A stretch of 64,000 nt of DNA from Myxococcales bacterium (lineage in GTDB: Bacteria > Myxococcota_A > Polyangia > Polyangiales > Polyangiaceae): the NCBI GenBank assembly GCA_903642325.1, contig CAHJWM010000001.1, positions 124,001 through 188,000 on the forward strand, given 5' to 3'. Made by a program: the position numbers and the translations under genes. The notes beneath the pieces were generated by a model. That model was not told the origin of the DNA. It made no database searches and saw only the letters and a list, made by a program, of their open reading frames with translations. The number at the start of each line of letters is the position of its first letter. Within the stretch, counting starts at the first letter, position 1. Below, piece by piece: positions 1 through 64,000 of this stretch.

Positions 1-2
1 CG

Positions 3-1502
3 TCAGTTGGTCGTGACGACGACACCGAGCGTAGTCGTGAACAGGTTGCCATTTAACTCTCGGATGCCCTTTGGGAAGATTTCCTTGGTCGAGTGGTCCA
101 AGCGATTATCCAAGCGAACGATCAGGTTTTTTCGGGAAAGATAGTCGAGCGTCAGGGTGCCAGTGGTGAGGGTAACATCGCTGATTTTTAGGCCATTGAC
201 GGAGCCCAGGGTAACGCCGTCTTTGTCGCGGTAGAGCTCGCCGCGCGCCGCCACTGCGAAGGCGCTCGTCAGCAGATAGCGAGCGCCCAGCATGGCGCCT
301 AGCCAGGCATGCGACTTGAAGTTAGCCGACGCTACCGCGTCGCGCTGACGTTCGACGCCGAGATCGGCATTGAGCACCAGATGCAGAGCGTCTAGCGGGT
401 CGGACGTCAGCACGAAGTCGATGAAGTGACGCCAGCCCTTGGTGTCGTTGCTGGGGCGGTCGACGGTGCCCGTGGTCGGCCCCGGAGTTGCGCTCGGCGA
501 ACAGCCGCTCGGGCTGGAAGTATCGAATACGTTGCCGACGGGGCAGTCGACCCCGCCGATGTCACTCTGTTCGGGCCCGCCCAGGTAGCCGAGCGACGCC
601 GATAGCCAATCGTGACTCTCATTGCGAGCCGTGTGCGCGATCGCTTGAATACCGAAGGTCTTGCCGGTGTTGTTGTCGATCGTGTTGTTCCAGCCATTCA
701 CGATCAGCGCACGCAGCGTCAGATTCTGCGTCAGCTCGGCATTGAAGCGTAGCCCAGTGTGAAAAAGTGGTTGCCCGAGCCAGTAAAGGGCGCCACGCGA
801 GTAGTTCATGTTGTCCTGGCTGTCGGCCACCTCCACGCCGTAGATCGTGTCGAATTTACCGAAATCAACACTGAATTTGCCGCCGCCGGGTCGGAATGAC
901 GCGAACGCCTGCTTCACGTTCTCGAGCCCGTAGGAAGCGTCGCAGTTGCCCACGCAGCTCGAATTGTACCGCCGCGCGCTCGGTCCGAAGCGCAGCGACA
1001 AAGCTCCGCCGATGGGCTCTGCTGCATGTGAAACATCCAGGCCGGCCCAGGCCAAGGAGAAGCCATTGGCCGAGTCAAAGGCGCGCACAACGTCATTGCC
1101 GCCCACTTGGGGCTTGGGCGCATTGTAATTCCAACTGAAGTAAGCGTCGGCGAACAAGCGCACGTCGAACGAGTCGTACCAATCTCCTTCGGGGACGGCT
1201 GCGGGCTCAGTTACCCGTGGCGCCGCCGCGAGGGCGGTCGCAGGCGGCAGCTCCGGCAGTGAACCGTTGGACACCGGTGGCTCTTTTACTGGCGCCGCGG
1301 CGGAAGTCGATTCAGGGGATGCGGGCGCCGGAACCGGCGTGAGGACGGGCGGCGCGGCGGGCGCAGCCGCAGCCGCAGGCGGCGGATGGGGAAGTAGTGG
1401 CTGGCTCGGCGCTGCTCCTTCCGCAACGGCGGGCACGCAGAGCGCGGCCGCACCTAGCGCGGCGCGTGCCGCACGAATCTTTAGCCCTCGACGCAGCGCC
1501 AT
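3..1502 (-). CDS. Outer-membrane beta-barrel porin, OmpL/BBP2-like
   Basis: A 499-residue exported protein. The N-terminus is a signal peptide (basic MALRRGLKIR, then an Ala-rich core ending near VAEGAA), followed by a Pro/Ala-rich linker to about residue 100. The remainder has alternating aromatic and polar residues typical of beta strands (for example DVRLFADAYFSW), and the layout resembles the putative beta-barrel porin-2 (BBP2, OmpL-like) family. It probably forms a diffusion pore in the outer membrane; the substrate is unknown. The ATG at 1502 is chosen over a GTG one codon upstream because AAGGAG lies a suitable distance before it. Transcription diverges from the PA14 protein gene. Four cysteines in extracellular-loop-like segments could form disulfides. 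Family assignment is by overall appearance, not a diagnostic motif. Confidence 0.7.
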   Translation of the reverse strand: MALRRGLKIRAARAALGAAALCVPAVAEGAAPSQPLLPHPPPAAAAAPAAPPVLTPVPAPASPESTSAAAPVKEPPVSNGSLPELPPATALAAAPRVTEPAAVPEGDWYDSFDVRLFADAYFSWNYNAPKPQVGGNDVVRAFDSANGFSLAWAGLDVSHAAEPIGGALSLRFGPSARRYNSSCVGNCDASYGLENVKQAFASFRPGGGKFSVDFGKFDTIYGVEVADSQDNMNYSRGALYWLGQPLFHTGLRFNAELTQNLTLRALIVNGWNNTIDNNTGKTFGIQAIAHTARNESHDWLSASLGYLGGPEQSDIGGVDCPVGNVFDTSSPSGCSPSATPGPTTGTVDRPSNDTKGWRHFIDFVLTSDPLDALHLVLNADLGVERQRDAVASANFKSHAWLGAMLGARYLLTSAFAVAARGELYRDKDGVTLGSVNGLKISDVTLTTGTLTLDYLSRKNLIVRLDNRLDHSTKEIFPKGIRELNGNLFTTTLGVVVTTN

Positions 1503-1780
1503 CACTCTCTCCTTGCCAAGCCGCGGTTAACCCGCCCCCCTTCTACCACTACTGACTCTGCAAACAGTGCGAAGCGCCGCAAACATTGCAGCAGACGCGT
1601 CTGCGCTCAGCGCTCTCGGTATGGAATGGCACGGCGGGGGTCCGCGGAGCGGCCTGCGCGCGGATATTGTTATTTCGACTATATTGCCGCACGCCCACCG
1701 GCTCGCGAGCCAAATGTTCGGGCCGCTTGCTTGTCGGCGCCACGTAGCCGACACGGCATGGAAAACGCAGGGCGCGCGAC

Positions 1781-4700
1781 ATGCTGAGCTTGACCTGCGC
1801 GAACGGCTCGGCAAAGAGCGAGCGATTGGCCAAATTCAATGTGCTTCGCGCGCTCGTTGTCCTGTGCATCAACCTCGCTGGCTGTGGCAATTCCCCGGAG
1901 CGAGCGAGCAGCGCAGGGCCAGGCGATGCGAGCTTCGTCAGGCCACCGCCCAGCGGGGTTGCCTGCGGTACACCCGCGGAGGGCTGCCGCTGCGCGAACC
2001 CGGGTGAAACCGTCGACTGCGGGCAGGTCGAGCGTCGCGCGGGCACCTATGTTTCATGTTCCATGGGCGAACGGACGTGCCAGGACGGCAAGTGGGGCGC
2101 CTGCGGGGGCGACCGTATCGCGACCTTGACTGCCGCTTCCGGACCACCGCGCACCGAGGGCCTCGGTACCGGCGCGCCCTGCCAGGATAATCCATGCGAT
2201 CCCTACTGTCGTATCGTGATCGACGATCCGAATGGGCTTCCACTGCCCGCCGGAGGCTCGCTCACCGACGACGGGGGCCTCCAAGTTCTCCCGCACGAGG
2301 GGTCTGCTGGCATGGGGCTGTGCACGTCCATGACGGTCACGCCCGCTCCGCAGTCGCTCGCTATCACCGACTTCGGTACGACTGGTTTGCTGGGTGAGTA
2401 TTTCAATCGTGTGGACAAGGCGGCGCCCCAGATCCCCGCAAGTTGGGCGCCCGACGGCACGCGCACCGACCCAAATATCAACTTCGCATGGGACGCCAGC
2501 GCTCCGGGCGTCGGCAACCTTGGCACCAATAATTACTCGGTGCGCTGGACGGGCACCATCACGCCCAGCACAGATGAGACGTACACGCTGTGCTCACGTA
2601 CCGACGACGGCGTGCGGCTTTGGATCGACAACGCGCTGATCATCAATGCCTGGTTCGATCAGGAGGATCAATTGCATTGCGCGGCTCCATTGAGCTGGGC
2701 CGCGAACGTCGCGCATCACATTCGGTTCGAGTTGTTCCAGGGCATCGGGCAGGCAAGCGCGGTCCTGTATTGGTCGACGCCCACGCTAGCCCAACGGGTC
2801 GTGCCCTCGAACGCGCTCCTAGCTCCGGGTGTGCAGGCCGTGCCGCCGAAGACCGCACGCTTCAACGTCCAAGTAAGCCCACCGGGGTGTTATCCGGGCA
2901 CACCGCAACCGGCATGGACGCTCGATCGGCTGGACATCGCCACGGTGGACGCAACCGGTGACGTCGCCCTGATCAGTCCGGTTTCCGGCCCGATCAACGT
3001 CACCGCTTATCTCGGGCCGCTGAGCGCGACCGGCCGGCTCGATGTCACCGTAAACCTGAAGAGCCATGACAGTGCCCCCGCCGGCAGCGTCGCCGCGTTC
3101 GAAGCCGCACCCGCCGGGACGGATCCAGCCCAGGTCATCTATCCCTACGACCAGACCGTTTTTCCGATCGGGCTCCGAGCCCCGGTGATTCAATGGGACA
3201 CGGGCGGCACCCCCGCCAATGCGGTCAAGATCACGCTGCGCTATCCGACGGCGGGCACCCCGGACTTCGTTTGGTCGGAGGTCATCCCCGAAACCAGCCC
3301 GCCGCAGGCGATCCTCCCGCGCGAGGTGTGGAAGGATTTCGAGCAAACGGCGAAAGGTCACGTCGCCTCCGTGTCGGTGCAGCGCTTGCTCGGGCGGCAA
3401 CCCGGGCCGGCCATCGATCGCACCGTCACGTTCTCGACGACGCCGATCGGCGGAAAAATTTTCTACACCCAGTACCAGCGTGGCGCGAAGACGGACGAGA
3501 TGCAGACTGACCCGGGATCAGATAGCCCCGCGGCGCCGGCGTTCAGTACGAGCGACGGCTGCCCTGTGTGCCATACGCTGTCCGCGAGCGGCAACGTGTT
3601 CGCGACCGCATCACGCGCCGGCATCGATGCTCAGGGCGACGCGGTGACCTTCAGCCCGACGTTGGGCGGGGTTTCCCAGGTGAACGCCGACGGCTCGTTG
3701 ACTCCCATTGCAGATTTCGTGGCCGGTCCTGCGCGCGCGAATTACACGGGCGGCACTAAAGATTGGCGCGGCTTTGCCTGGGCGCCTCTGACCCCGGATG
3801 GCAAATATGCGCTCGCTGCCAACAACGTGTGGGGCAATACCAACGACAGCTCGGTCGGGATCGATACCGCCGCGCGAACGGTGAATACGGGAAACACGAT
3901 GCTCTCGGGCGGTTCCGGAACGGGGTTGCTCGCGCACTACTATCCGTCCCTCGGCTACACCGGCAGCGTCTGGAAGCGGTTCGAGCCCCAGGTGAACTTC
4001 GACTTCGGCGCGGCGGCCCCGGGCGGGCTCATCACGCCTGACTTTTCGGTCAAGCGCCTCGGTCAAGCTCAGGCGTTTTTCAGCGAAACTTACCGGTTCG
4101 AGGTCGTGACCACGAGCTCCGATTCATTCAGTCTGACCGTCGGTAGCGGGCCGCCGGTCAACGGATTCGGACCGATGACGCTGACCGCTAACGTAGCAAT
4201 GACGGCCGGCGCGCTCGTGCCCTTCGAGCTCGACGAGATCAACGGCAGCGGGAATTCGAACGTGCAGCTGTTTTGGAGCAGCCCGTCGACGCCGCGCGCA
4301 CTCGTACCCGAGTCGCAATTATACCCGCCATCCGCCGAGCCACCGCACGGCGCCCTGGTCGTCTATCGCGACGACGCGACGGGCACGACCGTGACGCGCC
4401 TCGAGCCCGATATCGACTCGGACTACCATGGTCGCAGTCCGGCAGCCGGCATCACCGCCAATCATTTTAGCTCGACCTGGGACGCGCAAATCGAATCGCC
4501 CTACACGGGGATGGTTACATTGTGCGTCGATTCCGGCGACGAGGTCACGGTTAAACTGGACGGCGCAACCGCGTTGACCGCCACCACCAAGTACGCCGGC
4601 TGCTTCACGAGCAATGCCTGGAACGCCGGCGCTCTGCATCCAGTCCACATCGACCACAAAGCCGGCGCTGATGCCCATTTGCTCCTGAGCTACAAGTACG

Positions 4701-6742
4701 GCAGCGCGAGCGAGCCCATCCCAGGCAGCAACCTTTACCCAATCGGCTACAGCGCGCCAAGCACGGGACTTACCGCGACCTATTACGACACCGACGGCTT
4801 CAATGTGAGCTTGACGGCGAACCAAAACAACGCGCGCGCCTTCCAGCGCGTCGACCCGAACATCGATTTCGATTTCGGCGTCGGACGTCCCAATTACTCG
4901 ATCATCTCGGACGACGACACCTTCAGCGCACGCTGGACGGGTAGCATTTCGCTCGCGTGCAACGGCGTCTACGAGTTCCGAAGCAGCACTGATGTCGACG
5001 GCGGTCGACTCTGGATCGACGACGCGCGAGTGGCCAACCGCGGGAGCTCCGGCCCCTTGTACGGCGGCGGGTACTTCGAGGCCGGCGTGCACGATTTCAA
5101 ATTCGATTGGTACGAACAGGGCGGCCTGGCGGCAGCGCAACTACAGTGGAAAACGCCGTGCGCGGGCTCACTTGGCTGGGTCGCCATTCCTTCGTCCGTT
5201 TTCAAGCCCGCGGTTTATCGGCGAAACACCGGCTTTCTCGTCGCTGGCGGGGACAATGCCAACGACAGCAGCTATTGGGTCTGGCAAACGCCGACAACGT
5301 CTGCCCCAACGCCGATCGACGTTACCGGCAGCCGCAACGGCAATTGGGGGCTCGCGGGAACGGCGATGATGGTGCCTTCGTTTTCTCCGGACGGCACGAA
5401 GCTGGTGTTCATCGATGGCGACTCCGCCGGCGGTGCCGGCTGGCGAAAGGGCATCAGTACCTTCGATTTCGATCAGGCGGCGGCACTGTTCAGGAATCGC
5501 CGATCGATCGCCAACACTTGGCCGCAAGGCGACGCCTTGAAGTGGCCGGCGTTCGAGAGCGATTCACGCAGCGTGATCTTTCAGTCCACCGTGCCGGGTG
5601 ATTCTTGCTGCCGTAAAACGGACTGGACCCGCTACGGGTACATGGGGCCGACGAATTACTACGAAGACCCAGGCAGGTTGTGGTCGGTCGACAGTCAGGC
5701 ACTGGTGCCCGTGCCTGTCCCGCTTACGACCCTAAATAACGGCGAACGTCCGATGGACGCCAATAAGTCTTATCAACCGACGATGCTGCCAGTGCCCGCC
5801 GGGGGCTATCGTTGGGTCGTATTCACGAGTACCCGGCCGTACGGCAATACGCTGAATGTTCCGGCGGTTCAGCAAGATTTCAGCAACACCGGGAGCTATT
5901 CCAGCGCCAGCTACACGGCGATCACGAATTATCAGGACATCCAGAGTCAGCTGTGGGTTGCCGCGGTGGATGACTCCGTCTCCGGCGCCGCCGACCGCAG
6001 CCATCCAGCGTTCTGGTTGCCGAGCCAAAACTCCGCGGCCAATGCGGCGACCGGTTTCATCAACGGGCGCGGCGTCTGGGTGCTCGATGCCTGTCACCCC
6101 CCAGGCCACGGCGCGGCGGCGGCGTGTGAGGTAGATGAGGATTGCTGCGGCGGTAACGCGACGCCGAAGAGCAGCGCCTGCCGACTCGACACGCCGATCA
6201 CCAACCCGCCGACCAAGCGTTGCTCGTCGCTGCCGGCGTCAGGCCAGTGCACAGCGGACACCGGCTCGTGTGCTGCAACAGCGGACTGCTGCGCGGGCCT
6301 CGTCTGCGTGGGTGCGGCGTGCCAGCCGCCGCCGCCCATGTTGGTCATCGGCGGCGTGAACTACGAGCGAATTTATCACTCCGATTGCCCCGACGGAACC
6401 AAACCCGTGTGGCGCTTCTTCGATTGGAAAGCAGTGACGCCCGCCACGAGCTCGAGGCTCGAGATCTATGCCCAGACCTCGCAAGATCCGGCGCTATTTT
6501 CGGTGCTGCCCGTCGCGCCCAATGCGGTCGCGCCCGGCACGGGGCTCCACCTAGCCGACGTCACCATGTCCAACCCGAGCGACTGGGTCGGTGCGGCGGT
6601 ATCGCCCGTGCTCGATGAAGAGAACCTGAAATCTCAGCCTTATTTGAAGATCACGGTGCGCTTCGTGCCCAATGACGAGCGCACACTCAGCCCGATCCTG
6701 AAAGATTGGCGACAGAGTTATAGTTGCGTGCCCGCTGAGTGA
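1781..6742 (+). CDS. Giant PA14-repeat / beta-propeller lipoprotein with CxxCH motif
   Basis: A 1653-residue secreted lipoprotein. The lipobox LAGC (Cys35) fits a start at TTG 1826 or GTG 1841 better than ATG 1781, so the start is uncertain. Residues 62-111 form a seven-Cys module also found in the small lipoprotein downstream. Four PA14-like domains follow, at about 203-345, 714-846 (degenerate), 857-987 and 996-1143, each opening with a GLxxxYY-type strand and carrying a (V/G)RLWID or related core. Between the first two sits CPVCH (Cys594, Cys597, His598), a possible c-type heme site, next to TolB/WD-like propeller strands (TPDGKYALAANN). More propeller blades (SPDGTKLVFIDG) follow at about 1150-1430, then a Cys-rich EDCC...DCC segment and a beta-rich end. 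PA14 domains usually bind glycans, so an envelope or extracellular carbohydrate-binding role is inferred. The exact function is unknown. Confidence 0.8.
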   Translation: MLSLTCANGSAKSERLAKFNVLRALVVLCINLAGCGNSPERASSAGPGDASFVRPPPSGVACGTPAEGCRCANPGETVDCGQVERRAGTYVSCSMGERTCQDGKWGACGGDRIATLTAASGPPRTEGLGTGAPCQDNPCDPYCRIVIDDPNGLPLPAGGSLTDDGGLQVLPHEGSAGMGLCTSMTVTPAPQSLAITDFGTTGLLGEYFNRVDKAAPQIPASWAPDGTRTDPNINFAWDASAPGVGNLGTNNYSVRWTGTITPSTDETYTLCSRTDDGVRLWIDNALIINAWFDQEDQLHCAAPLSWAANVAHHIRFELFQGIGQASAVLYWSTPTLAQRVVPSNALLAPGVQAVPPKTARFNVQVSPPGCYPGTPQPAWTLDRLDIATVDATGDVALISPVSGPINVTAYLGPLSATGRLDVTVNLKSHDSAPAGSVAAFEAAPAGTDPAQVIYPYDQTVFPIGLRAPVIQWDTGGTPANAVKITLRYPTAGTPDFVWSEVIPETSPPQAILPREVWKDFEQTAKGHVASVSVQRLLGRQPGPAIDRTVTFSTTPIGGKIFYTQYQRGAKTDEMQTDPGSDSPAAPAFSTSDGCPVCHTLSASGNVFATASRAGIDAQGDAVTFSPTLGGVSQVNADGSLTPIADFVAGPARANYTGGTKDWRGFAWAPLTPDGKYALAANNVWGNTNDSSVGIDTAARTVNTGNTMLSGGSGTGLLAHYYPSLGYTGSVWKRFEPQVNFDFGAAAPGGLITPDFSVKRLGQAQAFFSETYRFEVVTTSSDSFSLTVGSGPPVNGFGPMTLTANVAMTAGALVPFELDEINGSGNSNVQLFWSSPSTPRALVPESQLYPPSAEPPHGALVVYRDDATGTTVTRLEPDIDSDYHGRSPAAGITANHFSSTWDAQIESPYTGMVTLCVDSGDEVTVKLDGATALTATTKYAGCFTSNAWNAGALHPVHIDHKAGADAHLLLSYKYGSASEPIPGSNLYPIGYSAPSTGLTATYYDTDGFNVSLTANQNNARAFQRVDPNIDFDFGVGRPNYSIISDDDTFSARWTGSISLACNGVYEFRSSTDVDGGRLWIDDARVANRGSSGPLYGGGYFEAGVHDFKFDWYEQGGLAAAQLQWKTPCAGSLGWVAIPSSVFKPAVYRRNTGFLVAGGDNANDSSYWVWQTPTTSAPTPIDVTGSRNGNWGLAGTAMMVPSFSPDGTKLVFIDGDSAGGAGWRKGISTFDFDQAAALFRNRRSIANTWPQGDALKWPAFESDSRSVIFQSTVPGDSCCRKTDWTRYGYMGPTNYYEDPGRLWSVDSQALVPVPVPLTTLNNGERPMDANKSYQPTMLPVPAGGYRWVVFTSTRPYGNTLNVPAVQQDFSNTGSYSSASYTAITNYQDIQSQLWVAAVDDSVSGAADRSHPAFWLPSQNSAANAATGFINGRGVWVLDACHPPGHGAAAACEVDEDCCGGNATPKSSACRLDTPITNPPTKRCSSLPASGQCTADTGSCAATADCCAGLVCVGAACQPPPPMLVIGGVNYERIYHSDCPDGTKPVWRFFDWKAVTPATSSRLEIYAQTSQDPALFSVLPVAPNAVAPGTGLHLADVTMSNPSDWVGAAVSPVLDEENLKSQPYLKITVRFVPNDERTLSPILKDWRQSYSCVPAE

Positions 6743-6945
6743 CGGTTCGCGCAAGCTCGAGAAGGCACGTTTGCCGCCGTTATTGGACAGCAAACCAGGA
6801 CGTCGTCGAAAAGACTGACCGGACGACAACAGACGACACGTCCGCGGTGGGCGCAGGCTGACTCACAAAAGCGCGCGCTCCCGCTTTACCCACTTTAACC
6901 GCAACTCTGGGACGCCCGTTCATTCGGTTTGGAGCGTCACACACA

Positions 6946-7275
6946 ATGCGCGTCTTTCCGCCGGCTGCGTTGATCGTGCTCGCGCTGCTTGCCTCGGGTT
7001 GCTCGGCTTCGGACGACCCCAGCGCGTCTACGATGGGCGCGAGCGACCTCGCCGCCATCGCCGCGCCAGCCGCTCCTGAGGTCTGCGCAAATCACGAGCA
7101 GGGCTGCCCGTGTGACGAGCCCGGCGGCTTGATCGACTGCGGCCGCGTAACACGCCGCGCCGGCGACTACATATGGTGTTCGAGCGGCATGCAGACGTGC
7201 AGCGCCAAACACTCCTGGGGCAAGTGCACCGGGGACTCGGCCGCCGCCACGACGACAGGCACGAATCCGCCGTAG
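6946..7275 (+). CDS. Small lipoprotein with seven-Cys module
   Basis: A 109-residue lipoprotein with a clear signal peptide and lipobox LASGC (Cys19). After a short Ala/Ser linker, residues 47-94 form a seven-cysteine module (Cys47, 54, 56, 65, 78, 85, 94). It has nearly the same spacing and many identical residues as the N-terminal module of the upstream PA14 lipoprotein, including DCG, RRAG and WGxC. It follows that gene by about 200 bp on the same strand and looks like a free-standing copy of the module. Six of the seven Cys could pair as disulfides in the periplasm or outside the cell. The function is unknown. Confidence 0.75.
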   Translation: MRVFPPAALIVLALLASGCSASDDPSASTMGASDLAAIAAPAAPEVCANHEQGCPCDEPGGLIDCGRVTRRAGDYIWCSSGMQTCSAKHSWGKCTGDSAAATTTGTNPP

Positions 7276-7276
7276 C

Positions 7277-10030
7277 TCAAGGTCGAGGTGGCACGAACTT
7301 GCGATCGAAAATACGCACTCGCCGGACCATCAGATCGAACAAGAAAAGCAGCACCGCGGCTAGCACGAAGCTCGACCAAAGTGGCCGATAGGAGACGACC
7401 TTTTGCCCGGCCGGGCTGAACACCCGGGTCGGCTCGGGATCGGTCGATCCACCGCCGGCAAGTGTCGCGCGTGCGAGACGATCGAGGTCCGGGTCGAAGC
7501 TCGCATATTCGCGCGGGTAGGGATTGGTGACGTGGCCATAGCTCGTGGCTAGCGGTCTCAGCTCGCCGTTCTCGCCGGCCTTGGCATGTTCGCCGCGCAG
7601 CAGAAAAGAACCGTACTGATCGATCGGGAAATTGGCTTCATACCGGCCGGGCGCAGTTTGCCGCATTGGCACTTCGCGGCGCGCTCCGCTCGAGCCTGGC
7701 CCAGTGACCACGAGCTTCGAGACGATGCCGTTGTCGAACCGCTCATCGGCGGTGAAGGCGTCGACGGTTGCGTGCACGTCGGAACCGAGCATTTCTGTCT
7801 TCATGTCGAGCTCGCGGCGGTGCTTCATGCGCATGTGCTCGCGCACGAGCTGGCCCCAAAACTTCGAAAAGGTAGGCCAGCGCAGCCAATCGATCGACCA
7901 ATTGTTCTTCAGATCGCTGGTCCAAGCCACCGCCCAGCCAAGGCCCGCGCGCCAGCGCGCCAAGATCGGATCCCCGCGTTCACTCTGCAGAATGAGCTGC
8001 GCGGGCGCGGGCTTCAGCTGCGTGGCGACGTAACCGTGGAGCAGTGGCGCGGCATTGATGGCGATTCCTTTCAGGAAGTCCGCGGGCGCGACCTGCTGTA
8101 CCGGGAACCAGTCTTCGACCGCGGCCTGTTGCGCGATCAACTCGGTCTCGCGCGTAAAAATTTTGGGTAAACTATTTGGGTCTGGGACGGCATGAAAACG
8201 ACCGCCGCCGGTGTCGGCAATGAGCCGTAGCAGATCCTGATTGGTGCCCTCGCCAAGCCCGACCGTAGTCACCGTGATCGACTCCGACAGCATGGCCTGC
8301 ACGAGATCTTTGATGCCTTGCGCGGGCGCTTGCCCGTCCGTCAGCAAAATAACGTGCTTTTTGCGCGCCTGAACCACGGATAGGTCTTGGTACGCCATGT
8401 CGAGGCTGGAAAAGATCTCCGTGCCGCCGCCCGGTTGAATGCGCTGAATGTCGTTCTGAATACGGCTCCGATAGCGTGACGGCTGCATCTTCACGTAGCG
8501 AACCGGGGTGGAGTCGAACGCAATCACCTCGAGTAGGTCGTCGCCCTGCAATGTCGATAGCGTGGCCGTGCACGCAGCCTTGGCCATCTCGATGGGCAGG
8601 CCCGTCATCGATCCGCTGCGGTCGATGGCCAGCACCATGGCGACCCCCGGCATTTCCTTGCGGTGCTCGGCATCCATGCGCACCGGCAGCAATCGTTCGA
8701 TGCTCGTATGAGCCCAGCCGCCAAGCCCATAGCCGGCCTCGCCACCAGCAAATAAGAAGCCTCCCCCGAGATCGCGCACGTAACGCTCGACCAGCTCCTG
8801 CGCGGGCAACGGAAACGCCTCCGCCGGCACGTCCGAGACGATCACGAAGTCGTAACGCTCGAGCTCCCGCAAAGACGCGGGGAATGCCGCCGCTGTTCGC
8901 AGGTCCACGTCGAATTGCTGAGCGTTGAGCGCGCTCATCAGGTAGCTCGCGCGTTCTGGTTGGCCTTCCACGTACAGCACCGTGGGACGCCCGGGCACAT
9001 CGACCGTAACGCTAAACGCATTGTTGTCGCGAAACGTGTCTTCGCCGATCTCATCCAGGCGAAGCGCATACGTGACCTCCCCGCCCACTCGCACCACCGA
9101 CTTGAACTTGAGCTCGTTACGACCCGGCTTCAGATCGAGATCGCGCACTCCGTCCAAGCCGTTGAGCGCTTCCCCCTGGTAAAGGCGGGCTTTGGCACGC
9201 GTGGCACGGCTAGCGTAAATGTCGGCTACGAGCTCGAAGGTTTGACCCACGTCGACCTTGTCTGGAACCGTGAGGGCGCGCACCGCCACCTCGCCCGGTG
9301 GCGGACGGCGGTAGGGCACGGCGTACAGCGTGACGCCGAAGCCGCGAGCTCGGTTGGCCTCCGCTAGCAAATCGCCATCGGTCTCCAGGCCATCGCTGAA
9401 CAGGACGACTCGCTTCAAAAAGCCGGGCGGAAACAGCCCATACGAGAGCGCGATCGCCGCGCGAATATCGGTGCCCGCGGTCTGCCTTTTCCCGTTCGCG
9501 GCGCGGTGACGCAAGTCTTGCACGGAGGGCACGATGCTCTTTTTGTTTTGCTCGACCTCGATCAAGCGCGGCCGCTCGGCGAAGGTGACGACCTTGAGCT
9601 CGTCGTCCGGACCTTCGGCGCGGGCGTAGGTCTCGATGGCGCGTCGCGCGTCACTCAGGGCTTCATCCGGCACGGAATCACTGACGTCGACCAGCAGCAC
9701 CGTGCAGACCTTGTGCGTCTCCTCCGAGCGCACCAAGCGGGAAAGGCCCAAAGCCAGCAAGCTCAAGAAAGCCACGCGAAACAAGACCGAGAGCACCCGT
9801 TGCGGCCAGGGCAGGTCGGCGAGCGAGCGGCCAAGCACGAACAGCAGGAGCGGCGTAACCAGCAGCAGACCGAGCGCGTCCGGCTCGAGCAGTTGATAGT
9901 GTACGCCGTGCCTCAGCCAGCGGAGCGCGCCATCGCTCGAGCCCAGCACGAAGTGGCGATAGGCCGCGAATAGCAGGCCCCCGACCGATGCGATGAACGC
10001 CGCCCATGCGGCGCGACCCAGCCGCGGCAT
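7277..10030 (-). CDS. Membrane protein with two VWA domains and a GATase-like domain
   Basis: A 917-residue membrane protein, the last gene of the MoxR operon. Three N-terminal hydrophobic helices are followed by a VWA domain with MIDAS motif DVSDS. A beta-rich stretch and a glutamine-amidotransferase-like segment (VLYVEGQPERASYL, then GGGFLFAGGEAGYG) come next, then a second VWA domain with MIDAS DRSGS and a final transmembrane helix (LAAVLLFLFDLMV) close to the C-terminus. The ATG at 10030 overlaps the upstream stop as TGATG, so that start is preferred to the longer frame from 10108. VWA proteins in MoxR clusters usually act as metal-dependent adaptors or scaffolds for the AAA+ ATPase. The role here is inferred from family and context. 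Confidence 0.85.
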   Translation of the reverse strand: MPRLGRAAWAAFIASVGGLLFAAYRHFVLGSSDGALRWLRHGVHYQLLEPDALGLLLVTPLLLFVLGRSLADLPWPQRVLSVLFRVAFLSLLALGLSRLVRSEETHKVCTVLLVDVSDSVPDEALSDARRAIETYARAEGPDDELKVVTFAERPRLIEVEQNKKSIVPSVQDLRHRAANGKRQTAGTDIRAAIALSYGLFPPGFLKRVVLFSDGLETDGDLLAEANRARGFGVTLYAVPYRRPPPGEVAVRALTVPDKVDVGQTFELVADIYASRATRAKARLYQGEALNGLDGVRDLDLKPGRNELKFKSVVRVGGEVTYALRLDEIGEDTFRDNNAFSVTVDVPGRPTVLYVEGQPERASYLMSALNAQQFDVDLRTAAAFPASLRELERYDFVIVSDVPAEAFPLPAQELVERYVRDLGGGFLFAGGEAGYGLGGWAHTSIERLLPVRMDAEHRKEMPGVAMVLAIDRSGSMTGLPIEMAKAACTATLSTLQGDDLLEVIAFDSTPVRYVKMQPSRYRSRIQNDIQRIQPGGGTEIFSSLDMAYQDLSVVQARKKHVILLTDGQAPAQGIKDLVQAMLSESITVTTVGLGEGTNQDLLRLIADTGGGRFHAVPDPNSLPKIFTRETELIAQQAAVEDWFPVQQVAPADFLKGIAINAAPLLHGYVATQLKPAPAQLILQSERGDPILARWRAGLGWAVAWTSDLKNNWSIDWLRWPTFSKFWGQLVREHMRMKHRRELDMKTEMLGSDVHATVDAFTADERFDNGIVSKLVVTGPGSSGARREVPMRQTAPGRYEANFPIDQYGSFLLRGEHAKAGENGELRPLATSYGHVTNPYPREYASFDPDLDRLARATLAGGGSTDPEPTRVFSPAGQKVVSYRPLWSSFVLAAVLLFLFDLMVRRVRIFDRKFVPPRP

Positions 10031-11916
10031 CAGACGGTGACTCGGCGATGATAAGTGATCCACTCCAGAACGGAGAGCGCGGCGACGATGGCCAGCAAAT
10101 AGACCCAAGCCTCTCGCTTGCGGCCAGGCGCCCCGATGCTGGCTGGGCGCGCGCGCTTGTTGCCGAGAGCGAGCTCAGTGACGGGCGTAATACGGCTCTC
10201 ATCCAAGTCCGAGAGGTTGGCCGCAAACTCGCCGTTGGTCGCGTCCACGCCGGAGCCGGTAACGAGCTTGTAGAACCCGGCTTGCTCCCCCAAGTATATC
10301 GCTCGCCCTTCTTTCACCGGCACCTCGTGATGTACCCCTCGCGGGTCAATCACGGTCGCCGAGTTGGCCGAGCTCGCTACGGGCACTCGCCAGACCTCGC
10401 CGGTGCGGAACGACGAAACGTAGCCCGTGTCCTCCTCCACGAATGCATTGATCGTGTTCAACACGAAGAGCGGCCACGCCACGCGCAACACCAAGTCGCT
10501 GTTCCGCGGATCGAAGCCAAGGGCGACGAACGCGTGCCCGGCGCGCGCTCCAGACACCAGGATTGGTCCTTGGTCGCTCGCACCGAGCACGCGATCCGAA
10601 GCTATCGGCAAGAGCGCATGACCTTTGGAAACCTGCACGTCAGCGAGGGCCAGAAACCGCAGAATTGGGCTTTTCTTGTCCCAAGTGTCGAATCCAAAGT
10701 CGTTCAACGTCGGGCCCAGCGCGAGCGGCGTTCCCGCTTCCGGCGGATTGAGATAGAGGGCGGCCGCAACACTGTCCGGCAATGCGTCCGCAACACCGTC
10801 CAGGATCGCAACGTCGAAATGCTCGCTCGGGATCGTCTTCCCGGGGCCGATCGTCACGACATCGAGGTACTCGTCCAATAGTAACGCTGCTTCCAAATAG
10901 GTATTGCCGCTCGAGATCACGAGCACGCGTGCGCGATGCCGCTCCGGCATCAAAGCATAGGCGTGGTCGTCAGCGGGCAAGTCATCCCCACGGCCGTCGG
11001 CCATGCGGATCTTGGCTTCCAGAGTGCGGCTCGCGCCGGCCAAATCTTGGTAGTACCGCGGCAGCCGCTCGCTCGGACCGAGCGCAAAACGACTGACGTC
11101 GATCACGGCGCCGTCGCCCAGCAAAGTGAGCTCGACCTGCACCGGGCGCTCGTTCGTGTTGGTGACTTCGAGCATTACCTCCGAGCGCGACTTGTCGAGC
11201 GGGTAACGGCGCACCGAAAACTCGGTAAGGGCCACGTTAGTGCCGGATTTTCCGACCGGGAGGAACTCGAGGCTGACCGCGCTCAAGTCGACGTGCTTGG
11301 CGATTTCACTCGAGGTGCCAAGCACGCCGTCGCTCACGACCACGACCTCTGCCTTCGGCAGACCGCGCAAGCTATCGACCGCGAACGATAAGCCGCGCTC
11401 CAAGTCCGCTCGGGTATCCGACGCGGTCAGGGCATCGATGGCTGGATCGAGCTCGGTCGCGTCCGAGCTCATCGTCGACAGCGGGCTTGGCAGTGAGCCC
11501 ATCTGCACGATCAAAGCGCGGTCTGCGCTGCCCAACCCGCGCACCAATTTGCGGACCTGGGCCTTGGCGACTTCGATGCGACTCGGCTGGACGTCAATCG
11601 CCTTCATGGAAGCGCTGCCGTCCACCAGCACGACGATGTGACGGCCGTTCAGCAGCGCACTCTTCGGTCTCGGATCGCCGAGGGCCAGGATGAGCAACGC
11701 TAGAAGCGCGAGCTGAAGCAACAGCGACAGCAGGCGCCGAAGCTTCGAAAAGAGCTCGGTCGCTTGCCGATCGCGGAATACCGCATCCCAGATTCGCGCA
11801 AAAGGCACGGGCACCGCGCGCCTGCGCAGCTTTAAGATGTAAAGCAGCACGGTGACCGACGCGGCGCCGCCGCCTAGCATCAACAATTGGCTCAAGGGCA
11901 GGCCGGCGAGGGTCAT
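10030..11916 (-). CDS. BatA-like N-terminal membrane domain plus VWA protein
   Basis: A 628-residue protein. It opens with the aerotolerance-regulator (BatA) N-terminal layout: one helix (LSQLLMLGGGAASVTVLLYIL), a basic loop (KLRRRAVPVPF), and a second helix (LLSLLLQLALLALLILALGD). A VWA domain follows with MIDAS motif DGSAS at about residue 98. The middle is a beta-rich region, and a single helix near the C-terminus (WVYLLAIVAALSVLEWI) anchors the end. Its ATG overlaps the stop of the DUF58 gene as TAATG, and its own stop overlaps the next ATG, so translation is coupled through three genes. It is probably part of a membrane complex served by the MoxR ATPase. Confidence 0.88.
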   Translation of the reverse strand: MTLAGLPLSQLLMLGGGAASVTVLLYILKLRRRAVPVPFARIWDAVFRDRQATELFSKLRRLLSLLLQLALLALLILALGDPRPKSALLNGRHIVVLVDGSASMKAIDVQPSRIEVAKAQVRKLVRGLGSADRALIVQMGSLPSPLSTMSSDATELDPAIDALTASDTRADLERGLSFAVDSLRGLPKAEVVVVSDGVLGTSSEIAKHVDLSAVSLEFLPVGKSGTNVALTEFSVRRYPLDKSRSEVMLEVTNTNERPVQVELTLLGDGAVIDVSRFALGPSERLPRYYQDLAGASRTLEAKIRMADGRGDDLPADDHAYALMPERHRARVLVISSGNTYLEAALLLDEYLDVVTIGPGKTIPSEHFDVAILDGVADALPDSVAAALYLNPPEAGTPLALGPTLNDFGFDTWDKKSPILRFLALADVQVSKGHALLPIASDRVLGASDQGPILVSGARAGHAFVALGFDPRNSDLVLRVAWPLFVLNTINAFVEEDTGYVSSFRTGEVWRVPVASSANSATVIDPRGVHHEVPVKEGRAIYLGEQAGFYKLVTGSGVDATNGEFAANLSDLDESRITPVTELALGNKRARPASIGAPGRKREAWVYLLAIVAALSVLEWITYHRRVTV

Positions 11917-12845
11917 TAGCGCAGAAAGCCTCCGCGGCGGAACACACGCAGCACGAGCTCGTCGAAGGGTGTGTTCACGTCGGCCGCGAAATAAGGCACC
12001 TGCTTCTGCGCGCAGAAGCGCTCGATACTCGCCCGGTACTCGTTCACCGCGCTGGCCATCTTCTCCAGCATGCCGTCGGTGATCGTGAGCTCGCGTTCTT
12101 CACCGGTTTCGCAATCGTAAATACGAACGTCGCCTTTCAATGCTGGACGCGCTTCAGCCGGATCACAGAGCTCCACCACGTACGGCTCGAACTTGTTGAA
12201 ACGCAGTATGTTGATGCCGGCTTCGAAGCCCGCCGGGTCGTATAAATCGCTGAACAGGACCGCTAAACCGCGGCGCTTGTGCTGCGCTACGAAGCTCTTC
12301 AGGGCCGCCGCTAGGTCGGTCGAACCGCGTGGCTCGAGCCTCGACAGAAATTCGAAGACCTTGAAAATTCGACCCTTGCCGCGAGTCGTCGGCATGCGCG
12401 AGACCACACCGTCGTTCACGCCGACGACCGTCACCCGATCGAGGTTCGCCAATCCTACATAGGCGAGCGCCGCGCAAAGCTTGCGCGCTTGATCGAATTT
12501 TTTATGCTCACCGAAGCCCATCGACGTCGAACAGTCGACGATCAAGTAGATGCTGAGATCTTCCTCCTCCTCGTACAAGCGCACGAGCAGCTTCCCGAAG
12601 CGCTGGTACACGTTCCAGTCAACCGAGCGAAAGTCGTCGCCCGCCACATAGTCGCGGTGGTCGGCGAACTCGATGCCGCTGCCCTTTTTCTTGCTTCTGC
12701 GTTCGGCTCGTAGCCTGCCCGCGAACACGCGCCGACTCACGAGCGCGAGCATTTCCAGCTTGCGCTGGAAGTCGTCGTCGAACAGCGGCTCGCGCCGCAG
12801 AGCCCGTGGGCTCGCCTCGCGCCGAAACAGGTCGAGAAGGCCCAC
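11916..12845 (-). CDS. DUF58 domain protein (VWA-like) of MoxR cluster
   Basis: A 309-residue soluble protein of the DUF58 family. The family signature region is visible (SGIEFADHRDYVAGDDFRSV, then DWNVYQRFGKLLVRLYEEE), followed by a VWA-like MIDAS DCSTS at about residue 110. The gene lies directly downstream of the moxR-type ATPase with an 8-bp gap. In other bacteria DUF58 proteins are consistent partners of MoxR ATPases and are thought to present targets or metal-dependent ligands to them. The substrate here is unknown. Confidence 0.92.
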   Translation of the reverse strand: MGLLDLFRREASPRALRREPLFDDDFQRKLEMLALVSRRVFAGRLRAERRSKKKGSGIEFADHRDYVAGDDFRSVDWNVYQRFGKLLVRLYEEEEDLSIYLIVDCSTSMGFGEHKKFDQARKLCAALAYVGLANLDRVTVVGVNDGVVSRMPTTRGKGRIFKVFEFLSRLEPRGSTDLAAALKSFVAQHKRRGLAVLFSDLYDPAGFEAGINILRFNKFEPYVVELCDPAEARPALKGDVRIYDCETGEERELTITDGMLEKMASAVNEYRASIERFCAQKQVPYFAADVNTPFDELVLRVFRRGGFLR

Positions 12846-12853
12846 GAACCCCC

Positions 12854-13855
12854 CTATTGTCTCGTAGGCGCTAACTTTGCGAGGATGTCCGCGACCACGC
12901 GATCGGACGCGACGCCCTCCGCCTCGCCTTCGAAGCTGAGCAGCACGCGGTGGCGCAGCGCCGGCAGCGCCGTGGCTTTGACGTCATCGATCGACGCCGC
13001 GAAGCGGCCATCGAACAAGGCCCGAACCTTTGCCCCGAGCAACATGGCTTGCGCGCCGCGCGGCGAAGCGCCGGTGCGCACGAAACGCTTCACGAGCTCA
13101 GGCGCCTCTTCTCCGGCCGGGTGGGTCGCCATGAGGACTCGTATGGCGTAGTCCTGCACGTGCCGCGCCACCGGCACCCGGCGCACCAGCGCTTGCATGC
13201 TCAAAATTTGCTCACGCGTGAGTATGCGCTTCACCTCTGCATGCTGGCTGGTAGTGGTGCGGTCGATGATGGCGTGGAGCTCGTCACGTGACGGGAATGG
13301 CACCTCAAGCTTGAAGAAGAAACGATCGAGCTGGGCCTCGGGCAAGGGGTAAGTACCCTCCATCTCTAGGGGATTTTGCGTGGCAAGGACGAAGTAAGGT
13401 TCCTCGATCTCGTGCGTGGTGCGGCCCACGGTGACGCGGTGCTCCTGCATGGCTTCGAGCAGCGCGCTCTGCGTCTTGGGGGTGGCTCGGTTTACCTCGT
13501 CCGCGAGCACGATGTTGGCGAAGACGGGCCCGCGGCGAAACTCCAGCGTACGCGCACCCGCCGCGCCTTCGTCGAGCACCACCGTGCCGATGATATCTGC
13601 GGGCATCAGATCGGGCGTGAACTGAATGCGCGAAAACTCGAGCCCCAGCACCCCGGCCAACGTGCGCACGAGCATCGTCTTGCCCAGACCAGGCACGCCC
13701 TCGAGCAGCGCGTGCGAGGAACCGAGCATGCACGAGAGCACGCCGTCGACCACCTCGCGGTTGCCGACGATCACGCGCCCGATTTCCTCGCGCAGGGCGC
13801 CGATCTGCTTTTGAAATTCACTGACTTCTTCGCGCGCTCGTTCGGCATCCGTCAT
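12854..13855 (-). CDS. MoxR family AAA+ ATPase
   Basis: A 333-residue AAA+ ATPase of the MoxR family, expected to act as an ATP-driven chaperone for protein-complex maturation. Visible motifs are Walker A GVPGLGKT, Walker B NIVLADEVNRA, sensor-1 region FVLATQNP, the family hallmark EGTYPLPEAQLDRF, and arginine-rich C-terminal motifs (TGASPRGAQ). The ATG at 13855 has AGGAG upstream and matches the family N-terminus, so the longer open frame to 13996 is not used. The next four family members around it (coiled-coil membrane protein, DUF58, two VWA proteins) are on the same strand. Confidence 0.95.
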   Translation of the reverse strand: MTDAERAREEVSEFQKQIGALREEIGRVIVGNREVVDGVLSCMLGSSHALLEGVPGLGKTMLVRTLAGVLGLEFSRIQFTPDLMPADIIGTVVLDEGAAGARTLEFRRGPVFANIVLADEVNRATPKTQSALLEAMQEHRVTVGRTTHEIEEPYFVLATQNPLEMEGTYPLPEAQLDRFFFKLEVPFPSRDELHAIIDRTTTSQHAEVKRILTREQILSMQALVRRVPVARHVQDYAIRVLMATHPAGEEAPELVKRFVRTGASPRGAQAMLLGAKVRALFDGRFAASIDDVKATALPALRHRVLLSFEGEAEGVASDRVVADILAKLAPTRQ

Positions 13856-13928
13856 TGGCGACTCCTGGCACTCGGGTTGGACGACGCCCGGCGTGTGATG
13901 TTTGGTCGGGGCAGGCACGTGAATTGGC

Positions 13929-15809
13929 TCATTCGCGGGGCCGGATGAGTTGAAAATAGCGGCGCACATAGAAACGATAACCGGAGGGGATTTCATCCCG
14001 CGTCAGCGCCTGTTCAGCGACCGTTTGATAGTCGGTGAACACCTGCTTGTAGCCGTGGCCCACGAAGCCGCGCTCGGCCGCACCGAAGATCACCTGGGAG
14101 GAGGCCGCACCCTGGCCGGTATCCGCGCCCGCAGCGGTCACATCCTCCGTTTTGCCTTTCAGATCCGTGGCCGCGCCCGTCAGCTCTGCGTTGTGCCCAG
14201 TGCCCGCGCCCGGCCCCGCGCCGTCGGGCGGGCCCGCTCCGGGCTTTTCGCCCGGATCAGCCGAGCTCTCACCCGGTCGACGGCGAGCCACCGGGATCTC
14301 GACAGAAACGCTGCCGGGACCGCTGCCCAAGCGAAGTGGTCCGGACTTTTGTGGCCCCCCCTCCTGACCGTCACCGGGCCCCTTGCCGTCACCTTGCCCA
14401 CCCTGACCACGTGCGCGCTGACCGAATTTTTGCATGCGCTGCAGCTGATCTTTGCCGCCTTTGCCCTGTTGTCGCATCAACTCCCGCATCTCCTGCAGCT
14501 TCTTCAGCAACTGCTTTTTTTGTTCCTCACTGGCCTCCTGCTTGGCCATGCGGTTGATGTCTTGCGCGCCTTGCTCTAGATCCTGCGCACTCTGACCGGC
14601 GGCCTCGAGCAGATCGCGCGCGGCTCGGGCCAGCTGCTGGTCGAGCTCCGACATTTGCTTTTGGCTTCGCTCTGCGCGGGTCTTCTCGCGCTCCAAATGC
14701 TCGAGCCGGCGTTCGTTATCGGCGAGCTTCGGATCGGCACTGGCGCCCGCGTCCGCGTCACTGGCCTTCTTTTTGAGCAAGCTCTTATGCTCTTCTTCGA
14801 GCTCACGGCGGCGTTCGGCGATGTTTTTCAGCCGCTCTTCGCTGCTGTTTCCGGCCTTTTTAAGGGCCTGACGAAGCTTGTCCAGCTCGGCCGCATTGGG
14901 TCGAGTCTCTTTGTTTTTCAACTTCTCCGCTAGCTCGCGCAGAGCCTTCTCCGCGTCCGCCAAGCGCTTTTCTTCGAGAGCGGCCGCCGCCGGTTTGCTG
15001 AGCCCACTCTTCTCCAGCTCCCGCGCGAGTCCCTTCAAGCCGTCGTCCCGTGCACCTTGGTCGAGCTCTACGTCGTCTTTCAGCTCGCGCTCGAGATCCC
15101 CCATGCGCTGAAACACTTCGTGTCGGTCCAATCGGTGCTCTGCGATGTCTTCAACCAACTGATTGAAGCGGCGCACCGCGACCAGCGCTTTAGGGTCGTC
15201 GCTGTTCGCTTGCAGCTCCTTGACCGCGTCGCGAAAGAGCTCGATGTCGTCCGCACTCATCTGCATCGGTTCGAAAGAGGCTGGTTCCGGCAGCTGGCGA
15301 TAGTGACGCACCTCGAGCGTCGATAGCGCGCCCAGGCCGACCACCAGCAGTAGCACCAAGCCGGTCTCCGGCGGCACGCGGATGGGCACCGCGCGGCGCG
15401 GATCGAGCGCGCCAGCGACCGCCACGCCGTCCTCGATCGCCGCTTGCATCAAGGAAGAGCGCGCCGCAGAGGGCAGCTCGCTAAACGTCAGTGCGCTCGT
15501 AACGCGGTCCTGGAACCCATGATATGCGTCGAGCGCGAGCGAGCCCTGCCAGGTTGGACCGCGCGAAAACAGCACGCGCGCGACGCCGAGCAGAAACGCG
15601 GCGGCCGGAAGTAGCCCGACGAGCAGGAAGGCTCGTTCGACCGAGCCACCTAGGCGCAGCGCCTTCAGCAGGGTCAACGCGAACACCGAATAGCCGAGCG
15701 GCAACGGCAAAATCCGCATGGCACGGCTCAAAACCGCGGCGATATGCGCTCGGCGCCCGGCCCGTCGTGCCGCGCGCCGGAGCTTACCGATGCCGTCGCT
15801 GGAGGCCAT
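13929..15809 (-). CDS. Coiled-coil membrane protein heading the MoxR operon
   Basis: A 626-residue protein with two N-terminal transmembrane helices (SVFALTLLKAL region and AFLLVGLLPAAAFLLGVA) and a third near residue 130 (TGLVLLLVVGLGALS). A very long charged coiled coil rich in Glu, Lys, Arg and Gln follows at about 150-460, then a Gly/Pro-rich low-complexity linker and a conserved-looking C-terminal segment (FGAAERGFVGHGYKQVF). The ATG at 15809 is chosen because it begins just before the first helix; upstream codons are basic and unlike a signal. It is the first gene of the MoxR cluster, 73 bp before the ATPase. Such proteins (DUF4175-like architecture) are often found there; the function is unknown. 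Confidence 0.75.
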   Translation of the reverse strand: MASSDGIGKLRRAARRAGRRAHIAAVLSRAMRILPLPLGYSVFALTLLKALRLGGSVERAFLLVGLLPAAAFLLGVARVLFSRGPTWQGSLALDAYHGFQDRVTSALTFSELPSAARSSLMQAAIEDGVAVAGALDPRRAVPIRVPPETGLVLLLVVGLGALSTLEVRHYRQLPEPASFEPMQMSADDIELFRDAVKELQANSDDPKALVAVRRFNQLVEDIAEHRLDRHEVFQRMGDLERELKDDVELDQGARDDGLKGLARELEKSGLSKPAAAALEEKRLADAEKALRELAEKLKNKETRPNAAELDKLRQALKKAGNSSEERLKNIAERRRELEEEHKSLLKKKASDADAGASADPKLADNERRLEHLEREKTRAERSQKQMSELDQQLARAARDLLEAAGQSAQDLEQGAQDINRMAKQEASEEQKKQLLKKLQEMRELMRQQGKGGKDQLQRMQKFGQRARGQGGQGDGKGPGDGQEGGPQKSGPLRLGSGPGSVSVEIPVARRRPGESSADPGEKPGAGPPDGAGPGAGTGHNAELTGAATDLKGKTEDVTAAGADTGQGAASSQVIFGAAERGFVGHGYKQVFTDYQTVAEQALTRDEIPSGYRFYVRRYFQLIRPRE

Positions 15810-16080
15810 CCGGTTCAAGTTAAGCACCCGAATGGCGTCGCGCACAGCTCCCGGCGCGCGCCGTGCGACGCCGGGTGTCTGCGGCCCTCTAGCGCGCGAT
15901 GGGCGGCGGCGCGGGCTGACTCGAGGGTCAAAGCGGTGCGCCTTAGACGGCCCGCCGCCCGAGTCGCGACCCGCGCCGGGCGGCGGGCGTCACGGGGCTT
16001 GACCCCCAACCATGCGCTGGTCTCGAATGCGAATGAATTCGCGCTTCTCCATCGCCTTTGCCCCCGGAGCCCCCGTCACC

Positions 16081-17337
16081 ATGCCCAAAGAATCAAAGCC
16101 CATCGTACTCGTCGCCGACGACGAACCGAGCATGGTTGCCATGTTGGCGAGTCATCTGCGCTCGAAAGGCTACACTGTGTTGGAAGCTTCTGACGGTGAT
16201 CAAGCTTGGGAGCTCGCGCACGAGCACCTACCGAACTTGGTTCTGCTCGACGTGATGATGCCGGGCATGAGTGGTTGGGAGGTGTGTCGCAAGATCCGCG
16301 AAGCGGTGTCTCTCGCTCACACTGGTGTGATCATGCTTACTGGCATCGGAGAAAATTTGAACGAGATGACCTCGCCGCTGTACGGCGCGGATGCATACCT
16401 CGACAAGCCGTTCGAGTTCTCCGATCTGGATCGAAAGATCTCGGAGACGATCACACGGCGCGCCGGCGGCGCGCTCGGGCGCGCGGATGGTGAAGGCGAC
16501 GACGAGCGAGGCGTAAAGAAGGCCGGACGCGCGACCACGAGCGCCAAGAAGCCGGTGAAGGCCAAGGACTTGCCGCGCGATGAGGAGCGTGAGCTGCCAG
16601 TCGAATCAGCACCCGACAAGAAGGCGCGCAACCCAAAGTCCGAGCCAAAGCTCGGCGGGCCGCCGGAAAAAGCAGCGACCAAGCCGCCGCTAGCAAAAGC
16701 AAAAGGCATCGCGCGCCCCGAGCCCGACGCGGACACCACCGCAACGGCGACGGGGAAGGAAAGGGGGGAAGCCAAGCCGCGGGTGAAAGCGCCTACCCCG
16801 AAGGCGCAGAAAACGAACCAGCCCGCACCGATGCCGGTGCCAACTGCCTTGAAAGAGAGGTCAAAGCCCGTCGCGAAGGTTGCCCCACAGCCCGCCAATC
16901 CGCCCGCGGCGAAGGTGAGCGCCCCGCCCGCAGGGAAGAAACCCGCGCTCGCGCTGCCCAAGCCCGCCAAGTCGGCGCCCAAGCCCGCCAAGTCAGCGCC
17001 CAAGCCCGCCAAGTCAGCGCCCAAGCCCGCCAAGTCGGCACCCAAGCCCGTCAAATCAGCGCCCAAGCCTGCCAAGTCAGCACCCAAGCCCGCCAAGTCA
17101 GCGCCCAAGCCCGTCAAGTCGGCACCCAAGCCTGCCAAGTCGGCACCCAAGCCTGCCAAGCCAGCACCCAAGCCTGCCAAGTCAGCGCCTAAGCCTGCCA
17201 AGTCAGCACCCAAGCCTGCCAAGTCAGCACCCAAGCCTGCCAAGTCAGCACCCAAGCCTGCCAAGTCAGCACCCAAGCCTGCCAAGTCGGCGCCCAAGCC
17301 CGCCAAGTCGGCGCCCAAGCCCGCCAAGAAACGTTAG
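16081..17337 (+). CDS. Response regulator with H1-like KPAKSAP repeat tail
   Basis: A 418-residue protein. Residues 1-125 are a receiver (REC) domain with acidic pair ADDEP, phospho-acceptor in LLDVMMPG, the conserved Thr in MLTG and the Lys in LDKPF. The rest is a very basic, low-complexity Lys/Pro/Ala region that ends in 17 full copies of KP(A/V)K(S/P)AP plus KPAKKR. There is no recognisable output enzyme or helix-turn-helix. The tail resembles histone H1 C-terminal domains, so non-specific DNA binding under phosphorylation control is inferred. The ATG at 16081 starts just before the REC fold. Its stop overlaps the convergent helicase stop by 4 bp. A cognate kinase is not nearby. Confidence 0.85.
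   Translation: MPKESKPIVLVADDEPSMVAMLASHLRSKGYTVLEASDGDQAWELAHEHLPNLVLLDVMMPGMSGWEVCRKIREAVSLAHTGVIMLTGIGENLNEMTSPLYGADAYLDKPFEFSDLDRKISETITRRAGGALGRADGEGDDERGVKKAGRATTSAKKPVKAKDLPRDEERELPVESAPDKKARNPKSEPKLGGPPEKAATKPPLAKAKGIARPEPDADTTATATGKERGEAKPRVKAPTPKAQKTNQPAPMPVPTALKERSKPVAKVAPQPANPPAAKVSAPPAGKKPALALPKPAKSAPKPAKSAPKPAKSAPKPAKSAPKPVKSAPKPAKSAPKPAKSAPKPVKSAPKPAKSAPKPAKPAPKPAKSAPKPAKSAPKPAKSAPKPAKSAPKPAKSAPKPAKSAPKPAKSAPKPAKKR
16960..17337 (+). repeat. 21-bp in-frame tandem repeat array
   Basis: Seventeen complete 21-bp units plus a last unit that ends in the stop codon, encoding KPAKSAP repeats. Units differ mainly at third codon positions (ccc/cct, tcg/tca, gcg/gca) and three carry amino-acid changes (two KPVKSAP, one KPAKPAP). 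Consecutive units at 17191-17274 are identical, which suggests recent local duplication. The antisense strand stays open through the array but is a shadow. Confidence 0.97.
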
Positions 17338-19370
17338 TGTGAGCCGCGCGTGAGCGCGGGTACGTTCGCCCAAAAGTCCCGCACCTCGGCAAGGTCCGTG
17401 GTGCGCCGAGCGGGCGGCAGTGCGGCCAGTAATCGCGGGCCATAACCCTTTTGATGAATGCGTGGATCGAGCAGCGCGACGATGCCTGCGTCGTCGCGTG
17501 TTCGGATCAAACGACCGAACCCCTGCTTCAGGGTGATCGCGGCGGCGGGAACGTGCAGCCGCATGAACGGATTCTCGCCGCTGCGCTCGAGCTCTTGGGA
17601 GCGAGCTTGCACCACCGGATCGGTAGGCACAAGAAACGGGATCTTCTCCAGTACGACCAAACGCAGCGCGCGCCCCGGAACATCCACGCCTTCCCAGAAG
17701 CTCATCGTCGCCACCAGCACGGCGTCACCCGCAGCTCGGAAGGCGGCGATCAGCGCGGCTTTAGGCGCGGCACCTTGAACGAAGATGCGTTGGCCGGGCA
17801 GGCTGCGCGCCAAGTGCGCGTGGAGCGCAGCCATCGAACGCAGCGAAGTGGTGAGAACGAAACAGCCCCCGCGCGTGATCGCGATAAGCTCCGCGATGCG
17901 GTGGCCCGCCATCTCCGCGAAGGCGTCGCTACCTGGGGCCGGCAGATCCTTCGGCGTGTAAAGGAGCGCATTGCGCGCGAAGTCGAAGGGCGATTCGAGC
18001 ACGAGCTCGGTCACCGGCACGGCTTCGCCACGCAGCCCCATGCGCGAGCGAAAAAAGGAGAACGGGCTGGCCGTAGGGTCGCTCGTCGATGGCGCGATTG
18101 AAAGCGTCGCGCTGGTCAGTACGACCGATGGCACCGTCTCGAAAATCCGTGCGCGAAATACGTAAGAAAGGTCGACAGGAGTAGAGCTGAGCACGGCTCC
18201 GTGGCCGCCCATCTCGAACCAAGTGATGCGCCCCGGAGCGCCGGAGACGATTGCCGCGAGCTCCTCGCGGATCACCTCCACGCGAGCCTCCACCATCCTG
18301 AGCGCCTCTAACGCGGCAACGGCCGCTCGCCCGCGCGGGTTCGCGCCGATGGTCACGCGCCCCGACGCAGTGCTCGCCGCGGCGCCTAGTGCCTCGAGGG
18401 CATTGTCGAGTGCGTGGTAGCGGTCTTGCAGTGCTCCGACCCAAGCGTCGCGCGGCAGAGTAAAGCGCTCCTCGCGGCTTTGGCGGCGTAGCTCGGCCCA
18501 CAACCCCTCGGCCGCGAGCCGCGCGTTCTGCAACGTGGGCGAATTGGCGCCCGGCGAAAACAATGGGTCAGACGCCCCGGCCGCGGTCATCCCGCGCTCC
18601 GCGTCGCCGAGCAACCGTTCGACGCGCGCGCGCGATACGCGCATGCCAAAAAAATCGGTCGCGATGTCTTCGAGCTGATGCGCCTCGTCGAAGATCACCG
18701 CGTCATAATCGGGAATGACCCGTGCCGGGTGCGGACCCCGCAACGCCAAATCCGCAAAAAATAAGTGGTGATTGACGACCACCAGCTGGGCCGATTCCGC
18801 CTCGCGTCGCATCCGCGTGACGTAACATTCGTCGAAGTAGGCGCAGCCAGCGCCCACGCGCGTCTCACTCGAAGAGCTGATCTCACGACGCAGTGGATCG
18901 TCCTCACGAACCCCCGCAAGCTCGGCGAGATCGCCCGTGTCGGTCTCGACGAGCCAGTCGTCCAGCATGGCTAAAGAGCGAGCGTATTGCGGACGCAAGC
19001 TGTTCTCGCTACTGCGAAAATCAGCCAAGCGTCGCCGACACACGTAGTTGGAGATGCCCTTCATCAGCGCGGCCCGCACGGGCACGCCCAGTGCGCGCTC
19101 GATCAGCGGCAAGTCTTTCCAAAATATTTGCTCCTCGAGCGCGCGCGTCGCCGTCGACACGACCACTTTTTTCCCGCTCAGGAGCGCGGGCACTAGATAC
19201 GCAAGGCTCTTGCCGGTGCCCGTGCCCGCCTCGCAGATCAGTACGCGGTCAGTCGAAAGCGCGCTTTCCACCGCGCGCGTCATTTCCAGCTGGGCCGGGC
19301 GGGCCTCGTATGCGGGCAGGTTCCGGGCGAGCGGGCCGTCGGGGCCGAGAAGCTCAGCGGCAGTCGCCAT
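17334..19370 (-). CDS. DinG/XPD-family ATP-dependent DNA helicase
   Basis: A 678-residue superfamily-2 helicase of the DinG/YoaA type. It shows the Walker A motif EAGTGTGKS, the DEAH box in VIFDEAHQ, an Fe-S-cluster-like set of cysteines between them (CRRRL ... CAYFDECY), motif III-like TSATLS, and the C-terminal VATMSFWEGVDVPG and QGFGRLIRT motifs. It should unwind DNA 5'-3' during repair or replication restart. The PilZ gene lies 12 bp upstream on the same strand. The start ATG at 19370 sits a normal distance before the Q-like motif (YEARPAQLEM). There is no good Shine-Dalgarno sequence. Confidence 0.92.
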   Translation of the reverse strand: MATAAELLGPDGPLARNLPAYEARPAQLEMTRAVESALSTDRVLICEAGTGTGKSLAYLVPALLSGKKVVVSTATRALEEQIFWKDLPLIERALGVPVRAALMKGISNYVCRRRLADFRSSENSLRPQYARSLAMLDDWLVETDTGDLAELAGVREDDPLRREISSSSETRVGAGCAYFDECYVTRMRREAESAQLVVVNHHLFFADLALRGPHPARVIPDYDAVIFDEAHQLEDIATDFFGMRVSRARVERLLGDAERGMTAAGASDPLFSPGANSPTLQNARLAAEGLWAELRRQSREERFTLPRDAWVGALQDRYHALDNALEALGAAASTASGRVTIGANPRGRAAVAALEALRMVEARVEVIREELAAIVSGAPGRITWFEMGGHGAVLSSTPVDLSYVFRARIFETVPSVVLTSATLSIAPSTSDPTASPFSFFRSRMGLRGEAVPVTELVLESPFDFARNALLYTPKDLPAPGSDAFAEMAGHRIAELIAITRGGCFVLTTSLRSMAALHAHLARSLPGQRIFVQGAAPKAALIAAFRAAGDAVLVATMSFWEGVDVPGRALRLVVLEKIPFLVPTDPVVQARSQELERSGENPFMRLHVPAAAITLKQGFGRLIRTRDDAGIVALLDPRIHQKGYGPRLLAALPPARRTTDLAEVRDFWANVPALTRGSH

Positions 19371-19382
19371 GTGCGCGGGTGA

Positions 19383-19727
19383 CTAGCCGTCCTTGGGAGG
19401 GACCGAGCCGTCTTCGACGTCGAGATACTTCAGACCGACGATTTGCCCGTCGGATTCGTCCTGCAGCCACGCCACCTCGGAACGCCGCGGCGCGACGGAA
19501 TCCTCGTCTCCGACGATCACCTCGTACTCGTGGCCCTGCAACAGCGGTTCTTCGACCACCGCGCGCACGCCGCCTCGGCTCACATTCAGCGCCCAGCCGT
19601 GCGTCTCGAAACCAGGGGCCCGGACGAGCACTCGTTCCGATGATTCATGCCGCGCACCTCCGCCATACCGGCGCGGCGCGCGGAGCTCCTGCTCGGATCC
19701 GGATGATGGTGGCTTTTCGAGAGTCAC
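19383..19727 (-). CDS. PilZ domain protein
   Basis: A protein of about 114 residues with a PilZ fold: an arginine-rich N-terminal switch (RAPRRYGGGARHESSER) followed by NVSRGGVRA, which matches the (D/N)xSxxG motif. PilZ domains usually bind cyclic di-GMP. The classic RxxxR is not perfectly spaced, so ligand binding is uncertain. The start is unclear: the frame stays open to 19901, but GTG 19727 avoids running far into the divergent upstream gene. It is probably co-transcribed with the helicase gene. Confidence 0.7.
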   Translation of the reverse strand: MTLEKPPSSGSEQELRAPRRYGGGARHESSERVLVRAPGFETHGWALNVSRGGVRAVVEEPLLQGHEYEVIVGDEDSVAPRRSEVAWLQDESDGQIVGLKYLDVEDGSVPPKDG

Positions 19728-19888
19728 GGTCAAAACCAGCGCGCACGCTAGCACGAGAGCCGCCCCCCGGGCTCCCGAGCGGGTCTCGGCGGGTGAGGTC
19801 GAGCCCGGCGGTCGATCTTGACGCTCGGCACGGGTTCCGCGTACGGTTCTTGGTGGTCCAACGGGGCCCGAGCGCTGTAAACGCGGAC

Positions 19889-20320
19889 ATGCCTGCATCA
19901 ACCTTGAGTGAGCTAAAAAAGCTCCTGCTCGCTGAGGGCTTCGAGGTGTATCGCACCTTGAGCGACCGCGTCGTGCTCGCTGACCGCGTCCGCGACAACC
20001 TGATCATGGACAGCGGCGTCTCTGCTCGAATCGGGCCCGAGCCGCGTGTGCACTTCGTGGTCCGGGCTCAAGGCAGCGACTTTCCGACGGAATCGGCGCC
20101 CGAGATCTTCGAACGAGCGCGCCTGCTAGCTAGAGACGCGATGACCCGAAACTACCGAGAGGTCGGCGCAAATAGCGTCGACGTGCACGACCCGGGGGAT
20201 CGCTCGCAAACGCTCGACGTGTGGCACGAAGTTGCCTTCGAGAAGACCCTCGCCAGCGATAGCGAGCTCCTAAGCGAGCTGCGGTACGCATTCTCCCTCG
20301 AAAAGACCGCGGCTCGCTGA
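19889..20320 (+). CDS. Conserved hypothetical protein
   Basis: A 143-residue protein, not recognised. It is predicted soluble, mixed alpha/beta and acidic, with no signal peptide or transmembrane segment. The ATG at 19889 is the first plausible start in a frame that is open for much longer upstream, where the upstream part is only a shadow of the helicase gene. The N-terminal half (STLSELKKLLLAEGFEVYR) resembles a helix-strand unit. It is transcribed away from the PilZ/helicase pair, so the two units may share the short spacer as promoter. No function is assigned. Confidence 0.6.
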   Translation: MPASTLSELKKLLLAEGFEVYRTLSDRVVLADRVRDNLIMDSGVSARIGPEPRVHFVVRAQGSDFPTESAPEIFERARLLARDAMTRNYREVGANSVDVHDPGDRSQTLDVWHEVAFEKTLASDSELLSELRYAFSLEKTAAR

Positions 20321-20514
20321 AAAACGCGCTTAGTCCTGGGCCTCGTGGCGAGCCGGTGGCGTTGCCTAGGCCCTCCGAGCGCGGATGGAACGGGTCCGGA
20401 GTAGCGCGGTTCGTCGCGTAGACCTAGCGCGGGGAGCGTGGTATTTGCCGCGCCCTTCCGGCTAAGCCGTGCGCTGGCTCATGCCGCCAGCGGCTTCGCA
20501 GAGAGTTTGGACCA

Positions 20515-22254
20515 ATGTTGAGCATCTTCCGCGGTGGCGGCGTTTCCCAGGTGATCGTGGGCGGCATCGCGTTTTCGATCATTTTGGTGTTCGCGCTCGA
20601 ATTTCGCGCAGGTAGAAATGGGCCCACCGCCAGCCTCAAGAAGGAGTGCGCGGTCGAGCTCAAGGGCTCGTGCCTCGACCCGAAGGAGTATTACGCATCA
20701 TTTGGCTTGGTCGCCCCGCGCGGCCTCGATGCAAAGGCGGCACGCTCCCTCGGTCTGCACCGGAAAGTGCTCGATGGATTGGTGGAGCGCGAACTTTTGG
20801 TCGCTGAAGCCGAACGGCTGGGGATCGGGGTGAGCGAAGCGGACGTCGAGGCGGAGCTGTTCAATGGTCGTGCGCACGTCTCGGTGCCCGCCGAAGATGG
20901 CGAAAAGCTGAGCTACCAGTTGGGTCTGTGCCGGCGCTCGGACGAGGCACAGGGCTGCGAGCTCGGCGCCGACACCATGGTGCGCGAGCTGCACGTGAAG
21001 CGCACCGCCGACGAGCCCTTCGACTATGCGGTTTACGAGCGCGAGGTACGCATCCTCGCCAATCGTGGGCCCAAAGAGTTCAAGGAAATGCAGCAGCGGG
21101 AGCTAGTCGCGGCGCGCATGCGCGACCTGATCCGCGAGCCAGTGCGCGTGCCGGAGAACGAAGCGTTCGACATCTTCGCCCAGCAGCGCAGCACCGCCAT
21201 CATTCGCAGCGTTGCCCTGGCCCGCAATTGGTTCGCAAAGTACGTGGTCGATCAAAGCGATGCGGCGCTCGACAAGTGGCGGGGAGCGAACAAGCCATTG
21301 GTAGACTCGGCATGGGAGGCCGAAAAAGCGAGCTTTAGCGCGGGCTGCACCCCGATGCGAGAAATCGTGCTCGAGCTCGGCCCGGGCGCAAACGATGAGG
21401 ACCGCGCAACAACCCGCAAGAAGCTCGACGCCGCCCGGCAGCGCGTCAGTGGAGGCGAAAGCTTTGCCAGCGTGGCGCGATCGCTGAGCGAAGGCGTGAC
21501 CGCTACCTTGGGCGGTGAGCTCGGTTGCGTGGGAGCAAACTACGGAGTGGGTAACGAAGAGCTGGTCAAAGCGTCCGCCGCGCTCAAGCCCGGTGAGCTC
21601 TCACCGATCATCGAGACACCCCGCGGGCTACACGTCCTAGAGGTGGACCCGAAGCTCGACAGCACGAACCTCGAGCTGTTTGGAAAGCGCTACGTCGGCC
21701 GCAAGCTGTTCGTGAATGCCGCCGCGGATGCGCAGCTCGAGGGTTTCGGTGAAGAGCTGATCAAGCGCGCTAAAGCCGGCGCCAAGTTGGAGGAGGCCGT
21801 CGCCGCCCAGCTTGCGCTCGTCGTGCCCGTCCCGAAAGCCAAGCCGGTCGAAGACAAAGTGCCGGCAACTTTACCTGCCCTCGCCGCGGGCGACTGCCCA
21901 AAGGTCGAGATCTCCGCGCCGTTTAGCTTATCCGGCAACCCCCTGCCGCAGCTGACACCCAAGGAGCCATTGGCCGCGCACGCCTTCGACCTGAAAAATC
22001 CCGGCGATCTTTGGCAATCGCCGATCGGGACGAGTGATGGTTCGGTCGTCATCCAGCTGAAAGAAAAGAGCGCCGCGCAACGGAGCGAGTTCGACAAAAA
22101 CAAGGCTCAGATCCTCGGACCGCTGACCCGCGCGAAGGCGACGGAGGCACTGGCGAACTACGTTGCGGAGCTGAAAAAGAAGCTGGGCGACCGCATCAAA
22201 GTGGACGCGCGCTTCAGCGAAGAGCCCAAGTCGGCGCGGAACGACGACGAGTGA
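20515..22254 (+). CDS. PpiD/SurA-like peptidyl-prolyl isomerase, membrane anchored
   Basis: A 579-residue envelope chaperone-like protein. A single N-terminal helix (VIVGGIAFSIILVFALEF) anchors it to the inner membrane. A SurA/PpiD-like helical N-domain follows (DGLVERELLVAEAERLGI), and a PpiC-type parvulin domain sits at about residues 280-385, recognised by SFASVARSLSEG and GELGCVG, ending in LSPIIETPRGLHVLEV. A C-terminal domain follows. It should help fold exported proteins by cis-trans proline isomerisation. Its stop overlaps the GTG start of the M16 peptidase gene (GTGA), so the two are probably made together. Confidence 0.88.
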   Translation: MLSIFRGGGVSQVIVGGIAFSIILVFALEFRAGRNGPTASLKKECAVELKGSCLDPKEYYASFGLVAPRGLDAKAARSLGLHRKVLDGLVERELLVAEAERLGIGVSEADVEAELFNGRAHVSVPAEDGEKLSYQLGLCRRSDEAQGCELGADTMVRELHVKRTADEPFDYAVYEREVRILANRGPKEFKEMQQRELVAARMRDLIREPVRVPENEAFDIFAQQRSTAIIRSVALARNWFAKYVVDQSDAALDKWRGANKPLVDSAWEAEKASFSAGCTPMREIVLELGPGANDEDRATTRKKLDAARQRVSGGESFASVARSLSEGVTATLGGELGCVGANYGVGNEELVKASAALKPGELSPIIETPRGLHVLEVDPKLDSTNLELFGKRYVGRKLFVNAAADAQLEGFGEELIKRAKAGAKLEEAVAAQLALVVPVPKAKPVEDKVPATLPALAAGDCPKVEISAPFSLSGNPLPQLTPKEPLAAHAFDLKNPGDLWQSPIGTSDGSVVIQLKEKSAAQRSEFDKNKAQILGPLTRAKATEALANYVAELKKKLGDRIKVDARFSEEPKSARNDDE

Positions 22255-23549
22255 CCGCCGCCCGAATCCATGCCCCGCTCGCCCGCGTCGAAGCCAAGCT
22301 CTCGAACGGCCTGCGTGTGAGCGCGGTCCGTATGCCCCACGTCCGGCGCAGCGTGATCGACATACACACCCGCATCGGATCCCGCTTCGAAAATCGCACC
22401 GACAACGGCATCAGCCATTTTCTGGAGCACATGCTGCACCGCGGCACCGCGCGCTATCCATCCGCGCATGCCCTGGCGCTGGCGTTCGAAGCGCGGGGCG
22501 GAGCGCTGTCCGCCATGACCTACGTTGATCACGGCGCGCTCAGCCTGTCCGCTCCCCCCGAGAACCTATCGGAGCTGATCTCAATCCTGTCCGAGGTCCT
22601 GCTCGCCCCAATTTTTACGGGTTTGGATGTCGAAAGAGGCATCGTTCGCGAGGAGATCCTGGAGAGCCTGGATGAAGACGGGCGCTCGATCGACGCCGAC
22701 CACTTACTGCGCCAGCTCGCTTTTCCAGACCACCCCTTGGGCTACCCGATCACCGGCTCGCTTCAAACGCTGGACAGTTTCGATATTCCGCTGCTGCGGG
22801 AGCATCACGCCGCGCGTTATATCGCCGAAGGCAGCGTGGTGACCTTGGCAGGGCCGTTCGATCCCGAAGCCCAGATCGCCGAAGTCGCTGCCGCTTTCAG
22901 TGCTTTGCCGCACGGCCGCGAGCCGACCGCGGCGCCGCCCGCGCCACAGTCGGAGCTACGTTTTTCGCACGTCAAATACACGGGCAGCCAGGCCGCGGTG
23001 CGGGTTGGCTTCCGCGCACCCGGCGAACGAGATCCGGACGAGCCTGCCACGGAGCTGCTCTTGCGCGTGTTGGACGACGGCATGGCCACCCGCCTGTACG
23101 AGCGGTTGTGCGATGAAATGGGGCTTTGCTACGATGTATCGGCGAGCTACGAGGCGTTCTGCGACGTGGGCCTGTTCGACGTGGCCGCCGACGCGGCGCC
23201 GGAGCGGGCAGAAGAGGTGCTTCGCGAAATCTTTTCCGTGCTGCATGCCTTGCGCGAAGAGGGGCCCTCGCAAAGCGAGCTCGACAAAGCCAAAAAGCGC
23301 TTCAATTGGCAGCTTTCCGAGCAAGACGATGACCCCGCGGCGTTGAGCAGTTTTTACGGGCTGGGCGAGCTCACCGGCATCGCCCGTACGCCGGACGAAC
23401 GGCGGCAGCTGCTCGAGTCGAAGTCACGCGAGGAGGTTCGTCGCGCCGCCGCGCGTCTCTTTTCGAGCGAGGCGCTGAACGTGCTGGTGGTCGGCCCCCT
23501 GGGCGCCAAAGTACGTGACCGCTTGGAACGCGCCAGCCGCGCGTTCTAG
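22251..23549 (+). CDS. M16 family zinc peptidase
   Basis: A 432-residue peptidase of the insulinase/mitochondrial-processing-peptidase family. The inverted zinc motif HxxEH is present as HFLEH (His56, Glu59, His60), and the distal glutamate is expected in VREEILESL near residue 135. The protein has the paired-domain layout (N-terminal active half, C-terminal half with RLYERL and a DVSASYE strand). It has no signal peptide, so it is probably cytoplasmic. It starts at GTG, overlapping the upstream isomerase stop by 4 bp, and its stop overlaps the convergent XRE gene by 4 bp within CTAG. Confidence 0.93.
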   Translation: MTAARIHAPLARVEAKLSNGLRVSAVRMPHVRRSVIDIHTRIGSRFENRTDNGISHFLEHMLHRGTARYPSAHALALAFEARGGALSAMTYVDHGALSLSAPPENLSELISILSEVLLAPIFTGLDVERGIVREEILESLDEDGRSIDADHLLRQLAFPDHPLGYPITGSLQTLDSFDIPLLREHHAARYIAEGSVVTLAGPFDPEAQIAEVAAAFSALPHGREPTAAPPAPQSELRFSHVKYTGSQAAVRVGFRAPGERDPDEPATELLLRVLDDGMATRLYERLCDEMGLCYDVSASYEAFCDVGLFDVAADAAPERAEEVLREIFSVLHALREEGPSQSELDKAKKRFNWQLSEQDDDPAALSSFYGLGELTGIARTPDERRQLLESKSREEVRRAAARLFSSEALNVLVVGPLGAKVRDRLERASRAF

Positions 23550-23986
23550 CGGCGACGTAGCGCCGGCTTTGCGTCCGAGCGATCGTCACGAACCAGCGCT
23601 TCCGCGACGCGGATGACGCGCCGCTTGGTCGCCGCGCTCACGCCGCGGAGCACCGACGCCAAGCGGTCGTCACGAGGCTTCTGCTTGGTCGGCGTGGAGA
23701 GGAGCTCCGCAACTTCCACGCCGAGCGCAGTGCCAATGCGCTCCATGGTCTCCAGCGAGGGGTTGGCGTTCGCCGACAGCCGTCCGCGGAGCACGCGCTC
23801 TAGCCGGGCTACGGTCTCGACCGTCACGCCCGCCCGCGCCGCCAGCTCGGCCTGGGTCAGCTCCGCCTGGATGCGCAATCGACGAACCTGCTCGGCCAAG
23901 CGCACGGCCAGGTCGGTCGCGCGCGGTCTAAGCGACTCATCCACGCGCGCTCGAACCGGACGGGCGCCTTCCGACTTCAAAGACAT
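23546..23986 (-). CDS. XRE-family helix-turn-helix regulator
   Basis: A 146-residue DNA-binding protein. The helix-turn-helix occupies about residues 30-85, with LTQAELAARAGVTVETVARLE as the two helices, followed by ANPSLETMERIGTALGVEV. The basic C-terminal tail (TKQKPRDDRLASVLRGVSAA) may be a regulatory or dimerisation segment. It is transcribed with the lipoprotein gene that ends about 75 bp upstream. No target operator could be identified. Family assignment is firm; the regulon is unknown. Confidence 0.88.
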   Translation of the reverse strand: MSLKSEGARPVRARVDESLRPRATDLAVRLAEQVRRLRIQAELTQAELAARAGVTVETVARLERVLRGRLSANANPSLETMERIGTALGVEVAELLSTPTKQKPRDDRLASVLRGVSAATKRRVIRVAEALVRDDRSDAKPALRRR

Positions 23987-24061
23987 CGAACCTCAGCCGC
24001 ATCGTGCGCAGCTCCGATGCCGCGATGATGGCGCCCGCAAGACAACCAGGTTTCGGCCGCG

Positions 24062-24751
24062 TCACTCGGAGGTCGCGCGTTCTTTGGGCGTCACCACGAG
24101 CCGACGACGCACCGCGCGCGTTTCGATGCCGAGCACGTGGACGCCGCTCAACATTCGATCGACCGCGCTGCCGAGGCGCGCCGCTACTTCTTCCTCGGCC
24201 TTGCTGCCCTCGACCCTGGTCGTAAAAATGGCGACGTAACAACGACCGACGCTCGCGCCGATCGCCATCGCGTAACCCGATATCCCTTGCGCGCTCGGTT
24301 CGACTCCGACCACGAGCTCCGTATCGAAATCCGGCGGGACTGCGAACGCACGGCGATCCACGATTGCTTCCTCGCGGACCGTTGGGATCGAGGGGCGGGT
24401 CAACCGCGCTTGAGCCTCACAATCTTCGCGACGCACCAGGCGCTCCGCGCGCCAGGTGCGCAACGCCAACTGTGAAGAGCTGGGCCCATGGTCGAGGAGT
24501 AGCCAGAGCGGCCCATCCTTGATTTGCCAGCTCGCCTTGTTTGGCAGCACGAGCTCGACCGGGAAATCGAGGGACCGCGAACGCACGCGCCGCCCTGGGC
24601 CAGCCGGTAAGTGATGGGGGTCCGGGGCTGCCGACGAGTGAGCCGGGGGGTGCCGCGCGGGTAAGCCGGCACACGCCTGAGTCACGCTGAGCGCCACGCC
24701 GCAGGTGAACAGCGAAGCCTTGAGCAAGGCGCGCACGATATCCCGATCCAT
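24062..24751 (-). CDS. Hypothetical exported protein
   Basis: A 229-residue protein with an N-terminal signal peptide (MDRDIVRALLKASLFTC ... ALSVTQACAG). The TQAC cysteine could be a weak lipobox, but TQA is a poor match, so ordinary secretion is possible. A Pro/Ser-rich linker follows, then a compact mixed domain with beta strands such as VRSRSLDFPVELVLP and YVAIFTTRVEG. No family is recognised. ATG 24751 is chosen over an earlier frame start because it immediately precedes the signal peptide. It diverges from the gene at 24796 with a 44-bp gap. Confidence 0.6.
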   Translation of the reverse strand: MDRDIVRALLKASLFTCGVALSVTQACAGLPARHPPAHSSAAPDPHHLPAGPGRRVRSRSLDFPVELVLPNKASWQIKDGPLWLLLDHGPSSSQLALRTWRAERLVRREDCEAQARLTRPSIPTVREEAIVDRRAFAVPPDFDTELVVGVEPSAQGISGYAMAIGASVGRCYVAIFTTRVEGSKAEEEVAARLGSAVDRMLSGVHVLGIETRAVRRRLVVTPKERATSE

Positions 24752-24795
24752 CCGCCGTTTGGGCGTGCTATTTCTGCCCAGACTGCGGCGCGCCC

Positions 24796-25401
24796 ATGTC
24801 ACAACGAAGTAAGCGACCGGACCCCCAGTCCGTCAAATCCGACAAGCGTGGTCAGCCCGGCCAGCGCATTCAGCCCGGTCAGCGCGACAGAGCTCGTGCG
24901 GCGCGGCGGCCCTTGGCCCCGCTGCCGGAAGTCGTGCTGGCCCGACGCCCGGCTAGCACTCCTGCACCCGCAGCCCTCGGTGCCGAGGCAGTCATCGCCG
25001 CGCCGGTGGTGGCCACAGACGAGCCGTCGACGCCGCCCAAGCGCGCCGCCCGGATCGTGACGGGCGCGACGGCGGTCGATGACAGCGAGCTCGAACGTCG
25101 TCATTTGCTTTCGCGTTTGCTGGACAGTGAAGGGCCGCATGCGGTGACGCGCGCGGCCAGCGCTTACAGAAAGGCCGGCTTCGATTTTCCCGAAGAGCAG
25201 TTGGTCCAACTCAAGCTGCTCGAGCATAAGGACGAGTCGGAAGTGTGCAGCGCGCTCGGCGTGCTGGCGGCGTTGCTCGATGAGCAGCAGCCCGAAAAGC
25301 TTCCTGTCTTCGAGCAGCGGCTGAAGCGGTTGGAGGACAGCGCTGAAGAGCCGGAGACGCGCCAGCGCGCGGCCGAGCTGCGCCGCGTGCTTCGCACTTG
25401 A
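24796..25401 (+). CDS. Hypothetical helical protein
   Basis: A 201-residue protein not recognised. The first 90 residues are basic and low-complexity (PGQRIQPGQRDRARAARRP), with an Ala/Pro-rich linker. The second half is alpha-helical and resembles HEAT/ARM-like or TPR-like packing (ELERRHLLSRLLDSEG, then CSALGVLAALLDEQQ). It begins a probable three-gene unit with the cysteine-triplet protein 18 bp downstream and a small membrane protein after that. No signal peptide is seen. Confidence 0.55.
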   Translation: MSQRSKRPDPQSVKSDKRGQPGQRIQPGQRDRARAARRPLAPLPEVVLARRPASTPAPAALGAEAVIAAPVVATDEPSTPPKRAARIVTGATAVDDSELERRHLLSRLLDSEGPHAVTRAASAYRKAGFDFPEEQLVQLKLLEHKDESEVCSALGVLAALLDEQQPEKLPVFEQRLKRLEDSAEEPETRQRAAELRRVLRT

Positions 25402-25419
25402 GAGCACGCTTCTACGGCA

Positions 25420-25851
25420 ATGGCGAAAGAATCGAAGCTCACCGCGCGTTCCTTCGAGATGAAGCTCAGAAAGCTCGTGGCGGGCCTGGGCCGTGACCGC
25501 GAGAACGACTCCTGCGTGGCCTGCGAGCGTTGCGTCGCTTGCGATTCATGCACGTTCTGCAGCGACTCCGAGCGCCTCTTGCGCTGTAATTTTTGCGTCC
25601 GTTGCGTGCAGTGCTCGGACAGTTTGCACTGCCGCGGCTCGCGGAACCTCAATGGCTGTCAGCACTGTGTCGATTCCGAAAATTGCACCGCCAGCGCTTA
25701 CGTGGTTCGCTCCGTAGCCCTCAGTGGTTGCTCGTACTGCTTCGGCTGCGTCGGCCTCACCGGGCGAGACTTCCACATTTTGAACGAGCGCTACGAGCGT
25801 CGCGACTATTTCGCCCTCACTGAGCACCTGAGTCGCGAGCTCAAGCTCTGA
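25420..25851 (+). CDS. Cysteine-triplet repeat protein
   Basis: A 143-residue protein with 17 cysteines, all between residues 32 and 110 and all at positions equal to 2 modulo 3. They run as CxxCxxC series, and the register continues through positions where Ser, Leu or Val replaces Cys. The motif C(S/V)DS recurs at 47, 65 and 83, exactly 18 residues apart. The C-terminal part (CFGCVGL, then HILNERYERRDYF) resembles, from memory, a family of repeat proteins seen in candidate-phyla bacteria. A Cys-lined solenoid or a metal-cluster protein is inferred. It sits between two unknown genes, and the start ATG is 18 bp after the upstream stop. The exact function is unknown. Confidence 0.8.
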   Translation: MAKESKLTARSFEMKLRKLVAGLGRDRENDSCVACERCVACDSCTFCSDSERLLRCNFCVRCVQCSDSLHCRGSRNLNGCQHCVDSENCTASAYVVRSVALSGCSYCFGCVGLTGRDFHILNERYERRDYFALTEHLSRELKL

Positions 25852-25854
25852 GCA

Positions 25855-26181
25855 ATGGGCGACTCCGCATTCGAAGCGCTGTGGAAAAACGTTCTCGATG
25901 AGTGGGACGAGGAACGCCGGCACGGTGCGTTCCTCGAGCACTGCGAGGCGACCGATCAGCTGGCTGAAGCCGCCGCCCGCTACCGCGGCATGAAGGGAGA
26001 TCGCGACCGCTCGGGCCTCGCCGAGAAACGACTCGCTTTCGTGGCCATCGTCGCCCTGGCCAAACTCGAAGCGACGCGCAGCCAGCCGCCACGCGCGCGC
26101 CGCAACAGCAATCTCATTCTCGCGGCAAGCTTCGGATTCGCCGCGCTCGGTCTTCTGGCCTATCTTTTGGTATCGCGTTAG
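25855..26181 (+). CDS. Small C-tail-anchored membrane protein
   Basis: A 108-residue protein with a charged helical N-terminal part (DSAFEALWKNVLDEWDEERR) and one C-terminal transmembrane helix (LILAASFGFAALGLLAYLLV), preceded by a basic patch (PPRARRNSN). This is a tail-anchor topology. It follows the cysteine-triplet gene by 3 bp, so the two are very likely co-translated. No family is recognised. It could be a membrane anchor or partner for the cysteine-triplet protein; this is inference only. Confidence 0.65.
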   Translation: MGDSAFEALWKNVLDEWDEERRHGAFLEHCEATDQLAEAAARYRGMKGDRDRSGLAEKRLAFVAIVALAKLEATRSQPPRARRNSNLILAASFGFAALGLLAYLLVSR

Positions 26182-26284
26182 TCTGCTTGATATCTATTCA
26201 AAATCATTGAGGTATCGCAGCAGCGGGGGCGCGTTCCTTACATCGGAATACACGACGGGGGGCAAGAGTTACGAACGCACGGTG

Positions 26285-26307
26285 GCGCCGGCGTCTTGTG
26301 CCGGCGC
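26285..26307. other. GC hairpin upstream of pal
   Basis: A perfect 8-bp inverted repeat (gcgccggc / gccggcgc) around a 7-nt loop, about 60 bp before the pal start. It has no trailing T tract, so it is either a weak terminator of the upstream unit or a structure in the pal leader. Confidence 0.5.
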
Positions 26308-26368
26308 TCCCCGCAATCGATGTATACCCGTGCCCGGCCCCAGCTAGGGGTGCGCCAAGGAGCTAATT

Positions 26369-26911
26369 ATGAAGTACGCCGCAGCAATCGTTTTCCTGTC
26401 CGCCGCCGTCGCCGCTGGCTGCGCATCCGACCCGCCGAAGCCCGCCGCGGCGCCTATGCCGACCCGCGCCGCCACCGTGCGGCCCGCGCCCGCGGTCGCT
26501 GCACCGATCGAGAAGCCAGGCGACGACCCTTCGCGCTCGAACATCAACATTTCGGACGAGATCAAGAAGGCGTGCGGCATCACCGATTCTGAAGCCTTCT
26601 TCTCCTACGATTCGGCCAACGTTCGCCCCCAAGACAAGGCCGTCTTGAAGAAGCTTGCTGATTGTTTCAGCACAGGTCCACTCAAGGGCCGCGAGTTACG
26701 CTTGGTCGGGCACGCCGATCCCCGCGGCGAGGAGGAATACAACATGGTGCTCGGCGGCCGCCGTGCCGACAATGTCAAGTCGGCGATCGCCGACGAAGGT
26801 TTGTCTGCGGCGAAGATCGCTACCACGTCACGCGGCGAGCTCGACGCCATCGGCACGGACGACGATTCGTGGGCGAAGGACCGGCGCGTGGACGTCGTCC
26901 TCGGCAAGTAG
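26369..26911 (+). CDS. pal: Peptidoglycan-associated lipoprotein (Pal)
   Basis: A 180-residue lipoprotein with lipobox AAGC (Cys18), a Pro/Ala-rich linker, and an OmpA-like C-terminal domain. The domain starts with FFSYDSANVRPQDKAVL and contains GHADPRGEEEYNMVLGGRRA and the closing WAKDRRVDVVL. It binds peptidoglycan and links it to the outer membrane. It is the first gene of the Tol-Pal unit, with tolQ 12 bp downstream. The usual E. coli order has pal near the end, so the placement here is different. Confidence 0.93.
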   Translation: MKYAAAIVFLSAAVAAGCASDPPKPAAAPMPTRAATVRPAPAVAAPIEKPGDDPSRSNINISDEIKKACGITDSEAFFSYDSANVRPQDKAVLKKLADCFSTGPLKGRELRLVGHADPRGEEEYNMVLGGRRADNVKSAIADEGLSAAKIATTSRGELDAIGTDDDSWAKDRRVDVVLGK

Positions 26912-26923
26912 CCCGGGCGTCCG

Positions 26924-27628
26924 ATGACCTTGGCCTTCATAGCGGTCTTTGCCGATCCAAAGGGCGTCGACCCGATCGGGTTGATGCTCGGCGCGTCCGG
27001 CGTCGTGCTCGTGGTGCTGTCGATTTTGGTCGTGGCATCTTGCCTGGTCTGGCTAATCTGGTTCTTGAAGTCGGCCCAGATTGGGCGGCTTCTCAGCACC
27101 CACCACGCCTTCGAGAAAGCGACCGCAAGCACGGAGCGGGCGTCGGACTTGATCGCGCTCGCAATCGCGCACAAGAGCGCACCCGGGGCGCGGGTCGTGC
27201 TGGAGCTCGCCAAACGCCACCACCAAAGACACCTGACGTCTGAGCTGCTCATGGCGGTTGCCCGGCGAGCCATCGCCAGTGAACAGCAACGCTCCATGGC
27301 CCTGATGCCCACGCTCTCCAGTATTGCGTCCGCGGCGCCGTTCATCGGCCTGTTCGGGACGGTGTGGGGCATCATGGATGCATTTTTACGCATCGGCGTG
27401 GAAAAGAGCGCGTCACTTCCGGTCGTGGCGCCAGCGATCGGTGAGGCGCTGATCGCAACCGCCTTCGGTTTGGTTGCGGCGATCCCGGCGACGATTGGCT
27501 TCAACTACGTCGACAAACGGATCGGGGACCTTTTAGACGAGCTCACCGCGTCGGCAGAGGTGTGGGTGGAAACGCTGATTGCCGACCCGGGCGACGGCGG
27601 CGTGCCACTGGCTCGCGGTCGAGGCTGA
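26924..27628 (+). CDS. tolQ: TolQ-type proton channel
   Basis: A 234-residue inner-membrane protein of the MotA/TolQ/ExbB family. Three transmembrane helices are visible: LMLGASGVVLVVLSILVVASCLVWLIWF, ASAAPFIGLFGTVWGIM, and ALIATAFGLVAAIPATIGF. The second contains the family GLFGTVWG motif. With TolR it forms the proton-driven motor of the Tol-Pal envelope constriction machine. It lies 12 bp after pal and 3 bp before tolR. Confidence 0.95.
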   Translation: MTLAFIAVFADPKGVDPIGLMLGASGVVLVVLSILVVASCLVWLIWFLKSAQIGRLLSTHHAFEKATASTERASDLIALAIAHKSAPGARVVLELAKRHHQRHLTSELLMAVARRAIASEQQRSMALMPTLSSIASAAPFIGLFGTVWGIMDAFLRIGVEKSASLPVVAPAIGEALIATAFGLVAAIPATIGFNYVDKRIGDLLDELTASAEVWVETLIADPGDGGVPLARGRG

Positions 27629-27631
27629 GCC

Positions 27632-28096
27632 ATGGCCATGGGCGCTGCACGCAGGAGAGGCCGTGGTGGCGGTTTCCGCGACATCAACATCACGCCATTG
27701 GTCGACGTGATGCTCGTGCTCGTGATCGTGTTCATGGTCACCGCACCGCTGCTCACTACCGGTCTGCGCATCAATCTGCCCGAGGTCCACGCCGCGCAAA
27801 CACCGGTCAAAGACGCCCGCCTACTGGTCACCGTGACCAAAGACGAAAAAGTCCTATTCGGCGAAGAGGATGTCACGTCGCACATCGATCAAGCCCTCAA
27901 GGATAACGCGCGCGTGCAGAAAGAACATGAGCTCTATATCCGGGCGGATAAAGATGCCCGTTACGGCATCGTCGCCACGGTCGTGGCGGCCGCTCGCAAC
28001 AGCGGCGTCGAGTCACTCAATCTTCTCGTCGAGCCGCAGCTCGAGCCCGACGAAGCGACCGACGACAAGAAGAAGTCGGTCACGAAGGGTCTCTGA
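27632..28096 (+). CDS. tolR: TolR-type ExbD/TolR protein
   Basis: A 154-residue protein with a basic N-terminus, one transmembrane helix (VDVMLVLVIVFMVTAPLL) preceded by the motif INITPLVDVML, and a periplasmic domain ending in the conserved KDARYGIVATVVAAARNSGV segment. The aspartate in PLVDVML is the expected proton-carrying residue. It partners TolQ. The stop is 3 bp before the tolA-like gene. Confidence 0.94.
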   Translation: MAMGAARRRGRGGGFRDINITPLVDVMLVLVIVFMVTAPLLTTGLRINLPEVHAAQTPVKDARLLVTVTKDEKVLFGEEDVTSHIDQALKDNARVQKEHELYIRADKDARYGIVATVVAAARNSGVESLNLLVEPQLEPDEATDDKKKSVTKGL

Positions 28097-28099
28097 GCG

Positions 28100-28903
28100 A
28101 TGGCGGCCGGCGCCTTTTTGCCGCGGGAATTCGCTCTCGCATTCTTTTTGGCGGCCGCCGTGGAAGTTGCGCTGTTCGGGCTGTTCGTGGTTGCCGGCCA
28201 GAACCGCACCCGGGTCGTGGCTCACGAAGCCGCGCCGGCGGAAGAGATTCCGATCGCGGTGAAGCCCGTGGTCGATGATCTCCCGCTTTTGAAGCTTGGC
28301 AGCAAGCACGTGAAAGCCAAGCTGCCCGACATGTGGACCAAGCAAGCACCCGTGCAGCGCTTCGAGGAAAAGAGCGCTCCTTCGGCGAAGGCGGAGAAAA
28401 CCCCGCAAGCAATTCCCACTACGCCGGTCGTCACGCGCGACGCGGAAGCGCCGCCCCCGGACGCGGCGCTCGCCAAAGAGGTCGATCAAAAGCTTGCTGA
28501 CGCCGCTCCCAAAGAACAAGCGGCGCTGCCCACGGAAGGCGCAGCGGACGGCGTGAAGCAGGGCACGGAGACCGACCCTTTGAAGGCGCGCGCGTTGGAC
28601 CTGTATCGCGCCAAGATCTTGGCTTGGTTCCAGGTCCGCTTTCGGCCGCCGACGGAGATCCCGTGCGAGGAATTGCACGGCTTGAACGCCGGCGCGCAAA
28701 TAACGGTCGGGCCAGATCGCACGATCACCGGCTACACGGTTGGCTCGGCGAGCAACAACGCCGTGTTCGACGCGAAGGTGCGGAGTACCCTCGACGCCAT
28801 GGTCGGGCAGCAGCTGCCGCCGCCGCCGCCGCTTTACCCGGATCTCTCGCCGGGTACCCTGCTCCGCCCAACTTTGTCCGGAAAGGCCGCCCAATGCGAA
28901 TGA
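28100..28903 (+). CDS. tolA: TolA/TonB-like energy-transducing protein
   Basis: A 267-residue protein with one N-terminal transmembrane helix (ALAFFLAAAVEVALFGLFVVAG), a long Lys/Glu/Ala/Pro-rich periplasmic linker, and a TonB/TolA-type C-terminal domain (LDLYRAKILAWFQVRF ... GAQITVGPDRTITGYTV). It should connect the TolQR motor to Pal/TolB at the outer membrane. It overlaps the tolB start by 10 bp. Sequence alone does not distinguish TolA from TonB; the symbol rests on the neighbourhood. Confidence 0.82.
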   Translation: MAAGAFLPREFALAFFLAAAVEVALFGLFVVAGQNRTRVVAHEAAPAEEIPIAVKPVVDDLPLLKLGSKHVKAKLPDMWTKQAPVQRFEEKSAPSAKAEKTPQAIPTTPVVTRDAEAPPPDAALAKEVDQKLADAAPKEQAALPTEGAADGVKQGTETDPLKARALDLYRAKILAWFQVRFRPPTEIPCEELHGLNAGAQITVGPDRTITGYTVGSASNNAVFDAKVRSTLDAMVGQQLPPPPPLYPDLSPGTLLRPTLSGKAAQCE

Positions 28904-30252
28904 TCGCTGTCTCGCTCGCGCTCGTGTCGCTCGCTCTGCCCGCGCTCGGCGATCCGGCGTCCGCCCCCAGTCAGCCCGCGCCTACCCCCACGGCGTCGGC
29001 GCCCGGCGCTCCCAATGAAGACGTGCTGGGCGAGTTCGTGGTGACCGGCGTCACGACGGCGGAAAAACTGCCCAGGATCGCGGTCTTGCCATCGCTATCT
29101 CCACTTTACGAGGACGTCGTCGTGCGCGGCGTCGTGCGTCGCGACTTCGAGCTGACCGGACTGTTCGAATTGATCTCGGACAGCAAAGCACCGCCCGGTT
29201 TATACGGCTTCGAAGATCCAATCGACGTGGACGCCTGGCAGAAGCTCGGCGCAGAAGCGATCGTCAAAGTGGCGGCGGAGAAGAAGGACGACAATACGAT
29301 TCAAGTGCTGGGCGTCGCGTACTTTCTGAGTGTTGGCAAAGAGCCCGTCTATCAAAAGACGATCGTCGTGCCCAAGGCCGAGGCGCGGGTCACCGCGCAT
29401 CGCATTACGGACGCGCTCCTTGGCGCGCTCACCGGGCGCCCGGGCAGCTTTGCGAGCGAGTTGACTTTTTCCGGTAAATGGGCGCAAAACCGCCGTATTT
29501 TTCGGATGGACGCGGATGGTAACTCGCTGCTCGCGCTGACCGACCCTTCGGACACCGCGATCGCCCCAAACTTCGGACAGCCGGGCCACATCCTCTACTC
29601 GGTGAGTCATGAGTACTCCCCGTTTGCGGTGATGGATCACTTCGGCACGGCGAACAAGCCGGTTCGTTTGCCGTTCACGACCTCCGTCTACAGCTTGGCC
29701 TTCAACAAGGAACGCACCAAGCTGGCGGTGGCGGTGGGCGAAAATTCGCGCAGCGTCATTTACGTTGGCAACGCGGACGGCAGCGACATGAAGAAGGTAT
29801 CGACGAGCGAGCTTGCCACGCGCCCCGTGTGGAGCCCGTCAGGCAAGCTTGCCTGGGTCGGTGGCGACCCGAGCCAAGGCTCGCAGCGGATCTGGGTGGA
29901 CGGAAAGCCGGTGTCACCCGCCGGGTTCACCGCCGCCTCGCCGGCGTTTTGTGACACCGAGGATGGCGTCAAGCTCGTGTACTCCGTGGCGACCGGCAAC
30001 AACCATCAGGATTTGGTCATTGCCGCGGAAAAGGGCCAAAACATGGCCCGCCTGACGCAAAATCAAGGGTCGAACAGCTATCCCGCCTGTAGCCCGGACG
30101 GACGCCTCGTGGCGTTCTTCTCGACGCGTGAAAAGGCGCCCGGAATCTGGTTGATGTCGTTGAAAAGTTACAAGGCACAACAGGTGTCTACCCAGCAGGG
30201 TGAGAGCCTGAATTGGGCGGCACTGCCGGCCAGCGCCGGCGACGCGCCGTAG
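28894..30252 (+). CDS. tolB: TolB beta-propeller protein
   Basis: A 452-residue periplasmic protein. It has a signal peptide (MRMIAVSLALVSLALPALG), an N-terminal domain (RIAVLPSLSPLYEDVVV ... FELTGLFELIS), and a six-bladed beta-propeller with blade signatures such as NRRIFRMDADGNSL, RPVWSPSGKLAWVGG and YPACSPDGRLVAFFS. It is the last gene of the Tol-Pal unit. The ATG at 28894, inside the end of tolA, is the natural start because the signal peptide begins there; upstream codons in this frame are shadow. Confidence 0.92.
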   Translation: MRMIAVSLALVSLALPALGDPASAPSQPAPTPTASAPGAPNEDVLGEFVVTGVTTAEKLPRIAVLPSLSPLYEDVVVRGVVRRDFELTGLFELISDSKAPPGLYGFEDPIDVDAWQKLGAEAIVKVAAEKKDDNTIQVLGVAYFLSVGKEPVYQKTIVVPKAEARVTAHRITDALLGALTGRPGSFASELTFSGKWAQNRRIFRMDADGNSLLALTDPSDTAIAPNFGQPGHILYSVSHEYSPFAVMDHFGTANKPVRLPFTTSVYSLAFNKERTKLAVAVGENSRSVIYVGNADGSDMKKVSTSELATRPVWSPSGKLAWVGGDPSQGSQRIWVDGKPVSPAGFTAASPAFCDTEDGVKLVYSVATGNNHQDLVIAAEKGQNMARLTQNQGSNSYPACSPDGRLVAFFSTREKAPGIWLMSLKSYKAQQVSTQQGESLNWAALPASAGDAP

Positions 30253-30254
30253 CA

Positions 30255-30839
30255 TCAAACGAACAAGCTACTCAGCGCCATTGGGATCTGCGCATCGCCC
30301 GAGATGCGCAACTTGCCGCTCATCAGGAGCTCGAGCGGATTGGTAGTGCCGGTCTGCAGCCCCCAAAACGCGTCTACCTCGCACGACACTTCACACTCGG
30401 GGCTGACCACGTTCGGCTCCCGCCCGCCCGGCGTAACGTAAACGCGGTACGTGCTCGCACCGTCGATCACCGCGAAGGCAACGGAACCGAGCACGGCGCG
30501 GACCAACGCTACCCGTTCGGCATCGAGCGTGAGCGCCTTGAACGCGATCATCTGCCGCTCGGGAGATAGCTCGAGCGAGGCCATGCGTTCGGTACCTTGG
30601 ACCACGATGGGCACGAAGCTCTCGATTGGGATCGTGACGCGGACCACCGCGTCCGCCGCTACGCCCGCCTCTAGGCGCAATTGCCCGCCGCTAAGGCGGA
30701 ACGACCACTCCCCGACGCCGGGCACCACGAACACGATGCTACCGAGTGACGATACGCCCTCGAAGCCCCTCAATGCCGCAAAGCGGTCCGGGATGTAATG
30801 CGTGAAGAAAGACTCTGGGGACGAGGGCACGGCGGTCAT
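30255..30839 (-). CDS. SCP2-like sterol-carrier-type protein
   Basis: A 194-residue soluble protein with the look of an SCP2 lipid-transfer fold: an N-terminal helical part (ESFFTHYIPDRFAALRG), then strands FSFRL-like (EWSFRLSGGQLRLEAG), and a C-terminal amphipathic helix region NPLELLMSGKLRISGDAQIPMALSS, matching the (m)xGKlkxxGdxxla signature. Start ATG 30839. It lies 13 bp after a PilZ gene on the same strand. The lipid ligand is unknown. Confidence 0.8.
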   Translation of the reverse strand: MTAVPSSPESFFTHYIPDRFAALRGFEGVSSLGSIVFVVPGVGEWSFRLSGGQLRLEAGVAADAVVRVTIPIESFVPIVVQGTERMASLELSPERQMIAFKALTLDAERVALVRAVLGSVAFAVIDGASTYRVYVTPGGREPNVVSPECEVSCEVDAFWGLQTGTTNPLELLMSGKLRISGDAQIPMALSSLFV

Positions 30840-30852
30840 GGGGTCACGTACC

Positions 30853-31155
30853 TCAACGCTTGAAAAGCTCACTGATGGCGTGCGTTTCACGCGCGCCCAA
30901 AGAGCCGAATTGAACCCCGAAACCATCGGGCTTGGCCCATCGTACGATGGCCGGCAAGCGCAGCTCGGCTTTGGTCCCAGGGAGGCGCCCGACGATGGTA
31001 ATCTCCACGCCGAAGGCCAAGATCTCTTGGGCCTCGATGAACATTCCGCCGATGCTGATATCCTTAGCCATCCCAGACAGCGGCGCGCCGTCTTGCCGCT
31101 CGCACGACACCGCGGTTTCGATCGTGACTCGGGGGTGTGTTCGCTTGTCTTGCAC
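30853..31155 (-). CDS. PilZ domain protein
   Basis: A protein of about 100 residues. The PilZ signatures are visible: KRTHPRVTIETAV contains RxxxR-type arginines and AKDISIGGMFIEA matches DxSxxGxxI. It is followed by a beta-rich body and IVRWAKPDGFGVQFG. It probably binds cyclic di-GMP. GTG 31155 has GGAG upstream and fits the domain start; the frame remains open to 31212. It is transcribed with the SCP2-like gene. Confidence 0.82.
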   Translation of the reverse strand: MQDKRTHPRVTIETAVSCERQDGAPLSGMAKDISIGGMFIEAQEILAFGVEITIVGRLPGTKAELRLPAIVRWAKPDGFGVQFGSLGARETHAISELFKR

Positions 31156-31178
31156 GACGGACTCCGCGGGCGGGAGAC

Positions 31179-32156
31179 ATGCCACACGCTCCTGAAGACG
31201 CCCAGGGCACACAGTTGAAACGGGAGCCGAAGCTTGTCAAGAAGCCGACCGCCGGCGCCCACGATGGCCGGCCGCGTCGCGACTTTCGGCGTCATTTTCG
31301 AGGCTACGAGCTTGGTTTGCTGACCGTCGTGATGGTCCTGACGTTTGCGCTTTTGGCATTGCCTCGGGCGAGCGTGCCCGAGACGCTGCCGCTACCGCGC
31401 ATCGACCGCGGAGAGTCACGCCAGAGGGACGCACGCGAGAACCAGCTCGCCGCGAGTGCAGAGCGCGAGCCGCTGCCCTTCGAGGTGCGCGCGGTAGGCG
31501 AAGCCATCAGAAAATTCGGGGCAAGACAGGCGCAGGGCTTGGCGGCCGAGCTGGAACGACGCGAGATCCAGCAGTGCGTGGAAGAGGTGACGGCGCAGGG
31601 CCGGTTGCCCTTGCTTTTGCGTTTGCGAGCCGTACAGACGCGCTTTTTTTTGGCTGCGCTCGCGCACTTCGAAGCAAGTGGCAAGCCCAACCGCGAGCTC
31701 GACGAGCTGGGCGGCGATTTCCTGACCCGCGCGCGCGACAGCGGCTGGCTGGACGACACTCACCAAAGTTTGGCCGATGCGAGCACGCTGCGCGTGCTGT
31801 ATCAACTGCGCTGGGCGGAGCTCATCGACAAGCGCCGCGTATTTCCGTTCTCGCCTTCGCTGAACGATTGGCGCATTTACTACCGCTTTCAGATCTTGCA
31901 CCCCGAACGCGTGCTCGCCCCACCGGACCCGGGCCAGGACGACGAGGCGCGTTTGAAGTTGGTCTCCGCGTTAGCCCGTAAAGACCCGGATTATCCCGAG
32001 GCCTTCGCCAAGGGTTACCTGTACTTTCGGTTGGGCAATCTGGAGGCGGCTGCTGCATCGTACCGAGCGCAGCTGGGCAAGAGCGAATCGGGGCCTTATG
32101 CGCTTCTGGCGCGCAACTATTTGATCTACGCCCTGCAAGGCATCAGCCCCGAGTAA
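31179..32156 (+). CDS. Hypothetical single-pass membrane protein with C-terminal TPR-like helices
   Basis: A 325-residue protein with a basic N-terminus, a transmembrane helix at about residue 45-65 (ELGLLTVVMVLTFALLALP) and a periplasmic helical domain. The C-terminus reads like one TPR unit (YPEAFAKGYLYFRLGNLEAAAASYRAQL). Its start ATG 31179 follows a GGGAG with a short spacer. It lies 13 bp before mfd and diverges from the PilZ gene. Function is unknown. Confidence 0.65.
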   Translation: MPHAPEDAQGTQLKREPKLVKKPTAGAHDGRPRRDFRRHFRGYELGLLTVVMVLTFALLALPRASVPETLPLPRIDRGESRQRDARENQLAASAEREPLPFEVRAVGEAIRKFGARQAQGLAAELERREIQQCVEEVTAQGRLPLLLRLRAVQTRFFLAALAHFEASGKPNRELDELGGDFLTRARDSGWLDDTHQSLADASTLRVLYQLRWAELIDKRRVFPFSPSLNDWRIYYRFQILHPERVLAPPDPGQDDEARLKLVSALARKDPDYPEAFAKGYLYFRLGNLEAAAASYRAQLGKSESGPYALLARNYLIYALQGISPE

Positions 32157-32169
32157 GAATGCGCGCCCC

Positions 32170-35100
32170 ATGCCAGCGCTCGACATGAGCTTCGAAGGCA
32201 ACGCCTTCCTGCCCCGTTTACCGGAAGACCGCCGCGTCGTTGGCAGCGTGGAAGCGGCTCGACAAGTGTTGGACGCCGGCTCAAGTGCGTTCGTGGGTGT
32301 CGAAGGCGCGGGAGGCGCCCTCGTCAGTCACGCGTTGTGTGCATTGTCGACCAGTGGCTCGCGTCAGGTGGTGCACCTGGTCGACAGTGGAGAGACGGCG
32401 CTGCGCGCAGCCGGCGATTTGAGCGCACTGGCCAAGGGTTTACCCGTGGCTCGCTTACCGCGCACGACGCTGGCTTCGCCGCTTTTGCTCGCGCCTTCGG
32501 ATTCGACGCCGTATGCAGAAGTCCACAGTGATCGCCGTGCGAGCATGCTGCGCAGCGCCGCCCTGCACGAGCTCATCTCGCAGCCCGGTCGCTCGCCGAT
32601 CGTGGTCACGGCGGGGGCATTGCTGCGGCGTGTACCGCCGCGCCGGGCCCTCCGCGAGGCGACGGTGGGCCTCGAGGTCGACCAAGTGTTGGACCTGGTC
32701 GACCTCTCGCAAAAGTTGACGGCGTCGGGCTATCTGCGCGCGCCAGTCGTCGATGATCCGGGCAGCTATGCGCTGCGCGGCGGCATCCTCGACGTGTGGC
32801 CTGGCCAACTGAGCGCGCCGGTCCGCGTGGAAATGTTCGGCGATACGATTGCCTCACTGCGCCGCTTCGATCCGGAGGACCAGCGAACCCTCGAAGCCAT
32901 CCCGCGCGTCATCGTACCACCAGCCCGCGAGGCGGTCTTGACCGACCAGAGCGAAGCGCGTGCGCGCGATACGCTGCGCCACTTATGCGACGCGGTGAAC
33001 TATCCATCCGCGAAAACACGCGCCCTGATCGACGATCTGGCGACGGGCCGGGCATTCTTCGGCAGTGATGGGTATCTGCCCGCGTTCTACGAGCTGGAAA
33101 CGTTGTTCGACTACTTGGCGCACGACGCCATTTTCGTGGTCGAAGACCCGAGCGCCGTCGTGCGGGCCTTGCATGGCGAGCTCGAACGCGGCTTGGCGGG
33201 CGAGGTCGCGCGCCGCGGCAGCCCACACTTTCCGATCGGCGCCTTGTACTTGGACGAAGCCGAGCTCGAGCGCGGGCTTCTGGGGCGATCCCTGGTCGCC
33301 TTGCACCGCACGTCGGTATCGGGGCCAAGCAGCTCCAGCGTGCTCGAAAACCTGGAGTCTGCGGCGGTCGACGCGCCGAGCCTGGCCTGTTCGGATCTCT
33401 CGGACTTAGCGCGCGCGATCAAAAACGCGCGCAATGCCCGCGGCAAGCAGGGCGCGCTCGACCCGCTCGTGGAGCGCATCCAAGCGTACGAGGAAGCCGG
33501 GCTCGATGTCGTGATCTGCGCGCGCACCGAGACCCAGGCCGAGCGCTTAGCGGCCCTGCTGTCGCACCGAGGCGCGATGATCAGCGTTTGGAAGGCAGAT
33601 CGCGAGTCGCCCAGCGTCCGAGCTCACATCGTCACGGCGCCCCTCAGCCGCGGGGTGCTGGCGCGGGCGGACGGCTTCGTACTGCTCACCGAAGAAGAGA
33701 TTTTTGGCCCGCGCGCGCATCGCCCGACGGAGAAAAAGCGCTCCGCGCGCGCTCTTTTGCAGGACCTGCGCGCGCTGGCCGTGGGTGACTACGTCGTGCA
33801 CGTCGATCACGGCGTCGGCAAGTACCTGGGCCTGGAGCGGCGCGCGATTGGCTCCGTGCACGTCGACTTGCTCGTGGTCGAATATGCCGGCGGCGACAAG
33901 CTCTTTCTGCCCGTTTATCGGCTCAATCAGATCGAGAAGTTTGCCGGCGGCGACACCGTGCCGCGCGTCGATCGCCTAGGCGGCCAGACCTTCGGCAAAA
34001 CCAAAGCGCGCGTCGAACGGCGCGTCCGACAAATGGCCGACGAGCTGCTCAAGCTCTATGCCGAACGCGCCGCGCTCAAGAAAGATCCGTTGCGCGCGCC
34101 GGACGACGAGTACAAGGCGTTCGAAGCAAGCTTTCCGTTCGAGGAGACACGCGATCAGGCCGCGGCCATCTTCGAAGTCTTAAAAGACATCCAGAGCGAC
34201 CGGGTGATGGATCGCTTGGTGTGCGGGGACGTCGGCTTTGGGAAAACGGAGGTCGCTCTGCGCGCGGCATTTTTCAACGCGATGGGCGGCCGCCAAGTCG
34301 CGCTGTTGTGCCCCACCACCGTGCTCGCGCAGCAGCACTTCAACACGTTTTCTGCGCGTTTTTCCGGCTATCCGCTGAGTGTGCGCGCGCTCAGCCGCTT
34401 TGAATCCAAAACCGAGCATCAGGACACGCTGAAGGGGCTAAAGGAAGGTAGCGTCGACGTGGTCATTGGCACCCACCGGCTACTCTCGAAGGACGTCCAT
34501 TTCAAACGCCTGGGCCTGCTCGTGGTCGACGAGGAGCAACGCTTCGGCGTCACGCACAAGGAACGCATCAAGCAAATGCGCATGTCGGTGGACGTGCTGA
34601 CCTTGAGCGCTACGCCCATCCCGCGCACGCTGCAGCTGGCGGTTGGTGGGCTGCGCGACATGTCGATCATCACCACCCCGCCGGTCGATCGACGCGCCAT
34701 TCGCACCGTGGTCTCCCAATATGACCCGGGGTTGATCAAGGAAGCCATCGAGCGCGAGCTCGGCCGCGGCGGGCAAGTGTTCTACGTGTACAATCGGGTC
34801 GACGGTATTTACGAGCGGGCGCAGCGAATCAAAGAGCTCTTGCCCAACGCGCGGGTGGCCGTTGGCCATGGCCAAATGGGAGAAACCGCCCTCGAACAGA
34901 CTATGCTCGACTTCGTGCAGGGAGAGTACGACGTGCTCGTCGCTACGGCCATCATCGAGAGCGGTCTGGACATCCCTCGCGCCAATACCATCATCGTCGA
35001 TCGCGCGGATCTATTTGGGCTCGCCCAGCTCTATCAACTGCGCGGGCGAGTCGGCCGCGCGAACGAGCGTGCCTACGCGTATTTGCTAGTGCCACCGGCC

Positions 35101-35787
35101 AGTCAATTGAGCGACGAAGCACGGGCGCGCATCGAAGCGCTCGAACGTTATACCGAGCTCGGCTCGGGCTTCCACATCGCCACATTGGACATGGAGCTAC
35201 GCGGGGGGGGCGATCTGCTGGGCGCGGATCAGAGCGGGTTCGTGGAGAGCGTGGGCTTCGATCTATTCTGCAAGATGCTGGAGGACGCCACGCACGAGCT
35301 GCGTGGTGAGCCGGTGCGGCACGAGGTCGATCCGGATCTGAGCTTCGACGTGGAGGCCCTCTTGCCCGATGACTACATCGATGAGGTCGGAGTGCGTCTA
35401 ACCCTGTACAAACGCCTATCGAGCGCCGCTGACGAGGGCGAGGTCAACGATCTTGCCCGCGAGATGGAAGACCGCTTTGGCCCACCACCCCTCGCCGCGC
35501 GCCGCTTGGTCGAGCTGATGCGCCTGAAAACCGAGCTGCGACGGCTGCGCGCCGTGGGCTGCGAGGCGAGCGCGAGGTCGGCAACGCTTCATCTTCTGCA
35601 AGACACGCCGCTCGATCCGCGAAAAATCAGCGCCCTCGTCGGCGGCAAAAAATCATTGTATCAACTGAGGCCCGATGGCCGCCTAACCCGCCGTGCTAGC
35701 GAAGCCGAGGCGATGAGCGACGGCCTGACTCTTGCCGACCGCATGCTCAGCGAGCTCGCCAAGTGCTTGAAGGACGCGCCCGATTAG
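32170..35787 (+). CDS. mfd: Transcription-repair coupling factor Mfd
   Basis: A 1205-residue protein that removes RNA polymerase stalled at DNA lesions and recruits nucleotide excision repair. It has a UvrB-like N-terminal region (GGILDVWPGQL), an RNA-polymerase-interacting CarD-like domain at about 535-595 (GDYVVHVDHGVGKYLG), a RecG-like translocase with Walker A GDVGFGKTEV near 686, DEEQ in VVDEEQRFGV near 786, SATPIPRTL, and a TRCF C-terminal domain (AEALLPDDY-like EALLPDDYI). Length is close to the usual 1150-1200. Start ATG 32170. Confidence 0.97.
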   Translation: MPALDMSFEGNAFLPRLPEDRRVVGSVEAARQVLDAGSSAFVGVEGAGGALVSHALCALSTSGSRQVVHLVDSGETALRAAGDLSALAKGLPVARLPRTTLASPLLLAPSDSTPYAEVHSDRRASMLRSAALHELISQPGRSPIVVTAGALLRRVPPRRALREATVGLEVDQVLDLVDLSQKLTASGYLRAPVVDDPGSYALRGGILDVWPGQLSAPVRVEMFGDTIASLRRFDPEDQRTLEAIPRVIVPPAREAVLTDQSEARARDTLRHLCDAVNYPSAKTRALIDDLATGRAFFGSDGYLPAFYELETLFDYLAHDAIFVVEDPSAVVRALHGELERGLAGEVARRGSPHFPIGALYLDEAELERGLLGRSLVALHRTSVSGPSSSSVLENLESAAVDAPSLACSDLSDLARAIKNARNARGKQGALDPLVERIQAYEEAGLDVVICARTETQAERLAALLSHRGAMISVWKADRESPSVRAHIVTAPLSRGVLARADGFVLLTEEEIFGPRAHRPTEKKRSARALLQDLRALAVGDYVVHVDHGVGKYLGLERRAIGSVHVDLLVVEYAGGDKLFLPVYRLNQIEKFAGGDTVPRVDRLGGQTFGKTKARVERRVRQMADELLKLYAERAALKKDPLRAPDDEYKAFEASFPFEETRDQAAAIFEVLKDIQSDRVMDRLVCGDVGFGKTEVALRAAFFNAMGGRQVALLCPTTVLAQQHFNTFSARFSGYPLSVRALSRFESKTEHQDTLKGLKEGSVDVVIGTHRLLSKDVHFKRLGLLVVDEEQRFGVTHKERIKQMRMSVDVLTLSATPIPRTLQLAVGGLRDMSIITTPPVDRRAIRTVVSQYDPGLIKEAIERELGRGGQVFYVYNRVDGIYERAQRIKELLPNARVAVGHGQMGETALEQTMLDFVQGEYDVLVATAIIESGLDIPRANTIIVDRADLFGLAQLYQLRGRVGRANERAYAYLLVPPASQLSDEARARIEALERYTELGSGFHIATLDMELRGGGDLLGADQSGFVESVGFDLFCKMLEDATHELRGEPVRHEVDPDLSFDVEALLPDDYIDEVGVRLTLYKRLSSAADEGEVNDLAREMEDRFGPPPLAARRLVELMRLKTELRRLRAVGCEASARSATLHLLQDTPLDPRKISALVGGKKSLYQLRPDGRLTRRASEAEAMSDGLTLADRMLSELAKCLKDAPD

Positions 35788-35845
35788 CTCTTTCTCTGGC
35801 CTGCGCCCGCGATGGCTGACCGCGGTCTGATCGTGCCCAACCTAA

Positions 35846-36649
35846 TCAAGCGCGGCCCAAGCGGCGCATCGTGTACTTGGCGGCTCGCACCACGACCGCG
35901 CGCGGCAAAAGCTTGGAGAGTGTCGCCTGCACGGCGTTGACCTTGCCCGGTACGAACACGACTCGCCCGGCGGCGTATGCCTCGAGCGTGCTTTGGACCA
36001 CGTCGTTGGGCTCCAGCTTGGCGACCTTCAGCACGCTGCCCTCCGGCATGCCCGCCGCCGCCTGAAACCCTGTTGACACCGGCCCCGGGCAGCAGGCCAA
36101 CACACGCACGTCACTTCCCTGGAGCTCGGATGAAAGCGCGGCCGAGAAGCTCACTACGAACGCCTTGCTCGCGCCGTACGTGGCCATGTAAGGCGTCGGC
36201 TGGTACGCTGCGGTCGACCCCACGTTGATGATGCCGCCGCGATTGCGACGCAGCATTCCTGGCAGAAAATGCCCCGCCAAGCACACCGCGGATTCGACAT
36301 TGACGCGCACCATGTCGGTTTGGCGCGTGGCCTCGCTCCCGGCAAAGGTCCCGGCTGATCCGAAACCTGCGTTGTTGACCAAGTGGTCAATCGTCACTCC
36401 GAGATCGTCGACGATCAGCGCAAGCTGCTTGGCGCCGCCTGGCTGCGCAAGATCGGCGGTCACCACGCGCGTCGCCACGCCGTTGATGCGAGCCAGATCG
36501 GCGGCCAGGGTCTCGAGCTTTTCGCGCGAACGGCCGGTCAACACCAGGTTACAGCCGCGGTGCGCAAGCTGACGCGCGAACTCTTCCCCCAGGCCCGATG
36601 AAGCACCCGTGACCAAGGCAAAGGTGCCCGAAAAAACGTCGCTGTCCAT
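35846..36649 (-). CDS. SDR-family oxidoreductase
   Basis: A 267-residue short-chain dehydrogenase/reductase. It has the NAD(P)-binding TGASSGLG motif near the N-terminus, NNAG, the catalytic Ser in NVGSTAAY and the YxxxK pair in TYGASKAF near residue 157-161. Substrate cannot be assigned from sequence. It lies 7 bp downstream of aroC on the same strand. The stop is close to, but not overlapping, mfd on the other strand. Confidence 0.9.
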   Translation of the reverse strand: MDSDVFSGTFALVTGASSGLGEEFARQLAHRGCNLVLTGRSREKLETLAADLARINGVATRVVTADLAQPGGAKQLALIVDDLGVTIDHLVNNAGFGSAGTFAGSEATRQTDMVRVNVESAVCLAGHFLPGMLRRNRGGIINVGSTAAYQPTPYMATYGASKAFVVSFSAALSSELQGSDVRVLACCPGPVSTGFQAAAGMPEGSVLKVAKLEPNDVVQSTLEAYAAGRVVFVPGKVNAVQATLSKLLPRAVVVRAAKYTMRRLGRA

Positions 36650-36656
36650 GTCTTCC

Positions 36657-37778
36657 TCAAGCGGGGCGCAGAGCGCGAAACCTCAGATAGTGATCAGCTA
36701 ACACAATCGCCACCATGGCCTCACCGATTGGCACGAAGCGAGGCAGAAGGCACGGGTCGTGACGGCCCTTCGTGCGGATGATCGCTCCTTCACCCGTGTT
36801 GGTCACGGTGCGCTGCTCGCGGGAGAGGCTGCTGGTCGGCTTGATGGCGGCGCGGAGCACGATGGGCATGCCCGAAGATATGCCCCCCAACATACCCCCG
36901 TGCCGGTTGCTGCGAGTCACGACACGGCGGACCCCCGTGCCACTTTCTTCGGCCACAAACTCGTCGTTGTGCTCACTGCCGCGCTGCGTGGCGCAGGCGA
37001 AGCCCACCCCGTATTCGACGCCCAGCACGGCGGGCAGGCTGAAGAGCGCCTTGGCGAGGTCGGCCTTCAGTTTGTCGAATACCGGCTCACCGAGACCAAC
37101 CGGCACGTTGCTGGCCACGATTTCGCTGACGCCACCGATCGAATCCTGGTCTTTCCGAACACTCTCGATCAGCTCGATCATCTCCTGAGCTCGCTCACGG
37201 TCCGGACAACGCACGAGATTCGGAGTGCCGTCCGGGAACGCCTCGACGTCGGCGAGGGTCACCCGCTCGGGGTCGTCCACCCGCGCGACGATCGGACCGA
37301 CTTGCTTGACGTAGCCCACCACCTTACCGCCGAAGGCCTCGGCGATCAGCTTTTTCGCAACGACGCCCGCGGCCACGCGCGCGACGGTCTCGCGCGCGCT
37401 GGCTCGGCCGCCACCTCGGTAGTCCCGAAAGCCGTACTTCGCGTCGTAGGTGTAGTCCGCGTGCCCCGGGCGGTATTTGTCTTTTATTTCGTTGTAGTCG
37501 CGGCTTCGCTGATCTTCGTTGCGGATTAGAATCGCCAGGCTCGTGCCGGTTGTTCGACCCTCGAAGACGCCGGCCAAGATTTCGGGCACGTCCGACTCCT
37601 GTCGCTGGGTCACGAGGTGACTTTGCCCGGGCCGACGGCGATTCAAATCGAACAACAGGTCGTCCACGGACAGGGCGATGCCCGAGGGGCAACCGTCGAT
37701 GATCACGACGTTACCGGGCCCGTGCGATTCACCCGCGGTCGTGATCCGGAATGCCTGACCAAAGCTGTTCCCTGCCAT
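36657..37778 (-). CDS. aroC: Chorismate synthase
   Basis: A 373-residue enzyme that makes chorismate from EPSP, the last shikimate step, with FMN. Family signatures are GESHGPG at the N-terminus, the HRRGGRSxRET-like RGGGRASARETVARVAAG, and DPCLLPRFVPIGEAM at the C-terminus (in place of RHDPCxxPR). The ATG at 37778 is the canonical start (MAGNSFGQAFRITTAGESHG); the longer frame to 38045 is a shadow over the acyl-CoA dehydrogenase. It diverges from that gene with a 58-bp gap. Confidence 0.96.
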   Translation of the reverse strand: MAGNSFGQAFRITTAGESHGPGNVVIIDGCPSGIALSVDDLLFDLNRRRPGQSHLVTQRQESDVPEILAGVFEGRTTGTSLAILIRNEDQRSRDYNEIKDKYRPGHADYTYDAKYGFRDYRGGGRASARETVARVAAGVVAKKLIAEAFGGKVVGYVKQVGPIVARVDDPERVTLADVEAFPDGTPNLVRCPDRERAQEMIELIESVRKDQDSIGGVSEIVASNVPVGLGEPVFDKLKADLAKALFSLPAVLGVEYGVGFACATQRGSEHNDEFVAEESGTGVRRVVTRSNRHGGMLGGISSGMPIVLRAAIKPTSSLSREQRTVTNTGEGAIIRTKGRHDPCLLPRFVPIGEAMVAIVLADHYLRFRALRPA

Positions 37779-37836
37779 GCTGCGCGGCAGTGTATCAGTT
37801 GCAGCGCGCACGGTGACCGGGCATTTTAACTCGCAC

Positions 37837-38979
37837 ATGACCGCACTCACGGAGCTGAGGGATGACGAGCGGCTGTTCTTCGATACCGTGCTCGCCTTCG
37901 CGCGCGAACGCATCACGGCGAAAGTGCGCGAAATGGACGAAGCCGCGAAGCTCGATGCGGCACTCGTCCGGCAACTGTTCGAGCTCGGAGTGATGGGCAT
38001 CGAAATCCCCGAGGAATACGGCGGCGCTGGCAGCAGCTTCTTCAACGCCGTGCTCGCCGTGGAGGCCTTGGCCCAGGTCGATGCGAGCGTGGCGGTGCTC
38101 GTGGACGTTCAGAATACGCTCGTTGAAAATGGGCTACTGCGTTGGGGCAACGCCGACCAGAAGGAGCGCTACTGTGGCAAGCTCGCGACCTCTTGGGTTG
38201 GTTCTTACGCGCTCAGCGAAGCAAGCTCCGGCTCTGACGCGTTTGCCCTGAAGACGCGAGCCGAGCGGCGAGGCGATCGCTTCGTGCTCAATGGTCGCAA
38301 GCTCTGGATCACCAATGCCGCCGAGAGCTCGCTGTTCGTCGTGTTCGCAAGCGTCGACTTGGCCAAGGGTTACAAAGGAATCACGGCGTTCCTGGTCGAG
38401 CGCGATTTTCCGGGCTTTTCCGTGGGCAGAAAGGAAGACAAGTTGGGCATTCGTGCCTCGAGCACCTGCGAGCTCCTCCTCGATGATTGCGAAGTGCCGG
38501 CGGAAAACGTGCTCGGCGAGATCGGTCGCGGTTATAAAATCGCGATTGAGTCACTGAATGAAGGACGCATCGGCATTGGCGCGCAGATGCTGGGCTTGGC
38601 CGAAGGCGCGTTCGCGCAGGCCTTGCGTTATATGACAGAGCGCGTGCAGTTCGGTAAAGCGATCTCCGAGTTCCAAGGCATGCAGTTTCAATACGCGCGG
38701 GTGGCCATGGAAATCGAGGCGGCGCGGCTGCTCGTCTACAATGCGGCTCGCCTGAAAGATGCGGGTAAACCGTTCGTCAAAGAAGCAGCCATGGCCAAGC
38801 TATTCGCCTCCGAGGCAGCGGAGCGCACCGCGTCCCTGTGCGTCGAATTTTTCGGCGGCTTCGGCTTCACGCGCGATTGCCCCGCCGAGAAATTCTACCG
38901 CGACGCCAAGATCGGTAAGATTTACGAAGGCACGAGCAACATGCAGCTCTCGACCATCGCCAAGCTGCTGGTCGAGTAG
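37837..38979 (+). CDS. Acyl-CoA dehydrogenase
   Basis: A 380-residue flavoprotein that introduces a double bond into acyl-CoA. Signatures are the FAD-binding YALSEASSGSDA and WITNA, the catalytic region QFGKAISEFQGMQF, and the C-terminal FFGGFGFTRDCPAEKFYRDAKIGKIYEGTSNMQ, where the E in YEGT is the usual catalytic base of many family members. Chain-length specificity cannot be read. The ATG 37837 fits the family N-terminus; 20 codons upstream are unlikely. Confidence 0.94.
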   Translation: MTALTELRDDERLFFDTVLAFARERITAKVREMDEAAKLDAALVRQLFELGVMGIEIPEEYGGAGSSFFNAVLAVEALAQVDASVAVLVDVQNTLVENGLLRWGNADQKERYCGKLATSWVGSYALSEASSGSDAFALKTRAERRGDRFVLNGRKLWITNAAESSLFVVFASVDLAKGYKGITAFLVERDFPGFSVGRKEDKLGIRASSTCELLLDDCEVPAENVLGEIGRGYKIAIESLNEGRIGIGAQMLGLAEGAFAQALRYMTERVQFGKAISEFQGMQFQYARVAMEIEAARLLVYNAARLKDAGKPFVKEAAMAKLFASEAAERTASLCVEFFGGFGFTRDCPAEKFYRDAKIGKIYEGTSNMQLSTIAKLLVE

Positions 38980-38982
38980 GAG

Positions 38983-39435
38983 CTAACTGGCTCCGGCTCC
39001 GCCAGAGCGGGCGGGGCTACGGCGCGCGGCCGCGTGTAGCAGCGCGGCCTCGACGGCTGCTACGACTTCCTCCGCGGAGGCTGGCTTCGAGAGCACCGCG
39101 TGGGCCATTTCGCGAAGACGCGCCGTCTCTCGCGACTCAAGTCGAGACGAATGCACGATGCGGGCGGTGCCCGGATGGCTGCTCTGGAGCGCGTCGAGCA
39201 CCGCCTCACCGCCGCCGGGCATCTGCAGATCCGTGATCACGACATCGTAGCTGAGCTCTAATAGCGCCTCCAGCGCCTGCGCGGCGTTGGATGCGGCAGT
39301 GATCTGGAAGTCGGGGCGGGCATTCTTCAGCATGCGCCACAAGCCACGGAGCACGCTCGGGTCGTCGTCAACTAGTAGGATCCGCGGACGACGCAGAGCG
39401 GCACCCGAAAGTGGCGGTGGTTCGCTCGGGAGCAT
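38983..39435 (-). CDS. Single-domain response regulator (REC)
   Basis: A 150-residue REC protein: acidic pocket LLVDDDPSV, phospho-acceptor Asp in VVITDLQMPGG, Ser in VHSSRL (where Thr is usual) and Lys in LSKPA. There is no output domain, so it is a phosphotransfer or protein-interaction partner. ATG 39435 is preferred to TTG 39441. It converges on the acyl-CoA dehydrogenase, 3 bp between stops. No kinase is adjacent. Confidence 0.88.
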   Translation of the reverse strand: MLPSEPPPLSGAALRRPRILLVDDDPSVLRGLWRMLKNARPDFQITAASNAAQALEALLELSYDVVITDLQMPGGGEAVLDALQSSHPGTARIVHSSRLESRETARLREMAHAVLSKPASAEEVVAAVEAALLHAAARRSPARSGGAGAS

Positions 39436-39561
39436 GAGCAATCATAGTGCAAAATCCAGGCCGCGCCTACCTTGTCCCACATCAGCTGTCGCGGCCGTCG
39501 CTCGGACGCCTGCCGCCGACCTGCTTGCGCGCTAACGCGAGCCAGGTATCGTCGCGTCCTC

Positions 39562-39702
39562 ATGCCCGAACCCGGTCTTGTTACGCTGTTGAAAATTGTC
39601 GGCACCTTGCTTGGTGCGATGAGCGTCGTGCCGATCCTGTTCTTACTCGCGCCGGGTGCTCGCAAAGAGCCGGGCGAGAGCTTCGACGGCGACGTTCAGT
39701 GA
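39562..39702 (+). CDS. Small membrane protein (46 aa)
   Basis: A possible 46-residue protein with one hydrophobic helix (LLKIVGTLLGAMSVVPILFLLAPG) and a charged C-terminus. The stop is about 100 bp before the YceI-like gene on the same strand. There is no strong Shine-Dalgarno sequence. The evidence is the helix and the position only. Confidence 0.45.
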   Translation: MPEPGLVTLLKIVGTLLGAMSVVPILFLLAPGARKEPGESFDGDVQ

Positions 39703-39808
39703 GAAGCTCGCTGCGCGTTGCGCAGCGGACGTTCGAGCCGGGCTCGAAACCGTCCATCGGGATTCGCATACTACGTGGGAACCCGCCTTGGTCGAGAGAC
39801 AACCGCCG

Positions 39809-40624
39809 ATGCATGATCGACAGAACTGGGCTCTAAGCTGCGCTCTATGCGCGGCGGTGGCAATTTGTGGAGGTTGCAAAAGCAAGCCACAGGTAACCCT
39901 GGCCCCGGCCGCGTCAGCGCTCGAAGCCGCCCCGACCGCGGCGAGCGCGACTCACTTCAGCGTCGATTCGGTATCGAGCAAAGTCACGTTCTTGATGGAT
40001 TCGCCGCTCGAAAAAATCGATGGCGACGCCTCTGGCGGCTTGCAAGGCGACTTGTTTTTGGACCTCGCGGACATTTCGAAGTCCACCGCGCTCGTCAAGG
40101 TCGACCTCAAAAAGCTCGTGCTTTATCAGCAAAAGCGCCCCGACGACAAGGCTGGTTACAGCGAACGCAAGAAGAGCGAGCTACAGAATATGCACGCTCG
40201 CAATTGGCTACAGATCGTAGCGCACGAAGGCGACGTCACGCCCGAACAGGCGGAGGCCAACCGCTGGGCCGAGCTGAAGGTCGATAAGCTCGAGCTCGTT
40301 TCGCTCACGAACGTTGCTGCGGCCCCGGGCGCGGAGCGCAAGCTTCGCGCGACGGCTAGCGGAGACTTCAGATTGCACGGTCGCAAACTGGCGAAGAAAG
40401 TGCCGCTCGAGCTCACCGTCAACTATCGAGGCGACACGGCAGAGTCGATTCACGTCAAAACGACCGAGGCCCTGGGTATCGGTTTGGAAGAGTTCGAAGT
40501 GAATCCACGTGACGACACCGGCAAGTTCGTCAAGTCCGTGGCCGAGGCATTGAGCAGTAACTTGAAAGGCAAAGTGGCCCAGCAGGCGCCGCTGAACATC
40601 GACTTCATCGCAACCGCGAAGTGA
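39809..40624 (+). CDS. YceI-like lipoprotein
   Basis: A 271-residue exported protein. The signal peptide is LSCALCAAVAICGGCKSK; a lipobox with Cys is likely but CGGC is atypical. The mature part has the YceI lipocalin-like beta-barrel pattern (FSVDSVSSKVTFLMDSPL, then DLFLDLADISKSTALVKVDLKKL, GDFRLHGRKLAKKVPLELTV). YceI proteins bind isoprenoid-type lipids. The ATG 39809 is chosen because it precedes the signal peptide; 51 upstream codons in frame are shadow. Confidence 0.78.
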   Translation: MHDRQNWALSCALCAAVAICGGCKSKPQVTLAPAASALEAAPTAASATHFSVDSVSSKVTFLMDSPLEKIDGDASGGLQGDLFLDLADISKSTALVKVDLKKLVLYQQKRPDDKAGYSERKKSELQNMHARNWLQIVAHEGDVTPEQAEANRWAELKVDKLELVSLTNVAAAPGAERKLRATASGDFRLHGRKLAKKVPLELTVNYRGDTAESIHVKTTEALGIGLEEFEVNPRDDTGKFVKSVAEALSSNLKGKVAQQAPLNIDFIATAK

Positions 40625-40634
40625 CGGCGCACCC

Positions 40635-43598
40635 CTAATGATGCGTCTCCTCGCGCAGGAGTCGGAAGCGCATGGCTTTGCCATCGCGGCCGACTTCGAG
40701 CACGAGATCCGTACCGGTTGGTCCGGAAAGCCGAGCGCGGGCCTCCATCATCGAGCTCGGGCGCAGGCCGTCGACGGCGTTCAATACGTCGCCCGCGCGC
40801 AGCCCCGCACGCTCCGCCTCGCTGGCCTCGGCAACGCCCATCACGACGACTTCGAGGTCGGGGGGCACCCCCCGTTCACCCAGCGCGACGGCTACGTTAC
40901 CCGTGGCCAGCGAGGGATCCTCCACCGACGCGGTGGATAGCTGAATGCGCAAGCCGCGCGTGGTGCGCCCGGAGCGCACTTCGAGCGCACGCGCGCTGCC
41001 GTGCGCTGCGGCGGACTGCGCTGAAATCAAGGCCGTGCCGGGATGGACGCCCCTGAGCAAGAAGTGCCCATCGGCGTCGCTGAGCACGACTCCGCGGGCG
41101 GGTCGCCCCGCCGGCAGATAGCCCGACCTATCCCCGACGGTCACGCTTGCTCCGGACACGCGCGCACCGTGCTCGTCGATCACTTCACCCTCGACCTCGC
41201 CTGCCTCCGACAGCTCCATGTCTGGCAGGCCAAAGGCGCGGTCGGCGCGGCCCGTCGCATCGACCCGCAGTGTACGCTCTTCGTCTGCGAATTCCGGATG
41301 CTCGACGCGGACGTGGATCTCGCCGGGTGCGATATCGCGTATGCGAAATACGCCATCCGCATCGGTTGTCGCAACTTTGCGCATCCCTTCTTGCTGCAGG
41401 GTGACGACCGCACCAACGACGACGCTCCGCCCACGCGCTACGGTCACCCGACCTTCGACGATCACGCCTCGCTTGAGGATCAGCTTGATCGCCTTGGGCG
41501 CCGCCGGCAGCGTTGCGACGCTCCGTGCGAAGCCAGGCGCCTCCGCCACTACCCGCAAGTTTTCTGATAGCGCGTCCTCTATCGTCACGGCTCCTTCCGC
41601 ATCGGTAAAGCGGGTGACGCGCAACGTGCGGGTGGGCTCGAGTGAGCTGATGCCAATCTCGACCAGCTCGATCGGCCGCTCGTCCTCGTCCAGCACGACG
41701 ATGCGCACCGCGTCGCGAACAGCGGGCAAGACCAACGACAGGTTGACCTTCTCGCCTTCTGCGACATGCAGTGATTTGCGCAACACCACCCGCGCCGGTT
41801 CCCCGGGTCTCCCGAGCGAGAGCGTGACTTCGGAAGGCACGGCGGCGAACGCGAAGCTTCCGTCACTCGCTGTAGTGAAAAGCTCGGTGCGGGTCGCGCT
41901 CCCTGAGCTCAGCTCGACGGCGGCGCCTGCGACCGCCTGGTCGCGCTCGTCGACGACACGCCCCTCGAGCGATCCGCCTTTCGTCAACACGATTTTGAGC
42001 ACGGCTTCGCCGCCGGGCACCACTGTCACGAGCTCACTCGTGCCTTCCACGTAGTCCGGATGACGCACGAGCACGCGGACCCGCCCAGGCGTGATCGGGC
42101 GGGCCGTAAAATGGCCGCCGCGATCGCTAATCCAAGGGGCGGGGTCTACGGCGGGCTCACTGAAGGCTCCCATATTTCCGGTGAAGCCCGGCTCGACCCC
42201 CGGCTTTGGGATCGGCGGCACCGGACCCGGCATCACGCCCAGCTCGCCCGCAGGCAGCAACGGCAGCGGGCCAGGCAACGACCACGCAAAATGATTTTGT
42301 CGGAAGCCTACTAAAGCCGGTGTCTCCGCGATCGGCAGCCCGCTTGCGTCACTGCCTACCACCTCGATAGTCGCGCCATCGACCGGAAAGCCGCGCGCGT
42401 CGCTCACGTCACCGCGAAGCGTCGCACCGCGCAAGAGTGAAATACGCACGGCGCGGCTCGCCACCTCGGGCACGGCCACGAGGGCACTGCCCACGAAATC
42501 CTCGGCGCGAGCGCCCAGAGTGGCCGGTCCAGCGGCGATCGGCCCGAGCGAGACCTTACCGTCCGTACCGGTCCGCCCGCGAATGGGAAACGAGCTCACC
42601 CCACCTTCCGCCAGCACTACGTCCGCGTTGGGCACGACCAACGGGCTCGCGCCTTCGCCGTCCGTCACCCAGGCGACGACCGTACGGCCTGGCTCGAGCC
42701 GCAAACTTACCGCACCGTTCACACCACGCCCCAGCTCGAAACCAAGCAGTGTTGGCGAAACGGCGCCGCCAAGGCTGGCCCGCAGGTCGTAGCTGCCCGC
42801 CAGAAGCCCGGCCACGCGCGCCTTGCCGCGGGCGTCCGCCGTCGCGCTGCGAGCGGGCCAAAGCGTGGCGCCGGCGATCATCAGAGTTGCGCCTGGCGCT
42901 GGCTGTCCGTCTATGCCCAAGACGGCGACCTCGAGCGAGGCGAGGCGTCGCAGGGTGAGCGTCAGAGCTCCGCGGACGCCGCTTTGAGAGACGGTCTCAT
43001 AGCCTGGAGCCGATGCTTTGACGGACCACGGAGGCGAGCCCAAGCGCGCCAGCTTCGCCACGCCGCGCTCGTCACTAAGAGCTCCGAACGGCAACGGATC
43101 CGCGGTCTCGACCAAGACGGTTGCCCGCGCGATCGGCAGGCCAGCCTCATCGTGCACGCTCACCGCGAGGACGCGCGCGGTCGGCAAAGTCAGGCGCGCC
43201 GCGCGTGGCTCGATGCCGAGCAAGAGCGCGCTCGAGCTCCGCGCGAAACCCGGCGCCTCCGCGAGCAACCACGCACGCCCCTCGGGCAGGTCGCGCAAGA
43301 CTGCTGTTCCGAGGCCGTCCGTTGCCTCCGCCCCCGCCCAGAAGAAACGCGCCTCGTGCTCCCAGAACACCTGCACGGTCGCGCCCGCAAGTGCGACGCC
43401 GCTCTCCGTCAACACCGTGACGCGCACGGAGCCTCGGCGTTCGAGCCCGGAAATCCGAATTGGTTCCGAGGCCTTGAATGTGGCGGCGAGGAGCTGCGGC
43501 GGGGGCACGGCAAGGTCCCGCAGCCCCAGAACGAACGCGCAAGCTGCCACCATCGCGAGCGCGATCGTCAAGAGCTCGCTCGGTCTGCGGGGGCGCAT
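40635..43598 (-). CDS. Carboxypeptidase-regulatory repeat protein with C-terminal PDZ
   Basis: A 987-residue exported protein. After a basic start and one transmembrane helix (LLTIALAMVAACAFVLGL) comes a series of about 8-9 carboxypeptidase-regulatory-like (Ig-type) repeats, each with a VTVLTESGVALAGATV-type opening and a LPEGxxxL-type closing. The last 90 residues form a PDZ-like domain (DLEVVVMGVAEASEAERAGLRAGDVLNAVDG). It may be a periplasmic or surface scaffold. ATG 43598 is chosen over the upstream frame because it precedes the helix. It diverges from the VWA lipoprotein gene by 46 bp. Confidence 0.82.
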   Translation of the reverse strand: MRPRRPSELLTIALAMVAACAFVLGLRDLAVPPPQLLAATFKASEPIRISGLERRGSVRVTVLTESGVALAGATVQVFWEHEARFFWAGAEATDGLGTAVLRDLPEGRAWLLAEAPGFARSSSALLLGIEPRAARLTLPTARVLAVSVHDEAGLPIARATVLVETADPLPFGALSDERGVAKLARLGSPPWSVKASAPGYETVSQSGVRGALTLTLRRLASLEVAVLGIDGQPAPGATLMIAGATLWPARSATADARGKARVAGLLAGSYDLRASLGGAVSPTLLGFELGRGVNGAVSLRLEPGRTVVAWVTDGEGASPLVVPNADVVLAEGGVSSFPIRGRTGTDGKVSLGPIAAGPATLGARAEDFVGSALVAVPEVASRAVRISLLRGATLRGDVSDARGFPVDGATIEVVGSDASGLPIAETPALVGFRQNHFAWSLPGPLPLLPAGELGVMPGPVPPIPKPGVEPGFTGNMGAFSEPAVDPAPWISDRGGHFTARPITPGRVRVLVRHPDYVEGTSELVTVVPGGEAVLKIVLTKGGSLEGRVVDERDQAVAGAAVELSSGSATRTELFTTASDGSFAFAAVPSEVTLSLGRPGEPARVVLRKSLHVAEGEKVNLSLVLPAVRDAVRIVVLDEDERPIELVEIGISSLEPTRTLRVTRFTDAEGAVTIEDALSENLRVVAEAPGFARSVATLPAAPKAIKLILKRGVIVEGRVTVARGRSVVVGAVVTLQQEGMRKVATTDADGVFRIRDIAPGEIHVRVEHPEFADEERTLRVDATGRADRAFGLPDMELSEAGEVEGEVIDEHGARVSGASVTVGDRSGYLPAGRPARGVVLSDADGHFLLRGVHPGTALISAQSAAAHGSARALEVRSGRTTRGLRIQLSTASVEDPSLATGNVAVALGERGVPPDLEVVVMGVAEASEAERAGLRAGDVLNAVDGLRPSSMMEARARLSGPTGTDLVLEVGRDGKAMRFRLLREETHH

Positions 43599-43644
43599 GA
43601 GGCGAGCACCATAACGCGGTCCGGCCCCGCGAGCTTCCGGTCGG

Positions 43645-44853
43645 ATGCTAGGATTGCTCCCAGTGTTCCGCGGTCGCTCGCTTCTGCTCGGTCTCGTGCT
43701 CAGCGCAAGCACCCTGCACTGCGGACAGCGCGCCGATCACCCGCCCGTGTTCGACGTACCGACGGGCAGCAGCGCCAGCGGAGGCAACGATCAAGGCCTC
43801 GGCAGTCTGCCGTTGGGTGAAGGCGGCGCGGACACGACCCTGTGCGGGAGCCAAGAAGTCAAAGCCATCAGCGACCCCCCGAACCTCTATTTCGTAGTGG
43901 ACCGCTCAGGCAGCATGCTCGACGCCCTTCCGGGCAGCGCGTATAGCAAGTACGAGAACGCGCGCATCGCCATCAGCGTCATGCTGCGCGCCGTCGGTCA
44001 CCGCGTTCATTACGGGGCTGCCGTCTATCCGGCGCTCGTCAATCAAGATGGTTGCGCTCCGGGACTAGAGGTATTTCCGACCCAGGCCGGCGACTCGCCG
44101 AGCTTTGCGGCCAAAAGTGAAAACGGCCCGGTCCTAGCCCGGCTCCTGACGAAACTGGGTAACTTGGTGCCGAGCGGCGGTACGCCCACTGCTGCCACCC
44201 TGCGCGCCCTGGAGCCGACCATCGTCGGCTTGCAGGGCAAGAAGACGTACGTGGTCTTGATGACGGACGGGGCGCCCAACTGTAACCTCGAGCTGACATG
44301 CGGCGCCGAAGCATGCATCCCGAATATCGAGCACGAGTCGATCTCCGGTATGGACTGCGACGCCCGGCTCAACTGTTGCGATCCGAAGCAAGTCGGTGAG
44401 CCGGGGGTGGGCTACTGTGTCGATGCCGATGCGACCGAGACAGCCATCGCCGAATACGAAGCCAAGGGCGTCGATACCTACGTCGTCGGCATGCCAGGCA
44501 GTGAGGCGTATGGCGCCGTGCTCAGGAGACTGGCCGTGGCGGGTAACACGGCGCGGCCCGGAGGGACGCCCTACTATGCGGTTTCTGACACGAGCGAGCT
44601 CAGCGCGGCCCTACTCCGCATCGGCGCCGAGGTCGCGATCACCTGCGACCTGGCGCTCGAAGACGAGCCGGTCGATCCAAGCTTGGTGAACGTTTATTTC
44701 GATGATCGCCTGGTGCCCGCGAGCGACGGGAGCGGCTGGCGCTATACGAGCGAAAAAAGCATCCAGTTCACGGGTACGGCCTGCGACGAGCTCGAGTCCG
44801 GCGGCGTTTTGAACGTCCAAGTCCGCGCGGGTTGTCCCACCGTAGTCCGCTGA
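43645..44853 (+). CDS. VWA-domain lipoprotein
   Basis: A 402-residue exported protein with a signal peptide (FRGRSLLLGLVLSAST) and a Cys at residue 26 (LHCGQ) that may be lipidated. A VWA domain spans about 80-335 with MIDAS DRSGS, the Thr in GGTP and a downstream LMTDGAPN acidic motif. Inserted Cys-rich loops (CGAEAC, CDARLNCC) suggest extracellular disulfides. The C-terminal beta domain ends in CDELESGG. The function is unknown. Confidence 0.83.
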   Translation: MLGLLPVFRGRSLLLGLVLSASTLHCGQRADHPPVFDVPTGSSASGGNDQGLGSLPLGEGGADTTLCGSQEVKAISDPPNLYFVVDRSGSMLDALPGSAYSKYENARIAISVMLRAVGHRVHYGAAVYPALVNQDGCAPGLEVFPTQAGDSPSFAAKSENGPVLARLLTKLGNLVPSGGTPTAATLRALEPTIVGLQGKKTYVVLMTDGAPNCNLELTCGAEACIPNIEHESISGMDCDARLNCCDPKQVGEPGVGYCVDADATETAIAEYEAKGVDTYVVGMPGSEAYGAVLRRLAVAGNTARPGGTPYYAVSDTSELSAALLRIGAEVAITCDLALEDEPVDPSLVNVYFDDRLVPASDGSGWRYTSEKSIQFTGTACDELESGGVLNVQVRAGCPTVVR

Positions 44854-44912
44854 TTTTGGTCCGCTCGCGGAGTGCGCTGACGAGGCCGCTTTCTGATGTT
44901 ACGGTCCACGAC

Positions 44913-45203
44913 GTGAAGCCTGCTCCGGAGCTGGAAGCGCTACGCCGCAGCATCGACGACCTGGATAATCGAATCCTGGCCCTCGTGGCCGAACGCGTGA
45001 AAGTCGTGCTCGCGGTGGGACAGTTCAAACGCGATCACCAGATCGCGGTGTATGATCCGGAGCGCGAGCGGAAAATGCTCGAGCGCCTGTGCAGTCAGGC
45101 GTCCGCGCCCCTGGACGGCGACACGGTGCGCCGCATTTTCGAACGCCTAATCGACGAATCGCGCCGTATCGAGCAACACAGCATGCCCAAGCTCGCGCCC
45201 TGA
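44913..45203 (+). CDS. AroQ-type chorismate mutase
   Basis: A 96-residue, all-helical protein converting chorismate to prephenate. It has the AroQ pattern LRRSIDDLDNRILALVAERVKV, GQFK (Lys of the active site), DPERERKMLERL, and a final helix with IFERLIDESRR. GTG 44913 is chosen because it begins just before the first helix; the longer TTG frame runs into the upstream VWA gene. Together with aroC elsewhere in the window it serves aromatic amino-acid synthesis. Confidence 0.88.
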   Translation: MKPAPELEALRRSIDDLDNRILALVAERVKVVLAVGQFKRDHQIAVYDPERERKMLERLCSQASAPLDGDTVRRIFERLIDESRRIEQHSMPKLAP

Positions 45204-45214
45204 GCTCGAGTTGC

Positions 45215-46462
45215 TCAGTGCAGGGTGTGCGTTTGCCCGTCGTGCTCCACGGTCGGCACCTCGACCTCGCTCCGGGGCGGGGGCAGTGGACCAACCGGCA
45301 CCTCCGTCCCTGTGGCTAACACGATGTGTACGCGCTCCGCCTCGCTGCGCCGCGCGAGCCGAGCCCGGAGCAGGTCTTCGGCCGCCTCCTGCCTCGCCCA
45401 TGTCTTTAGAGTCGCTCTGTCACGGCGCTTGCGACGCCGCCAGCCCCACACGAAGACGGCGAGGGCAATCACCCAAAAGAAAGTGCCACTGAGCAGAATC
45501 GGCCAGAACGTGTAACGACGCGAGACGTCGTCCCGCCACTCCAGCTCGAGCGTCCCTAGGTCGACGCCATAAGCGTCCAGCACCGCTCGCTCGAACCCCT
45601 TCCCACCGCGTAATTCTGCAACGAGCGCTCGAAAACGGTGGGCGTCCTCGCGTCGCACCAAAAAGCGAACCACGTCGACGGCTTCTGCGTAGGCGACCAG
45701 TGCCTGCGTTTCATCGCCGGGAAAGGAGCGCTCGATGTCATGCAGAGGGATCAGCGAGCCGCCGACAGTCGCCATACTCAATGTCTTCATGCGGGCGAAC
45801 GACGTCTCGCCGGAGGCGAACACGGCAAAGCCCTCGTTGAACCAGCGCGGCACGGGCTGGCCATTCAGCGCGTCGCCGAGCGCGACGTGCGCCAGCTCAT
45901 GCCGAAACACTTCGCCCAAATCTTGCTCGGCCGCCGCGTGCACCGGCAACTGTGAGAGCAGCACCAAACGGAGGTCGGGATAAGCGACGCCCGCCGCGTA
46001 CTCCGGGTAAGGGGCTCCAGACGGCGCGAAGGTCGCCATTTCCCCCGGTGTTCTCGCGATTTCGACGCGCACACCGGATAAGGTCGGAAAGCCGAGCCGG
46101 GCGCTGAGCTCTGCGCGGACGCGGTCTGCGACCGCGATCAACGGCTGCACGCGCTCGCGGCTCGACGGATGATAAACGAAAGTCAGCCAGCCTACGTCAT
46201 ACGTGTTGAACCCGGGCGGGGTGGGCGGCATACGCAACGCACCCGCCGCCACTCGTGGCGCATCGACGACCGAAGAGGGCAGCGGGGCCGCCGCCGTTAT
46301 CGGTTGCTCGTCGGGCGCGGGCGCCGCCGCACTCGGAGCATCCAGCTGCGTCGTGCCTTCTCTGACGACGGGCCGCGTGCCAGGCCCATCACCTGCAGCC
46401 CAAACTGGCGCGCTCGCAAACAGCAGCAGGAACGCGAACAGCCGGAGCGCAGAGCTGCCCAT
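45215..46462 (-). CDS. Peptidase-MA-like metalloprotease, membrane anchored
   Basis: A 415-residue protein with a signal peptide (SALRLFAFLLLFASAPVWA), a Pro/Ala linker, and a gluzincin domain: HELAH near residue 187 with the downstream glutamate in WFNEGFAVFASGE. A C-terminal transmembrane helix (ILLSGTFFWVIALAVFVWGW) is followed by a basic cytoplasmic tail. The active site faces the periplasm. ATG 46462 is chosen because it precedes the signal peptide; a TTG start at 46501 is possible. It lies just after the gene below, on the same strand. Confidence 0.82.
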   Translation of the reverse strand: MGSSALRLFAFLLLFASAPVWAAGDGPGTRPVVREGTTQLDAPSAAAPAPDEQPITAAAPLPSSVVDAPRVAAGALRMPPTPPGFNTYDVGWLTFVYHPSSRERVQPLIAVADRVRAELSARLGFPTLSGVRVEIARTPGEMATFAPSGAPYPEYAAGVAYPDLRLVLLSQLPVHAAAEQDLGEVFRHELAHVALGDALNGQPVPRWFNEGFAVFASGETSFARMKTLSMATVGGSLIPLHDIERSFPGDETQALVAYAEAVDVVRFLVRREDAHRFRALVAELRGGKGFERAVLDAYGVDLGTLELEWRDDVSRRYTFWPILLSGTFFWVIALAVFVWGWRRRKRRDRATLKTWARQEAAEDLLRARLARRSEAERVHIVLATGTEVPVGPLPPPRSEVEVPTVEHDGQTHTLH

Positions 46463-46490
46463 CACTAACCGAAATATGGCGCGCCGTTCC

Positions 46491-47189
46491 TCAACCGCCA
46501 AGCCACAGCAGCGGCCAGTTCAACACGGGGCAACGGGCTGCTAGCGCGGCCTGCATGGCGGGGGCGCGGCCAAGACACACACCGACCGTAACCACCAAAA
46601 CCCACGCCGCAAGCCCGAAGCCAAGGGCCCGCCGTAACAGTGCTCCCGGCAGCGGAACTCGCGCGGCCAAGGTCGTAAACCCGAGCACGCGCAACGCATC
46701 GTAGGAACCCGTGCGAAACTGGCTGGCGCCCTTCAAACCCTGCAGCAGCGCGAGCAGCATCGCCGCTGCACCGAGCGCCGCCAAAGTAACGATGGCGAAA
46801 CGGGCCGACGCTCGCACTTTTGGACCCTGCGCACCCGCCCAGGTGACGAGCCGCGCACCGAACGCGGAGGTTGCTAGAAGTACGAGGCCGGCGATCACCG
46901 CGAACGTGACGCCGGCGAGCGGGCGATGGTGCGTTGCGCTCTTCAAAACGGTCGCCAAAGGCAGAAGCGGAAGAGCCGCCAAGAGCACCCCAACCGCGAG
47001 CGCGCGACGGAACGGGCTAGCCGGCAGCCCGCCCGCGAGCGCCGCCGCGAGCGGGGCCATGATCAGCGCGCAGCCCGCCGTGCACACGGCAAAGGCTTGC
47101 CAAAATAACCCCGTCTCGAAGCGCCTGGCGGCCGGCCATGCCGCGACTGAGGCCGCGATCAAGCCCATGAGAAAGGCGGAGCGGCGCAT
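46491..47189 (-). CDS. Polytopic membrane protein, unknown
   Basis: A 232-residue membrane protein with about six hydrophobic helices (for example LFWQAFAVCTAGCALIMAPL and FAIVTLAALGAAAMLLALL). No motif is recognised. Its ATG at 47189 overlaps the upstream epimerase stop (TGATG), so the genes are coupled. Function is unknown. Confidence 0.7.
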   Translation of the reverse strand: MRRSAFLMGLIAASVAAWPAARRFETGLFWQAFAVCTAGCALIMAPLAAALAGGLPASPFRRALAVGVLLAALPLLPLATVLKSATHHRPLAGVTFAVIAGLVLLATSAFGARLVTWAGAQGPKVRASARFAIVTLAALGAAAMLLALLQGLKGASQFRTGSYDALRVLGFTTLAARVPLPGALLRRALGFGLAAWVLVVTVGVCLGRAPAMQAALAARCPVLNWPLLWLGG

Positions 47190-48241
47190 CACATCGGCCG
47201 AAGCTCGAGGCGCACCCGCCCCGCCGCTTTTGGCGGTAAATAACCGTGCTTCAAAAACCAGCGAACCGAGCGCGCCAATGCTTCACGCGCCGGCCGGTGA
47301 CGATATCCGAGCTTCGTCTCGGCCTTCTCGCTGGTGAGCCACGAAAACGAGTCCACGTAATCGCGCGCCATGCGCGACGTGATGCGCGGCTCACCGCCGC
47401 GTACGCGCGCTTTCAGCTCGTAGAGCTTACCCGCCCAGTGCATGATCGTCTTGCTCTTCGGGGCGGTCGGCTCCGAGAGACCGGTGAGGTCGCAAAGCGT
47501 CTCGAATACTTGGCTAAAGGTGAGGTTCTCACCACCCAAGATGTAGCGCTCGCCAATCGCGCCGTGCTCCATCGCCAGCACGTGACCGTTAGCCACGTCT
47601 TCGACGTCGACCACATTGAGGCCTCCGCCGGAGACGGGGAAGTGGCCGGTGGGCGCCTGATTCAAATAATCCAGGAGCAAGCGCCCGTTGGGGGTCGGCT
47701 TCCAATCTCCCGGTCCCGCAATCGACGCAGGCAGCACGCTGACGATCGGTAGCCCCGCGTCGCGAAATTCGTCCGCTACCTGTTCGGCCGCCACCTTTGC
47801 GGCAACGTACGCTTCCGCATCAGGCAAATTGAACGCGTGCTGCTCATCCATGGGATGCCGTTCGCTGGTCGTGCCGAGGACGCCCGCGCTGCTCGTGACC
47901 ACGATCTTCGTGAGCTTTCTCGCGCGCGCCGCGCGCAGGGTCGCGCGCATGCCCTCGATGGCGGGCTTCACGATGCGCTGAGGGTTGGGATCCCACATCT
48001 TGAACAGCCCCGCGACATGATACATCTGCAGGCAACCCGCGAGGGCCGCGAACACGCTTTGCTCGATGCGCACGTCGCCCACCGCCAGCTTGAAGCGATC
48101 GCGCGGCAGGCCCTCGAGCGCGGCCAAGTTGGACCCGGGGCGGACTAGTGCCTTGACGTGCTCACCGCGGGCGATGAGCGTCCGGACCAATTGTGATCCC
48201 AGAAACCCAGTCGCTCCGGTGACCAGCGTAAACGGCGGCAT
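47189..48241 (-). CDS. NAD-dependent epimerase, HpnA-like
   Basis: A 350-residue extended SDR enzyme. It has the GATGFLGS NAD motif at residues 9-16, SSAG for catalysis, and YVAAK as the YxxxK pair. The body (YHVAGLFKMWDPNPQRIV, and SIAGPGDWKPTPNG) is close to the hopanoid-associated sugar epimerase HpnA type, though other NDP-sugar roles are possible. No hopanoid gene lies nearby in the window. ATG 48241 is the natural start; the frame upstream is shadow of the HEAT gene. Confidence 0.88.
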   Translation of the reverse strand: MPPFTLVTGATGFLGSQLVRTLIARGEHVKALVRPGSNLAALEGLPRDRFKLAVGDVRIEQSVFAALAGCLQMYHVAGLFKMWDPNPQRIVKPAIEGMRATLRAARARKLTKIVVTSSAGVLGTTSERHPMDEQHAFNLPDAEAYVAAKVAAEQVADEFRDAGLPIVSVLPASIAGPGDWKPTPNGRLLLDYLNQAPTGHFPVSGGGLNVVDVEDVANGHVLAMEHGAIGERYILGGENLTFSQVFETLCDLTGLSEPTAPKSKTIMHWAGKLYELKARVRGGEPRITSRMARDYVDSFSWLTSEKAETKLGYRHRPAREALARSVRWFLKHGYLPPKAAGRVRLELRPM

Positions 48242-48272
48242 AGCGGCGGTCGTACCACAGCGTGGCGCTGCG

Positions 48273-50765
48273 TCAGCTCGTGGCCGGACGGCTTTTAGCC
48301 GGTTGTCTTGGGGGGATGCTCCTGTCGCATGCGCCCCGGCGCAGTAGAACCGCTTCGGCGGCTTGGCGCGCCTGCGGAGGCGCGCTCTGCCTGCGCAAGG
48401 GCTCGAGACGGGTGCGCAAGTCAGGCGGGCGGAGCTCGCCCAACGCAAGAAGCGCAGCCGCGCCCAGCAGATGCTCGCCCGCATCGGCGCTTGGATCGGC
48501 GAGCTTTTGCGCGTAGCCGGTGAGCGGCTCGAGCGAGCCTGCGTCGCACATCGCCGCCAGCGCCTGAGCCGAGGCGGCCCGCACCATTGGCCATTCGTCG
48601 GCGTCCGCCAAGCGCTCGCGGATCTTCGGCAGCTCGCGACGCGCTCGGTGCGTTCCGAGCGCGAGCACCACGCGCGCGCGCGCATGCGGCGATTCATCGT
48701 GCTCGAGCGCGCGGGCCAGTGCCAGATCGGTGGCGGCGGACGGCGTTGCGGCCGCCAGTGCGTCGGCCGCCGCAACGCGCACGAGGGGCCACGGATCTCG
48801 GGCTAGCCGCTCCGCCAAGGCCGGAGCGGCGTTTGGCAGACCTGCGCTCGCTCGCACCGCCGCCTCGCGCACGCGCACGTCGTCATCGCTTAGCAACCGA
48901 CGCACATCAGGCGCGAAATCAGCGGGATTTTTCAGTACGGCCAAGGCATGAGCGCGCAAACGCGGCTCGGGGTCGGAGGTCAGGGTGTGCTCGAGCACGG
49001 CTCGAAGGGCGGGGTCGAAGGACGCGAGCTCGGCGCTGGGCGCGAGCGCCAAAAAACGCGTGCCAAAGTCCGCTCCAGGGGTCTCCACGCGCATGAGCGC
49101 GGCGCCCGCTTCCGGTTGAAAAGCCACGACGCGCGCGCCGAGCGCTCGCAGGACCTCGAGCAGCAGCCGCGGGCTCGCGCTAGGGTTTGAGAGTAACGCG
49201 AGCAAACGCGGTCTCGCCTCGGGCTGGAAGCTCGCGCGCGCCAACGCCACGCGCAACGCCGCTCGACGCTCGCGCGAATCCGTGTCCAGAAGCAACGCGA
49301 TCACGTCCACGCTCTCGGCCGGATCCGCGAGCATGAGCTCCCCCAGGATGTCGAGCTGCCGTGCGCCCTGCGCCTTTTTAGCGGCGCTGAGCAAATAGGG
49401 TCCGGCCGCATTGCCACAACGCCGGATGTGCTCTCGGGCATGAATACGCTGTGCTTCAGAGGCCCCAGACAGCGCCGAGACGTAAACCGTCAAGCTACTT
49501 TGGCACGGGGCTTGGTCCAGCAGATCGAGCGCGACACGGCGCCCGCCTTCGTCCAAGCCGTCGAAAGCCCGCGCGACCGCGTCGAAGCCAGGCTGGCCCG
49601 AGACTCGCAGGACAGCTTCCGCGGCTTGTGCACGCTCGCCGCCCCCCGCCAAAGCCGCGACCAACGCGGGCACCGGCGCTTCATCGAACTCGCTCTTCGC
49701 TCTCAGCTCGGCGAATGTCACCCGCGCCTGCGGGCGCTCATCGAATGCGCTCTCGCTCACCAATGCCAGACAGTCACCCTGAAGCGGCGGATCGAGCCTC
49801 ACGCCATAGCGGGCGCCGGGATACCTCCAGGCATCCTCGGGCATCGAGACCTCGACCAGCGCATGACTCGTAGCGAGCCAAAACGTCTTTGGCGCGACGC
49901 CGTTCAGCGGTTGGCCCAGGACGGGTCTGATCCACAAATCCAGGCCGGTTAGAGGCAATTCCGGGGGAGCATCCAGCAGCACGAACTCACCACGACCGGC
50001 CCCCCCGCGGTTCTCCGCCCAGGTCGTCTGAGGGTCGCCGTCGGTGAGCGCATCCGGGCTGCCTACGGCGCTGCTTGCCGCAACCGCGCGCAGTAAGCCC
50101 GAGCCGGCGGGCGGGGCGCCCGCCGGCTCGCGCCCGGCGGGAACGTGGCGAGCGCTCGCTCGCTCTTCGGCGCCGAGCCGTTGCAGCTTTGCCGGATGGA
50201 GCTCTAGGTCGGAGCTGGCAAGGACCTTGGGCGCTAGCAACGTCGGTCGTCCGCATAGCGACAGATCCTCTTCGAGCTCGCCGACGACGATGCGCCGCGC
50301 GCCGGTCTCATCGGCTTCCGAAATCTCCACCTGCTGACCGCGGCGCGTGCCTTCTTCCCCCGCGCTCAAGCCCGTAAACCCGGCAAAAATAAGGCGCGGG
50401 GCGCCCCCGCCGAGCGGCGCGACCAGCACCGCCGACCAAGCGCGCGCGCTCTTCGCGTCGGTTACGGACGCGACGATCGCGCGCCGGCCCAATCCGATTC
50501 CCACCACCGCAAATTGCGCGCTCGGAATTGCCGGCCGCAGTACGCTTGGAAACGTCACTTCCACGCCGCGCTCGATGCTGCACTCGGACGTCTCGCAAGT
50601 TGCTGCACGCAACGCGCCCGCTGCGTCGAAACCAACCCCCAGACCACTTTGTCCTGGCCCTGGAGCCGCGAAGGCCACCACCCGAGGCGCCGAACGCGCA
50701 AGCGTTGCCGACAGCATGGCGGAACCGGAAAACGCCGCGCAAAGCAGCAAATTCCTCGGCGTCAT
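48273..50765 (-). CDS. HEAT-repeat protein with discoidin-like domain
   Basis: An 830-residue exported protein. It has a signal peptide (LLLCAAFSGSAMLSATLARSA), a beta-rich N-terminal part, and a discoidin/NADase-type glycan-binding-like segment at about 240-330 (VGSPDALTDGDPQTTWAEN, then LTGLDLWIRP). The C-terminal half is built of HEAT-like repeats (AHALAVLKNPADFAPDVRRLL, VREAAVRASAGLP, VRVAAADALAAATP). It probably acts as a scaffold in the periplasm. Its ATG overlaps the upstream DHH-like stop by 4 bp (ATGA). Confidence 0.8.
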   Translation of the reverse strand: MTPRNLLLCAAFSGSAMLSATLARSAPRVVAFAAPGPGQSGLGVGFDAAGALRAATCETSECSIERGVEVTFPSVLRPAIPSAQFAVVGIGLGRRAIVASVTDAKSARAWSAVLVAPLGGGAPRLIFAGFTGLSAGEEGTRRGQQVEISEADETGARRIVVGELEEDLSLCGRPTLLAPKVLASSDLELHPAKLQRLGAEERASARHVPAGREPAGAPPAGSGLLRAVAASSAVGSPDALTDGDPQTTWAENRGGAGRGEFVLLDAPPELPLTGLDLWIRPVLGQPLNGVAPKTFWLATSHALVEVSMPEDAWRYPGARYGVRLDPPLQGDCLALVSESAFDERPQARVTFAELRAKSEFDEAPVPALVAALAGGGERAQAAEAVLRVSGQPGFDAVARAFDGLDEGGRRVALDLLDQAPCQSSLTVYVSALSGASEAQRIHAREHIRRCGNAAGPYLLSAAKKAQGARQLDILGELMLADPAESVDVIALLLDTDSRERRAALRVALARASFQPEARPRLLALLSNPSASPRLLLEVLRALGARVVAFQPEAGAALMRVETPGADFGTRFLALAPSAELASFDPALRAVLEHTLTSDPEPRLRAHALAVLKNPADFAPDVRRLLSDDDVRVREAAVRASAGLPNAAPALAERLARDPWPLVRVAAADALAAATPSAATDLALARALEHDESPHARARVVLALGTHRARRELPKIRERLADADEWPMVRAASAQALAAMCDAGSLEPLTGYAQKLADPSADAGEHLLGAAALLALGELRPPDLRTRLEPLRRQSAPPQARQAAEAVLLRRGACDRSIPPRQPAKSRPATS

Positions 50766-51658
50766 ACGACGCCCGCCGTCGCTGGGTCCACGCCCAGCGC
50801 GCGCAGCACGTCCAACAAGCGCGCACGCGGGACCGATACGCGGGTCGGCATGCCGCCGCCCAAAGCTAGCAGGCTCACGAAGTTCAACCCGCTGTCGAAG
50901 CGCGCCGCCACGCTCACGTTGTCACGATCCACGATCACGCTCACCCGCTCACGCTCCTGTCCGAGCAGCAGGAGCAGCGTCTTGTCGACGCGATCGAACT
51001 CCGCCGTGAGCTCGAGCAGAGCCACGCCTGGCGGCAGGCGCCGATAGCGGGCGGCGGCGCGCCGCGTTTCTCGCTCGATCGGGATCAGGTCCTCAGCCGC
51101 CCGATCGATCGGATCCCACAGCGAAGCGTCGCTCAGACCGCTCGCCAAGTGGCGCACGATCAAGCCAAATAAGCCCTCGTCGCGCGGCCTGGCGCGGAGC
51201 GCTCGGTCAAAGCGGTTGCCGAGGGCGCTCGGCGTGCCCATGCGGGTATCGATGGCGCGCGCGTCGTCGTCGCAGCCCGGGTAACACTCCACGCCGCGCC
51301 GCATCCATTTGGCCGCGCTGGCCAAGCCATCGAAATCGGTGTGGCAAACGATGGTATCGATCAGCCCCACGCGACTCACGAGCTCTTCCGTGATCATCTC
51401 CGGACACGCGCCATGCTCGGCTTTCGTAGCGAGCACGAAGCGCGGATCCGCGCCGTAACTCGAGTGCAGCTCGTGATCGTGATGGTCGACCCAGGCTCTC
51501 AGCCGCTCCCCCAGCCCATCGATGAATGGCAACGTGATCTTCGGAAACCCACCGCCGCTCGCGCCGCCCGCAAAAGCGATATCCAGCACGGCAACGCGGC
51601 CCCGCACGCTGCTCGCTCGCGGCAATTTGCGCGGGGTCCCAAAGGCTAACGTTTGCAT
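50762..51658 (-). CDS. DHH-like phosphoesterase with rearranged motif order
   Basis: A 298-residue protein, probably cytoplasmic. It has a DHH motif (VDHHDHE, residues 57-63) and a CHTDFDGLASAAK motif (about 105-117) like the HxDxDGxxSA motif of DHH phosphoesterases, but the DHH comes before it rather than after. A start at ATG 51658 is chosen; the frame stays open to 51709. The usual DHH family hydrolyses phosphodiester or pyrophosphate bonds with divalent metals; the substrate here is unknown. It is coupled to the HEAT gene by ATGA. Confidence 0.65.
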   Translation of the reverse strand: MQTLAFGTPRKLPRASSVRGRVAVLDIAFAGGASGGGFPKITLPFIDGLGERLRAWVDHHDHELHSSYGADPRFVLATKAEHGACPEMITEELVSRVGLIDTIVCHTDFDGLASAAKWMRRGVECYPGCDDDARAIDTRMGTPSALGNRFDRALRARPRDEGLFGLIVRHLASGLSDASLWDPIDRAAEDLIPIERETRRAAARYRRLPPGVALLELTAEFDRVDKTLLLLLGQERERVSVIVDRDNVSVAARFDSGLNFVSLLALGGGMPTRVSVPRARLLDVLRALGVDPATAGVV

Positions 51659-51765
51659 ACGGGACACGTGCGGCGGATGAAACAGGACAAATTTGCCTAC
51701 TATCACCAATCGCCGAGGGCGGCACGAGCCCGGCCGCTACCCATCTCGCCGGATGGTGTTAGCTT

Positions 51766-52770
51766 TTGTGTACTTTGGTGGACGTTTCTCTGATTCAAGC
51801 CGCGCTCGCGCATCCGCTCGAGAGGAGCGATTTTTCGGCGCTGGGCGTGAAGTACGAAGGCAAGGTGCGCGACAACTACAGCACCCCGGACGGTCGGCGC
51901 GTGATCGTGGTCACGGACCGCATCAGCGCTTTCGATCACGTGCTCGGCACGCTGCCGTTGAAGGGCCAGGTCTTGAACCACGCCGCGGCCTTCTGGTTCG
52001 CCAAGACGGCGCACGTGGCTCCGAACCATGTGCTGTCGGTGCCCGACCCGAACGTGCTGATCGCCCGCGAATGCACGCCATTGCCGGTAGAAATGGTGGT
52101 GCGCGCTTACCTGACGGGCACGACCTCGACCAGCATTTGGGTGCATTACGAGCGCGGCGCGCGCGAGTTCTGCGGGCACACGTTGCCGGAAGGTTTGAGG
52201 AAGCACGCGCGCTTGCCGGTGCCCCTATTGACGCCCAGCACGAAAGCAGCCCAGGGCGACCACGATATTTCCGCGTCGCGCGCGGAAATCCTGAGGCTAT
52301 CGGGGATGCCCGCTCGCGACTTCGACGTCGCCGCCGAGCTCGCCATGGCCCTGTTTCACGAAGGCCAGCGCGTGTGCGCGGAGCGCGGACTGATCTTGGT
52401 CGACACCAAATACGAGTTCGGCAAAACCCCCGAGGGGCAGATCGTGGTCATCGACGAGATGCACACCCCAGATTCGTCTCGCTTTTGGTACTCAGCCAGC
52501 TATCAGGCACGCTTCGAAGCCGGTCAGGATCCCGAGAGCTTCGACAAAGAATACGTGCGCCGTTTCTTGGTCGATCAAGGCTACCGCGGCGAGGGTGTAA
52601 TTCCGGTGATTCCGGACGGCGTGCGCGTCGAGGCCACGCGCCGCTACATCGAAGCCGTGGACGCGATCACCGGAACGCCATTCGTACCGAACTTGGAGGA
52701 GCCGAGCGCGCGCATGTCGAAGAACCTGGGCGCGGCCGGGCTGTCCGCTATCGGCGCACGTCATGAGTAA
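51766..52770 (+). CDS. purC: SAICAR synthase (PurC)
   Basis: A 334-residue enzyme of purine synthesis joining CAIR and aspartate with ATP. Signatures are YEGKVRDNY, VTDRISAFDHVLG, and VDTKYEFGKTPEGQIVVIDEMHTPDSSRFW. The GTG at 51766 or the GTG at 51778 is the start; the core begins soon after. The longer alternative frames are shadow. It overlaps the thiolase ATG by 8 bp. It diverges from the DHH-like gene by about 107 bp. Confidence 0.95.
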   Translation: MCTLVDVSLIQAALAHPLERSDFSALGVKYEGKVRDNYSTPDGRRVIVVTDRISAFDHVLGTLPLKGQVLNHAAAFWFAKTAHVAPNHVLSVPDPNVLIARECTPLPVEMVVRAYLTGTTSTSIWVHYERGAREFCGHTLPEGLRKHARLPVPLLTPSTKAAQGDHDISASRAEILRLSGMPARDFDVAAELAMALFHEGQRVCAERGLILVDTKYEFGKTPEGQIVVIDEMHTPDSSRFWYSASYQARFEAGQDPESFDKEYVRRFLVDQGYRGEGVIPVIPDGVRVEATRRYIEAVDAITGTPFVPNLEEPSARMSKNLGAAGLSAIGARHE

Positions 52771-53953
52771 CCCGCGGCGCGCGGTATACGTCGCCTCTGC
52801 CGCGCGTACGCCCATCGGATCGTACCTGGGCTCGCTCGCGAACGTATCCGCGCCGCGGCTAGGAGCGGCGGCGATACAGGCTGCCGTCGAACGCTCGGGG
52901 CTCGCTGCCGCCGATGTCGACGAGGTGTTCATGGGTAACGTCCTGTCGGCGGGCATCGGTCAAGCACCGGCGCGACAAGCAGCGATCTACGGGGGGTTAC
53001 CCGATCGCGTGCCCGCCACGACGGTGAGCAAGGTGTGCGGCTCTGGCCTGCAAGCAGTGGTGTTCGGCGCGCGTGCCGTGCTGCTCGGCGACGCGCACGT
53101 GGTCGTCGCTGGCGGGATGGAATCGATGTCCAATGTGCCTTACTACTTGCGGGACGCCCGCACCGGCTACCGCATGGGCGACGGCAAGCTCATAGATGGG
53201 ATGATCTGCGACGGGTTGTGGGACCCGTATCACGACTTTCATATGGGTACCGCAGGTGAGCTCTGCGCACGCGAGTACGGACTCAGCCGGGACGCTCAGG
53301 ACGCCTATGCCGCGGAAAGCTACCGCCGTGCCCGGGCCGCCCTTACAACCGGCGTATTCACGCAGGAGCTCACGCCCGTTAGCGTGGCCCAGCGCAAAGG
53401 CGACGCCCTCTTGGTGAACGAGGACGAAGAGCCCGCTCGCGGTGACCCGAGCAAGTTCCCCAAGCTCAAGCCAGCGTTCGGCGCGGATGGAACGATCACC
53501 GCGGGCAACGCCTCGAGCATCAGCGACGGCGCAGCGGCGCTCGTGCTCGTCAGCGAGGACGCGCTGCAGCAGCACCAGCTTGCACCCCTCGCACGGATCA
53601 TCGGCTACGGAGGCGCGGCCCAAGCGCCAGCGTGGTTTACGACGGCACCCGCAGCGGCCATCGCGGTCACGCTCCAGAAGCTCGGCCTGAGCGCATCCGA
53701 CATCGACCTGTGGGAGATCAACGAGGCATTTTCCTGCGTCCCGATGGCCTGTGGCAAGCTCGCTCACCTCGACCTCGAGCGCGTCAACGTGCACGGAGGA
53801 GCGGTCGCCCTCGGCCACCCCATCGGCGCGTCCGGGGCACGCATCTTGACCACCTTGATTCATGCGCTTCGGCAGCGAAAAGTTCGGCGCGGCCTGGCTA
53901 CGATGTGCATCGGCGGCGGCGAGGCCGTGGCCGTCGTCGTGGAGGCGGTCTGA
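52763..53953 (+). CDS. Acetyl-CoA acetyltransferase (thiolase)
   Basis: A 396-residue thiolase. The active-site cysteine is in SKVCGSGL (Cys92), the His in [11 protein letters not shown] near 352, and the second Cys in CIGGGEAV near 382. It condenses or cleaves acyl-CoA. Linkage with purC by an 8-bp overlap is not functionally meaningful. The substrate range cannot be read. Confidence 0.95.
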
Positions 53954-53957
53954 GCCG

Positions 53958-54182
53958 GTGTCAGAGCTCGATCGTTCGGACTTTCAGCGGGCCTTTGTGG
54001 CCATGAGCTACATGCTCGGGCGCCGCGACGTTGAGTTGCTCGCGCCGCTCGCTGCGCCCGGCGAGGACGCGCGGAGCGTGGCTCGGCGCTTGGGGCATCA
54101 GGAGAGGCAGAGGCGGGCTGAGGTGCTAGCGCGCGAGCTATCTCACTTGCTGAACGCGCTGGAAGCGAGGAGCTTGAAATGA
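53958..54182 (+). CDS. Small helical protein preceding a FliH/SctL-like gene
   Basis: A 74-residue protein starting at GTG 53958, 4 bp after the thiolase stop. It is helical, with a basic mid-section (RRLGHQERQRRAEVLAREL) and no known family. Its stop overlaps the next ATG as ATGA, so it is translationally coupled to the FliH/SctL-like protein and may be its partner. Confidence 0.6.
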   Translation: MSELDRSDFQRAFVAMSYMLGRRDVELLAPLAAPGEDARSVARRLGHQERQRRAEVLARELSHLLNALEARSLK

Positions 54183-54841
54183 AGGTCGCCAGGGGCCGGG
54201 TCATGAAAGCCGAGGCGCTGTCGGGAGCGATCACCATTTCACTGCCGGGTACCGAGCAAACCGTGCCGCGCGGCCAGCTGGTGCGCCGAGACGTGCTGGA
54301 GGCCGCCGATCGCGCCGAGCGCCTGATCGCGGCCGCCGAAGAGCGCGCAGCGCGCATCGTTCAGGATGCGGAGCGTGCGGCCGCGGAGCTGCGCTTGTGC
54401 GCCGAGGCGGAAGGGCGCGCCGACGCCGCCGCCCAAATCGCCGCGCGAGCCATTGCGCTTCGCGACCATGAAGCGCGTTCCGAAGAGCGCGAGCTCCACC
54501 AGAGCGTCGAGCTCGCGCGCCTGCTGGCCGAGCGGCTTCTCGGAGAGAGTCTACGCTTGGCGCCCGAGCAGGTGGTCGCGCTGGCTCGCCAAGCGCTCGC
54601 CGAAGCCCGTGGTGCCCGTCGCATCGTCGTCGTCGCTCACCCCGCCGACGCGGCGATTTTGGCTGATTCTTTGCTCACTTTAGGGCTCGATCCGAACACG
54701 GCGCTGGTGCGGCCCGACGCCGCGCGTCGGCGCGGAAACCTGCGCATCGAAACCGAGATCGGCGTGCTAGATGCGGAGCTAGCCCCACAGCTCGAGCGCC
54801 TTTCGCTCAAACTGCGTGAGACCCTGGCCCATGACCGATAG
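54179..54841 (+). CDS. Orphan FliH/SctL-family stator-like protein
   Basis: A 220-residue protein with an Ala/Glu/Arg-rich coiled coil at about 40-110 and a C-terminal domain resembling FliH/YscL/HrpE and V-ATPase E subunits, best seen in GNLRIETEIGVLDAELAPQLERL. In flagella and type III secretion, this protein binds the ATPase. No ATPase, rod or export gene lies nearby, so it is orphan here. Its end overlaps the M50 start by 11 bp. Confidence 0.72.
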   Translation: MKVARGRVMKAEALSGAITISLPGTEQTVPRGQLVRRDVLEAADRAERLIAAAEERAARIVQDAERAAAELRLCAEAEGRADAAAQIAARAIALRDHEARSEERELHQSVELARLLAERLLGESLRLAPEQVVALARQALAEARGARRIVVVAHPADAAILADSLLTLGLDPNTALVRPDAARRRGNLRIETEIGVLDAELAPQLERLSLKLRETLAHDR

Positions 54842-55814
54842 TCAGCGCCTCCACCGCCCGCACGGACGGCCCCTGGAAGACGACGAGCCGGCTAAGTATG
54901 GGCTCAATTTGTTGCTCTTCGTGCTTACGGCAATCAGCGTCTTCTGGACGGGGGCCGCCCTGATGCCCGGCTCCACGCTGGCCGAATCGCTCGACCCGCG
55001 GCGGCTGCTCGAAATATGGCGCGGCTGGCCGTTCGCGGTGCCGCTCTTGTCCATCTTGATTGCGCACGAGTCTGGTCACTACATCGCCGCTCGTCTGCAC
55101 GGGGTACCGGCATCTTTGCCGTATTTCATTCCATTGCCGAAGTTGAGCCCATTCGGCACGATGGGCGCGGTGATCGGCATGAGTGGGCGCATCCGCTCAC
55201 GCATCGCGCTCCTCGACATCGGCGCGGCCGGACCGCTTGCAGGTATGGTGGTCGCGCTCCCGGTGTTGGCCTTTGGATTGTCGCGCTCCAGCGTTGGGCC
55301 GAATCCCGAACATTATATCCAAGAAGGTCAGAGCCTCTTGTACTGGTTCATGAAGCGCGTCTTCGTGGGCCCGATCCCGCCCGGGATGGATGTGCAACTT
55401 CACCCGACGGCGGACGCGGGTTGGGTCGGGCTGCTGGTCACGATGATCAATTTACTGCCCTGGGGACAGCTCGACGGCGGGCACGTTGCTTACGCGTTGC
55501 TTGGCGAGCGCCAACACCGAGTCGCGCGCGCGGTGCGCGGCACCCTGCTCCTGCTGTTCGCGTACAACCTGATCAAGTTTTGCCTACCCGTGCTCCAGCA
55601 CAAGGGCTCGCTCGGGCTCGGCTTCGCCCTCTCCAATTCGTTCTTTTGGCTGATTTGGTACGGCGTGACTGGCGTCGTTGGATATGTGTCCGGCGGCGCC
55701 GATCACCCACCCTTCGAGCCGGGCGAGCTCGGCCGCGGCCGTCGTTGGGTTGCCTGGCTTTGCTTGGTGATGTTCGCGCTGCTGTTCATGCCCACGCCGC
55801 AGGCGCTGTACTAA
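54831..55814 (+). CDS. Site-2-type intramembrane metalloprotease (M50)
   Basis: A 327-residue membrane protein. Zinc motif HESGH is at 79-83 in the first part of the membrane core, and the third ligand lies in LLPWGQLDGGHV, the usual NPxPxLDGG equivalent. About six transmembrane helices are visible. It should cleave membrane-spanning substrates such as anti-sigma factors. ATG 54831 is chosen; five further codons upstream are weaker. No anti-sigma gene is adjacent. Confidence 0.9.
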   Translation: MTDSQRLHRPHGRPLEDDEPAKYGLNLLLFVLTAISVFWTGAALMPGSTLAESLDPRRLLEIWRGWPFAVPLLSILIAHESGHYIAARLHGVPASLPYFIPLPKLSPFGTMGAVIGMSGRIRSRIALLDIGAAGPLAGMVVALPVLAFGLSRSSVGPNPEHYIQEGQSLLYWFMKRVFVGPIPPGMDVQLHPTADAGWVGLLVTMINLLPWGQLDGGHVAYALLGERQHRVARAVRGTLLLLFAYNLIKFCLPVLQHKGSLGLGFALSNSFFWLIWYGVTGVVGYVSGGADHPPFEPGELGRGRRWVAWLCLVMFALLFMPTPQALY

Positions 55815-55821
55815 CGCTGCT

Positions 55822-56322
55822 TCAGGCGCTGACCGCGCCGAATCTCTGCTGCAACGCCGCGCACACTACCGGTGGCGCGTAACGGCTGACGTCCCCGCCA
55901 TAGCTCGCGATCTCGCGCACCAGGGTCGCCGATATGAAGCCGTAGTTGGTCCTGGTCGGCAAAAACACGGTGTCGATTTCCGGTCGTAGATCCGCATTGG
56001 CGTGAGCAATTTGGAGCTCGTACTCGAAGTCGGTTCCTTGTCGCAACCCGCGGACGATCACGCGCGCGCCAATGCTTTTACCGTAATCGACCAGCAGCCC
56101 GCGAAACGATGCCACCTCCACGTTGGCGAACGGCGCGCAGATCGACTGCATCAGCTGCAAGCGCTCTTCCAAGGAAAATAGGGGCACGCGCGTCGGGTGT
56201 ACGCCAATGGCAACCACCACGCGGGGAAAGAGCTTGGATGCGCGATCCACCAAATCCAAATGGCCGAACGTGGGCGGATCGAAGCTGCCCGCGTAAACGG
56301 CAATCTGGGTGGTGGCCGTCAT
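55822..56322 (-). CDS. coaD: Phosphopantetheine adenylyltransferase (CoaD)
   Basis: A 166-residue enzyme of coenzyme A synthesis. The nucleotidyltransferase motif is GSFDPPTFGHLDLV, and the second region VRGLRQGTDFEYELQIAHANADL and TLVREIASYGGDVS matches the family. It should transfer AMP from ATP to 4'-phosphopantetheine. Its ATG overlaps the upstream stop by 4 bp (ATGA). Confidence 0.96.
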   Translation of the reverse strand: MTATTQIAVYAGSFDPPTFGHLDLVDRASKLFPRVVVAIGVHPTRVPLFSLEERLQLMQSICAPFANVEVASFRGLLVDYGKSIGARVIVRGLRQGTDFEYELQIAHANADLRPEIDTVFLPTRTNYGFISATLVREIASYGGDVSRYAPPVVCAALQQRFGAVSA

Positions 56323-57746
56323 GGCTTGGCAGGCGCCTTCGCGGCCGGCTTCCCCGGGGGCGCCCCCGGTTTCGCGCCCGCTGGGGGCGGTTTGACGACG
56401 CCGGATGGGCTGGTGGGCGCCTCCTCGTCATCGGGCAGATCAGCGCCGTCGCCGGGCGCCTCGTCGGGAACTTCCGGCATCTTCAGGTCGGAGGGAGCGA
56501 ATGCTTCGCGCGGCATGTCCTCGAGCCACATGGTGCGACCGCCGTCGGCCAAAGTGACGCGGAAGTTCGCGAGCAGCCCAGAGCCGATGAGCCCGTCGAG
56601 CTCGATACCGAGACCCTCTTCGCGTTCCTTCACCGGTTGGTCCCCGGACAAAGCAGGAACACTCGGCAGCTCGAACGATCCTAGCTTCAGGAGCGGCACG
56701 GTTCCCTGCTTCAGCGAGCCTCCATTGGGCACACTGCGCAAGCTAGACGGCGCGACGCCGGCCTTCTTCCAGCCACCGCTGTCCAACGCCACCGGGTATA
56801 CGATCGAGGTATCGACCAGGAGTGAACAAGCCGCCGCCGCCGCGTCGTTTCCGAATGCGCCTCGAATCAGCATGCCGCCCCCGCGCACGTAATTAAGCTT
56901 CACCGTGGTGGCAACCGGAGGCGGCGGCGGTTCGTAACGACGCACGACAAACTGCCCACCGATTAAGTCGAAGGTGGGGTGCAGGTGACGGAGCAGATTC
57001 ACTCCCAGCAGAATCTTGATGGGCGCGTTTACTTGCCGCGAAATGCCGGACAAGTCCTTGGCCAACGCGGGCACGTCGCGCACCTCCACTCGCTCGCCGA
57101 AGCGGAGGGAGACCCAATTGGCCTGTGCACCCCCGCTGGAGTCGACGACCGCCTCGGCAGTCCCTGTGGCGATCAGACCCAACCCCGGCTCGCCGTTGAT
57201 CTCGAGCGGTACGATCATCGCTGTCGAGCCCGTGCGCGGCATGTCGGTGACGCCGAGCTCACCGCCGGACATTTCGAATGGCTTACGACCCGACCCGCGC
57301 CGGGCAAGCTTCGCGATCTCGGTCGCCCACGGATCACGCACCTCCGGATCGGCGACCAGTTTCTCAAGCTCGTCGGCCGCGTGATCCACATCTCCCGCAT
57401 ACCAATAAGCGCGCCCGCGCAAGGAGCGCGCCTCGTTCGAATCCAGCCCCTTCAGCACTTGGATCGCGCGTGCGAACTCGAGCTTGGCAAGAGCGATGCG
57501 CCCGGCGAGCAGGCGCACTTCCTCGCGATCGGGCGTGACACGGAGCGCGTTCTCCGACGCGGTCTCCGCGTCCTCCAGGTCTCCTTGACGGAAGCTCACG
57601 TCGCCGCGGTCGAACCAGCGCTTGGAGACCGGCGGCCAGTCGGCGTCTTGTTGACCGGTAGCGCCGCAGCCCAAGGCAACTACTGACGCGCCCATGACGG
57701 CTGCGAGGCGGGAGCGCAGCACCGAATTCAAAGCAAATCTAAACAT
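56319..57746 (-). CDS. Tandem retropepsin-like lipoprotein, one lobe lacking the catalytic Asp
   Basis: A 475-residue lipoprotein. The lipobox is VALGC (Cys27). TPR-like helices occupy about 40-135. Two retropepsin-like domains follow. In the first, the catalytic triad position reads ATG at 193-195 (LIATGTAEAVVDS) instead of DTG; the domain continues with ILLGVNLLRHLHPTFDLIGG. In the second, LLVDTS at about 310-314 keeps an Asp, and DGLIGSGLLANFRVTL follows. The tail is Pro/Ala-rich. One domain may be non-catalytic. It is coupled to coaD by an ATGA overlap. Confidence 0.75.
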   Translation of the reverse strand: MFRFALNSVLRSRLAAVMGASVVALGCGATGQQDADWPPVSKRWFDRGDVSFRQGDLEDAETASENALRVTPDREEVRLLAGRIALAKLEFARAIQVLKGLDSNEARSLRGRAYWYAGDVDHAADELEKLVADPEVRDPWATEIAKLARRGSGRKPFEMSGGELGVTDMPRTGSTAMIVPLEINGEPGLGLIATGTAEAVVDSSGGAQANWVSLRFGERVEVRDVPALAKDLSGISRQVNAPIKILLGVNLLRHLHPTFDLIGGQFVVRRYEPPPPPVATTVKLNYVRGGGMLIRGAFGNDAAAAACSLLVDTSIVYPVALDSGGWKKAGVAPSSLRSVPNGGSLKQGTVPLLKLGSFELPSVPALSGDQPVKEREEGLGIELDGLIGSGLLANFRVTLADGGRTMWLEDMPREAFAPSDLKMPEVPDEAPGDGADLPDDEEAPTSPSGVVKPPPAGAKPGAPPGKPAAKAPAKP

Positions 57747-57881
57747 CGATATTTGGAGCCGAACCTGTGCCCCCGCGGCGGCGGGCCAAGCCAAAGGCCT
57801 GCGGGAGATAGCCCACTATCCGGGCGCCGTCGAGCGCACCCCAACCACAAACCTGGCTTTTTTGTGCTAACCTGTAGAGCC

Positions 57882-58499
57882 GTGGAAGCTTTGGAACGAG
57901 CTGTCACCAGTCACGTAGAAGGTCGGCGGGACATTCTGAGCCTGCCGGTGCTGCTGTTGAATCGCTTCTTCGCGCCAGTCAGCGTGACCACCGCGCGGCG
58001 CGCCCTCGTGCTTCTGTACGGCGGCGTGGGCCACGCGGTGGACACGGCGGGCGATACGTATGACTTCACGCTCTGGCGCACCTTACCGGTGCGCGTGGCG
58101 GACGACGCATTGCCGATCGTCGGCGGCGCGCTTCGCGTACCCCGCGTGCTGCACCTGCTGCGCTACGATCGGACACCACGCGCGGCGGTACGTTTGACGC
58201 GCGCCAACCTGATGTTGAGAGACGAGTACCAGTGCCAGTACTGCTCGCGTCGCCCGGGGCACCGCGAGCTGAACGTAGACCACGTGCTGCCCCGTTCACG
58301 TGGCGGAGAGGACTCCTGGACCAACCTCGTTATCTCGTGCCGAAGCTGCAACCTGAAAAAGGGCCGGCGAACCCCGGTAGAAGCGGGGATGAAGCTGCTG
58401 TGCGAGCCTAGGCGGCCTCGCTGGTCCACGGCCAAGCAGATCCTAATGGTGATGCGTGAGCCGTTCGAAGAATGGCAGCCTTTTCTGAAGGCCGGTTGA
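57882..58499 (+). CDS. HNH endonuclease
   Basis: A 205-residue protein. The C-terminal half has the HNH fold: CQYCSRRPGHRE, then LNVDHVLPRSRGGEDSWTNLV and CRSCNLKKG, giving two CxxC pairs for structural zinc and the D-H of the catalytic core. The N-terminal part (PVLLLNRFFAPVSVTTARRAL) is typical of the stand-alone HNH family. GTG 57882 is the probable start. The role could be repair or DNA processing; it is not evidently part of a phage. Confidence 0.92.
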   Translation: MEALERAVTSHVEGRRDILSLPVLLLNRFFAPVSVTTARRALVLLYGGVGHAVDTAGDTYDFTLWRTLPVRVADDALPIVGGALRVPRVLHLLRYDRTPRAAVRLTRANLMLRDEYQCQYCSRRPGHRELNVDHVLPRSRGGEDSWTNLVISCRSCNLKKGRRTPVEAGMKLLCEPRRPRWSTAKQILMVMREPFEEWQPFLKAG

Positions 58500-58609
58500 G
58501 CACCGCTTCTACTCCCGAGTGTTCGGTAGGCCGCTCGAGCCGGAGCGGGCATTTTCGACCCAGGCGAAACGCGCGCATACTCGGACCTAAACCGCTAGTA
58601 TGCGCGCTC

Positions 58610-59185
58610 ATGCACGCTCCTTACTCCTGCTCGTCACTACTGATTGCGGCTTTCCTGTCGGCCTCGGCCTGCGCGAGCGATCCGGCGCCGGCGCCCGTGA
58701 CCCCGGAGGCGGCGGGCCGCGAAATAAGACCTGACGACGGGGCCTCCGCGCCGCCACCGGCCGCCGCTCCACCTGCCAACGACGAAACCGGCTGGGCTGG
58801 CGCGAAAAAGAGCGGGCAGAGCGCGCCAGAAGACAGTGTCGCCCGTGATCCGGTCACGCATGAAGCGAGCACGAACGGCAAAGGACCCGAAACGCGCACT
58901 ATGGACGTGATTCGCGCGCGGGTCGTGGCCCACCGTGCAGCGGCGCGCAAATGCTACGAGGACGCGCGCAAAGGCGATAAGGACCTGCAGGGCGACGTAG
59001 TGGTCCACTTCGTGCTCGATCCCGGGGGCAAAGTGAAGAGCGCCGAGTTGAACCAGGAGCGATCCACGCTGAAAGCGCCGGCCGTCACCAGCTGCGTGAT
59101 CGCGGTAATCCAGGGCATCGACTTCCCGCCCTCATCGCGCGCGATGGAAACCAGCGCCAATTACCCGTTCAACTTCACGCCTTGA
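58610..59185 (+). CDS. AgmX/PglI C-terminal domain lipoprotein
   Basis: A 191-residue exported protein with a signal peptide (SSLLIAAFLSASACAS; lipobox SAC) and an Ala/Pro-rich linker. The C-terminal domain (AAARKCYEDARKGDKDLQGD, then VVHFVLDPGGKVKSAELNQE and CVIAVIQGIDFPPS) is of the AgmX/PglI type, found in many myxobacterial envelope proteins and related to TonB C-terminal folds. It follows the HNH gene by about 110 bp. Start ATG 58610 precedes the signal. Confidence 0.86.
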   Translation: MHAPYSCSSLLIAAFLSASACASDPAPAPVTPEAAGREIRPDDGASAPPPAAAPPANDETGWAGAKKSGQSAPEDSVARDPVTHEASTNGKGPETRTMDVIRARVVAHRAAARKCYEDARKGDKDLQGDVVVHFVLDPGGKVKSAELNQERSTLKAPAVTSCVIAVIQGIDFPPSSRAMETSANYPFNFTP

Positions 59186-59379
59186 GCGTGAGCTTTCAAA
59201 GGCGTCCTCCTCGAGCTCTTTGGACGCCGTCTCGACGCGCGACGAGCTTCGGACATCGGCTTTGACCGACGAGCGGCCGCCGGAGGCAAGCCGACTATTT
59301 CGTTTTCCCTGAGCTTGTTATCCCCGGAAGTGATGCGCCCGCGTTGCCGCGGCCTGGCACGTTCACTTGCTACAAAACT

Positions 59380-59425
59380 GCTCGAGCACGTGATGGGCAC
59401 GGATTGCCCGTCGACGTGCTCGAGC
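59380..59425. other. 46-nt near-perfect hairpin
   Basis: A 12-bp outer stem (gctcgagcacgt / acgtgctcgagc) continues, across one bulged G, into an 8-bp inner stem (gatgggca / tgcccgtc, with one G-T wobble) closed by a 5-nt loop. No T tract follows. Immediately after it, at 59426-59441, lies a second 6-bp hairpin (ccaggc / gcctgg) with a 4-nt loop. Confidence 0.85.
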
Positions 59426-59479
59426 CCAGGCCGAAGCCTGGCGGCGCCACCCTGCTCAAGCTCGGGCGGAGCGCTGTGG

Positions 59480-59511
59480 CTCGAGCGCGCTCAGTTCTGA
59501 GCGCGCTCGAG
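59480..59511. terminator. 15-bp palindrome, possible bidirectional terminator
   Basis: The inverted repeat ctcgagcgcgctcag / ctgagcgcgctcgag has only 2 nt between its arms, so the RNA loop would be 4 nt or more. It is followed by only three T residues, which makes a weak terminator. It shares the ctcgag core with the hairpin at 59380. It lies between convergent genes, which suits termination in either direction, but regulatory palindrome or RNA is equally possible. Confidence 0.5.
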
Positions 59512-59583
59512 TTTGCCCGCCGGACCGTCAGCCAGTTCACACACTGCGAGCGGTTGACGCTGACTGGCTAGCCCGGCGAAGGC

Positions 59584-59727
59584 TCACGCCTTCTTGGCGG
59601 CCTTCTTGCGCTTCTTGGCGCCTTTTTTGGCGACCTTGCGCTTGGCGACGCGCTTCTTGGCGACTTTCGGCGCCTTCTTGGCGGCGGGTTTCTTTGCGGA
59701 CTTCGTACGGGTTTTCTTAGCAGCCAT
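59584..59727 (-). CDS. Histone H1-like Lys/Ala-rich small protein
   Basis: A 47-residue, extremely basic protein made of AAKK, AKKR and VAKK units, similar to histone H1 C-terminal domains and to bacterial H1-like nucleoid proteins. It probably coats DNA without sequence specificity. The ATG at 59727 has a GGGAGG Shine-Dalgarno sequence nine bases upstream and a good promoter further up. The frame upstream of this ATG is open but carries unlike residues, so the short start is chosen. Confidence 0.85.
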   Translation of the reverse strand: MAAKKTRTKSAKKPAAKKAPKVAKKRVAKRKVAKKGAKKRKKAAKKA

Positions 59728-59736
59728 TTTCGTTTG

Positions 59737-59742
59737 CCTCCC
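59737..59742 (-). promoter_or_regulatory. Strong ribosome-binding site of the H1-like gene
   Basis: GGGAGG on the minus strand, 9 bp from the ATG at 59727. It decides the start in favour of the 47-residue product. Confidence 0.8.
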
Positions 59743-59796
59743 AGCATTCGGAGCATGGGCCGGAATTGGCCGATGCCTCGAGGGTATGTTGCAAGA

Positions 59797-59826
59797 CGTA
59801 TATTGCCACCTATTGTGATGTGTCAA
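59797..59826 (-). promoter_or_regulatory. Sigma-70-type promoter of the H1-like gene
   Basis: On the minus strand, -35 TTGACA (59821-59826), an 18-bp spacer and -10 TATACG (59797-59802). An A/T-rich run just upstream of the -35 could be an UP element. The predicted leader is about 60 nt. This is the best consensus match in the spacer. Confidence 0.65.
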
Positions 59827-59900
59827 CCAAAAAAATTCACTTGCACATCACGACCCACGGAAGAACACGCCTCAACGAGACCGCAGGCGTTGCAGACAGC

Positions 59901-59927
59901 GCACTTGTCCAGTGTCCAAACAAGTGC
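59901..59927. other. 8-bp inverted repeat in the H1-like/OmpA divergent spacer
   Basis: gcacttgt / acaagtgc arms around an 11-nt loop, located in the 331-bp spacer (59728-60058) between the divergent H1-like and OmpA-like genes. It could be an operator for either promoter. Apart from it and the two promoters, no other feature is seen in the spacer. Confidence 0.45.
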
Positions 59928-59984
59928 CGATAAAGCCGCGTTCTCGGTTAGGTGGCGCACAAAAAACCTTTGCAACACGCGTAC

Positions 59985-60013
59985 TTGACGCGGAACAGGG
60001 CTGCGCCTAGGTC
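59985..60013 (+). promoter_or_regulatory. Possible promoter of the OmpA-family lipoprotein
   Basis: TTGACG, 17-bp spacer, then TAGGTC, about 45 bp before the ATG at 60059. The -35 is close to consensus; the -10 is weak. Confidence 0.45.
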
Positions 60014-60058
60014 GTGTCTGCCAGGACGTGATTGCCCCACTGGCCGTGTGGAGAACCA

Positions 60059-60883
60059 ATGAAATTTACGACCCTGCTCCGCCCTTCGAGTTTGTTTTTA
60101 TTTTTGTCTCTCAGCCTCAGTGCGTGCGGCTACTCGCAGGAGGAATGGGATCAGAAGCTCCGCGAGAACGAGAGCCTGACCAACCAACTGAAAGCGCAAA
60201 CGGACGCGCACAAGAAAAGCGAGTCCGATTACGAGGAAGCCGTGCAAGAAATTGACACGCTGAAAAAGCAACTCGCCGACCGCGGCGCGAACCTCGACAA
60301 CTTGAATCAGAGCCTGGTGGAGCAGCGCAAGGCCCTCGAGGAGTACGGCCGGCGCACCGAGCAGCTCGATCAGATTCGCAAACGGTTCGAACTCTTACAG
60401 AGCAAGCTGCAGAAGCTAACGCAGCTCGGCTTGAAGGTGGAGGTGCGCAACAATCGCATGCTGATCCAGCTACCGGGGGACGTGTTGTTCGACTCCGGAC
60501 AGGATCACCTGAAGGCCGAGGGCACGAAGATTTTGATGCAGGTCGCCGACGTGATCGGCAAGGACGCGGACTTGTCCAAGCGGCGCTTTCAGGTCGCCGG
60601 GCATACTGATTCCAAGCCGCTTACGGGCGGAGCATTCAAGGACAACTGGGGGCTGTCGACCATGCGGGCGCGCAGCGTGCTGCTGTTGCTCACCTCTCCG
60701 CCCGACAAGGCAGGGGTCGGCGGCGGCCTCAGCCCCTCCAACTGGAGCGCCGCCGGTTACGCGGACACAGACCCCGTCGCGGGCAACGACACCGAAGAGG
60801 GGCGCAAGAAAAATCGGCGCGTCGAGCTCGTCGTGCAGCCCGACGTGGAAGAGATGCTGAATCTCAAGAGCCTCGCGAAATAG
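60059..60883 (+). CDS. OmpA-family lipoprotein with coiled coil
   Basis: A 274-residue lipoprotein with lipobox LSAC (SLSLSACGYS), a coiled coil at about 25-125 (ENESLTNQLKAQTDAHKKSES ...), and an OmpA-like domain: VLFDSGQDHLKAEGTKIL, GHTDSKPL, and NRRVELVVQP. It may tether peptidoglycan to the outer membrane, or serve as a MotB-type anchor. GGAGA lies six bases before the ATG. It diverges from the H1-like gene. Confidence 0.88.
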   Translation: MKFTTLLRPSSLFLFLSLSLSACGYSQEEWDQKLRENESLTNQLKAQTDAHKKSESDYEEAVQEIDTLKKQLADRGANLDNLNQSLVEQRKALEEYGRRTEQLDQIRKRFELLQSKLQKLTQLGLKVEVRNNRMLIQLPGDVLFDSGQDHLKAEGTKILMQVADVIGKDADLSKRRFQVAGHTDSKPLTGGAFKDNWGLSTMRARSVLLLLTSPPDKAGVGGGLSPSNWSAAGYADTDPVAGNDTEEGRKKNRRVELVVQPDVEEMLNLKSLAK

Positions 60884-60903
60884 CGCGCCTGCGTTTTTCG
60901 GTA

Positions 60904-61303
60904 GTTTCGAAGCGCATCGCGACGATCGACATCGGCAGCACGGTGTCCTCTTGCGCCGAAGGCGCTCATGGAGCGCTCGAGCCCCTCATCGAGCGCGATG
61001 CGACTCTCCGAGCATCGAAGATCGCGCTCGAGCGCGATGACTCCGGGTGGAAGCTTGGCGACCGACTCACGAGGGCTGCAGTCGAGCGCTCGTCAGATCG
61101 TCGGTCTACGCTGAATCTTGCCGAGCGTCGCGTGATGACCGACGTGGAACCGACGCGCGCGGACGTGCTCGGCATCGGGAGCGCGGATGAGGGAGCAGTG
61201 CTACACTGGTCGGACAGATGCGCTCATCGTTCCGGCCGCGGCGCTCGCCGGGTTGGCCGAAGAGCACTCGAGCGGCTCGCTTCTGTCGGCATTCCGCCGT
61301 TGA
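60904..61303 (+). pseudogene. Decayed Ppx/GppA exopolyphosphatase relic
   Basis: No intact start. One frame reads KRIATIDIGST at 60910-60942, like the N-terminal phosphate-binding DIGTNS motif of Ppx/GppA, followed by LEPLIER and LGDRLTRAAVER segments. The next segment, ERRVMTDVEPTRADVLGIG, matches the C-terminal ER-R-lpGvepxRADV region. A frameshift near 61210 then gives TDALIVPAAALAGLAEE, like the (D/T)DALIVSDRGLRWGLAEE ending. The whole is about 130 residues instead of about 300, so the middle is deleted. Recognition is by these three short stretches, from memory of the family. The remnant is flanked by intact genes. Confidence 0.6.
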
Positions 61304-61671
61304 CGGAAGCCGGGAGCCGTCGCGCCCGGAGCCGCGATCATTAAGCATCCGCTCCCACTTCAGGCGGCTTTGCTCGGATTTCTTGACAGATCGGCTTCCA
61401 CAATCTAGAGTGCCGCGCCTGGCGAATCCTGACCTCGGTTTGGATACGGTAGTCCGTACTTGGAAACGCTCACGTTACCAAGCTTTGCGTATACCACGCT
61501 GGAATGAAGCTCATGCCCAATCCGTTTAGTCCGCGTCAAACCTCATCCCGCGCGATATCGGAGCGGAGCGTAGCTGCTTAATAGACACGAGCTTTCTGTT
61601 CAATCGGTTGCGTGGTGGCGTGCCCAATTGCGAGCGCGCCGCCCGGTAAGTCAGCGTCAAAGGAGACGTTC
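61304..61671. other. Spacer upstream of cdnL
   Basis: About 370 bp. It holds the cdnL promoter at 61383 and a long leader with one small hairpin (tacgg / ccgta around tagt, near 61450). No conserved RNA was recognised, and short open frames are not convincing. Confidence 0.6.
61383..61411 (+). promoter_or_regulatory. Strong sigma-70-type promoter of cdnL
   Basis: TTGACA, 17-bp spacer, TAGAGT. The predicted start near 61418 would give a leader of about 250 nt before cdnL. Confidence 0.7.
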
Positions 61672-62178
61672 ATGCAGTCCAGCCCGGAAGTTGAGTTCAA
61701 GGTCGGCGACAAAGCAGTGTATCCCGCGCAGGGTGTCGCTGAAGTGATCAGCATCGATGAGAAAGACATCGCTGGTACGCGGCAACGTTTCTACGTGCTC
61801 CGCATCTTGGACACGGATCGCAAGATCATGGTTCCCGTGTCGAACGCGAACGCCGTTGGCCTGCGTCAGGTCATCAGCGAGCAAGAGATTCGCGAGATCT
61901 TCGACATCTTGAAGGAGCGCACGATCGGCTTCGACACTCAGACCTGGAACCGCCGCTACCGCGGGTTCATGGACAAGATCAAGACCGGCTCAATCTATGA
62001 TGTCGCCGAGGTTTTGCGTGACCTGTATCGCCTCAAGGCGAATAAGCAGCTGTCCTTCGGGGAACGCCGCATGCTCGACACGGCGCGCACGCTGATCGTG
62101 AAAGAAATCGCTATCGCTCGGGCGCAAACCGAAGAGAACGTGCGCAACGAAATCGAATCGATCTTTTTCGCCAACTGA
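61672..62178 (+). CDS. cdnL: CarD-family regulator CdnL
   Basis: A 168-residue transcription factor that binds RNA polymerase and stabilises open complexes at sigma-A promoters. It has the N-terminal CarD/RID fold (FKVGDKAVYPAQGVAEVISI), and a helical DNA-binding C-domain (WNRRYRGFMDKIKTGSIYDV ... LSFGERRMLDTARTLIVKEI). It lacks an HMGA-like tail, so it is CdnL rather than the myxobacterial CarD. AGGAG lies six bases before the ATG. Confidence 0.95.
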   Translation: MQSSPEVEFKVGDKAVYPAQGVAEVISIDEKDIAGTRQRFYVLRILDTDRKIMVPVSNANAVGLRQVISEQEIREIFDILKERTIGFDTQTWNRRYRGFMDKIKTGSIYDVAEVLRDLYRLKANKQLSFGERRMLDTARTLIVKEIAIARAQTEENVRNEIESIFFAN

Positions 62179-62244
62179 CGCGCGGAGACGAACGGAAATA
62201 CGCGCGCTCCCACGAGGGGGTGCGCGTTTCTTCGTTTGTGTGCC

Positions 62245-62724
62245 TCATGTCCCGCCGTCTACCCGGCGCTGGATCGGCGGCATCAGGGGCAGCTCCAAGA
62301 CAACTCGCCAATGCCCGTCCTCCCGCACGCATTTCACCGTGCGCGGCGAGGTCGCGTTCGATTCCCCAAGCACGGTAACTTCCGCCCAATCGCCGTCCGC
62401 GCGTGCGCTGAGCTTCTTCGGCCGATACGCCAGCGAAAAGTGCGATGGCGCTATCATCTCTTCCGGGGCGATCTCTCGGCCGGCCACCGCGCTAGCGCGC
62501 TTGGCCCGTTCCGCGAGATTGCGACGCGCGTCCGCCCACAAAAGCTCATAGGCCAGGCGGGCGGCGTGGGCGTCACCATGCACGCGCTGCATACGGTCCA
62601 TGAATTCTTGCACGACGCGCTCCGGGGTAGAGTCGTTTGCCTCCGCCTCGCAGGCCGCTGGTAGCAGGCAAAGCCCCAACAAGCCGGCCCACATCCCATA
62701 CGTTAGCTGCCGCGCCGCGAGCAT
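62245..62724 (-). CDS. Hypothetical lipoprotein
   Basis: A 159-residue exported protein with signal peptide and lipobox LLPAAC (Cys26). After it, a helical region (ERVVQEFMDRMQRVHGDAHA) and a beta-rich part (WAEVTVLGES, HWRVVLELPL) suggest a DUF4878-like fold. Start ATG 62724. The trpS gene upstream ends at 62735 on the same strand, 10 bp away, so they may be co-transcribed. Confidence 0.72.
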   Translation of the reverse strand: MLAARQLTYGMWAGLLGLCLLPAACEAEANDSTPERVVQEFMDRMQRVHGDAHAARLAYELLWADARRNLAERAKRASAVAGREIAPEEMIAPSHFSLAYRPKKLSARADGDWAEVTVLGESNATSPRTVKCVREDGHWRVVLELPLMPPIQRRVDGGT

Positions 62725-62734
62725 TGCTATTAGC

Positions 62735-63739
62735 TCAACCGAGCGAACGGCTGGTGAGGCCCATGGCGTGGTGCACTTCACGAAGTGTGCTTCGTGCGAT
62801 GCCATGCGCGCGCTCCGCGCCGTCTTGCAGAACATTCAGGACGCGCCGCGGGTCTTTACGGAGCTCGGCGGACTTCTGGCGAAATGGCGTCAGCTCCCGG
62901 ACGATAGCGTCGCGCAGGCGCATCTTGCACTCCCCGCAGCCGAGCGCGCCCGAACGGCAGGTCGCGTCGATCTCCGCCAGTGCCGGGGGCGCAGTAAACG
63001 CCGTGTGCATCGTGAAAATGTTGCAAATCTCCGGTCGCCCCGGGTCGCCGAGGCGGACCTTGAGTGGGTCGGTGAACGCGCTTTTCAGCTTCTTTTCGAC
63101 CACCCTTGGTTCGTCGTCGAGCTCGATCGCATTGCCGCGCGACTTACTCATCTTGGATTTCCCATCGATGCCCAGGATCCTCGGCGTGCTCGAGAGGAGG
63201 GGCTTTGGCTCCGGAAAGACCGCCCCATAACGGGCGTTGAACTTCCGACAGATTTCGCGCGCCAGCTCCAAATGCTGCACCTGATCATCGCCGACGGGAA
63301 CGACGGTGGCTTTGTACAGGAGCACGTCCGCCGCCATCAAGATTGGATACGTGAAAATGCCGGCATTCACGTTCTGTTGGTGTTGCTCGCTCTTCTCTTT
63401 GAACTGGGTCATGCGGCCCAAGTCACCCATGGGCGTGACGGACCCAAGGTACCACGCAAGCTCCATGTGCTCGGGCACGTCGCTCTGAATGAAAATCGTG
63501 CAGCGCTCCGGGTCGAGACCCGCTGCAATATAAGCAATCGCCGTCTCCAAGATCCGCGACGGCATCTGCTTCACGTCGTACTCGATGGTCACCGCGTGAG
63601 CGTCCACCACGCAAAACAGTGCCTCATACGTGCCCTGGTCGAGCAGATTGACCCAACCCTTCAAGGCGCCGGAGTAATTGCCGACGTGCAGCCCGCCGGT
63701 CGGCTGCATCCCAGAAAAAATGCGCGCACGCTCACTCAT
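62735..63739 (-). CDS. trpS: Tryptophanyl-tRNA synthetase
   Basis: A 334-residue class I synthetase. The HIGH-equivalent is GGLHVGNY and the KMSKS loop is SKMSKS. The core (FSGMQPTGG, then NAGIFTYPILMAADVLLYKA, GDDQVQHLELAREICRKFN) matches TrpS throughout. ATG 63739 is the natural start. It diverges from the methyltransferase at the edge by about 90 bp. Confidence 0.97.
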   Translation of the reverse strand: MSERARIFSGMQPTGGLHVGNYSGALKGWVNLLDQGTYEALFCVVDAHAVTIEYDVKQMPSRILETAIAYIAAGLDPERCTIFIQSDVPEHMELAWYLGSVTPMGDLGRMTQFKEKSEQHQQNVNAGIFTYPILMAADVLLYKATVVPVGDDQVQHLELAREICRKFNARYGAVFPEPKPLLSSTPRILGIDGKSKMSKSRGNAIELDDEPRVVEKKLKSAFTDPLKVRLGDPGRPEICNIFTMHTAFTAPPALAEIDATCRSGALGCGECKMRLRDAIVRELTPFRQKSAELRKDPRRVLNVLQDGAERAHGIARSTLREVHHAMGLTSRSLG

Positions 63740-63828
63740 GACTGGTTTCACGTACCCGCCGGAGCCGGCGACGGCAAGGGCGCGAATTTGGCCCACGTGC
63801 GCGGCCCCCAGTTACGATCCGAAAACGA

Positions 63829-64000
63829 TGCATAGCGAGACGAACCGGGTGCGGCTTTCGTGGCCTGGCAAGCGTGAGCCGGCTCGGACGAGCCGCGCGA
63901 GCTTGCGCTGTGAAAAGCCGGCCGAGCAAGGCTTCGAGCTGATCTCCGGAGACAACCTATGCGCTCTTCAGGCGCTCGCTTGCCGCCCGTCACGTTTCGC
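63829..64000 (+). CDS. Truncated site-specific DNA methyltransferase N-terminus
   Basis: An ATG-initiated frame of 57 codons is open to the window end. It begins with a segment like NRVRLSWPGKREP and continues to FELISGDNLCALQAL, which resembles the N-terminus of type III/adenine-specific DNA methyltransferases, where (I/V)xGDNLxAL is a common start of the first motif region. It is too short for a firm call. It may be the first gene of a restriction-modification or related system outside the window. Confidence 0.6.

Follow-up and report, generated by a model that had tools for sequence, protein, structure and literature searches.

A CheY-like response regulator of the Polyangiaceae appears to have gained, once, an H1-like polycationic tail, and we propose, with about an even chance of being right, that this tail anchors the receiver on the nucleoid through charge-based binding of DNA. 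The proposal draws on the anatomy of the protein, its conserved phosphorylation residues, the single placement of the tailed loci on a tree of receivers, a composition that has stayed constant while the repeat units changed, and codon conservation within the repeats. The tail is of a known kind; its stable union with a receiver across one family is new, and no description of such a joining was found in the open-licence papers searched by full text, in the portions of those papers that were available. The gene lies in the window, by which we mean the whole stretch of 64,000 nucleotides that was analysed, part of a 308,747-base contig from a myxobacterial genome of 5.83 Mb in 140 contigs. Its features are as follows.

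16066–16069, plus strand: GGAG, a possible ribosome-binding sequence read from the DNA, 11 bases 5′ of the ATG
16081–17337, plus strand: whole gene, encoding receiver domain, linker and H1-like repeat tail; 418 aa
16105–16440, plus strand: REC receiver domain, residues 9–120 (PF00072, E 8.4e-24; beta/alpha fold by AlphaFold2)
16117–16122, plus strand: acidic pair D13-D14; D14 invariant and D13 nearly so in 26 sequences
16249–16251, plus strand: D57, the phosphoacceptor aspartate; invariant in 26 of 26
16339–16341, plus strand: T87, the switch threonine; invariant in 26 of 26
16405–16407, plus strand: K109, the conserved active-site lysine; invariant in 26 of 26
16471–16956, plus strand: non-repeated, mixed-charge linker rich in proline and lysine; predicted disordered
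16957–17328, plus strand: tandem array of a 21-bp unit, 17 full units and 15 bp of an 18th (TRF)

The reading frame occupies the coordinates given in the first-pass annotation, with its ATG at 16081 and a stop codon that ends at 17337. A further in-frame ATG lies 5′ at 16012, but 16081 is the better start because, in the orthologue L003, a stop codon stands immediately 5′ of the equivalent position. A promoter scan for the receiver gene found nothing, and an opposite-strand ORF of 336 aa (16317–17327) most likely just shadows the repeat.

The receiver itself is ordinary. It scores 84.3 bits against PF00072, where the curated cut-off is 30.2, AlphaFold2 predicts it confidently, with ten-residue blocks at pLDDT 73–97, and in a fold comparison the predicted structure matches receivers; its computed pI is 4.6. 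The conservation given above comes from an alignment of 26 orthologues from 10 families, in all of which an unusual TSPL stretch preceding the conserved A-D is also invariant. The D13-D14 pair presumably forms part of the phosphorylation site, as is general among receivers. Within the order, receiver orthologues are 53–83% identical. After residue 120 of the window protein no Pfam domain rises above its cut-off, and by Pfam and AlphaFold2 a folded DNA-binding output domain of the OmpR, NarL or NtrC type is absent, the tail being disordered; the earlier expectation that the protein has no domain for specific DNA regulation is therefore upheld.

Past the receiver the window protein continues for 288 residues. 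TRF describes the array as 17.7 copies of a 21-bp period, with 92% matches and a score of 548; the two other rows that it reports for the window reach 56 and 58. The first-pass annotation had counted 17 full KPAKSAP units, which is correct for the full 21-bp units, whereas the exact heptapeptide occurs in only 14 of them, beside two KPVKSAP and one KPAKPAP. The computed pI of the array is 12.0, and AlphaFold2 models the tail without secondary structure at a pLDDT of about 41–56. Identical consecutive units, from which the same annotation had argued for a changeable array, are present (2–3 and 13–14–15), but like units do not cluster significantly: neighbours differ 28 times against 33.9 expected (p 0.07), and recent duplication as the cause of adjacency was set aside. 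The description of a receiver joined to an H1-like tail is borne out by the REC match, by the composition of the tail and by the H1-like nucleoprotein profile HC2 (PF07382), which matches 5 of 21 related proteins at E up to 0.01 (best E 9.6e-20); the window protein does not match it at E up to 1. To our knowledge, HC2 carries no receiver. The core motif of AT-hooks, [KR]GRP, occurs in one of 90 tails, and an AT-hook tail like those of HMGA or CarD was rejected on this count.

A search with the receiver at E 1e-28 or better found matches in 89 of the 108 genomes of the window's family and 147 of the 183 of its order, one per genome except in G091, which has two. We call this family (f1) Polyangiaceae by inference from two named relatives, and the grouping is probably a GTDB family. 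Across the phylum a profile search matched 162 of 282 genomes at E 1e-28; the weaker of these matches, roughly 1e-28 to 1e-32, probably come from different receivers, and the results show a gap between 1.4e-37 and 9.8e-33. The receiver belongs to an orthologous group, usually with one strong match per genome, that is recovered across the Myxococcota. The gene is dispensable, because 19 of the 108 family genomes, including 2 of the 8 from the window's genus, show no match to it at E 1e-28. Among the family members without it at this threshold are G001, G005 and five g6 genomes.

The tails of 90 loci in the family were scored in two batches (83 and 7). All 90 extend past the receiver, and 89 do so into a lysine-rich tail; at L161, which is among the 12 that hit a contig end, only 25 residues are left and the tail cannot be judged. 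The remaining 78 reach a stop codon with tails of 68–490 aa (median 135). In eleven other families of the order, a long lysine-rich tail was found at none of 58 loci, 52 of which have 0–9 residues past the receiver and five, all from f8, 23–25. The last of the 58, L225, has 86, but this tail was rejected as the product of a frameshift, and we count the locus as tail-less because the next frame ends the receiver as usual. The f8 loci (L025, L026, L200, L201 and L209) bear a short basic extension, unlike the other tail-less families; as a forerunner of the tail it was rejected, f8 not being the sister group on a tree whose deep forks are poorly supported. Beyond the order, 20 loci of the phylum were hand-picked among the profile-search matches, some for a long open frame, and none has a lysine-rich tail, all ending within 17 residues of the receiver. 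Outside the Polyangiaceae, whether within the order or elsewhere in the phylum, the orthologue ends where the receiver ends.

On the receiver tree (167 rows, 127 columns, L225 left out, many inner forks open), the f1 loci make up one side of one branch with an SH-aLRT of 97, so the trait needs only one change. The tail was probably gained once, in the ancestor of the family, the tail-less state outside it suggesting a gain and not a loss. An old, phylum-wide, one-domain receiver and a tail that is the trait of a single family are points that go beyond the first-pass annotation. Compared with the one-domain group of the Myxococcota, the window protein has the orthologous receiver but departs from the description "no further domain".

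Within the family, the unit has been rewritten while the composition has been kept. TRF finds an array in 79 of 83 f1 tails, and the best-scoring period takes 28 values across these 79 arrays, from 9 to 186 bp; it is a multiple of three in 78, the exception being 44 bp in the frameshifted L176. The 75 complete in-frame tails are 29% A, 25% K and 12% P, with F, W, Y, I, L and M together at a median of 2%, and the net charge over the last 80 residues of complete tails is +0.26 to +0.51 per residue. In 28 clean arrays the varying columns number 64 of 186 at third codon positions versus 48 of 372 at positions 1 and 2 (Fisher p 6e-9, with columns that are not independent); the third-position excess is seen in 22 of the arrays, while 4 tie and 2 go the opposite way. 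This excess of variation at third codon positions makes the amino acids look selected, held in place while the copies diverge.

That the array can change in length is sustained as a comparison between species, the collections holding one genome per species: in the 25 closest pairs of relatives, with receiver DNA 93–98% identical, the difference in tail length ranges from 0 to 318 bp. Gaps in four aligned pairs of near relatives lie mostly within the array and come in multiples of three; G101 and G102, whose receivers are 98.2% identical, differ by 39 bp in total. Short-read assembly may distort such repeat lengths, as contigs often end in the tail and that of L024 has a run of N. At L151 (from the complete isolate genome of Sorangium cellulosum So ceGT47) and L176, the array runs out of frame partway and another frame is lysine-rich to its stop, which may reflect mutation, an on/off state of the tail or sequencing error.

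Such arrays are rare in the genome of the window. Two K/A/P-array codon patterns matched this array, a 47-aa peptide and one place on contig 31, a count that is a lower bound because the patterns are narrow; with so few matches, a genome-wide habit of such tails was unsupported. When the array served as a protein query, four weak places came up (E 0.02 to 0.9), in none of which a filter found a long lysine-rich frame; the HC2 profile matched 0 times in this genome and between 0 and 9 times in 29 relatives. The 47-aa ORF, rich in lysine and alanine (window 59584–59727, minus strand), resembles a stand-alone H1-like peptide and matches nothing in Pfam at E up to 0.1. The KK-x-[AP] codon pattern hit two places in the genome, this ORF among them.

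Reasoning by analogy with better-known proteins for DNA as the ligand, for nucleoid anchoring and for the role of phosphorylation, we propose that a disordered H1-like polycation was joined to the receiver C-terminus in the Polyangiaceae ancestor. This tail would bind DNA by charge, without sequence preference, and would hold the receiver on the nucleoid; D57 would be phosphorylated by a kinase, and the phosphorylated receiver would pass on the signal at the chromosome in the manner of one-domain regulators, through a partner protein that it binds. The repeats would be the means by which the tail is made and remade through gain and loss of units, with selection keeping its charge and composition.

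Parking on the nucleoid is the most likely role of the tail because one-domain regulators bind partners and K/P/A tails tie cargo. One-domain response regulators such as EpsW are reported to act by binding partner proteins when phosphorylated (PMC12802240); EpsW is a CheY-like receiver alone, with no tail, and the window protein, at 54.2 bits against a curated cut-off of 200, is not a member of the EpsW family (NF041866). PhaF and PhaM are described as tying storage granules to the nucleoid by K/P/A-rich tails (PMC9049629), and so likewise join a folded or helical cargo part to a nucleoid-tying tail, although their cargo is a storage granule and they have no phosphorylation input. AlgP (AlgR3) of Pseudomonas aeruginosa is a regulatory protein with disordered C-terminal K/P/A tandem repeats, and its KPAA peptides are reported to bind DNA (PMC9239181), but its N-terminus is a helical domain, not a receiver, and its unit is KPAA and not KPAKSAP. 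In AlgP, PhaF and PhaM the K/P/A-repeat tails are reported to bind DNA irrespective of its sequence and to tie cargo to the nucleoid (PMC9239181, PMC9049629). The window protein has the disordered K/P/A repeat tail of AlgP and PhaF, with a receiver in place of the helical AlgP N-terminus or the phasin domain. An association between lysine-rich low-complexity regions and DNA binding has been reported throughout prokaryotes, and low-complexity regions are said to abound in myxobacteria (PMC6821194). Against nucleoid anchoring we count the failure of the window protein to match HC2, the strongly acidic stretch of 11 of 76 complete tails, the lack of a match to the gene in 19 of 108 family genomes at E 1e-28 and the out-of-frame arrays of L151 and L176. 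Lysine-rich tails can also bind RNA, polyphosphate and acidic proteins, which counts against DNA as the ligand.

The tail might, then, anchor the receiver on another polyanion, be it polyphosphate granules, ribosomes or RNA, or acidic proteins, a reading that we consider unlikely but credible. Polyphosphate is the strongest rival ligand because AlgP, whose tail is closely similar, is reported to sit on polyphosphate granules and to space them (PMC9239181); ribosomal proteins, too, contain low-complexity regions rich in lysine (PMC6821194). Divergent from the receiver gene, at 10030–15845 on the minus strand, are MoxR ATPase, DUF58 and BatA/VWA-type genes and that of a 638-aa protein without a Pfam match. 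Another neighbour encodes a helicase (Pfam DEAD and Helicase_C_2) that we take to be DinG-like, and neither it nor the MoxR/DUF58/VWA operon points to polyphosphate or ribosomes, which argues against this reading. Of 68 stretches, 25 carry a MoxR homologue close to the receiver, the divergent members G053 and G054 among them. The 68 include the window itself (L183), one genome twice (L032, L151) and many short stretches; this synteny supports receiver orthology in part of the family. None of these neighbours occurs in four 12-kb stretches from other families (L184–L187), and no partner is shared between the neighbours of a tail-less orthologue and those of a family member without the operon.

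It is improbable, in our estimate, that the protein feeds a two-component signal into bulk chromatin, phosphorylation altering a linker-histone-like seating whose strength is set by an easily shifting number of units. Distinctly improbable is the model of the first-pass annotation, in which the protein coats or compacts DNA and phosphorylation switches the coating, so that the signal acts directly on chromatin. The H1-like composition and the intact phosphorylation site in the same polypeptide speak for it; it needs, however, high abundance and coupling between receiver and tail, and strong conservation is seen in the receiver, which does its work tail-less elsewhere in the phylum. Because of this conservation and this tail-less state elsewhere, the main output of the receiver is probably protein binding and not the tail.

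There is little prospect, we think, that the tail drives self-association into a condensate or polar cluster, with the pattern of charge, not DNA, being what matters. The precedent is RomR of Myxococcus xanthus, a response regulator for which the disordered linker and the C-terminal part play such a role. It is a protein of 420 aa in which a REC domain is followed by a disordered proline-rich region, and whose linker alone is reported to reach the poles (PMC3441718). RomR ends, however, in a conserved Glu-rich helical region, RomR-C, and the available part of its description mentions no lysine-rich array; the window protein ends in a lysine array, with no predicted helix and no RomR-C region, and membership was rejected. 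In favour of self-association, some tails do join long acidic and basic blocks, but 65 of 76 complete tails have no strongly acidic block by the threshold used. In the other 11 a strongly acidic stretch precedes the basic one, and it could shield or bind the basic tail. Long Asp/Glu runs lie between receiver and basic tail at L004, L005, L006, L119, L120 and L155.

That repeat expansion produced the tail as a side effect, tolerated and of little use, as its fast-changing length and unit and the loss of the lysine frame at two loci (L151, L176) might suggest, is very improbable given that composition is kept in all complete in-frame tails despite differing units, that third codon positions vary most and that such arrays are rare in the genome.

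The family offers a clean natural comparison, in which a single branch separates the forms of one conserved receiver that bear an H1-like tail from those that lack it, and an example of a protein region whose composition persists through repeated rewriting of its unit. Were phosphorylation to alter linker-histone-like seating after all, the protein would be a bacterial counterpart of a signal-controlled linker histone, kept through one myxobacterial family. If nucleoid anchoring, the reading that we prefer, is true, the Polyangiaceae would possess a class of response regulators in which the output is a location and not a DNA-binding domain.

Follow-up and report, generated by a model that had tools for sequence, protein, structure and literature searches.

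Pentapeptide- and hexapeptide-repeat beta-helices are tight quadrilateral or triangular solenoids with coils of approximately 20 or 18 residues. In beetle antifreeze proteins (AFPs) the repeat TCTxSxNCxxAx comprises 12 residues, and C2-C8 disulfides are assumed in the inner core (PMC8038014). A beta-solenoid antifreeze-like protein is also the subject of a paper that mentions neither cysteine nor Tenebrio (PMC13413566). The window analyzed here, a stretch of 64,000 nucleotides from a Myxococcales bacterium, harbors a gene for a cysteine-rich protein (hereafter Cys-solenoid protein; Table 1). Literature searches did not reveal a paper on this family. We propose, with a probability of approximately 0.55, that the protein is a cytosolic beta-solenoid which serves as a binding scaffold and whose coils have a geometry like that of beetle AFP.

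Table 1. Features of the Cys-solenoid locus (positions within the window).
Feature	Position	Strand	Remarks
Upstream partner gene	24796..25401	+	Arg/Lys-rich N-terminus and conserved helical C-terminus
Cys-triplet beta-solenoid protein gene	25420..25851	+	143 aa, single copy in genome
N-terminal helix, predicted cap ahead of solenoid	25444..25482	+	Residues 9-21; F12 and L19 conserved
Seven 12-residue coils (predicted)	25513..25758	+	Residues 32-113; every third position inward
Outward aromatic/His ladder, proposed binding face	25555..25773	+	One residue per coil
C-terminal signature CFGCVGLxxKDFHILNxxYxRxxYFxxTxxLxREL	25738..25848	+	Last coil and helix in orthologue model
Downstream tail-anchored protein	25855..26181	+	C-terminal TM segment starting at residue 88

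Cysteine register and conservation

The 17 cysteines of the deduced protein (positions 32, 35, 38, 41, 44, 47, 56, 59, 62, 65, 71, 80, 83, 89, 104, 107 and 110) all fall on positions equal to 2 modulo 3. This single register, already described in the initial annotation, was confirmed by re-reading the open reading frame (ORF); the exact chance of its occurrence with 17 cysteines among 85 core positions is about 3e-10. From 32 to 110 the register has ten further positions, each occupied by Ser, Leu or Val, as had likewise been reported. Homologues obey the same modulo-3 rule: on the register reside all 682 core cysteines of 36 relatives and 1388 of the 1392 cysteines in an alignment of 74 sequences. 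The latter alignment did not contain a single indel over residues 29-113 (85 residues). The number of closely packed cysteines ranges from 15 to 22 per protein.

Including the genome of the window, 36 of 59 genomes carry the gene, each of them in one copy. Across the phylum, 47 of 189 genomes gave matches at E 0.001 or better, the weakest of which may be low-complexity shadow frames. By scanning GTDB species genomes, 162 relatives were confirmed. Eighty of them, labelled as Myxococcota, Polyangia, Myxococcales or (delta)proteobacterial MAGs and including the named genera Sorangium, Polyangium, Minicystis, Labilithrix and Archangium, were kept. The carriers belong to two classes, Polyangia and Myxococcia, and the identity among relatives across genera and both classes is 42-65%. 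Third codon positions vary most among the 80 relatives, and a DNA tandem-repeat array under the ORF was looked for and is absent, which indicates that the protein is under selection. The Cys-solenoid protein did not match any Pfam or NCBIfam family above the cut-off, metal families included, and it does not possess a hydrophobic N-terminal signal or signal peptide. A search of viral contigs with the family profile gave zero matches.

Period and predicted fold

In the window protein the motif C(S/V)DS occurs at positions 47, 65 and 83, from which a superperiod of 18 residues had been deduced. The family did not bear this out. Self-similarity of the profile (74 sequences) was 2.74 at lag 12 and 2.50 at lag 24, peaking at these two lags, while lag 18 reached 2.04; the outward columns alone gave 2.92 at lag 12 and 1.39 at lag 18. 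Moreover, C.DS is present jointly at the three positions in only one of 74 homologues. Judged by these sequences, the superperiod is a coincidence of the window sequence alone. A hexapeptide-like coil of 18 residues was ruled out by the lag analysis along with two AlphaFold2 (AF2) models.

For the window protein, AF2 predicted from the 74-sequence alignment a helix (residues 9-21) and strands at 34-36, 46-48, 58-60, 70-72 and 82-84, followed by bridges. Over residues 31 to 110 the mean pLDDT was 85-96, with a drop towards either terminus. The second model, that of a myxobacterial orthologue with 44% identity, has strands starting at 30, 42, 54, 66, 78, 89 and 101 and an additional C-terminal helix. 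Both predictions thus show a repeat fold of 12-residue coils with core pLDDT values of about 85-96, which agrees with the period of the profile and corroborates the Cys-lined solenoid suspected initially. The strand residues of the seven coils are 35, 47, 59, 71, 83, 95 and 107. The modulo-3 rule would arise because each predicted coil turns four residues inward, three apart.

The top solved match of the window model in a VIA-align 2 search was the Tenebrio molitor antifreeze protein (TmAFP) 1l1i (Z 7.1, 3.5 A, 84 aligned residues), tied with antigen 43b at Z 7.1. For the orthologue model 1l1i was again best (Z 6.7, 3.6 A, 83 aligned residues), the next row being one unit lower; Z values of 6.7-7.1 are not decisive alone, as unrelated repeat folds reach them. 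TBCC/RP2/CAP beta-helices, with Z values of 5-6 in the first of the VIA searches, were judged to be generic matches. Foldseek against the PDB alone yielded nothing below E 0.001. A profile search of PDB sequences retrieved 1ezg at E 1.9e-4 with a large composition bias (32.9 bits). At the sequence level, the period and the 1ezg match agree with the fold match to TmAFP. Well supported computationally are the register, the period, the conservation, the predicted fold of 12-residue beta-helix coils and the outward ladder described below.

Composition of the predicted core

The inward positions (n = 2072) are occupied by Cys (1388), Ser (340), Leu (271), Val (29), Ala (20), Gly (8), Thr (7), Ile (5) and Met (4), and none of them by a charged or imidazole ligand. 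Ten register positions are Cys in 91-100% of the sequences, 38, 107 and 110 in 100%, while the others exchange freely. Cys is exchanged with Ser at the +3/+9 corners and with Leu at +6, opposite the strand. A disulfide ladder was rejected on the grounds that facing cysteines did not covary at lag 6 or 12 (74 sequences) and that 32 of the 74 proteins contain an odd number of cysteines. These two observations and the absence of an N-terminal signal suggest to us a cytosolic protein whose core thiols are for the most part reduced.

Another explanation is a thiol switch, in which the facing cysteines 35-41, 59-65 and 83-89 would be reduced in growth and oxidized under stress, and oxidation would alter the stability or the binding of the protein. 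These pairs match the disulfide positions of beetle AFP and are complete in 70, 56 and 67 of 74 sequences, respectively, thus in alternate coils, versus 13 (47-53), 22 (71-77) and 0 (95-101 and 107-113) elsewhere. However, the counts are those expected from the single columns (70.1, 56.4 and 67.1), and all three pairs occur together in only 47 of 74 sequences, so that we regard such a switch as unlikely.

The many close-packed cysteines per protein and the ten register positions with nearly constant Cys might also suggest a metallothionein-like store for metal or sulfur, in which the thiols of the lumen would serve as ligands of Cu(I), Zn or Fe-S clusters. Yet Ser, Leu and Val take the place of Cys at many inward positions, a conserved ligand set beyond packing is not recognizable, the predicted core is too narrow, and no metal family of Pfam or NCBIfam was found above the cut-off. 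The metal-cluster core that had been suggested initially is not supported, since inward Cys swaps with Ser and Leu and the register holds only the residues listed above, and we consider a store to be improbable. In the proposed binding scaffold the cysteines would be packing residues, mainly reduced thiols, and neither metal ligands nor obligatory disulfides.

Surface ladder and C-terminus

The position just ahead of the inward strand residue is aromatic or His in coils 2-8: of 518 cells in 74 relatives, 510 hold Phe, Tyr or His. In the window protein this ladder consists of F46, F58, H70, H82, Y94, Y106 and F118; at position 58 most relatives have Tyr. As the ladder occupies the site of the ice-binding threonines of beetle AFP, we propose that it is a docking face for a ligand other than ice. 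An ice-binding protein of the beetle type would share coil length, core spacing and the best solved fold match with the Cys-solenoid, and a related phage protein is annotated as 'insect antifreeze protein'. This reading is nevertheless highly improbable: the ice-binding motif TxT was present in 0 of 518 strands (74 relatives), the outward face being aromatic/His, and a signal peptide is lacking. PF02420 matched neither the window protein nor its relatives and exceeded the cut-off in 0 of 39 genomes.

The sequence CFGCVGLxxKDFHILNxxYxRxxYF is nearly invariant among relatives, and the C-terminal third of the protein is highly conserved yet of low confidence in the window-protein model. For the proposed scaffold, this signature may be involved in binding of a partner. 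Scanning viral contigs for the pattern CFGCVGL...ILN gave one match, which was judged to be a chance occurrence. The initial annotation had suggested that this pattern also occurs in repeat proteins of candidate phyla; the related Cys-triplet proteins detected in our searches were those of phages described below.

Gene neighborhood

The gap of 3 bp to the ORF of the tail-anchored protein (25852-25854) and the end of the upstream ORF at 25401 were verified by reading the sequence. Neither neighboring protein gave a match in searches of Pfam, NCBIfam and PHROGs. The neighbors given here are those of the gene in Polyangia; they were counted over 80 loci from the two classes together. Of 76 loci whose flank was long enough, 34 have the gene for the upstream Arg-rich helical protein adjacent. 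The tail-anchored protein is encoded not more than 1.5 kb downstream at 37 of 71 loci. After the Cys-solenoid gene, dtd, which judging by its sequence encodes D-aminoacyl-tRNA deacylase, was found in 37 of 71 loci; dtd and the tail-anchored protein occur together in 20. The tight linkage to both neighbors claimed in the initial annotation is thus real but not universal, dtd often lying between the genes. The neighborhood differs between Polyangia and Myxococcia. In the group of the window, dtd does not reside between the Cys-solenoid gene and that of the tail-anchored protein, and pal-tolQRAB follows. At the Archangium and Myxococcaceae MAG loci, the upstream partner, dtd and the tail-anchored gene are all non-adjacent.

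Some further observations concern the surroundings. A dtd homologue of the window genome is located on a different contig (C40:28617-29060). The gene at 24062-24802 (-), which is without a Pfam match, was found near the cluster in 19 of 80 loci. An SCP2-domain ORF (30255-31295, -) overlaps in a different frame an ORF (30853-31212, -) whose product is presumably PilZ-domain-like. Because of this overlap, the true start of the SCP2 gene probably lies downstream of that of the long ORF.

Phage Cys-triplet proteins and low-complexity frames

The window protein matches the phage family phrog_15341 (function unassigned) at E 1.4e-5 over residues 32-110, to which Cys composition may contribute. Comparison of the family profile with a phage protein gave an hhalign probability of 96.9%, a score that composition may inflate. 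The best members of phrog_15341 found here are from Campylobacter phages; a Vibrio phage 'insect antifreeze protein' matches too. Campylobacter, Vibrio and Flavobacterium phages, a Campylobacter fetus plasmid and several viral contigs encode proteins in which every third residue, or nearly so, is Cys. The phage and plasmid loci are L127:2378-2752, L129:606-1031, L130:1234-1794, L131:1351-1770, L181, L187, L217 and L224. Where tested, their products had no Pfam match and belonged to the phrog_15341 group. Viral Foldseek matches were a ChoanoV1 'TNFR-Cys domain' protein (A0A5B8IEK9) and 'Caib/baif' of Campylobacter virus IBB35 (H6SUK4), both names being annotation labels only. Their predicted structures match the Cys-solenoid at E 3e-9 to 2e-4 with low to moderate TM-scores (0.15-0.53). 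The phage from which H6SUK4 derives also encodes the Cys-triplet protein P0003. For the labels 'insect antifreeze protein' and 'Caib/baif' on phage Cys-triplet proteins our findings give no support.

Cys on every third residue is common to phrog_15341 and the Cys-solenoid family. The phage proteins, however, vary in length, are almost all-Cys and are devoid of the aromatic ladder and of CFGCVGL...ILN. Only the Cys region is covered by the match; the N- and C-terminal regions are not shared, the phage ends differing by inspection. Since ladder and signature are lacking, we conclude from the sequences that the phage proteins and the window protein probably share the kind of solenoid, a likeness which does not by itself show common descent.

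A (CxxC)n scan of genomes returned mostly low-complexity DNA, and the frames inspected were shadow frames, whereas among the hits of that of viral contigs a small number of phage Cys-triplet proteins seemed genuine. In other parts of Myxococcota genomes (L270, L272, L273, L274 and L276), CxxCxxC frames resemble for the most part shadow frames that arise from low-complexity repeats. Such frames are a source of false Cys-rich annotations. Although they occur in these genomes, the probability that the Cys-solenoid gene itself is such a frame, reading CxxCxxC by chance over a DNA repeat of low complexity, is practically nil. The notion is refuted by the indel-free conservation across genera and two classes; the lack of a tandem repeat at the locus, the single copy per carrier genome and the prevalence of changes at third codon positions also speak against it.

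Discussion

In the binding scaffold that we favor, an N-terminal helix would be followed by a beta-helix of seven tight coils, 12 residues each, and by a C-terminal segment that is conserved. The core would be too narrow for residues other than Cys, Ser, Leu, Val or Ala and, as four residues per coil point inward three apart, all cysteines would come to lie on one register. A flat outer face would expose one Phe, Tyr or His per coil. Ladder and invariant C-terminus may dock a partner, possibly the product of a neighboring gene, and hence the protein would work as a rigid binding rod. We infer the reduced state in the cytosol, the role as a scaffold and the identity of the partner.

It is also conceivable, though we put this forward only tentatively, that cytosolic beta-solenoids with a free-thiol lumen form a widespread, unannotated class in bacteria and phages, which in Myxococcota would have given rise to a conserved scaffold, or redox-gated switch, encoded in a single copy and bearing aromatic/His residues on its docking face. 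The proposed fold explains a striking sequence rule by simple geometry. The coil geometry of beetle AFP may serve inside bacteria without an ice face and probably without disulfides. If confirmed, this would be a very tight beta-helix held by thiol packing alone, which matters for protein design, and a previously unannotated family that persists in two myxococcotal classes would gain a testable structure and a binding face.

Compared with known solenoids, the coil of 12 residues sets the Cys-solenoid apart from the pentapeptide- and hexapeptide-repeat beta-helices, which also differ in inward spacing. With TmAFP (PDB 1EZG, 1L1I; PF02420) it shares the coil length, the inward positions 2, 5, 8 and 11 and the inward orientation of the strand Cys, TmAFP being the top fold match of both AF2 models. 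The 12-residue repeat with every third residue inward, typical of insect AFPs (PF02420, IPR016133), is found in both the sequence period and the predicted models. The C2-C8 Cys pair is not present in each coil but was kept mainly in alternate ones, both Cys occurring in most sequences in only three of seven coils. Unlike TmAFP, the Cys-solenoid has Cys also at coil positions 5 and 11 and no signal peptide, contains terminal helices as well as a long C-terminal signature, and carries an aromatic/His ladder instead of the TxT ice face.
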